A stretch of 24,495 bases of DNA from a virus. The stretch covers positions 1 through 24,495 of IMG/VR virus record IMGVR_UViG_3300045996_003777. One strand, given 5' to 3'. Position numbers and translations under genes: made by a program. Under the pieces are notes generated by a model. It searched no databases, had not been told where the DNA came from, and was given only the letters and a program-made list of their open reading frames with translations. Of the stretch, positions 1 to 24,495 are shown piece after piece. Positions within the stretch are counted from its first letter, which is position 1, and every line of letters starts with the position of its first letter.

Positions 1-301
1 GATAGTGCAGGTGCCCGTCGAGCACGTACAGCAGCCCGCCGGCGTCGGGGATGTCGGGCGGGCCGGTCTGGTCGGGCAACACCAGCAGCCCCGGCGTGGG
101 CGAGAGGATCCCCACGACCACGAGGTCGTCCTGGTAGGAGCCGACACGGGCGACGAGGACGGGGTCGCCCACCGCCGGCCGCTGGCCGAGATGCTGAAGC
201 GGCGCGGTCGCGGTCCCCGCGGACCGGCCGGGCAGCTCCACGCGGACCCCCGCCCCGCCGACGCCGACGACCCGGCCGCGCATCAGAAACGGATCCGCCA
301 T
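1..301 (-). CDS. Baseplate spike / gpV-like protein (partial, C-terminus outside window)
   Basis: An open minus-strand frame starts at ATG 301 and runs off the left edge after 100 codons. An in-frame TAA lies eight codons upstream of the ATG, so this is the first possible ATG; an AGGG element sits about 10 nt before it. The visible part (MADPFLMRGRVVGVGGAGVR onward, with a later VGDPVLVARVGSYQDDLVVV stretch) looks like the OB-fold N-terminal domain of phage baseplate assembly proteins such as P2 gpV or T4 gp5. Its place just downstream of the hub gene supports this: in contractile-tail gene orders a spike or OB-fold protein follows the gpD/XkdQ-type hub. The family call comes from pattern and synteny, and the C-terminal spike cannot be seen. 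Confidence 0.6.
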   Translation of the reverse strand, partial: MADPFLMRGRVVGVGGAGVRVELPGRSAGTATAPLQHLGQRPAVGDPVLVARVGSYQDDLVVVGILSPTPGLLVLPDQTGPPDIPDAGGLLYVLDGHLHY

Positions 302-382
302 TTTGATTTGCGCCCTTTGCGTTTGTTAGGGTGCGGTCCGTCAGAGCTGGGGTTGGGGTTGCAACCCTTCTCCTGGTAGAGG

Positions 383-424
383 CCGTCGGGCCGGGGTCGC
401 TGCGGAGGGAACCCGGCCCGGCGG
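383..424. repeat. GC-rich hairpin after the hub gene
   Basis: Positions 383-395 pair with 412-424 (12 of 13 bp) around a 16-nt loop, directly downstream of the hub stop codon at 433. On the plus strand the hairpin is followed by TTTT (425-428), so it resembles an intrinsic terminator for plus-strand (antisense) transcripts. On the minus strand it has no U-tract and could pause polymerase or stabilise mRNA between the hub and spike genes. Confidence 0.45.
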
Positions 425-432
425 TTTTCCTG

Positions 433-1695
433 TCAGTACCGAAGGCCGGGGACGCGACCGCCGCGGGTGAACCGGCCGGCGGCGTTCAACGACGCGACGC
501 CGACCTTGCGGTTCGCCGCCTCGATGGTCTTGCCGTTGCCGAGGCTGATCGCGATGTGGCCGGTGTGCCACAGCAGCGCCCCGCGGGTGCGGATCGCGTC
601 CGCGACGGAGATCTCGGTGCCCTTCGACCGGCAGTAGTTGATCTGGTTGCCGGACCCGTCGGGGATCGTCCCGCCGACCCGTTTGACGGCCCACTCGACC
701 AGCTCGGAGCAGTCGTAGGCGCGGGGGTCGGGGTTGGACGAGGCGGCCTCCGCACCCCACACGTAGGGTTTGCCCCGCTGGCTGAGCGCCGCGTCCACGA
801 ACGCCGACGCCGACCCCTGCCCACCGCCGCCGGCCGCGGCGATGTCGCCGCCGACCCCCTCGGTGGCCTCCCGCGGCTGGGGGACGGGGTCGCGGGGGAT
901 CCCCGCGGTGACGCTGACGTCGCCTGCGAGCATGTCGTAGGACACCTGGCTGATGAGGTAGTCGCGGGCGAACGTCGGGTAGCCGTACAGCCGCAGCGTG
1001 CCGCCGGGGCGGACCGCCCGCGCTCTCTCGCCCGGCAGCACCGCGGTGACCTCGGTGTCGATCTCCCCGTCGAGGGTGGTCCGCACGCTGGGCAGCTCGC
1101 GGGCACGTTCGGCGTCGTTGGCGGTGAACCAGCCGACGGGGACCGCCGCGCCGGCGCTGCGTTCCATCAGCCACGTCGGCTTGCCGAAAAAGATCGTCCC
1201 GGCCGCCTCGAAGACGATGTAGCCGACCTCGGTAGCGAGGCGGGTGAACGTCGACCAGGAACTGTCCTCGGGCTGCTCGGTGTCGCGGGCGACCTCGGGC
1301 ATGCCGGGGCCGGGCTGCGCGACACACGCGACGCCGACGGCGGCGCACTCGGCGAGCACGAAGTCGGTGGCGGACACCCCGGTCATCCGCAGCGGCCCCC
1401 GCCGCTCCGTGAGACGGCGGACCGCGGCGGGGCGGCAGGTCAGCGTCAACGCCCCGGTGGCCGCCGCGCCCGGCTGGGCGCTGAACGCGGCCAGCTCCAT
1501 CCGCAGGTCGTCCACGTCGACGGTCGCGCCCTTGGTGAGCAGACCGGTCGCGAGCAGCGCCAGGTCGGGGTCGACTATTTCGACGGTGACCTCGCTGGCC
1601 TCCCGCGACGTCAGCGACACCGCCGCGGCGGTGACGTGCGCGTTGGGCGGCAGCGCGGTGCCGCGGAGCAGCACCCGGTCGGCGAGGACGCTCAC
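433..1695 (-). CDS. Baseplate hub (gpD/XkdQ-like) fused to NlpC/P60 peptidoglycan hydrolase
   Basis: A 420-residue protein starting at GTG 1695, which overlaps the upstream stop in a GTGA. The frame stays open further upstream, but that part overlaps the LysM gene and is not needed. Residues 1 to about 275 look like the hub or late-control protein of contractile tails (inferred from order and beta-rich pattern). A Gly-rich linker (about 280-297) leads to an NlpC/P60 domain: RGKPYVWG, the catalytic Cys in YDCSELVEW (C329) and the catalytic His in GHIAISLG (H380). This family cleaves peptide bonds in peptidoglycan stems. The fusion places a cell-wall hydrolase at the tail tip, where it would help the tube cross the actinobacterial wall. 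The hydrolase call is firm; the hub call rests on synteny with the LysM protein before it and the gpV-like gene after it. Confidence 0.82.
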   Translation of the reverse strand: MSVLADRVLLRGTALPPNAHVTAAAVSLTSREASEVTVEIVDPDLALLATGLLTKGATVDVDDLRMELAAFSAQPGAAATGALTLTCRPAAVRRLTERRGPLRMTGVSATDFVLAECAAVGVACVAQPGPGMPEVARDTEQPEDSSWSTFTRLATEVGYIVFEAAGTIFFGKPTWLMERSAGAAVPVGWFTANDAERARELPSVRTTLDGEIDTEVTAVLPGERARAVRPGGTLRLYGYPTFARDYLISQVSYDMLAGDVSVTAGIPRDPVPQPREATEGVGGDIAAAGGGGQGSASAFVDAALSQRGKPYVWGAEAASSNPDPRAYDCSELVEWAVKRVGGTIPDGSGNQINYCRSKGTEISVADAIRTRGALLWHTGHIAISLGNGKTIEAANRKVGVASLNAAGRFTRGGRVPGLRY

Positions 1696-2399
1696 GGCAG
1701 CAGCACCACCCTTCCCGGTCGCAGCACCCGCGGGTCGGTGATCCGGTTGCGGGTCGCGATGTCGCGCCATCTGCGGGCGTCGGCGTAGAACCGCAACGCC
1801 ACCGACGACAGGGTGTCGCCGGCCGCCCAGGTGTAGCTACGCGGCCGCGTGCGGGTCGCGGTGGGGGTGGGAGCCCTGCCGGTGGACGGGCCGGCCAGCG
1901 CGGCGCGGACGGGCTGCTGCGCGGGGATCGGCGGCCCGCCGGTCGCGCGGGTCAGCTCGATTCTGGCGGTCGCGGAGCCGATCTCGTTGGTGTAGGCCTT
2001 GCGGTCCTCGACGGTCCACGAAAGGTCGGTGATCCACCACCAGCCCTGCTCGGAGGGGCCGTAGGTCATCCGCACCCGCGACGTCGACCGGGCGAGGAAC
2101 CGCAGCCGCTGAAGGACGGTCTCGACCTCCTGGTCGATGCGGGGGCGTTTCACCAGCGTCACGTCGAGGTTGATACGGTGCAGCGGCTCGCCGCTGCGGA
2201 CCATCACCGGCATCCGGCCGGGGGTGTCGATACGGGTGTAAGCGGCGGCGAGCCCCTCGTTGGGCAGCGCCAGCGGCGCGACCGGCAGCGTCACCGTCGG
2301 CAGCGCCGGATCCTCGGGGATCAGCTGGACATGGGGATGGTCGTCGGTGCCGCCGTAGGCCCACGGGCCGGTCCCGCGGTGGACGATGAGAACGGCCAT
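1692..2399 (-). CDS. LysM-domain tail/baseplate protein (XkdP-like)
   Basis: A 235-residue protein whose ATG (2399) overlaps the tape-measure stop by one base (TGATG). The C-terminus, residues 189-235, is a LysM domain: it opens SYTWAAGDTLSSVALRFY, continues through ARRWRDIATRNRI, and ends RPGRVVLLP. The N-terminal 150 residues carry a tail-protein-like domain containing a WWWITDLSW run, followed by a Pro/Thr/Arg-rich linker. In contractile phages and related tailocins a LysM protein (B. subtilis PBSX XkdP, T4 gp53-like) lies between tape measure and hub and helps join tube to baseplate, possibly touching peptidoglycan. Position and domain agree here. The stop overlaps the hub start (GTGA), so translation is probably coupled. 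Confidence 0.8.
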   Translation of the reverse strand: MAVLIVHRGTGPWAYGGTDDHPHVQLIPEDPALPTVTLPVAPLALPNEGLAAAYTRIDTPGRMPVMVRSGEPLHRINLDVTLVKRPRIDQEVETVLQRLRFLARSTSRVRMTYGPSEQGWWWITDLSWTVEDRKAYTNEIGSATARIELTRATGGPPIPAQQPVRAALAGPSTGRAPTPTATRTRPRSYTWAAGDTLSSVALRFYADARRWRDIATRNRITDPRVLRPGRVVLLP

Positions 2400-4945
2400 C
2401 AGCGCTGCCACCTTGTGCGCCGCTCGGCGCGGTCGCGTTCGTGGGCGCGGAGGAACGCCTCGACCTCCCGGCGGACCGCTCCGGGGTCCTGCGCCCCGTT
2501 GATCGTGATGTTGTAGGTGTGCTGCTCCGACACCTCGGTGTGGCCCGCGGCGGCGGGCGCGAGCAGCGCGGCGGTCCGGTCGGTCGGCTCGATGTAGCCG
2601 GAGGACGGGGCGGTGAACAGCTCCGGGCCGGACGCGCCGACGAGGTGGGTGCCGGTCGCCCCGACGAACAGCTCGGGGCCGCGTTCGCCGACGACGTACA
2701 GCTGACCTGCGGCGACCGGGCCGCCGTACAGCCTGCCGGGAAGGAAGAAGTCCGCCACCCGCGACCCGGCCTCGCCGAGCCCGCCGAGCGCGCCGCGGAT
2801 CCACCCGCCGAGCTTCCCGGCGAGCCAGGAGCCGAGGCGGGAGATGCCGTTCCAGATGCTGCGGGCGATGCCGCCGCCGAGGTTCGCGAAATCGCCGAAC
2901 ATCTCCCGGATGCCCGACAGCGCCCCGTCGATCATCGTGCGGGCGGCGGTCCGAAGCGCGTTCCACCCCGCTCCGAGCGCGCCGCCGATCCGCTCCACGA
3001 TGTACATGGCGCGGAGCCCGACGTCGTCGGCGAGGCTGCTGAGCGCGGCGGGGATGTTGGCGAGGAAACCGCGGAGCCTGGCGAAGACGCCGGGCCCGAG
3101 GTTGTCGAGCGACCCGCCGAACGCGCTGCTGAACGTTTCCCAGAGCTGGCCGACGAACCGGCGGATCGGCCCGCCCAGCTCGTTGACCCAGGTGACCAGC
3201 TTTTGCAGGAAGGTGCCGACGAACGGGATTTTGCCGAGGATCCGTCCGAGCGGCCCGATGAATTTCGTGGGGGCGAGCGCGAGGCTGAGCACCGCCATCA
3301 GCGCCTCGAACCAGTGGTCGCCCAGCTCGCGGAGCAGGTCGACCGGGTCGAAGTTGAGCAGCCCGACGGCTATGCCGACGAGGAGGGGGACGGCGGCTTT
3401 GCCGACCTCCATGCCGAGGCCGACCCAGTCGATCTTGGCGAACCAGCCGCCGACGATCCCGGCGATGTCGCCCATGTTCTCGAGGCCTTCGCGGATCATC
3501 TGACCGATCCGCTCGCCCGCGCCGCGGTAGTCGCCCTCGCCGAGCATCTTGGTGATGTCCACGATCGCGCCGAGCCGGTCCTTGATCCCGCCGCGGACCT
3601 CCTCGATGAGCCCGGCCGCCTCGGTGATGACGGTCTGCCGGTTCGCGCCCCACCACGTTTTCAGCCCGCCGAACGCGGACTCGCCGAGGTCGCCCGCCTC
3701 GGTGAAGACGGCGGCGACGCCGGATCGGATGTCGCGGGCCGCGCCGATGACCTGCTGGACGAGAGGGGCCCAGTCCGCGCCGAACAGCGCGATGAACGCG
3801 CCGCCGGCCTGGTGCCCCTCGACGGTGCGGAGCACCCCGCGGATCTCGGATTGGACGTCGCGGACGGCGCGGGCGATCCGGTGGACGACGTCGGGGGCGT
3901 TGCTGCCGCCGAAGAACGTGACGATCCCGCCGGGCAGCGTCCGCGCCCGGCCGACCGCCACGAGCTGCTCGGCGATGCGTCGGAGGTTGCCCTGCAGCCG
4001 GGGGAGGTTGGCGTTCAGCCAGGTGGTGGCGCGGACGAGCGTGTCGACCATCAGGGGGGCGACCACCTCGAACGCGGGGACTAGCACCCGACCGGCGATT
4101 GTCCCCAGGTCCTTCAGGCGGCCGCCGAGGTTGCGGACCATGTTCGCGGCGCTCATCGCGGTCCGCTCGAGGTCGCCCATCGCGGGCGCAGCCCGGTACT
4201 GCTCGAGAATCAGCTGGTTTCGGGCGAGGATTTTTTCCTGCTCCGACAGCTCGCCGGTGAAGCCCATCGCCGCGCCCTTGGCCTTCACCATCTCCATGTT
4301 GATGAAGAAACCGAACTGCCGGATCGGTTCGATCTCGCCGGTCAGCCCGGACCGCAACGCGACCGCGACGTCCTCGGGGCGGGCGTTGTAGAACGACGCG
4401 ATGTCGAGGGTGACCTGGGTGAGCCCTTTGCTGAAGTCCTCCAACCCTTCGGCGGGGATGCCGGCGGCGTCGCCGAACACCCCGAACACCGACGTCATCT
4501 TGATCAGGTCGGCGGTGGCGATACCGAACCGGTCGTGGAGGTCGTCCACGAACGCCTGCATGCTCGCGCGTGACTGCCCGAAGGTGACGTCGAACGCCTG
4601 CTGGACCTCCACGGCGTCGGACGCGAGTTTGAAGGTCGCGACGGACGCGGCGGTGAGCGCCGCGACGAAACCGACGCCGACGGTGCGGGTCGCGCGGCCG
4701 GCGGCGGCGGCCATCCCGCCGATGCCGCCGGCGAGGCTGCCGATACCGGAGGCCGCCCGGCCGGTGACACCGACCAGCCCGGAGATGCCGCCCCGCAGCC
4801 GCCCCGACGCCGACGTCGCGCGGTTCGACGCCCGCTCGGCCTGCTGCGCGGCCTCCGCGATGCCCTTGATGTGCAGCGCCACGCGGCGGGCGGGGCCGGA
4901 AACGTCGTCGCGCAGCTCCGCGCGGAGAATCAGGTCGTCCTCCAC
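2399..4945 (-). CDS. Tail tape measure protein
   Basis: An 848-residue protein starting at GTG 4945, with a strong AGGAGGTGA site that overlaps the stop of the preceding chaperone frame. The N-terminus (LRDDVSGPARRVALHIKGIA) and the following Ala/Gly-rich amphipathic segment are typical of tape measures. The middle has long helical and hydrophobic stretches (around MEVGKAAVPLLVGIAVGLL). The C-terminus holds the recurrent phage motif VGERGPELF, repeated as VGASGPELF. Tape measures set tail length and are ejected with the DNA. About 850 residues implies a tail of moderate length. Being the longest tail gene and lying directly after the chaperone frames fits the conserved order. No peptidase domain is apparent; the hydrolase is on the hub instead. 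Confidence 0.92.
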   Translation of the reverse strand: MEDDLILRAELRDDVSGPARRVALHIKGIAEAAQQAERASNRATSASGRLRGGISGLVGVTGRAASGIGSLAGGIGGMAAAAGRATRTVGVGFVAALTAASVATFKLASDAVEVQQAFDVTFGQSRASMQAFVDDLHDRFGIATADLIKMTSVFGVFGDAAGIPAEGLEDFSKGLTQVTLDIASFYNARPEDVAVALRSGLTGEIEPIRQFGFFINMEMVKAKGAAMGFTGELSEQEKILARNQLILEQYRAAPAMGDLERTAMSAANMVRNLGGRLKDLGTIAGRVLVPAFEVVAPLMVDTLVRATTWLNANLPRLQGNLRRIAEQLVAVGRARTLPGGIVTFFGGSNAPDVVHRIARAVRDVQSEIRGVLRTVEGHQAGGAFIALFGADWAPLVQQVIGAARDIRSGVAAVFTEAGDLGESAFGGLKTWWGANRQTVITEAAGLIEEVRGGIKDRLGAIVDITKMLGEGDYRGAGERIGQMIREGLENMGDIAGIVGGWFAKIDWVGLGMEVGKAAVPLLVGIAVGLLNFDPVDLLRELGDHWFEALMAVLSLALAPTKFIGPLGRILGKIPFVGTFLQKLVTWVNELGGPIRRFVGQLWETFSSAFGGSLDNLGPGVFARLRGFLANIPAALSSLADDVGLRAMYIVERIGGALGAGWNALRTAARTMIDGALSGIREMFGDFANLGGGIARSIWNGISRLGSWLAGKLGGWIRGALGGLGEAGSRVADFFLPGRLYGGPVAAGQLYVVGERGPELFVGATGTHLVGASGPELFTAPSSGYIEPTDRTAALLAPAAAGHTEVSEQHTYNITINGAQDPGAVRREVEAFLRAHERDRAERRTRWQR

Positions 4946-4948
4946 CGG

Positions 4949-5158
4949 TCACCTCCTGCCGTGCGGCCGCTGCGCGGACGTCTGCTTGAGCCGTTTCTCG
5001 GACTCGTTCTGGGCTTTCTGCCGTTCGCGTCCGAGCGCCCGGTTGTGGGCGGCCAGCAGCGCTTTGTCCTCCCGCGGCATCGCGAGCACGTCGAGGGGGT
5101 TGAGGTGGAACGGCGCGGCGAGAATCGCGGCCTCGGTGACCCGCGGGTCGTTCGCCAA
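4949..5158 (-). CDS. Tail assembly chaperone, second part (probable frameshift product)
   Basis: The open frame lies between the first chaperone frame and the tape measure and ends in TGA 4951-4949. As a separate gene it would start at TTG 5158 (69 residues, MANDPRVTEAAILAAPFHLN onward), but the only SD-like run, GAGGGG, directly abuts the TTG, leaving no spacer. The frame is in fact open back to 5194, and its upstream codons (ending YLAAVEG) read sensibly. Ribosomes finishing the upstream 180-residue frame could therefore enter by a -1 shift at 5181-5179 (CCT re-pairing on CCC), giving a 255-residue fusion. Two overlapping frames before the tape measure, the second made by frameshifting, is the conserved lambda G/GT arrangement. 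The basic, charged C-terminus (RALGRERQKAQNESEKRLKQ) fits a chaperone tail. Confidence 0.65.
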   Translation of the reverse strand: MANDPRVTEAAILAAPFHLNPLDVLAMPREDKALLAAHNRALGRERQKAQNESEKRLKQTSAQRPHGRR

Positions 5159-5172
5159 CCCCTCGACCGCCG

Positions 5173-5715
5173 CTAGGTAGGGTCCGGCGGCGGGTCACCG
5201 AAGTCGTCCCACCCCCGCCCGGTCGCCTCCGACCATTTGCTGTACACCCAGATGATGTCCAGCGACGCGTCGGGGCCGCCGTAGAACGCGACGACCGCGT
5301 CGCGGGCGCGGTGGGTGGACGCGCTGTCCAGACCCAGCAGCTCGTGCAGCTCGGGGTCGCGGAACGTGAGGTTCAGCGGTTTCCCCCGCCGCCAGATGTT
5401 GACGCACAGGTTCGCGCACACCAGCACCGCGAGGCGGTAGTGGTCGACCTCGCCGTTGTTGTTGGGGCCGCGCCGCTTCCTTGCGCGTTCCTCCCACTGC
5501 GTCATCTTCGCGGCGTTGACCTGAAGGGTGTACTCGACCTCCCACCCGGCCCGAACGGGCACCGAGATGCGGGTGGTGCCCTTGTCGACCTTTTCGCGCA
5601 GCTCACGGCGGATCAGGTCGAGGTCGTTGCCGTCCGACCACTCCTCGTCGGCCCCGCCGAGGTCGACGGTGGCGTCGAAGTCGTCGTCGTCGCGGGGCAG
5701 CTCTGCGACCGTCAT
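5173..5715 (-). CDS. Tail assembly chaperone, first part
   Basis: A 180-residue acidic protein starting at ATG 5715 in an ATGA overlap with the tail tube stop. It opens with a disordered Asp/Glu-rich stretch (DDDDFDATVDLGGADEEWSD). Then comes a folded part with VEYTLQVNAAKMTQWEERA and NIWRRGKPLNLTFRDPELHE, and it ends in a Pro-rich tail (GDPPPDPT). No enzymatic motif is seen. Its place between tube and tape measure, and the out-of-frame continuation behind it, identify it as the G-like tail assembly chaperone, which coats the tape measure during tail assembly and is absent from the virion. Identification is by synteny rather than by a diagnostic motif. Confidence 0.7.
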   Translation of the reverse strand: MTVAELPRDDDDFDATVDLGGADEEWSDGNDLDLIRRELREKVDKGTTRISVPVRAGWEVEYTLQVNAAKMTQWEERARKRRGPNNNGEVDHYRLAVLVCANLCVNIWRRGKPLNLTFRDPELHELLGLDSASTHRARDAVVAFYGGPDASLDIIWVYSKWSEATGRGWDDFGDPPPDPT

Positions 5716-6161
5716 GCGACGCTGAAGGCGTGGAGGATCACCGCGACCATCGCGGTGTCACCGGAGTTGCGGTCGGTGTTGGGGTGCTGCACCGACCGGA
5801 GGACACCCTGGTAGACGGTGGGGCGGCCGATCGGGGTGTCGTCGGTGTCGGTCGGCTGGATCGACACCGTCCACTTCGACCCGATCCGGCGGTTGAAACG
5901 GCGGATCATCTCGTTGTCGCGGCGGGGGGAGTAGCCGCGGCTGAGCGTGATGTCGCCGAGGGTTTTGCGGCCGAGGATGATGACGGGGGCGGGGTCGCCG
6001 CCGTCGTACTCCTCCCGCGATTCGGCGCTGAGTTCGGGAAGCTCGGCGGTCCTCCAGTAGTCGCGGAGGCCGGGGATGTTGCGGTCCTCCGCGGAGTAGG
6101 GCGACAGCCGCGCCAGAAACCGGTACGCGCTGGCCAGGTCGAGGGTGCTGATCGACGACAT
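5712..6161 (-). CDS. Tail tube protein
   Basis: A 149-residue protein from ATG 6161 with GGAGG seven nt upstream, twelve bases after the sheath gene. It begins MSSISTLDLASAYRFLARLS and contains GRKTLGDITLSRGYSPRRDN, with VYQGVLRSVQHPNTDRNSGD and a beta-strand ending (MVAVILHAFSV). This is the size and fold pattern of T4 gp19/PF06841-type tube proteins that stack as hexameric rings inside the sheath. Sheath followed directly by tube is nearly invariant in contractile-tail phages and tailocins, so the call is strong even though the tube family is divergent. Confidence 0.85.
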   Translation of the reverse strand: MSSISTLDLASAYRFLARLSPYSAEDRNIPGLRDYWRTAELPELSAESREEYDGGDPAPVIILGRKTLGDITLSRGYSPRRDNEMIRRFNRRIGSKWTVSIQPTDTDDTPIGRPTVYQGVLRSVQHPNTDRNSGDTAMVAVILHAFSVA

Positions 6162-6172
6162 GCGGTCCTCCT

Positions 6173-7624
6173 TTACAGCGCGCCGGTCGGCGCGACCTTG
6201 ACGATGACCAAAGCGATGAGCGCGCCGGCGGGGGCGATCCGCAACGCGACGGAGGCGTTGACGGTGTCGACGGCGGCGACCTCGGGCGGGTTGATGTCGG
6301 CGCTGACGTCGACGCGGAACCCCTCGTCCACCAGCTCCCCGTCGGCGCGGCGGAACGCGTAGAGGCCGCCGGCGTCCGCGACCGGCTGCACCATCGCGAG
6401 GAGGTCCGCCGCGATCGCGGCGTACAGCCTGCCGGACGTGTCGATCGGTTCGAACACGTACGGCTCGAGGCGGGCCTCGGCGTCGAGCTGGAGACGGTTG
6501 ATGAGGTCGCGGCTGGTCAGCATCCGGTAGTTGAGGACGTCGGTGGACAGCGACCGCCAGCCGTACAGCCGGGGTCGGCCGCCGACGGTGCGGATCACCG
6601 ACACCCGCGCCTCGTCCAGCTCGTCGGCGGTGACGGTGTCGACGGGGACGTCGGTGCCCAGCAGCGTCGCGGACACCGCGATCCCGCCGGCGGGCGCGCG
6701 CCACGGGCCGACGTCGCCGTGGGCGCGGGACCGGCACGCGGCCACGTAGCCGGTGGGGCTGACGGTGCGGGTGCCGCCGGACCCGTCGGGGGCGATCACC
6801 CACGGCCAGAACAGCCCGCCGTACTCGCCGTACTGCGGGTCGAGGGTGGCGGGGATCGCGCGGACGTCGGCGGCGGTCGCGCCGGCGGCGGCGGCGAGCA
6901 GCGCGATCCGCTTGTAGTTGTACGCGTGGGTCATCAGCCCGGCGGCGACCGCGGCGGCGGGCTGGCCGGGGACCGCGACCGCGCCGTCGCCCCACCCCTG
7001 GTCGGCGAGGGTGTCGAGCGCGTCGATGTAGGCGTCGACGTCGACGGTGTCGCGGTCGTCGTCGCCGGCCGACAGCGGCGCGGCCGCGACCGGTTCGGGC
7101 AGCGCGCCCGCGCCGACGGACACGGCGCGGACGTAGCGGGACCGCCCGAGCGCGGACACGATCTGGTCGACGGTGGCGAGGGAGTCGTACACCTCGTCCT
7201 CCGCGCCGCCGGTCACCCGGATCCGGACGGTGTCGGGGATCGACCCGGCCTCGACCGCGACGGAGATCTGCGACGACCAGCCGCCGGGGCCGGCCGCGTC
7301 GATCCGTACCGTGCCCGCGCCGGGGTCGGCCGCGTCGTTGAGGGTGAGGGTGCCCAGCGTCGGGGTGGCCCCGACGGTGCGGGCCACGATCGCGCGTTCG
7401 CCGCCCTCGGCGAAGAACAACGCGAGGTCGTCGTACAGCACCGCAGAGTACGCGGTCCGCGCGCCGAAGTCCCGCTCGAACGCCTGCATGGAGCGGACTT
7501 CCACGGCCCGGTCGGTCGGGCCGCGCTGGGTGATCCCCGCGACGAAATAGGTGCCGCTGGGCGCGCGAACGGTGCCGCTGGGCCCCGCGCGCTCGATGGT
7601 CGTGACCTGCACGCCGACGGGCAT
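6173..7624 (-). CDS. Contractile tail sheath protein
   Basis: A 483-residue protein from ATG 7624 with an AAGGAG site. It shows the sheath family pattern: an N-terminal VQVTTIERAGPSGTVRAPSG / TYFVAGITQRGPTDRAVEV segment with FERDFGARTAYSAVLYDDLA just after. A variable central insert follows (about residues 120-250). The C-terminal half has QYGEYGGLFWPWVIAPDGSG, PTGYVAACRSRAHGDVGPWR, GWRSLSTDVLNYRMLTSRDL and INRLQLDAEARLEPYVFEP. These match the conserved subtilisin-like-fold core and C-terminal handshake region of phage sheaths. Subunits polymerise around the tube and contract to drive it through the envelope. This gene is the main reason for calling the element a myovirus. Confidence 0.95.
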   Translation of the reverse strand: MPVGVQVTTIERAGPSGTVRAPSGTYFVAGITQRGPTDRAVEVRSMQAFERDFGARTAYSAVLYDDLALFFAEGGERAIVARTVGATPTLGTLTLNDAADPGAGTVRIDAAGPGGWSSQISVAVEAGSIPDTVRIRVTGGAEDEVYDSLATVDQIVSALGRSRYVRAVSVGAGALPEPVAAAPLSAGDDDRDTVDVDAYIDALDTLADQGWGDGAVAVPGQPAAAVAAGLMTHAYNYKRIALLAAAAGATAADVRAIPATLDPQYGEYGGLFWPWVIAPDGSGGTRTVSPTGYVAACRSRAHGDVGPWRAPAGGIAVSATLLGTDVPVDTVTADELDEARVSVIRTVGGRPRLYGWRSLSTDVLNYRMLTSRDLINRLQLDAEARLEPYVFEPIDTSGRLYAAIAADLLAMVQPVADAGGLYAFRRADGELVDEGFRVDVSADINPPEVAAVDTVNASVALRIAPAGALIALVIVKVAPTGAL

Positions 7625-7639
7625 GTCTGCTCCTTCGTG

Positions 7640-8203
7640 CTATTCGGTGGGCTCGAGGTGGTGGTGCGGGGCCTGGCTGACGAGGACGTTGATCCGGTCT
7701 GCGGTGCCGGTCGGCGTGGCGGGGTAGGTGGTCTCGTGGGCGGTCAGCTGGAACTCCATCCCGATCCCGGCAAGCGTCCCCCCGGCGACCGGCTCGACCG
7801 CGGAGTAGCGCTCCAGCACGGTGGTGGGCTCCAGCAGCACCCGGTCCGACAGCCGCGGCGCGGAGATCAGCGCGGCGCGGAGGACCGTCCCGAGCGCGTC
7901 GCGGGACACCGCCGCCTTCGGGGCGGTTTCGCCGCGGACGAAACCGACGGCCTCGTAGCGGTACCGGGCGGTGAACTCGCCGGGCACCTCGGAGCGGACG
8001 AGGCTCAAAAGCTCCAGCGGGGTGACGTAGACGGCGGGGTACCCCTCGGCGCTGGTGAGCGGCGGCGGGCCGGGAAGGTAGACGGCGGGGTCCGGCGCGT
8101 CGGGGATTTCGAGGTCGTGGGCGGCGCGGTAGCGCTGCAGCACCTCCGGTACCCGGTCGCGGAGCCGGTCGAGGATCAGGTCGCGGTAGACGGCGATGCT
8201 CAT
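7640..8203 (-). CDS. Putative tail terminator / head-tail joining protein
   Basis: A 187-residue protein starting at ATG 8203, which overlaps the upstream stop as ATGA, and ending 15 nt before the sheath start. It begins MSIAVYRDLILDRLRDRVPE and includes GYPAVYVTPLELLSLVRSEV, RYRYEAVGFVRGETAPKAAV and MEFQLTAHETTYPATPTGTA. The beta-rich middle, flanked by an N-terminal helix, resembles small minor tail proteins, and the position just before the sheath is where tail-terminator genes (lambda gpU-like) sit. No specific motif was recognised, so the role is inferred from synteny. Confidence 0.5.
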   Translation of the reverse strand: MSIAVYRDLILDRLRDRVPEVLQRYRAAHDLEIPDAPDPAVYLPGPPPLTSAEGYPAVYVTPLELLSLVRSEVPGEFTARYRYEAVGFVRGETAPKAAVSRDALGTVLRAALISAPRLSDRVLLEPTTVLERYSAVEPVAGGTLAGIGMEFQLTAHETTYPATPTGTADRINVLVSQAPHHHLEPTE

Positions 8204-8640
8204 CCGCGGCCCGTCAGGTGGCGGCGCAGCAAACGCAGCGCCTCGCGTTCGAAATCGGATTCGAGCATGACGAGGGGGCGGCGGGGGACACCCCGGCCGC
8301 GGTGGTGGAACAACGCGATCCGGTCGGCGGTGCCGATCCGCATCCCGGAGCGGCTCAGCTGGTTGATCGGCAGCTTCCCGACCTTGGTGAGGGAGTCGCG
8401 GAGCGCGCCGGTGTTGACCATCGCCGGGTTGCCGCCCTTGCGGGCCTTCGCCCGCTGGGTGGTCGGGTGCAGCGCCGGCCAGCGGGTCCGCCCGAGCGTC
8501 GTGAACGTCTGGGCGTTGGACCGCAGCCAGGCGGCGCGGATCTCCCGCCACACGGGGGTGGCGTTGCGCGCCCGGTCCGACATCCCGTCGAGCGTGCGCA
8601 GCACCTGCTGGCCGCCGGTCATCGAGAACGTGACCTTCAC
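8200..8640 (-). CDS. Tail completion / virion morphogenesis protein (gpS/HK97 gp10-like)
   Basis: A 146-residue basic protein starting at GTG 8640, coupled to the previous stop by GTGA, and itself overlapping the next start by ATGA. Features match the phage virion morphogenesis (P2 gpS, PF05069-type) pattern: a helical N-terminus, then GRTRWPALHPTTQRAKARKG, NTGALRDSLTKVGKLPINQL, GTADRIALFHHRGRGVPRRP and a terminal helix LESDFEREALRLLRRHL. The GVPRRP motif preceded by an aromatic/His cluster is diagnostic of this family. These proteins finish the tail or neck joint. Gene order (connector, this, terminator, sheath) agrees. Confidence 0.75.
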   Translation of the reverse strand: MKVTFSMTGGQQVLRTLDGMSDRARNATPVWREIRAAWLRSNAQTFTTLGRTRWPALHPTTQRAKARKGGNPAMVNTGALRDSLTKVGKLPINQLSRSGMRIGTADRIALFHHRGRGVPRRPLVMLESDFEREALRLLRRHLTGRG

Positions 8641-9119
8641 GCGACCCACCCCGCGCGGACGGTGCGGACGGGGGGGCCGCTCTTGGCGGTCGGCCCGGCC
8701 AGCCGCAGCGTTCCGGCCTCCTCGCCGGCCGCGGGGTCGTCGCCGGCGTTGCCGCCGGGTGCGCGGAGCGCGGCGTTGAGCGCCTCGACCAGCTCGTAGA
8801 GGTACTGCATGTGGCGGTTCCACAGCACCGACCCGTAGTTGGTGGTCGCCTCCGTGGTCAGAGCCCGCTCGGGGTAGTTCGCGTCGTACAGCAGGCTGGC
8901 GGCCCCGAAGTGGATCGACGCGCGCCCGATCGCGAGGAGATGCTGGTCGGGGTCCGCCCACGACCAGGTGGTCGGCAGCCCGACCCTGGCCACGACCCGT
9001 GAGGCGGCGTCCTCGAGCCACCGGTCGACGTCGGCTGCGACGAACGCGGGGTCCAGCCCGAGGGAGCGGACGTGGGCGTACACCCCGTCGGCGGTGGCAC
9101 CGAACAGCTCTGCGACCAC
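8637..9119 (-). CDS. Head-tail connector protein
   Basis: A 160-residue protein from GTG 9119 with a GGAAGGAGA site. The first ~110 residues are mostly helical (HVRSLGLDPAFVAADVDRWL, EDAASRVVARVGLP, HLLAIGRASIHFGAASLLYD), the pattern of gp6/SPP1 gp15-type connectors that form a ring under the portal. The C-terminal 45 residues are Gly/Ala-rich and probably flexible. It follows the capsid gene and begins the connector-terminator series, where such adaptors normally occur. The exact family is uncertain. Confidence 0.6.
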   Translation of the reverse strand: MVAELFGATADGVYAHVRSLGLDPAFVAADVDRWLEDAASRVVARVGLPTTWSWADPDQHLLAIGRASIHFGAASLLYDANYPERALTTEATTNYGSVLWNRHMQYLYELVEALNAALRAPGGNAGDDPAAGEEAGTLRLAGPTAKSGPPVRTVRAGWVA

Positions 9120-9145
9120 GGCTGTCTCCTTCCGGGGGATGGGAT

Positions 9146-9218
9146 TGCACGCCTGCCCCGGCCCCGCCGCGCTCCCGCCGAGGCGCGGCTGGGTGAGTAG
9201 GGGCCGGGGAGGCGTGCA
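9146..9218. terminator. Large hairpin between capsid and connector genes
   Basis: TGCACGCCTGCCCCGGCCC (9146-9164) is complementary to 9201-9218 apart from one bulged G, forming an 18-bp stem. Inside it CCGCGC (9167-9172) pairs with GCGCGG (9183-9188), extending the structure. It begins a few bases after the capsid stop codon (9225, minus strand). There is no T-tract, so a strict intrinsic terminator is uncertain. A partial terminator or 3' mRNA stabiliser raising capsid over connector expression is the likely role. Confidence 0.65.
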
Positions 9219-9224
9219 GACCTG

Positions 9225-10280
9225 CTAGGCGAGCACCTTCGCCGAGAAGATCAGCTCGGGGTTCGCGACGGTGGGCAACGAGATCGCGGTCGCCAGCACC
9301 GAGTAGCTGATCGGGTTTTCCGTCCTCATCGGAACCGCGACCAGTCCCGGCGCGGCGGCCGCGTCGAGGATGTTGAGCCGGACAAGCTCGTCGGCCTCCA
9401 ACGTCCGGCCGAATTGGGTGACGCCGACGGAGTCGGGCGGCGCGGTGCCCGGAGCGGGCAGCAGCAGCAGCCGGTCGGCGTCGATGACCCGCCGCATCGT
9501 CGCGGTGTGGTCGAGGATCTGCTCGTCGTGGGTGATGAACGCGGGCAGGTCGCGGGCGTCGAGGATCTGGTTGAGCTGCTCGACGGTGACCGCGTTCATC
9601 GCGTCCGGTGCGCCCGCGAGCTGGCGGACCTGCACCGAGCGGATCAGCCGCGCCCGGATCTGCCGGGAGCCGACCATCACCGCCGGCCGCGCGCCGCCCG
9701 ACGACTCCACGTAGGTGTCGACCCACGTTTCCAGGTCGTCGAGCATGTCGACGTCGTCGGCGGAGTCCCACAGCGTCGCTGCGGTGACGTAGTGCTCGGC
9801 GGGCAACCCGAAGTCGACCTCGAGGTACAGGCCGTTCTCGCGTTGCGCCTCCGTGCCGATCGTCACCCGTCCGTGGGTGAGCGCCTGCCCGCGGGCAAGC
9901 TCGATCCGGGCGGCGACCGCCCGCGCGGCGATCATCGTGTCGCCGTTGAAGGCGTCCGCGACGAAGTCGTTCGCGCCCTGCGCGCGGGCCTGGTTCAGCC
10001 GAAGCTGGTCCTCCTCCGTCAGCGGCACCTCCACCGAGATCGGGGGGAGCTGCCCGCGGACCTGCCGCGCGCCCGGCCTGGGACGAATAATGGCCGGCGT
10101 GTCGTACGCTCTGTAGGCACCGGCTCGACCCTGCGTACGCGACTGGCGCACGAAGGAATACTCGATGGCGTCCCGTTGGATGTTGGGCAGCCACCTGTTG
10201 AGGTTGAAAGCGGGCACGTCGATCATCCGTGCCGCCAGCGTCAGCTCGGCGGGGTCGACGAGATCGAGGATCATTGCCAT
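9225..10280 (-). CDS. Major capsid protein (gpE-like)
   Basis: A 351-residue protein from ATG 10280, with GGGAGG upstream. It shows DVPAFNLNRWLPNIQRDAIE near the N-terminus, then YDTPAIIRPRPGARQVRGQL (E-loop region). A central VPLTEEDQLRLNQARAQGAN leads into a long helix (about 110-145). The C-terminus has ARDLPAFITHDEQILDHTAT and SVGVTQFGRTLEADELVRLN before the P-domain strands. This matches the lambda gpE/PF03864-type HK97-fold capsid family. The upstream decoration and scaffold genes fit a lambda-like head-assembly module. It builds the icosahedral shell. Confidence 0.9.
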   Translation of the reverse strand: MAMILDLVDPAELTLAARMIDVPAFNLNRWLPNIQRDAIEYSFVRQSRTQGRAGAYRAYDTPAIIRPRPGARQVRGQLPPISVEVPLTEEDQLRLNQARAQGANDFVADAFNGDTMIAARAVAARIELARGQALTHGRVTIGTEAQRENGLYLEVDFGLPAEHYVTAATLWDSADDVDMLDDLETWVDTYVESSGGARPAVMVGSRQIRARLIRSVQVRQLAGAPDAMNAVTVEQLNQILDARDLPAFITHDEQILDHTATMRRVIDADRLLLLPAPGTAPPDSVGVTQFGRTLEADELVRLNILDAAAAPGLVAVPMRTENPISYSVLATAISLPTVANPELIFSAKVLA

Positions 10281-10295
10281 GAGTGCTCGTCCTCC

Positions 10296-10682
10296 CTACG
10301 AGTAGACGATGTGCGCGGCCAGGTCGGCGCGCGCCGCGGGATTGAAGCCGCTGTTGGCCGGCAAATTTCCGGCGAACAGCCGCCCGGTCCAGATGAGCGC
10401 CGCGCCGAAACGCGCGCCCGGACGGACCGTCCGGTCGTGGAGCAGGTGCCCGGCGGCGACCTCCCGGCCGTCGGCCGCCGCGTCGTCGTAGGGGCCGTAC
10501 AGGCCGGTCGCGGTGACGACCCCCAGCACGGTCCCGGACCGCACCAGCCCGTCGGTGAACGGCGGGTCGTCGAACAGGTCGCCGTCGAGGGTGATGCTGC
10601 GACCCGGATAGGTGCGCTTCCATTCGGCGATCCAGCTGAGATCGCCGTTGCCGAACTCCTCCGTTTGCATCTCGAGATCCAT
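10296..10682 (-). CDS. Head decoration protein (lambda gpD-like)
   Basis: A 128-residue protein from ATG 10682 with AAGGAGC seven nt upstream, ending 15 nt before the capsid start. Recognisable gpD-type features are RSGTVLGVVTATGLYGPYDD followed by an Ala/Asp-rich loop and HLLHDRTVRPGARFGAALIW near the C-terminus. Decoration proteins trimerise at capsid three-fold axes and stabilise the expanded shell against DNA pressure. Size and place immediately before the capsid gene are as in lambda-like heads. Confidence 0.82.
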   Translation of the reverse strand: MDLEMQTEEFGNGDLSWIAEWKRTYPGRSITLDGDLFDDPPFTDGLVRSGTVLGVVTATGLYGPYDDAAADGREVAAGHLLHDRTVRPGARFGAALIWTGRLFAGNLPANSGFNPAARADLAAHIVYS

Positions 10683-10757
10683 TGGTGCTCCTTGGGCACA
10701 GGTGGAAATAACGCGGGCCTTGCGCCCGAGGACCGCAGCCGGGTTGCCCGGCGCGGG

Positions 10758-11357
10758 CTACTTGTCGTCGTTGAAACGCACGCCCATCTTCCGGGCGCGT
10801 TCGCGGGCTCGGTCCTCGACGCTGCCGCTGCCGCCGCCGCCGCGCGGCCCCTGGTCGGGGTCGGGGGTGGCGGGGGGCCGCTGCCCGTTCGCCGCGAGGT
10901 ACGGCTCGCGTTCCAGCAGCGTGTCGAGCGCCTTGCCGATCTTCGCCTCGTCGGGGTGGCCCTCGTCGTCCACCAGCTCGTCGGGGTCCAGCAGCCGCCC
11001 GGCGACGCCGGGGTTGGCGAACCGGCCGGACGCGGCGACCGCGATCCGGTCCTGCAGCCGCAGCCGCATCAGCTCGCCGATCTTTTCGGCGGCCTTCTCG
11101 CGTTCGGCGCGGGCGGCGGCGTCGGCGGCCTCCTTGCGGGCCGCGTCGATCGCCTTCTCCTGCTCCGACTGCGACGCGGCGCGCAGCGCCGCCAGTTCCT
11201 CCTCGACGGCTTCGCGGGCCTCCTTCTCGGCTTTCGCGGCCCGTTCCGCGTCGCGGGCGCGGACCTTGAACGCGTCGAGGGCTTTCTCGCCGGCGGGGCC
11301 GAGGCCGTCCTCTGCGGGGGCGGTCGGCTCCGACGTTGTGGTGTCTCCATCAGGCAT
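10758..11357 (-). CDS. Capsid scaffolding protein
   Basis: A 199-residue highly charged protein from ATG 11357. Residues about 25-100 form a long Ala/Glu/Lys/Arg coiled coil (KVRARDAERAAKAEKEAREA and following). A less repetitive segment then carries RIAVAASGRFANPGVAGRLL and LDTLLEREPYLAANGQRPPA, and a Gly-rich linker and basic tail (RARERARKMGVRFNDDK) ends the protein. This is the classic GP20-like scaffold layout: coiled coil for self-assembly, basic C-terminus to bind capsid. It directly precedes decoration and capsid genes. A promoter-like sequence and hairpins lie upstream, so this gene probably begins a strongly expressed head transcript. Confidence 0.85.
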   Translation of the reverse strand: MPDGDTTTSEPTAPAEDGLGPAGEKALDAFKVRARDAERAAKAEKEAREAVEEELAALRAASQSEQEKAIDAARKEAADAAARAEREKAAEKIGELMRLRLQDRIAVAASGRFANPGVAGRLLDPDELVDDEGHPDEAKIGKALDTLLEREPYLAANGQRPPATPDPDQGPRGGGGSGSVEDRARERARKMGVRFNDDK

Positions 11358-11400
11358 TGCGCCTGGCCTTCCTGTGGGCTCCGACCTTGCGTCGAAGAAA

Positions 11401-11430
11401 ATTGTGTCCGAGTGTGGACAGATGGGACAA
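11401..11430 (-). promoter_or_regulatory. Putative promoter with internal dyad upstream of scaffold gene
   Basis: Read on the minus strand, TTGTCC (11430-11425) and CACAAT (11406-11401) are separated by 18 bp; each matches the sigma-70 hexamer at 4 of 6 positions. The spacer region contains TGTCC-N6-GGACA (11405-11420), a perfect 5-bp dyad that could be an operator. It lies 44 bp upstream of the scaffold start, in the largest non-coding gap of the head block. Confidence 0.4.
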
Positions 11431-11453
11431 GCTGGTCTAAAGTTCCCTCACGC

Positions 11454-11493
11454 GGCAGGGGGTGGGAGGAAGCGCGATACCTCGCTCCCTGCC
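11454..11493. repeat. Hairpin GGCAGGG...CCCTGCC
   Basis: GGCAGGG (11454-11460) pairs perfectly with CCCTGCC (11487-11493), and the interior GAGG/CCTC can pair as well. It lies between the MuF-gene inverted repeat and the scaffold promoter-like site, so the gap carries two consecutive stem-loops. Confidence 0.5.
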
Positions 11494-11502
11494 GTTGCCC
11501 TG

Positions 11503-11592
11503 GCGAACCGGGGGGGAAGGCCGCTCACTTTCGTTCGAGTTACCCGCTCCCGCGAGAGCCGGCCGACCGCCACAAAGGCCCCCCCGGTTCGC
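11503..11592. terminator. 14-bp perfect inverted repeat after MuF-like gene
   Basis: GCGAACCGGGGGGG (11503-11516) is repeated inverted at 11579-11592, and the stem continues outward through CCTGG/CCAGG after a three-base bulge. It begins about 10 bases after the MuF stop (11601, minus strand). The 62-nt interior can itself fold. No T-tract follows. It probably ends or slows transcription from the portal side, isolating the scaffold-capsid unit, or protects mRNA ends. Confidence 0.6.
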
Positions 11593-11600
11593 TTCCAGGG

Positions 11601-12431
11601 TCACGCGAGCGCCTGCAGCGGCGTCTCGGTGATCCAGTCCCGCGCCTGCGGGTGGGGCTGGGGGAGGATCAGCGCGGACAGCGCGACCTGCCCGGAGCGG
11701 ATCAGGTCCGCCTTGGCCTTGCCGCCCGTCCCGGCGAACAACGCGTCCTGCCGCGCCGGCGTCAGCGCCGCGAACATCTCCTCGCCGGTGGGGCGGGTGA
11801 CCCGGTCGGCCGCGCCGCGGATCACCGGCTCCGCGACGCAGCGGCACGCGGCGTGGACGTCGGGAACCTCCGAGGTCGCCCGGACCGCGCCGGTCGCGGC
11901 GGCCAGGCACGCCCCGCACGGCGACCCGGCGGTCACCCGCCGCCACCCGACGATCCGGCCGTCGGCGTCCATCAGGTCCCGCTGGGCGAAACGGGCGGCC
12001 TCCGCGACCTCGGTGCGGACCGCCCGGACCGCGCGGGTCGCGCCCCACCGGGCGGCTGCGGCCTCGTCCGCGCCCCGCTCTCGCGCGACCCGAACCGCGA
12101 CCGTGGCGCTGGACAGCACCCGCCGGACCGGCCGCCCGTCGGGGGTGACGCCGGCGTACCGGTCGGCGTCGACGGTGTAGGGCAGACGACGGCCGCCAAG
12201 CTCCGACGCGCGGTACGCCGCCAGGTAGTCGGCGGCCAGGCCGGCGGCGGCGCGCTGGCCGCCGCCCAACGCCGCAGCGGCGACCGCCAGCCACCGCGCG
12301 AAGCTCGCCGACAGGTTGCGGAAGTCCAGCACCCACGCGCCGACCACCATCGCGGCGGTCCGCTCCCGCAGATCCTCCAGCGACCGGCCGTACGCGTCGG
12401 TCAACGCCAGGCTTTCGGGGTTCGCGGGCAT
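11601..12431 (-). CDS. MuF-like head morphogenesis protein
   Basis: A 276-residue protein from ATG 12431, overlapping the portal stop by one base (TGATG). Helical N-terminal two thirds are followed by a Cys/His motif: SPCGAC (C172, C175), then DVHAACRC (H193, C196, C198). This C-x2-C ... H-x2-C-x-C arrangement is the zinc-binding signature of phage Mu gpF / SPP1 gp7 minor head proteins. These associate with the portal, enter the procapsid and affect DNA ejection. Gene order portal-MuF-scaffold is the standard one. The C-terminus carries no recognisable toxin domain; it is a short extension. Confidence 0.85.
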   Translation of the reverse strand: MPANPESLALTDAYGRSLEDLRERTAAMVVGAWVLDFRNLSASFARWLAVAAAALGGGQRAAAGLAADYLAAYRASELGGRRLPYTVDADRYAGVTPDGRPVRRVLSSATVAVRVARERGADEAAAARWGATRAVRAVRTEVAEAARFAQRDLMDADGRIVGWRRVTAGSPCGACLAAATGAVRATSEVPDVHAACRCVAEPVIRGAADRVTRPTGEEMFAALTPARQDALFAGTGGKAKADLIRSGQVALSALILPQPHPQARDWITETPLQALA

Positions 12432-13969
12432 CACGCCGCCTGGTCGCCGGACGGCAGCGCACCGGGCGCGGGGTCGAGCAGCGTCGCCATGCCCGGCAGC
12501 GCGTCGCGGTCCGCCGCGGCGAGCAGCGCCGCGTCCCGCAGCATCGACTCGTCGCGGAGCTGGCGGATCCGGCGGATCTCCTGGGGGGAGTAGCCGGCGC
12601 GTTCCCACAGAAACTCGGGGGGGATCCCCAGCGCCGCCTGTTTCATCAACGCGTCGATGTGCTCGGACTCGGTTCGCGACTCGGGGTCGCCCCAGATGAC
12701 CTCGCCGTCGCGGCGGGCCCCGCGGGCGTCGCCGGTCGCGAGGAACGCCACCCTGACGGTCTCCTCCAGCCCCTCCCCGAAATGCAAATGTTTCTCGCGG
12801 CTTTTGGCGACCAGCCCCGCCTCCGCGCTCTTCAGCGATTCGCCGCTCGGGAACTGCCCCGAGATTTGGCCGAAATAGTGCGGCGGGGTGCGGGAGATGC
12901 TCGCGACGTGCTGGATCTGCATCTCGATCAGCTGGACGTAGGCGTTCAGGTCCGAGCCGGGGAACTGCCCGAAGCGGGCGTTCTCGTTCTTCGTGTAGAG
13001 CAGCCGATCCGAGCCCAGCTCGAACGGCAGCCGCGCCGCGCCGGTCCGCGGGTCGCGCTCCGGGGAAAACCCGGTCACGTACCGCTGCGGCATCGCGGCG
13101 AACTCCGACGCGACGAGCGCGTCCATCAACGTCTTGTTGATCGAGTCCTGCAGCCCCATGATCTCGGCGAACTCCGTCTCCCCGTCGCCGAGGAACGTGT
13201 CCTCCCGCCACGCCGGCCGGCCGTCGTGCGGCGCGCGGTACGCCGGCGGCAGCAGCCGCGGCCGGTTCACCAGCGGAACGACGGGCACCTCGCCGATGGG
13301 GTTGGGCACGGGCCACGACTCGCCCTCCACCCGGCGGGGCACCCATTCCCCCCCCACGGGGGTCGGCAGCCACAGCGCGCTCTGGCCCGGCAGGAACGTG
13401 ACGCCGCGGCGGACGTAGCGGTGGACCGCGTCGGGCAGATACAGGGTGGCGTAGGAGATCCCGTCCGCGGTCCACGCCTTCAACGCGGCCAGCCGCCGCT
13501 CCCCGTCGGCGGGGTCGTGCGCGACGATGACCTCCTCGGGGTGCTCGGGCACGATCCGGGGCGTACCGTCGGGGCCCGGCCACACCGACAGGTAGGCCTG
13601 CCCCGCGATCAACGCCTCCTTCAACGCCAGCGGCGCGCGGGAGTCGAGATTGTTGACCTGCCACAGCGCCCACGCCTCGGCGTCGTCCTCCTGGTCGTCG
13701 CCGAAGCGGAAACCACGAATCTGCAGCCGCTCCAACACCACATCCACAACCAAACTGCACCAATTATCAGAAAAAGCACGAAACCTGCCGCCGAAGGCGT
13801 CCTGAAACCGGTCGGAAGCGAACAGCAAAGGGTGGCGGCCCCGGTAGTAGTCGTCGCAGCGGCGGATCCGCTCCCGGCGTCGGTTGAGCCGGTCGAACAG
13901 CAGTGCCACCCACTCAAGCGGCTCCACACGGCCCCCTTCACTTTTCCGATGAGCGTCCAAACCAGCCAT
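12431..13969 (-). CDS. Portal protein (SPP1 gp6-like)
   Basis: Up to 512 residues. ATG 13969 gives the longest form but has no SD-like sequence. GTG 13927 (starting VEPLEWVALLFDRLNRRRER) is preceded by GAAGGGGG and gives 498 residues; I think the shorter start is at least as likely. Family hallmarks are CDDYYRGRHPLLFASDRFQD, FRAFSDNWCSLVVDVVLERL, GLQDSINKTLMDALVASEFA and HVASISRTPPHYFGQISGQF. GESLKSAEAGLVAKSREKHL follows. These match the SPP1 gp6/PF05133-type portal, the dodecameric ring through which DNA enters and leaves. The gene begins the minus-strand structural block and faces a divergent plus-strand cassette. Confidence 0.93.
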   Translation of the reverse strand: MAGLDAHRKSEGGRVEPLEWVALLFDRLNRRRERIRRCDDYYRGRHPLLFASDRFQDAFGGRFRAFSDNWCSLVVDVVLERLQIRGFRFGDDQEDDAEAWALWQVNNLDSRAPLALKEALIAGQAYLSVWPGPDGTPRIVPEHPEEVIVAHDPADGERRLAALKAWTADGISYATLYLPDAVHRYVRRGVTFLPGQSALWLPTPVGGEWVPRRVEGESWPVPNPIGEVPVVPLVNRPRLLPPAYRAPHDGRPAWREDTFLGDGETEFAEIMGLQDSINKTLMDALVASEFAAMPQRYVTGFSPERDPRTGAARLPFELGSDRLLYTKNENARFGQFPGSDLNAYVQLIEMQIQHVASISRTPPHYFGQISGQFPSGESLKSAEAGLVAKSREKHLHFGEGLEETVRVAFLATGDARGARRDGEVIWGDPESRTESEHIDALMKQAALGIPPEFLWERAGYSPQEIRRIRQLRDESMLRDAALLAAADRDALPGMATLLDPAPGALPSGDQAA

Positions 13970-14013
13970 AGCGACACAGGCCGGACATGCGCTAGCTTGC
14001 CGGGACCATTACC

Positions 14014-14077
14014 TGACACATCGAACCGGAACACGCCGCTCTTAGGGCGACGTGACCTCTACGTGACACATCGAGCC
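14014..14077. promoter_or_regulatory. Pair of 14-bp direct repeats, operator-like
   Basis: TGACACATCGAACC (14014-14027) and TGACACATCGAGCC (14064-14077) match at 13 of 14 positions and are spaced exactly 50 bp start to start, near five helical turns. They lie in the divergent region between portal (minus) and the plus-strand cassette; the second ends 11 bp before the cassette's first start codon. A partial GACACA copy is at 13973. They are good candidates for binding sites of a regulator controlling the cassette. Confidence 0.5.
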
Positions 14078-14088
14078 AGGGGGCTACC

Positions 14089-15141
14089 GTGGGCCAGGAC
14101 GACCGCCGTACCTGGGGGGACGACGTGGACCGCCGAACACTGCTCCGTGCCGCACCCATGCTGCTCGCCGCCGCCGTCGCGCCCGACCGCGCGCTGCACG
14201 AGCTGCAGGTCATGCGCACCGCCACCGTGGACGCCGCCTGGCTCCGCGAGGCGGAACGCTGGACCGACCATCTGATCGCCGCCTACCGCCGGATACCACC
14301 CGGCGAGGTGCTGCCCCACGTCCGCGACCATCTCGACCGGCTCGACGCACGGCTGCCCGACCCGATGAGCGACGCCGCCCGCTCCCGGCTCGGCTCGCTC
14401 GTCGCGGACACCGCCGCGCTCGCCGGATGGTGCGCGATGGCCGACCGCCGGTGGGCCGAGGCCCGCGCCAAACTCGCGCTGGCCCGCGACGCCGCCCGCG
14501 ACGCCGGCGACGAGCTTCGCCACGCCCAGGCGCTGGTGCTGACCTCCGCGCTGCACTCCAACATCCCCCGCGGCGGCCACCGGCCGTCCGCCCCCGCGCT
14601 GCGTCTGCTCACCGAGGCCGCAGTGCGGCTGCGGACACTCGACGCGCCGCCGCTGACCCGCGCGTGGGCCGCCGCCCGCCTCGCGGAGGAACGCGCGGCC
14701 GCCACCGACGACACCGGCAGCGCCAAGGCCCTCGCGACCGCCGGGCGGGCCGTGGCCGAAGGCCCCGACCCCCGCGACAGCCGCGGATTCTTCTCGCTCG
14801 CCGGGTTTCTCGGCTACTGGCGCGACCCCAACGCGCTCCGCGGGTTCGAGGGGATCGCGCTGCGGCTGTGCGGCGACCCCCGCACCGCCGTCACCGTCCT
14901 CGCCGAGACGCTCCGCGACACCACCGACGTCGTGCAGGAGGCCGCGTTGCGCACCGAGATCGCGCTCGCGCTGGCCGCGTCGGGCGAACCCGACGGGGCG
15001 TGCGCCCACGCCACCGTCGCACTCGACATCGCGGACGGCGCGGGATTCGCGCTGCGCCGCGAACGGGTCCGCGGCCTCGCCGACCGGCTCCCGCCCGGAC
15101 CGCACGCCGCCGAGCTTCACGAACGGCTGGCCCTCGCGTGA
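14089..15141 (+). CDS. TPR-like protein related to actinobacterial XRE regulators, lacking the HTH
   Basis: A 350-residue protein from GTG 14089 with CAGGGGG upstream; an in-frame TGA at 14053 rules out an N-terminal extension. Residues 14-32 read DRRTLLRAAPMLLAAAVAP, the twin-arginine-like hydrophobic segment that typically lies between the HTH and the TPR-like region in large actinobacterial XRE-family regulators. The rest is an alpha-helical repeat array (DTAALAGWCAMADRRWAEAR, LARDAARDAGDELRHAQALV and similar units with W/A/G spacing), ending in a short helix. With no HTH it cannot bind DNA the usual way. It could be a ligand- or partner-sensing protein, or, if the RR segment is used, a Tat-exported or anchored protein. 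It is first in the cassette and overlaps the next gene (GTGA). Confidence 0.6.
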   Translation: MGQDDRRTWGDDVDRRTLLRAAPMLLAAAVAPDRALHELQVMRTATVDAAWLREAERWTDHLIAAYRRIPPGEVLPHVRDHLDRLDARLPDPMSDAARSRLGSLVADTAALAGWCAMADRRWAEARAKLALARDAARDAGDELRHAQALVLTSALHSNIPRGGHRPSAPALRLLTEAAVRLRTLDAPPLTRAWAAARLAEERAAATDDTGSAKALATAGRAVAEGPDPRDSRGFFSLAGFLGYWRDPNALRGFEGIALRLCGDPRTAVTVLAETLRDTTDVVQEAALRTEIALALAASGEPDGACAHATVALDIADGAGFALRRERVRGLADRLPPGPHAAELHERLALA

Positions 15142-15296
15142 GGACACCGCCGACCCGCGACCCCCGCGACTGCGCCCACGACCCCGGCTCCGCGGAGGCC
15201 ACCGAGCTGTTGGAGGACGGCTACGACGACGAAGAGGGAGATGAGGAACATCTGCACCTCGATCTGGACCCCGGAGAGCGCGAATGCCCCGCGTGA
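15138..15296 (+). CDS. Small acidic protein, unknown function
   Basis: A 52-residue reading frame starting at GTG 15138, which overlaps the TPR-protein stop (GTGA), and ending in TGA 15296. The middle is strongly acidic (ELLEDGYDDEEGDEEHLHLD), with two Cys and a few His that might bind metal. No separate SD site is evident, so translation is likely coupled. I do not recognise a family. Its tight packing between two better-supported genes argues that it is real. Confidence 0.5.
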   Translation: MRTPPTRDPRDCAHDPGSAEATELLEDGYDDEEGDEEHLHLDLDPGERECPA

Positions 15297-15601
15297 GCGC
15301 GACGATCCGCTACCGGTTGAGCGAACGGCTGCACCGGTGGGCCGCCCGGTCCTCGTGGGGCCACGGCCGGTCTACCTACAGATATCTGAGCGGCCTGGTG
15401 GTCGGCGTGCTCGGCGGCTACCTCCAGGCGTGGGGTTTCGTCGTCTGGATGGGGCTCGTGCCGCTCGGGATGTACCTGCTCGTGGTCGCGCTCCGCGGCG
15501 GTGACCGCCGTCGGCCACCGGCGACCTGCTCGCCCGCCTGCCTCGAGGGCCACACCTACGCCTGGCCGTGCGCCCAAACCCAGAAAGCAAGGAGGCCCTG
15601 A
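15284..15601 (+). CDS. Small two-pass membrane protein
   Basis: 105 residues from ATG 15284, with GGAGAG five nt upstream and inside the end of the previous gene. An alternative GTG at 15293 would give the GTGA overlap common here. A basic N-terminus (about 35 residues, many Arg) precedes two hydrophobic segments: LSGLVVGVLGGYLQAWGFVV and MGLVPLGMYLLVVAL. A basic, Cys-containing tail follows (CSPACLEGHTYAWPC). Size and two membrane segments are compatible with a holin or an exclusion protein, but no motif decides it and no endolysin gene adjoins. The stop overlaps the next start (TGATG). Confidence 0.55.
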   Translation: MPRVSATIRYRLSERLHRWAARSSWGHGRSTYRYLSGLVVGVLGGYLQAWGFVVWMGLVPLGMYLLVVALRGGDRRRPPATCSPACLEGHTYAWPCAQTQKARRP

Positions 15602-15783
15602 TGCCCGCCACCATCACACCGGCCCGCCGGGCGCTCGCGCTCGCCGCGCTCGTCCTGCCCTATCTCGCCGCTGCCGACGGGTGCTCCGTCAACGCCCCCG
15701 AAGCCGAGTGCATCAACCGCGAACACGCCGAGGGCGACAAGACCTGGCAGGAGGCCCGCGAAGCGTGCCCGATCCCCGAGTAA
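15601..15783 (+). CDS. Small secreted or membrane-anchored Cys-containing protein
   Basis: 60 residues from ATG 15601, with a strong AAGGAGG site seven nt upstream and a one-base overlap with the preceding stop. The N-terminus (PARRALALAALVLPYLAAAD) is a signal-peptide-like segment: two Arg, a hydrophobic core, then Ala residues. The mature part (GCSVNAPEAECINREHAEGD, then KTWQEAREACPIPE) has three Cys and may form a disulphide. The start site, rather than an upstream in-frame ATG at 15568, is chosen for the SD. Function unknown. Confidence 0.55.
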   Translation: MPATITPARRALALAALVLPYLAAADGCSVNAPEAECINREHAEGDKTWQEAREACPIPE

Positions 15784-15977
15784 CCGGGTCGGACCCCGAC
15801 CCCCTCCGTGTGCTCGGCCGGCTGATGCGCGTCGCCGGACCCGCGCTCGATGACCGGCGCTGGTGGTACATGGGCGGCACCCGCGAGCCCGCCCGCGCCT
15901 CGTTCATCGCCGAGCTGACCGACGGCCAGCGGGTGCTGCGCTACCGCATCTCCGTGGAATCGGTCGCCGGTGACTGA
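15765..15977 (+). CDS. Small protein of unknown function
   Basis: 70 residues from GTG 15765, overlapping the end of the previous gene by 19 nt, with GGAGG about 10 nt upstream. The sequence (RVLGRLMRVAGPALDDRRWW, YMGGTREPARASFIAELTDG, QRVLRYRISVESVAGD) looks like a small alpha/beta domain with amphipathic strands at the C-terminus. No family recognised. Reading-frame packing and third-position GC support it as coding. Confidence 0.5.
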   Translation: MPDPRVTGSDPDPLRVLGRLMRVAGPALDDRRWWYMGGTREPARASFIAELTDGQRVLRYRISVESVAGD

Positions 15978-15996
15978 CAGCCCGGCACCGTTGGGC

Positions 15997-16040
15997 CCGC
16001 CGGCCGGGGGGAAGGAGGAGCGGACCCCCCCGGCCGCCGG
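15997..16040 (+). repeat. Hairpin presenting an AAGGAGGAG loop
   Basis: CGGCCGGGGGG (16001-16011) pairs perfectly with 16026-16036, and three more pairs form beyond one mismatch. The 14-nt loop (16012-16025) contains AAGGAGGAG, a near-perfect Shine-Dalgarno. There is no U-tract, so it is not a standard terminator. The next ATG (16042) opens a 15-codon frame (MPTEDARTPVPDTQG) whose TGA (16087-16089) overlaps another ATG at 16086. Confidence 0.45.
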
Positions 16041-16142
16041 TATGCCAACCGAAGACGCCCGAACACCCGTTCCTGATACGCAAGGATGACCGATGCAGCG
16101 GCACATCGTGACCGGGTACCGCTGGATGGAGGGGTTCTGCCG

Positions 16143-16292
16143 ATGACACTGAACAAGCTGCTCGCCGCCGCGCTGGTGCTGTGCACGGCCTTCGCGTGGC
16201 GCTTGTGGCGGGCGTGGTCGGTATCCCACCGGGCCGTGCTCATGCAGCGCGACATCATCGCCAAGCAACGCTCAACCCCTAATGACGAATAG
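16143..16292 (+). CDS. Small single-pass membrane protein
   Basis: 49 residues from ATG 16143, with GGAGGGG eight nt upstream. An in-frame ATG at 16086 would add 19 residues but has no spaced SD; it overlaps the stop of a 15-codon frame and could be used by coupling. The N-terminal LNKLLAAALVLCTAFAWRLW is a membrane segment, followed by a basic, helical tail (HRAVLMQRDIIAKQRSTPND). Unknown function; the end overlaps the next gene by 11 nt. Confidence 0.5.
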   Translation: MTLNKLLAAALVLCTAFAWRLWRAWSVSHRAVLMQRDIIAKQRSTPNDE

Positions 16293-16971
16293 CTCACCCA
16301 GGCCGTTGTCTCCGGTGTTCCGCTGGCTGCTGCTGGTCGTGAACGTCGCGGCGATCGCGCTCAACGCCTCGTTTCTGTGGACCGAGGACAACCCCCGCTC
16401 GCGGCTGATCCTGGCCGCGCTGATCGCGGGGGTGGCCGCCAGCGCGGCGGTCTACCACGACCGCTGGGGGTGGCCCTGGCAGCGCGGCCGAGTCCGGGGG
16501 CCCTGGCCGCCCGCCCCGCCGTGGGCCGTGTTCGACCCCCCCGTCACCGAGGTGGAGGGGCGGGGCTACGTCACCGCCGACGACTTCGAGCAACTGAACC
16601 GGTTCGCCATGACGCTGATGCGGGCCGTCGTGGCGCACTCCGGGCCCCGGCCGCCGGACGGCAGACCGCCGACCATCGTCGGGGCGGCCCGGTGGGCCGG
16701 GAACTGCGACCATCCATTTGACGGCGGCGGGGCCACCGAGGGCCCGGTGGTCCGCTACTTCCGCCACCCCGACATCCCCGGCGATCAGCCCTGCGAGCAG
16801 TGCGGCCGTGTGATGCACGACCACGGCTGGATCGACGCCGGGGCGGAGGGCCTGACTGTCTGCCCCGGCGACTGGGTTCTCACCGACGTTGAGGGTCGCC
16901 ACTACCCGTGCAAGCCGGATGTCTTCGCGGCCACCTATCTGTTCGGAGCCCTGGCCGGGAGAGCAGCGTGA
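16282..16971 (+). CDS. Membrane protein with C-terminal phage PGDW...PCKPD domain
   Basis: 229 residues from ATG 16282. Two hydrophobic segments (FRWLLLVVNVAAIALNASFL and LILAALIAGVAASAAVY) are followed by a Pro/Trp-rich linker and a soluble region. A possible metal-binding part has CDHPF and PCEQCGRVMHDHGWID. The C-terminus, TVCPGDWVLTDVEGRHYPC then KPDVFAATY, matches the short phage module usually written GDWIvtg..GE.YPCKPDIFeaTYE, common in small accessory proteins of actinobacterial and Gram-positive phages. Joining that module to a membrane anchor is unusual. No function is established for the module. The stop overlaps a 15-codon coupling frame (GTGA at 16968). Confidence 0.6.
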   Translation: MTNSSPRPLSPVFRWLLLVVNVAAIALNASFLWTEDNPRSRLILAALIAGVAASAAVYHDRWGWPWQRGRVRGPWPPAPPWAVFDPPVTEVEGRGYVTADDFEQLNRFAMTLMRAVVAHSGPRPPDGRPPTIVGAARWAGNCDHPFDGGGATEGPVVRYFRHPDIPGDQPCEQCGRVMHDHGWIDAGAEGLTVCPGDWVLTDVEGRHYPCKPDVFAATYLFGALAGRAA

Positions 16972-17015
16972 GCAACGCTGCATCAGCGAGATTAGACCGC
17001 GGCCGGGAACAGTGA
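16968..17015 (+). other. 15-codon coupling mini-ORF
   Basis: GTG 16968 overlaps the stop of the preceding gene (GTGA), follows GGGAGAG, encodes MSNAASARLDRGREQ and ends in a TGA (17013-17015) that overlaps the GTG of the next gene (17012). Such back-to-back GTGA overlaps suggest that the tiny frame carries ribosomes from one gene to the next. Confidence 0.35.
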
Positions 17016-17119
17016 GCGGTCGCCGGTTCCTGGCGCTGCTGCTCGTTCTGGTGGCGTTGTGGGCCGCGGTGTTCCTGGTGGCGTGGCTGCTGAACCTGTG
17101 GATCGCCTCGACGTTGTAA
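17012..17119 (+). CDS. Tiny single-pass membrane protein
   Basis: 35 residues from GTG 17012: a short basic start (MSGRRF), then one long hydrophobic helix made of LALLLVLVALWAAVFLVAWL and LNLWIASTL. It has almost no soluble part. A longer in-frame extension back to 16889 overlaps the previous gene and has no RBS. The weak SD (GGGA) suggests translation by coupling to the preceding mini-ORF. Such proteins in phages can be holin-like, pinholin-like or modulators of host membrane enzymes, but nothing specific can be said. Confidence 0.45.
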   Translation: MSGRRFLALLLVLVALWAAVFLVAWLLNLWIASTL

Positions 17120-17181
17120 CCGGGCGGACATCTCCGGTTAAGAATGGCCTCTTCCATATTCCGCTTCGAGAGGACGTGCCC

Positions 17182-17433
17182 ATGCCCCGCCGTGACAACG
17201 ACCGACGCGACGACGACCGGGAGATCGTCAAGGCGATCCTTCAGACGCTCACCAGCGAAACCGGCCTGAACCTTGCGGACGGGCTGTTCGCCATCGCCGA
17301 GGGGCTGCGGGAGATCGCCGCCGCGCTGGCCGGCGCGGTCCCACCCGCCGAGTACGAGGCGCTGCCGGTGGAGGAGGGCCGCCCGATCGTCGCCGGCGAC
17401 CCCGCCGCGACGCAACCGCCGCCCGCCGGCTGA
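17182..17433 (+). CDS. Small helical protein, unknown function
   Basis: 83 residues from ATG 17182, with GAGAGGA nine nt upstream. A charged N-terminus (MPRRDNDRRDDDREIVKAIL) precedes a helical centre (NLADGLFAIAEGLREIAAAL) and a Pro/Ala-rich acidic tail. The centre could pack as a helical hairpin. The 62-nt gap before it is one of the two largest gaps in the cassette, is richer in A/T (TTAAGAATGG, CCATATTCC) and might hold an internal promoter, though no clear pair of hexamers is present. No family recognised. Confidence 0.55.
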   Translation: MPRRDNDRRDDDREIVKAILQTLTSETGLNLADGLFAIAEGLREIAAALAGAVPPAEYEALPVEEGRPIVAGDPAATQPPPAG

Positions 17434-17436
17434 GGG

Positions 17437-17556
17437 ATGCCCGGCAAGCAGGTCCGCAATTGGCGGGTGTACCACCGCCTCCGACAGCGGGGGCTGTCCA
17501 AGAGCAGCGCCGCGAAGATCGCCAACAGCGCCCGTCGGAGAAGGAGACGCAAGTGA
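17437..17556 (+). CDS. 39-residue basic protein (KS-rAA.I-type phage peptide)
   Basis: ATG 17437 to TGA 17556, three bases after the previous gene, with GAGGG immediately upstream. The product reads MPGKQVRNWRVYHRLRQRGL then SKSSAAKIANSARRRRRRK. The pattern 'Y..LR..G.SK..AA.IAN' is seen in small actinobacterial and phage proteins whose core usually reads like LYeaLR.kGmSKerAArIaNa. The seven-residue Arg/Lys tail would bind nucleic acid. The stop overlaps the next GTG (GTGA). Strong nearby coupling and the family-like pattern make it likely real. Confidence 0.6.
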   Translation: MPGKQVRNWRVYHRLRQRGLSKSSAAKIANSARRRRRRK

Positions 17557-17741
17557 CCGCCCAGGACGCCCGGACCGTCGCCCAGCTCGTGGCCGGAGCG
17601 GACGCCTGCTACGAGGAGGCGGTCGAACGGCTCGACCGTGGCGAGCCGCTGGAGGGGCCGGTGCAGGCGACCCTGCGGCGGCTGGCCCTGGAGACGGCGG
17701 CGCTGTCGGCGGTGCTCCGCGGGGAGTTGCAGCAGCGGTGA
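17553..17741 (+). CDS. Small helical protein, unknown function
   Basis: 62 residues from GTG 17553, with AAGGAG six nt upstream and GTGA overlaps at both ends. It is almost wholly helical (DARTVAQLVAGADACYEEAV, LETAALSAVLRGELQQR) with one Cys. A longer upstream reading frame to 17460 lies inside the preceding gene and is rejected. No family recognised. The two-helix amphipathic layout suggests a dimer or adaptor. Confidence 0.55.
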   Translation: MTAQDARTVAQLVAGADACYEEAVERLDRGEPLEGPVQATLRRLALETAALSAVLRGELQQR

Positions 17742-17932
17742 AACGGCTGTGCGGGAAGCGTTCCCGGTCGGGGCTCGTCTGCGACCGTAACGCCGACCAT
17801 CCGCTCGGCCCCGACGACGCGCACCACGCGGTCGGCGTCAACCGGTACTCGATGGTTGGCGAGCCGATCGACGTCTACTGGTGGGTCAGCCCCGACGACC
17901 CCGTCATCGAGGAGACGAATCCGCTTGACTGA
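17738..17932 (+). CDS. Small Cys/His protein, unknown function
   Basis: 64 residues from GTG 17738 (GTGA overlap). The N-terminus RLCGKRSRSGLVCDRNADHP has C-x8-C-x4-H spacing, suggesting a zinc knuckle or treble-clef-like fragment like those in many small actinobacterial proteins that begin 'CG........C....gH.GdH'. Next come AHHAVGVNRYSM and an aromatic/acidic end (DVYWWVSPDDPVIEETNPLD). It ends inside the next gene by 8 nt. Confidence 0.55.
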   Translation: MKRLCGKRSRSGLVCDRNADHPLGPDDAHHAVGVNRYSMVGEPIDVYWWVSPDDPVIEETNPLD

Positions 17933-18218
17933 GGACCGAACACCGACCGGCGCGAAGCTCGCGATCGCGTTGGAGGCCGAGGGCGCACCGGCGGGTATGG
18001 CGCAGGCCGCCCGCGAAGGGTTCTACGACGATTACCGCTCGCCGCTGCCGTTCCCCCAGAGCCAGCTGCTGGCGGACGCCCGCGCGCTCGGGTTGACCGA
18101 GATCGTGCGCGGCGTCCTGGCCGGCGATTTCGACGCGCAGCCGTGGGAGGCCGACGCGTGGGCGGCGAGCGCCGACGGGGAGGAGGCGCTGGCGTTGCTG
18201 TTCAGCGGCCAAGAGTAG
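17925..18218 (+). CDS. Conserved actinophage small protein (ALEA.GAP...AR.G.YDDY.SP type)
   Basis: 97 residues from TTG 17925, with GAGGAGA about 10 nt upstream. The central segment AIALEAEGAPAGMAQAAREG, FYDDYRSPLPFPQSQLLADA and the acidic ending VLAGDFDAQPWEADAWAAS follow a pattern I recognise from small accessory proteins common in actinobacterial phages and prophages (ALEaaGaP..mv..AreG.YdDfkSPla.P...L..dL). No biochemical role is established. It is the last gene of the plus-strand cassette, and its end overlaps the convergent Cys-rich gene by 17 nt. Confidence 0.65.
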   Translation: MTEDRTPTGAKLAIALEAEGAPAGMAQAAREGFYDDYRSPLPFPQSQLLADARALGLTEIVRGVLAGDFDAQPWEADAWAASADGEEALALLFSGQE

Positions 18219-18387
18219 CCACCGGCGGCGGGTCGGCGGCCTCCTCGAGCGCGGCCCGCTCGGCGGTTGTCTGCTGCCGGTGGCAGTCGCACCGGCAGCG
18301 CGCTTCGCAGAATTTGCAGCGGTACCGGCAGCGCCCGTGACGCAGGTGCGGCCAGCACGCGGTGGAGAGATAGTCGTGAAACGGCAT
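18202..18387 (-). CDS. Cys-rich mini-protein (zinc-binding?)
   Basis: 61 residues from ATG 18387 with GGAG upstream. Between residues 11 and 36 it has seven Cys (11, 20, 24, 27, 31, 33, 35) and three His (14, 17, 36) among many Arg: CWPHLRHGRCRYRCKFCEAR then CRCDCHRQ. That spacing can bind one or two zinc ions. The C-terminus is an ordinary acidic/Pro tail. It follows the terminase and the one-pass membrane gene on the same strand and meets the plus-strand cassette tail to tail. The reversed frame might be a GC artefact, but the Cys/His clustering argues for a real gene. Confidence 0.55.
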   Translation of the reverse strand: MPFHDYLSTACWPHLRHGRCRYRCKFCEARCRCDCHRQQTTAERAALEEAADPPPVATLGR

Positions 18388-18407
18388 TTACCGGCTTTCT
18401 CCGCGGC

Positions 18408-18845
18408 TCACGGGGGCGGCTCCGGGGCGTCCGCCGACGGCGACGCCGACGGCGACGGCGACGGCGACGCCGGCGGGGTGGGCCGCGGGCTCTGCAGACC
18501 GGATCTGCCGAGGTAGCGGCGGCACACGCCGAGGTCGTAGCCGTCGCGGTTGGGGATCGACGCGTCGAAGCTGTGCTCGTAGTCGGTGTTGAGCGCGCCG
18601 GCGATCGCCCGATGGCCGGCGTACTGCGCGGCGCGGTGTTCGGCGAATTGGGCGATCAGGCAGCCGCCGAGCAGCTCGATCTGCTCGTCGCTGGCGGCCT
18701 CCCGCCGCGAGAAACCCGCGAGCATCACCGCGATGGCCAGGCACGCCGCGGACAGCGTGAGCACCTGGAAGATCACCGCGCCGACCATCAGCCGCGACGG
18801 TTTGGCCTCCAGCTTCACACCCTCGAGGTCGGACAGAGATGCCAT
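18408..18845 (-). CDS. One-pass membrane protein with Pro/Ser-rich tail
   Basis: 145 residues from ATG 18845, 12 nt after the terminase stop, with AAGGAC upstream. Residues 20-45 (LMVGAVIFQVLTLSAACLAI and onward) form one membrane helix, followed by a soluble part with two Cys (GGCLIAQFAEHRAAQYAGHR, GVCRRYLGR). The tail is low-complexity Ser/Pro/Ala (PPASPSPSPSASPSADAPEP), encoded by near-tandem GAC-GGC units around 18430-18475. The tail resembles cell-wall-spanning or glycosylated linkers of actinobacterial surface proteins. Function unknown; its location in the packaging operon is odd. Confidence 0.6.
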   Translation of the reverse strand: MASLSDLEGVKLEAKPSRLMVGAVIFQVLTLSAACLAIAVMLAGFSRREAASDEQIELLGGCLIAQFAEHRAAQYAGHRAIAGALNTDYEHSFDASIPNRDGYDLGVCRRYLGRSGLQSPRPTPPASPSPSPSASPSADAPEPPP

Positions 18846-18857
18846 CCGGTGTCCTTG

Positions 18858-20501
18858 TCAGAATCCGCCCGCCATCGGCAGGCCGTCGTCCTCGGGTTCC
18901 GCGCCGCGGCGCATCGCCCCGTCGATTCCCATCAGCAGCGCGACCATCCCGTCGATCCGGCGGCCGGACCGGTCGCGGGCGGGCTTGACGGGCTTTTCGT
19001 TTTCGGCGTCGTCGGTTTTCGTTTCCAGGCTGTCGGCGTGCCACCGGGCGACGGGGTTGCCGAAGTGGGTGAGCTGCCCGCCTTTCAGCAGCCGTTTGAA
19101 CTCGGCCATCGGGGGGCCCATCCCGACGTAGCCCTGCCCGACGGGGAAGCTGGTCAGCCCCCGCCGTTCCAGCTCCTGGCGGACGGGTTCCGCCTGCCAT
19201 CTGTCGTGTGAGATGTCGACCACCCGGAACCGGCCGGCGTCGCGGGTGATGTCGGCGTAGACCTGCTCGTAGTCGATGACGTTGCCCTCGGTTGCGGTCA
19301 GCCACCCCTGCCGCACCCACACCGCGGCGCGCCCGCCGAGGTATTTGTCAAGATGCGCGATCTGGGTTTCGGGGATCCAGAACCGCCACGCGACGGCGTA
19401 CGGGTCGTCGGGGAACACCCAGCAGACGCTTGTGAGGTCGGTGGTGGCGGACAGGTCGAGCCCGCCGAAGCACCGGCGGCCGGTCAGCCGCGCCCACACC
19501 TCGTCGGGTGAGCCGAGCGACTCGTCGGCACACGCGTCCCACAGGTGCAGCGGGATCGACCGGGTGGTTTGCTGGACCCATTGATTCAATCTGTACTGCC
19601 TGAAGCTGTTTTCGAGCGCGGGGTCGTTGCGGGCCTCCAACGCCTCGTCGCGGAGCGCCTGCACCGACAGAAAGTCTCCCAGCGCGGGGTTGCCGTGCGC
19701 CCAGACGGTTTCGTCCCACGGGTCGGCGGCCGGGTCGGTGTTGCGCATGTACACCAGGGTGTGCGGCGCGCGTTCGGGGTCCTCGGCGACCTTGGCCATC
19801 TCCGCGTGTTGCGCCGCGGCGAAGCTTTCGGGGTCGTTGCCGGCGGTGGTCGCGGCGACCATCAGCGGCTGCTCCCGTGCGCCCATCCCGGTCCGCAGCG
19901 CGTGCCACAGGTCGCCGGACTTCTGCGTGAGCACTTCGTCGAAGATGATTCCGCTGGGGTTGTGCCCGAGATTCCCTGCGGCATCTGCAGCCACTGCCTC
20001 GTAGAAGCTCCCTGTCCGCTCGTCCACGATCCGTTTGGCGTGCGGCAGCAGCGTCAACCGGCGGGACAGCACCGGCGAAAGCTGCACCATCCTCTGCGCG
20101 ACGTCGAACACCTTCCGGGCCTGGTCGCGGTCGACCGCCGCGCCGTAGATCTCCGCGCCCTCCTCGTCGTCGGCGCAGAGCAGGATCAGCGCGATTCCCG
20201 CCAGCAACTCGGATTTGCCGTTCTTGCGGGCCAGCTCGATCCAGCACAGCCGGTACCGGCGGATCCACCGGCCCAGATCGGGGTCGTAGCGGACCCGTCC
20301 GAACATCGGCCGGACGATCCCGTCGCGCTGCCAGTCGGCCAGCAGGAACGGCCGGCGCGCCCACCGGCCTTTCGTGTGGACGAGGATCTCGGTGAACACC
20401 GCCTCGGCGCGGTCGGCGCGCGGGGCGCACAGGTGGGGGCCGTACCGGCGGCACAGGTCGCAGCGTTTCCGCTCGGGAGGCGTCGGCGGACGCCTGGTCA
20501 C
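18858..20501 (-). CDS. terL: Terminase large subunit
   Basis: 547 residues from GTG 20501, overlapping the methyltransferase stop (GTGA). ATPase: Walker A ARKNGKS (residues 91-97), Walker B IIFDE (185-189), and coupling motif AATTAGN (216-222). RNase H-like nuclease: GGLDLSATTDLTS (D349), VVDISHDRW (D429) and RRIDGMVALLMGIDGA (D517), the three acidic residues expected. It belongs to the Terminase_1/HK97-like group. A short Cys motif near the N-terminus (CDLCRRYGPHLC) may bind metal. It powers DNA translocation into the procapsid and cuts the concatemer. No small subunit is recognisable next to it. Unusually, about 5 kb and a cassette on the opposite strand separate it from the portal gene. 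Confidence 0.95.
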   Translation of the reverse strand: MTRRPPTPPERKRCDLCRRYGPHLCAPRADRAEAVFTEILVHTKGRWARRPFLLADWQRDGIVRPMFGRVRYDPDLGRWIRRYRLCWIELARKNGKSELLAGIALILLCADDEEGAEIYGAAVDRDQARKVFDVAQRMVQLSPVLSRRLTLLPHAKRIVDERTGSFYEAVAADAAGNLGHNPSGIIFDEVLTQKSGDLWHALRTGMGAREQPLMVAATTAGNDPESFAAAQHAEMAKVAEDPERAPHTLVYMRNTDPAADPWDETVWAHGNPALGDFLSVQALRDEALEARNDPALENSFRQYRLNQWVQQTTRSIPLHLWDACADESLGSPDEVWARLTGRRCFGGLDLSATTDLTSVCWVFPDDPYAVAWRFWIPETQIAHLDKYLGGRAAVWVRQGWLTATEGNVIDYEQVYADITRDAGRFRVVDISHDRWQAEPVRQELERRGLTSFPVGQGYVGMGPPMAEFKRLLKGGQLTHFGNPVARWHADSLETKTDDAENEKPVKPARDRSGRRIDGMVALLMGIDGAMRRGAEPEDDGLPMAGGF

Positions 20502-21721
20502 GCCGCTGCCTCGTCCTCACCGGCCCGCCGGGGAGCCTCGCCGGTCAGCGCCTCCCACCGGGCGCAGACCACGTCGCAGTAGCCGGGGTCAAGCTCCACG
20601 AGCGCGGCGCGGCGGCCGAGCCGGTGCGCGGCGACCAGCGTGGTGCCCGACCCGCCGAACGGGTCCAGCACCAGCGTCCCGGTAGCCGACGAGTTCTGCA
20701 GACAGTGCGCGACAAGGTCGACGGGTTTGGCGGTCGGGTGCTCCCGCGACGCCGACGGCTTCGGGTATTCCAGCACGCTCGTGCGGTCGTTGCCGCCCCA
20801 CCAGCCGTCCCCGCCGCGGCCCCGCCGACCGTACCCGCCCGGTGTGTAGCCGTACAGGATCGGCTCGTGGCGGTAGTGGTAGTCGGCGTGGCCGAGGACC
20901 ATCGTGTCCTTCACCCACACCAGCGTCTGGTGCAGCCGCCACCCCGCGCCGAGGAACCGCTCGAGGAACACCAGCGACAGACTCCCTGCGGGGTGCGCCA
21001 CGTACACCGGCGACCCCGGCTTCAAGCTCTGCCCGGCCGCGGAGAACGACGCCGCGAGCAGATCCGCGAGCCCGTCGGCGTTGTCGCCCTTGATCGTCAA
21101 CGCGTCCGCGGTCTTCCCCACGTACTCCACCCCGTAGGGCGGGTCGGTCCACAACAGCTCCGCGGGCTCCCCGCCGCACGCCGCCGCGACCGCAGTCGGG
21201 TCCGCCGCGTCGCCGCACACAAGCCGATGCTCGCCGAGCAGCCACACATCCCCCGGCCGGGTCACCGGCGCGTCGGGGACGTCGGGGACGTCGTCGTCGC
21301 CAAGCTCCACCGCCGACCGGGCCAGCAGCCGGTCAAGCTCGTCGCCCTCCCAGCCGGTCCCCGCCAGCCCCGCCTCCGACACCGCGAGATCCTTCAGCAG
21401 CGCGCCGAGCATCTCCTCGTCGTAGGTGGCCATCTGCGCGGTCTTGTTGTCCGCCAGCAGAATCCGCCGGGCGCGGTCGTCGTCGATGTCGACCCAGATC
21501 ACCGGGACCTTCCCCAGCCCCTGCGCCACGACCGCCTTCACCCGGTGGTTGCCCGCGATGACGTAGCCGGTGGACCGCTGCACCAGCAGCGCGCCGTAGA
21601 ACCCGTTCTCCTCGATGCTTTCCGCGATAGCGCCCACATCACCCTGGTTCGGGTTTTCCGGGTGGAGCCGAAGGTCCGCGGCCGGCACCAGCTCGTATTC
21701 CTGCGGCAGAACTTTTGCCAT
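20498..21721 (-). CDS. ParB-domain / DNA methyltransferase fusion (beta-class, N6-adenine likely)
   Basis: 407 residues from ATG 21721 with AAGGAGGGG upstream; an open extension to 21808 lacks support. Residues 1-100 are a ParB/Srx-type domain (LRLHPENPNQGDVGAIAESI, then VIAGNHRVKAV with the GNHR signature, then LADNKTAQMATYDE). Residues 155-395 are a methyltransferase: catalytic DPPY at 193-196, HPTAKPV at 328-334 and SAM-binding DPFGGSGTT at 353-361. Catalytic motif before SAM motif defines the beta class (PF01555); DPPY favours adenine-N6, although N4-cytosine is possible. This fusion, encoded beside terminase, recurs in actinobacterial phages. It may protect phage DNA from restriction or mark DNA for packaging. 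No restriction enzyme is nearby, so it is probably an orphan. Confidence 0.92.
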   Translation of the reverse strand: MAKVLPQEYELVPAADLRLHPENPNQGDVGAIAESIEENGFYGALLVQRSTGYVIAGNHRVKAVVAQGLGKVPVIWVDIDDDRARRILLADNKTAQMATYDEEMLGALLKDLAVSEAGLAGTGWEGDELDRLLARSAVELGDDDVPDVPDAPVTRPGDVWLLGEHRLVCGDAADPTAVAAACGGEPAELLWTDPPYGVEYVGKTADALTIKGDNADGLADLLAASFSAAGQSLKPGSPVYVAHPAGSLSLVFLERFLGAGWRLHQTLVWVKDTMVLGHADYHYRHEPILYGYTPGGYGRRGRGGDGWWGGNDRTSVLEYPKPSASREHPTAKPVDLVAHCLQNSSATGTLVLDPFGGSGTTLVAAHRLGRRAALVELDPGYCDVVCARWEALTGEAPRRAGEDEAAA

Positions 21722-21798
21722 GCCAACCCCTCCTTCGACTAGATTATGTCCTACTTTATGGCGGTACCTTCGTGTCCGCCCCCCCGTCAGGAGCCGAA
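21722..21798. promoter_or_regulatory. Divergent intergenic region, probable promoters
   Basis: 77 bp between the divergent methyltransferase and plus-strand starts, clearly more AT-rich than its surroundings (GATTATGTCCTACTTTATGG). On the minus strand CATAAT (21748-21743) is a good -10; no matching -35 is seen. On the plus strand TACTTT (21752-21757) could serve as a -10. The divergent layout requires at least one promoter each way, but exact elements are uncertain. Confidence 0.35.
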
Positions 21799-22140
21799 TT
21801 GAACGCACCCCGAACCCTGGTCCCCAACGAGATGTTCCGCCTCGTCAGCTCCACCAGCGGCTGGGCCGCCGCCCACACCGCCGCCGGCGAAACCGAAACC
21901 GGCCTCGGCCTCGAACTCACCGCACGGCGCGGCGGCGGCCGAAAACCCGAACGGCTGATCTTCGTCCTCCAACCCTCCGAATGGCTCACCCTGCTCGCCC
22001 GGCTGCTCCAACCCGTCCTCCCCGCCGACGCCATCCCCGATGTGCTGATGACCTTCGCGCAGGCCGCCGAAGCCGTCCGCGGCGAAGACGAAACCGGCGT
22101 CCCCCGCTGGGCTCCCCACCACCACGAGGGCCAGGCTTGA
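21799..22140 (+). CDS. Protein of unknown function, first of a plus-strand pair
   Basis: 113 residues from TTG 21799, with CAGGAG five nt upstream. GTG 21772 is an in-frame alternative without an SD. The sequence has a beta-rich start (EMFRLVSSTSGWAAAHT, GLGLELTARRGGGRKPERLI) and a helical second half (LQPSEWLTLLARLLQPVLPA, VLMTFAQAAEAVRGEDE), ending in a His-rich tail. No known domain recognised. The stop overlaps the next start (TTGA), so the pair is co-translated. Codon use matches the structural genes, not the CTA-rich genes to the right. Confidence 0.6.
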   Translation: MNAPRTLVPNEMFRLVSSTSGWAAAHTAAGETETGLGLELTARRGGGRKPERLIFVLQPSEWLTLLARLLQPVLPADAIPDVLMTFAQAAEAVRGEDETGVPRWAPHHHEGQA

Positions 22141-22682
22141 CCGCACAACAAGAAGCAGACGCGCTGGACGAACGGATCCGCGAAGCGCACGGCGTGCTCA
22201 AAGACCTCCGCCGCGAAATGCGCGAGGCCAAACGCATTGGCCCCGCCCTCGCCAAGGCGGCCGTATCCGAAGCCGTCGGCAAGGAAATCGCGACCCTCGG
22301 CGTCGAAACCCGCAAAGCGATGGACATCGCCGTCGACAAAGTCCAGCAAGAGTTCGACCGGCTGACCGAGCTGCTGTTCGGCAAACGCGCCCGCCGCGGC
22401 TACACCCTCCCCGAGTACATCGAGCACCTCGACTACGTCACCCGCGACGACGACATCGCCCGCCGCTACTACGACCTGTTCCGCGCCGGCGACCGGGACG
22501 ACTTCACCTTCGCGATCGAACACGCCAGACTCGACCACAGCCGCGGCTTCTCCGAAGAGGCCCTCGAAGACCTCCGCGGGCTGCTGTTCCTGTTCGTCTG
22601 CGCCCGCCTCGCCGCCCGCTGGTCGGCCGACGGGGAGGCCCCCGCCGTCCTGAGCGTCCGAGTCCACGTCGACCTGGCCTGA
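22137..22682 (+). CDS. Coiled-coil protein of unknown function
   Basis: 181 residues from TTG 22137 (TTGA overlap), with GAGGG upstream. Residues 5-85 are a charged helical region likely to form a coiled coil (DALDERIREAHGVLKDLRRE, MREAKRIGPALAKAAVSEAV, KAMDIAVDKVQQEFDRLTEL). After a short basic break (FGKRARRGYTLPEYIEHLDY) a helical C-terminal part ends hydrophobically (LRGLLFLFVCARLAARWSAD). I considered a small terminase subunit, but no helix-turn-helix is evident and the strand is opposite to terL. It is the last gene before the sharp change in base composition. Confidence 0.6.
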   Translation: MTAQQEADALDERIREAHGVLKDLRREMREAKRIGPALAKAAVSEAVGKEIATLGVETRKAMDIAVDKVQQEFDRLTELLFGKRARRGYTLPEYIEHLDYVTRDDDIARRYYDLFRAGDRDDFTFAIEHARLDHSRGFSEEALEDLRGLLFLFVCARLAARWSADGEAPAVLSVRVHVDLA

Positions 22683-22805
22683 AAGCGGCCCTGACCTGCG
22701 AGTATGCCACTCTGGCCGAACCCAGGTTCGATAACCTGTCCCCGCGGATGCGAGGCTACCCCGCGCTAGCGCCCCGAGGGAGCGTCTAGGGGGGTACCCC
22801 ACCCC

Positions 22806-22823
22806 TGCATAGGTGCTTATGCA
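22806..22823. repeat. TGCATA-ggtgct-TATGCA inverted repeat
   Basis: A perfect 6-bp inverted repeat with a 6-nt loop. Its core CATAGGTGCTTATGCA resembles CATAGGTACCTATGCA in the larger palindrome at 24281-24310 (14 of 16 positions), so related sequences lie toward both ends of the CTAG-rich region. Confidence 0.55.
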
Positions 22824-22920
22824 TACAGGCTGGTCGGGTAGGGGGGTAGCCGGGCCGGGCCGGGCCGGCCGCGCGGCTAGCGCGCTAGGCGCTAGGGGGC
22901 CGAGGCCTAGCGGGGGGCCG

Positions 22921-22965
<45 letters not shown>

Positions 22966-23043
22966 CTAGCCGGGGGGGGGGGCGGTACCGGGCCGGGCCG
23001 TACCTAGGCGCGCGGGGGGGGCGGCGCTACCTACCGCCTACCG

Positions 23044-23142
23044 AAAAAAAAGTGGCGTACCCTAAAGCCAGCGGGTATACTGACGATATACTAGGTATAG
23101 GGGCCCGCCGCTAGGGGGGGCCGCGGGGGCTAGGAGGCCAAA
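23044..23142 (+). promoter_or_regulatory. Control module A (A-tract, hairpin, 22-nt core, start box)
   Basis: Eight As (23044-23051), a weak hairpin TGGC/GCCA (23053-23056 with 23067-23070), and the 22-nt core beginning AGCGGGTATACT and ending GATATAC (23070-23091). The core contains a -10-like TATACT and the dyad GTATA...TATAC, and is followed by AGGTATAGGGG. The start box GCTAGGAGGCCAAA (23129-23142) then abuts the GTG of the next gene. No -35 TTGACA is present. Confidence 0.6.
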
Positions 23143-23397
23143 GTGCAAGACGCTACTACTACCCGGCTACGGACGGAACTCGCGGGCTACGAGCGCCTAG
23201 CGCTAGCCGCTACCGAGCGGCTACGGGCGGCCGAGGCGGCGTGGGCCGCCGCGCGGGCCGCGGCGGACGCGGCCGCGGCGGACGCGGCGACGGCGGCGGT
23301 AGGCGACGCCGAGGCGGAAATGGCGTACTACCTAGAGGAGGCGGACGGGGTCCGGGCCCGCCTAGGCGAGGCCCCGAAGCACGGGCTCTACTACTAG
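23143..23397 (+). CDS. Small Ala-rich helical protein, unknown function
   Basis: 84 residues from GTG 23143, five nt after a perfect GGAGG. The protein is one long Ala/Glu/Arg helix (LRTELAGYERLALAATERLR, AAEAAWAAARAAADAAAADA), then a short end with AEMAYYLEEADGVRARLGEA and a terminal YY. Six of eight Leu codons are CTA, a codon almost unused in the structural genes, and the stop is TAG, as in all three genes here. A coiled-coil or DNA-mimicking helix is possible. No family recognised. The SD and its own control module make expression likely. Confidence 0.6.
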   Translation: MQDATTTRLRTELAGYERLALAATERLRAAEAAWAAARAAADAAAADAATAAVGDAEAEMAYYLEEADGVRARLGEAPKHGLYY

Positions 23398-23429
23398 GGC
23401 GGGGGCCCCGCGCCTAGGGGGGCCGCGCG

Positions 23430-23519
23430 AAAAAAAGTGGCGCTACCCTAAAGGTAGCGGGTATACTGACGATATACACAGTAGGGCCCCCGCCTAGGGG
23501 GCCGGGCTAGGAGGCCAAA
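23430..23519 (+). promoter_or_regulatory. Control module B (A-tract, hairpin, 22-nt core, start box)
   Basis: Seven As (23430-23436); a 7-bp hairpin CGCTACC/GGTAGCG (23441-23447 with 23453-23459); the identical 22-nt core (23456-23477); a G-rich stretch; and the start box GCTAGGAGGCCAAA (23506-23519) abutting ATG 23520. On the minus strand the hairpin is followed by a T-tract, giving an intrinsic-terminator shape. Confidence 0.6.
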
Positions 23520-23672
23520 ATGAGCGGGCTGATCGCGATACTGATTTGGGCGCTACAGCTTTTGAACCCCCAGGCGGGTGACGAGCTACGTACGTACACG
23601 CCGGCGGGCTACCAGATCGAGGAGGACGGTAGCGGTAGCTTCCCGGCCTACCACGAGCTGGGCTACCGCTAG
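23520..23672 (+). CDS. 50-residue protein with short hydrophobic N-terminus
   Basis: ATG 23520 to TAG 23672, five nt after GGAGG of the start box. MSGLIAILIWALQLLNPQ is a short hydrophobic helix (membrane or amphipathic). The rest (AGDELRTYTPAGYQIEEDGS, GSFPAYHELGYR) is polar with four Tyr. The gene is below usual length cut-offs, but its control module is identical to those of its neighbours, which is good support. Function unknown; a small membrane-acting phage protein is the simplest guess. Confidence 0.55.
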   Translation: MSGLIAILIWALQLLNPQAGDELRTYTPAGYQIEEDGSGSFPAYHELGYR

Positions 23673-23690
23673 GGGGCGGGGGGCCGCGGG

Positions 23691-23789
23691 AAAAAAAAGA
23701 TTCGCTACCCCCTAAAGGTAGCGGGTATACTGACGATATACTAGGTATAGGGGCCGCCGCTAGGGGGGCCCGCGGGCTAGGAGGCCAAA
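23691..23789 (+). promoter_or_regulatory. Control module C (A-tract, hairpin, 22-nt core, start box)
   Basis: Eight As (23691-23698); a 7-bp hairpin CGCTACC/GGTAGCG (23703-23709 with 23717-23723, loop two bases longer than in module B); the 22-nt core (23720-23741), then AGGTATAGGGG as in module A; and the start box (23776-23789) abutting ATG 23790. TATACT at 23726-23731 could be the -10, which would put the A-tract near -47 to -40, the place of an UP element. Confidence 0.6.
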
Positions 23790-24059
23790 ATGAGCATCGA
23801 CTACACCACCCAGCGTACGTACGACGAGGCGATCCGAGCGGCCGAGGACGAGGGCCGCGGGCACGTACGCGGCTACTACGCGCGGCTAACCGAGGAGCGG
23901 GGCCTTAGCGCCGAACGCGCGTTCGTCGTAACTACCCAAAAGTTTGTACGTACGGACGACGCATGGTCGGGCCGCGGGAACGACCTACGCCGCGCCTACC
24001 ACGACGGGGCCGCGGCGGCGCTGGAGGGGCTGGCGGACGAGATCCTGGCGCGCGACTAG
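23790..24059 (+). CDS. Small charged helical protein, unknown function
   Basis: 89 residues from ATG 23790 with the GGAGG start box. The content is helical and charged (YTTQRTYDEAIRAAEDEGRG, YYARLTEERGLSAERAFVVT, TTQKFVRTDDAWSGRGNDLR), ending in a helix (AYHDGAAAALEGLADEILAR). Ordinary amino-acid variety and a clean reading frame between a control module and a strong terminator make it the best-supported gene of the right end. No family recognised. Confidence 0.65.
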   Translation: MSIDYTTQRTYDEAIRAAEDEGRGHVRGYYARLTEERGLSAERAFVVTTQKFVRTDDAWSGRGNDLRRAYHDGAAAALEGLADEILARD

Positions 24060-24096
24060 GCGCGCGGGGCCCCCCGCGGGGGGGGGCGGCGCTAGG

Positions 24097-24117
24097 GGGG
24101 GCTACGGCCCCCTTTTT
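24097..24117 (+). terminator. Intrinsic terminator with TACG tetraloop
   Basis: GGGGGC (24097-24102), TACG loop, GCCCCC (24107-24112), then TTTTT (24113-24117). The C(UACG)G loop belongs to the exceptionally stable UNCG class. It lies 38 nt after the stop of the 89-residue gene and closes the plus-strand unit. Confidence 0.85.
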
Positions 24118-24125
24118 CGCGTGGG

Positions 24126-24170
24126 GGGCGGCGCTACCGGGGGCGGCGCTACCGGGGGCGGCGCTACGGG
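24126..24170. repeat. Three 15-bp tandem repeats
   Basis: GGGCGGCGCTACCGG at 24126-24140 and 24141-24155, then GGGCGGCGCTACGGG at 24156-24170. They directly follow the terminator, and the period of 15 bp is about 1.5 helical turns. Confidence 0.85.
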
Positions 24171-24280
24171 GGCTACCGAGCCCCGAAGGGCCTGGGTGGT
24201 AGGGGGGTACGTACCGCCCCGCTACGTGGCGTAGGCGCGGCGCTACCGCGCGGCAGGGGGGGCGGGGGGGGGCCAGCAAG

Positions 24281-24310
24281 CCTACGCACATAGGTACCTA
24301 TGCACGTAGG
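24281..24310. repeat. 30-bp near-perfect palindrome
   Basis: CCTACG-CA-CATAGGTACCTATG-CA-CGTAGG: the central 14 bp are a perfect palindrome, and the outer CCTACG/CGTAGG arms match too; only the two CA dinucleotides break symmetry (26 of 30 positions). It looks like a binding site for a dimeric protein or a cruciform. Confidence 0.8.
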
Positions 24311-24397
24311 CCCCTACCCACCCCGCCGGCGCAGGCGGCCCGGCCCTCCCCCGCGCGGGGGGGGGGCGACGCAAGACTTTTTCTTGACCCTGACTCG

Positions 24398-24495
24398 AAA
24401 TAAAAAAATCCTTTAGCTATGAGAGTTCTGAGGCTATGAGAGCTAAAGGTAGCGGGTATACTGACGATATACACCGTAGTAGGGGGAAAAGCCCC
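24398..24495 (+). promoter_or_regulatory. Control module D (runs off the window edge)
   Basis: An A-rich tract (24398-24408), a 9-bp inverted repeat CCTTTAGCT/AGCTAAAGG with a long loop, and the 22-nt core (24451-24472). Two direct copies of GCTATGAGAG (24416-24425 and 24433-24442, 17 bp apart) lie inside the hairpin. A G-rich stretch follows to the edge; the expected start box and gene would lie just beyond. Confidence 0.6.

Follow-up and report, generated by a model that had tools for sequence, protein, structure and literature searches.

Arrays of one promoter-like element placed before small genes are already known in actinophages (phiC31, Microbacterium clusters EC, EG and EI, and cluster K). 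The early repeats of phiC31 are infection-dependent promoters. In Microbacterium phages of cluster EC (e.g. Quhwah), 12 copies of an 18-bp intergenic repeat, all in one orientation, lie upstream of the ribosome-binding site (RBS), 21-30 bp before the start codons; four of these repeats are found among tiny genes by the terminase, and the phage encodes a sigma factor (PMC7302621). The SAS/ESAS elements of cluster K mycobacteriophages comprise a conserved RBS-like block (GGGATAGGAGCCC), and about half of them have a second conserved element upstream (PMC3203893). For host promoters of the WhiG type, a published filter retains TAAA/GCCGATAA pairs that have at most 2 mismatches and lie no more than 200 bp from a start codon, and start-site mapping in Rubrobacter confirmed 12 of 20 filter hits (60%; PMC8325347).

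The repeated unit and its phage context

We analysed a complete virus record of the IMG/VR type (24,495 bp; hereafter the window), with a GC content of 72%. A sequence-only reading had described in it four identical copies of a 22-nt core (AGCGGGTATACTGACGATATAC) at positions 23070, 23456, 23720 and 24451, the first three upstream of tiny genes. The four copies were confirmed without any mismatch, all on the plus strand, and the 22-mer is absent from the rest of the 24.5 kb. All four are intergenic and share one orientation. Each of copies 1-3 is followed by a short ORF that has a perfect AGGAGG and a start codon 42-51 nt downstream of the end of the core. The features of the region are as follows.

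22703-24390, no strand: compositional island holding the array (1.7 kb)
23044-23052, plus strand: A-tract 5' of copy 1, at an UP-element-like position
23062-23099, plus strand: promoter-like unit, copy 1 (C-TAAA-GCCAGCGGGTATACT-GACGATAT-ACTAGGTAT)
23127-23142, plus strand: invariant RBS block GGGCTAGGAGGCCAAA of gene 1
23143-23397, plus strand: tiny gene 1, 84 aa, GTG start, no relative detected
23430-23436, plus strand: A-tract 5' of copy 2
23448-23484, plus strand: promoter-like unit, copy 2 (C-TAAA-GGTAGCGGGTATACT-GACGATAT-ACACAGTAG)
23504-23519, plus strand: invariant RBS block GGGCTAGGAGGCCAAA of gene 2
23520-23672, plus strand: tiny gene 2, 50 aa, hydrophobic N-terminus, no relative detected
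23691-23698, plus strand: A-tract 5' of copy 3
23712-23748, plus strand: promoter-like unit, copy 3
23774-23789, plus strand: invariant RBS block GGGCTAGGAGGCCAAA of gene 3
23790-24059, plus strand: tiny gene 3, 89 aa, no relative detected; structure model of low confidence (pLDDT 56)
24094-24118, plus strand: intrinsic terminator after gene 3, a strong G/C hairpin followed by TTTTT (missed by a simple scan)
24443-24479, plus strand: promoter-like unit, copy 4; the core ends 23 nt from the end of the record, its gene lying beyond

Conservation extends beyond the 22 nt, as CTAAAG upstream of the core is also invariant (4 of 4 copies). When copies 1-3 are aligned, the blocks CTAAAG-NN-AGCGGGTATACTGACGATATAC and GGGCTAGGAGGCCAAA are invariant and the leader between them differs by substitutions and indels. 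Copy 4, which stands in another upstream context, has about 37 nt in common with the rest (CTAAAGGTAGCGGGTATACTGACGATATACAC-GTAG); with its different upstream flank, this copy bounds the unit at C-TAAA...GTAG, i.e. about 37 nt. Among the 106 aligned columns, 74 are invariant; the variation between copies lies in the flanks and spares the 22-nt core and the 16-nt RBS block. An invariant run of such length has a probability of 0.004 by column shuffling, and both runs jointly 1e-5. This invariance between varying flanks indicates more than a recent duplication of whole modules. With 2 mismatches allowed, the 12-nt start of the core (AGCGGGTATACT) is expected 0.59 times per window under dinucleotide shuffling, and 4 occurrences were reached in no shuffle.

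Tiny genes 1-3 are dissimilar to each other by eye, and neither the genes nor the leaders matched any family, PADLOC or Rfam entry. The leaders of copies 1-3 are G/C-rich, and their hairpins are no more stable than those of shuffled sequences. The terminator-like hairpin after gene 3 delimits copies 1-3 as one block, copy 4 beginning the next. An inverted repeat (CCTTTAGCT...AGCTAAAGG, 24410-24450) overlaps the unit of copy 4.

No exact match to the 22-mer was found in the IMG/VR or GTDB collections, and the search with a degenerate form of the core returned nothing. The array has no DNA relatives in phages, and such a repeat is absent from 27 TerL relatives, from methylase relatives and from the whole contigs G007 and G008. 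The lone short plasmid match does not involve the core: its 52 nt (near 24005-24056) belong to the end of gene 3. The RBS block alone (GCTAGGAGGCCAAAATG) matches 16 IMG/VR stretches, each time in single copy and in unrelated context, probably by chance.

Mostly on the minus strand, the record carries structural genes of a contractile-tailed phage; its structural and other genes include TerL, an SPP1-type portal, a scaffold, major capsid protein E, a tail sheath, a tape measure, an NlpC/P60 tail protein and a ParB/methylase. Among sequenced phages, Streptomyces phage Chymera gives the top match to TerL (49%), the nearest relatives of the portal are in Thermobifida and Streptomyces phages, and those of the tail sheath in Gordonia and Arthrobacter phages. 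Together with the GC content, these relationships identify the record as an actinobacteriophage fragment. Contigs with a related TerL reach 74-76 kb, so most of the phage may be absent from the record. Positions 14089-15141 encode a TPR-like regulatory protein of the NsdA family (NCBIfam NF053720, 100 bits vs. a cut-off of 75). This gene was unmatched in the phage and plasmid collections, and the NsdA family is named after a regulator of Streptomyces differentiation.

The island that holds the array is marked by TpA, at 73/kb vs. 9.6/kb in the rest of the window (odds ratio 3.64 vs. 0.49), and by CTAG, which is 60-fold enriched (13.8/kb vs. 0.22/kb). TpG, CpA and TpC are depleted, and the TpA excess extends into the coding sequence of the tiny genes. 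The maximal TpA ratio among 4,555 segments of GC >0.55 from the fetched contigs was 1.87, none being comparable to the island. CpG deamination is an unlikely source of the excess, because TpG and CpA are depleted rather than enriched. The island may be an assembly chimera, although the composition changes (22703) 21 nt after a stop codon. In one phage contig of GC ~0.6 (IMGVR_UViG_3300010167_000048), TpA is generally raised (odds ratio up to 1.8).

Promoter-like features and alternative readings

All promoter readings taken together, the unit is likely to be a promoter cassette of some kind. The single best reading, with a probability of about one half, is that each accessory gene has its own cassette with a sigma-28-type promoter, and that a sigma factor of the phage or of the host reads it. 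The 22-mer would make up the larger part of a promoter cassette of about 37 bp, and such cassettes would recur in an actinobacteriophage, each before a different tiny accessory gene. The promoter would be of the sigma-28 (FliA/SigD/WhiG) type, with TAAA as -35, a 15-nt spacer and GACGATAT as -10. Transcripts would start about 6-8 nt downstream of the -10, within the invariant GTA, and each would comprise a G/C-rich leader of about 40-50 nt, a strong standardised RBS and one small gene. The reader would be an RNA polymerase with a sigma-28-like factor, supplied by the unseen part of the phage or by the host (WhiG/FliA).

TAAA is present in 4 of 4 copies. In each of them, TAAA-N15-GACGATAT differs from TAAA-N14-16-GCCGATAW at 1 position out of 12 when W is allowed at the last one, and these are the only sites of the window at 1 mismatch, the next best having at least 2. 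At this 15-nt distance, GACGATAT departs twice from the strict -10 GCCGATAA and once from GCCGATAW. The sites of the array pass the published WhiG filter. From 11 promoter models scored on the 48-nt block, sigma-28 was the best (shuffle P = 0.005), and sigma-B types gave P values of 0.1-0.37. After correction for the models tried, the sigma-28 match has P ~0.05, and the strict consensus GCCGATAA has P = 0.034 uncorrected; the match is thus suggestive, pointing to a sigma-28 promoter without proving it. The conserved unit would span about -36 to +1 under the sigma-28 reading; with TATACT as -10, its span would be -26 to +11, leaving the -35 zone outside. Also counting against sigma-28 are the invariance of the 12-nt stretch AGCGGGTATACT, a would-be spacer whose conservation a sigma factor alone does not need, and the origin of the comparison arrays described below, which come from low- or medium-GC phages. 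No sigma-28-type gene was seen in the record, which is a fragment.

The sequence-only reading had taken TATACT as a -10 box lacking a -35. The lack of a -35 stands for sigma-70, the scan having returned no sigma-70 promoter, but is doubtful for sigma-28, as TAAA is present at sigma-28 spacing; TATACT is probably part of the spacer and GACGATAT probably the -10. If the copies were host primary-sigma promoters, TATACT would be the -10, the -35 would be absent and the A-tract, at about -46 to -37, would replace it in the role of an UP element. This reading is unlikely, even though TATACT matches TATAAT at 5 of 6 positions and A-tracts of 7-9 nt occupy the UP position in copies 1-3. Copy 4 has no A-tract at this position, no TTGACA-like -35 for sigma-70/HrdB is found at 16-19 nt, and the hexamer is not preceded by the TGN of an extended -10. 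Scores for sigma-A (P = 0.65) and for the extended -10 (P = 0.38) are at shuffle level, and the conservation of CTAAAG 5' and of GACGATATAC 3' of TATACT is left without reason.

Somewhat less probable still is a phage-specific promoter unlike sigma-28, recognised over its full 30 nt by a divergent phage sigma factor or activator; such a system has been proposed for phiC31 and is known in phiEco32-type phages. The near-invariance of the whole block, spacer included, speaks for it, as do the precedents of phiC31, with about 10 intergenic GGGTTGCCGACTCCCTTAC-like elements before early genes and its own sigma factor gp12, and of Quhwah, with its 18-bp element before groups of small genes. However, it requires a new specificity where a known one fits, and the window holds no gene for such a factor. 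A promoter for a T7-type RNA polymerase was rejected, the T7 core being matched with 10-11 mismatches out of 20.

The core was also proposed to be an operator, and this is doubtful. A regulator bound to the dyad GTATA-N7-TATAC would switch the tiny genes, or would halt transcription like the "stoperators" of mycobacteriophage L5. The dyad is indeed present in all copies, but it is weak, since dyads with 5-bp arms occur in 7-15% of shuffles, and conservation extends well beyond it. In addition, the 22.7 kb that precede the array, among them the divergent region near 21.8 kb, hold no copy. The same region holds two further palindromes, GCATAGGTGCTTATGCA (22807-22823) and ACATAGGTACCTATGCA (24288-24304), which are in line with an operator. 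These are similar to each other, flank modules 1-3 and might themselves be regulator operators; with up to 5 mismatches allowed, the rest of the window holds no further copy.

A last reading, in which the repeats have little control function and mainly provide homology for shuffling gene cassettes or are left over from duplication, is very improbable: dissimilar genes do stand between near-identical flanks in a compositional island, but the promoter-like block and the RBS block are each invariant while the sequence that parts them diverges, and the distance to the start codon is steady.

Terminator-like hairpins with T-runs were also seen on the minus strand (23441-23459 and 23703-23723), overlapping the -35 end of copies 2 and 3. 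As a cause of the conserved unit, minus-strand terminators are ruled out because copy 1 has none.

Similar arrays in other phage contigs

For comparison, five IMG/VR contigs were chosen by one match to TAAAG-N14-GMCGATATAC. Further sites were found in them (9, 7, 4 and 3 at up to 2 mismatches, vs. 0 for a reversed-pattern control), and 14 control contigs held no such sites. Single matches are uninformative, as the -35/-10 pair with a free spacer matches 58 IMG/VR stretches once each. In IMGVR_UViG_3300014913_000007 (153 kb, 32% GC), seven near-perfect TAAAGT-N-GCCGATAY sites lie within 8 kb (9654-17808), most of them directly 5' of the ATG of a tiny ORF, and this contig also encodes a divergent sigma-like protein (L242:1273-2370). 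The 35.7-kb contig IMGVR_UViG_3300044855_000299 carries seven TAAAGATTGTTTGAAGTCTGNCGATAT-like repeats on one strand, with a spacer that is conserved as in our array.

These two contigs and 3300026116_000003 share with our array several TAAAG-N13-TGMCGATATAC sites per phage. The three contigs differ from it in their GC content (~0.32-0.52), in their other spacers and in being often nearly leaderless, and no kinship with the phage of the record was seen. Proteins with sigma-70 region 2 are encoded by 3 of the 5 comparison contigs vs. 4 of 20 control contigs, which is weak support; two of the four sigma-positive controls are 74-76-kb contigs whose TerL is 55-58% identical to that of the record. 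The earlier proposal, in which every tiny gene has a promoter of its own that a phage-encoded or unusual sigma factor may read, is the best fit and is strengthened by the sigma-28-type -35/-10 pair and by these arrays, whereas its operator part is weakly supported.

Comparison with known systems

If the sigma-28 reading is right, one more phage lineage would be known in which copies of a single promoter govern many tiny genes, with sigma-28 as a definite class of factor to test. It would also suggest a recurring, perhaps convergent, use of TAAA/GMCGATAT promoters in unrelated phages, and a shared promoter would help to locate accessory (e.g. anti-defence) genes of uncultured phages. Far more tentatively, a phage of a sporulating or differentiating actinomycete might use sigma-28/WhiG-type promoter-plus-RBS cassettes on orphan genes, switched by its own sigma-28-like factor or tied to a developmental sigma of the host, with the TpA-rich island as an accessory-gene compartment under its own sequence constraint. 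The NsdA-family regulator gene of the record may be set beside this possibility.

Like our array, phiC31 has many same-strand copies of one promoter-like element before small early genes (read in NC_001978). Its GGGTTGCCGACTCCCTTAC-like element is unrelated in sequence, and NC_001978 showed no TAAA/GCCGATAW site at up to 1 mismatch. The cluster EC repeat (TAGaCTATaGGTgTaAgC) is unrelated in sequence too. In cluster K, the RBS-like block GGGATAGGAGCCC is similar by eye to GGGCTAGGAGGCC of our three copies, but two 17-bp inverted repeats form the upstream element there, and not the sequence of our array; cluster K genomes have 11-19 copies each. Stoperator sites are spread through the genome and bound by a repressor; within the record, which is a fragment, the sites of our array occur only there. 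The sigma-28/WhiG promoters of Streptomyces and Rubrobacter have, like our units, TAAA with a GCCGATAA-type partner before a start codon (PMC8325347); they serve developmental and pilus genes of the host, whereas identical copies with GACGATAT stand here before orphan genes of a phage. The layout of our array is thus that of known actinophage arrays, and its sequence is new.
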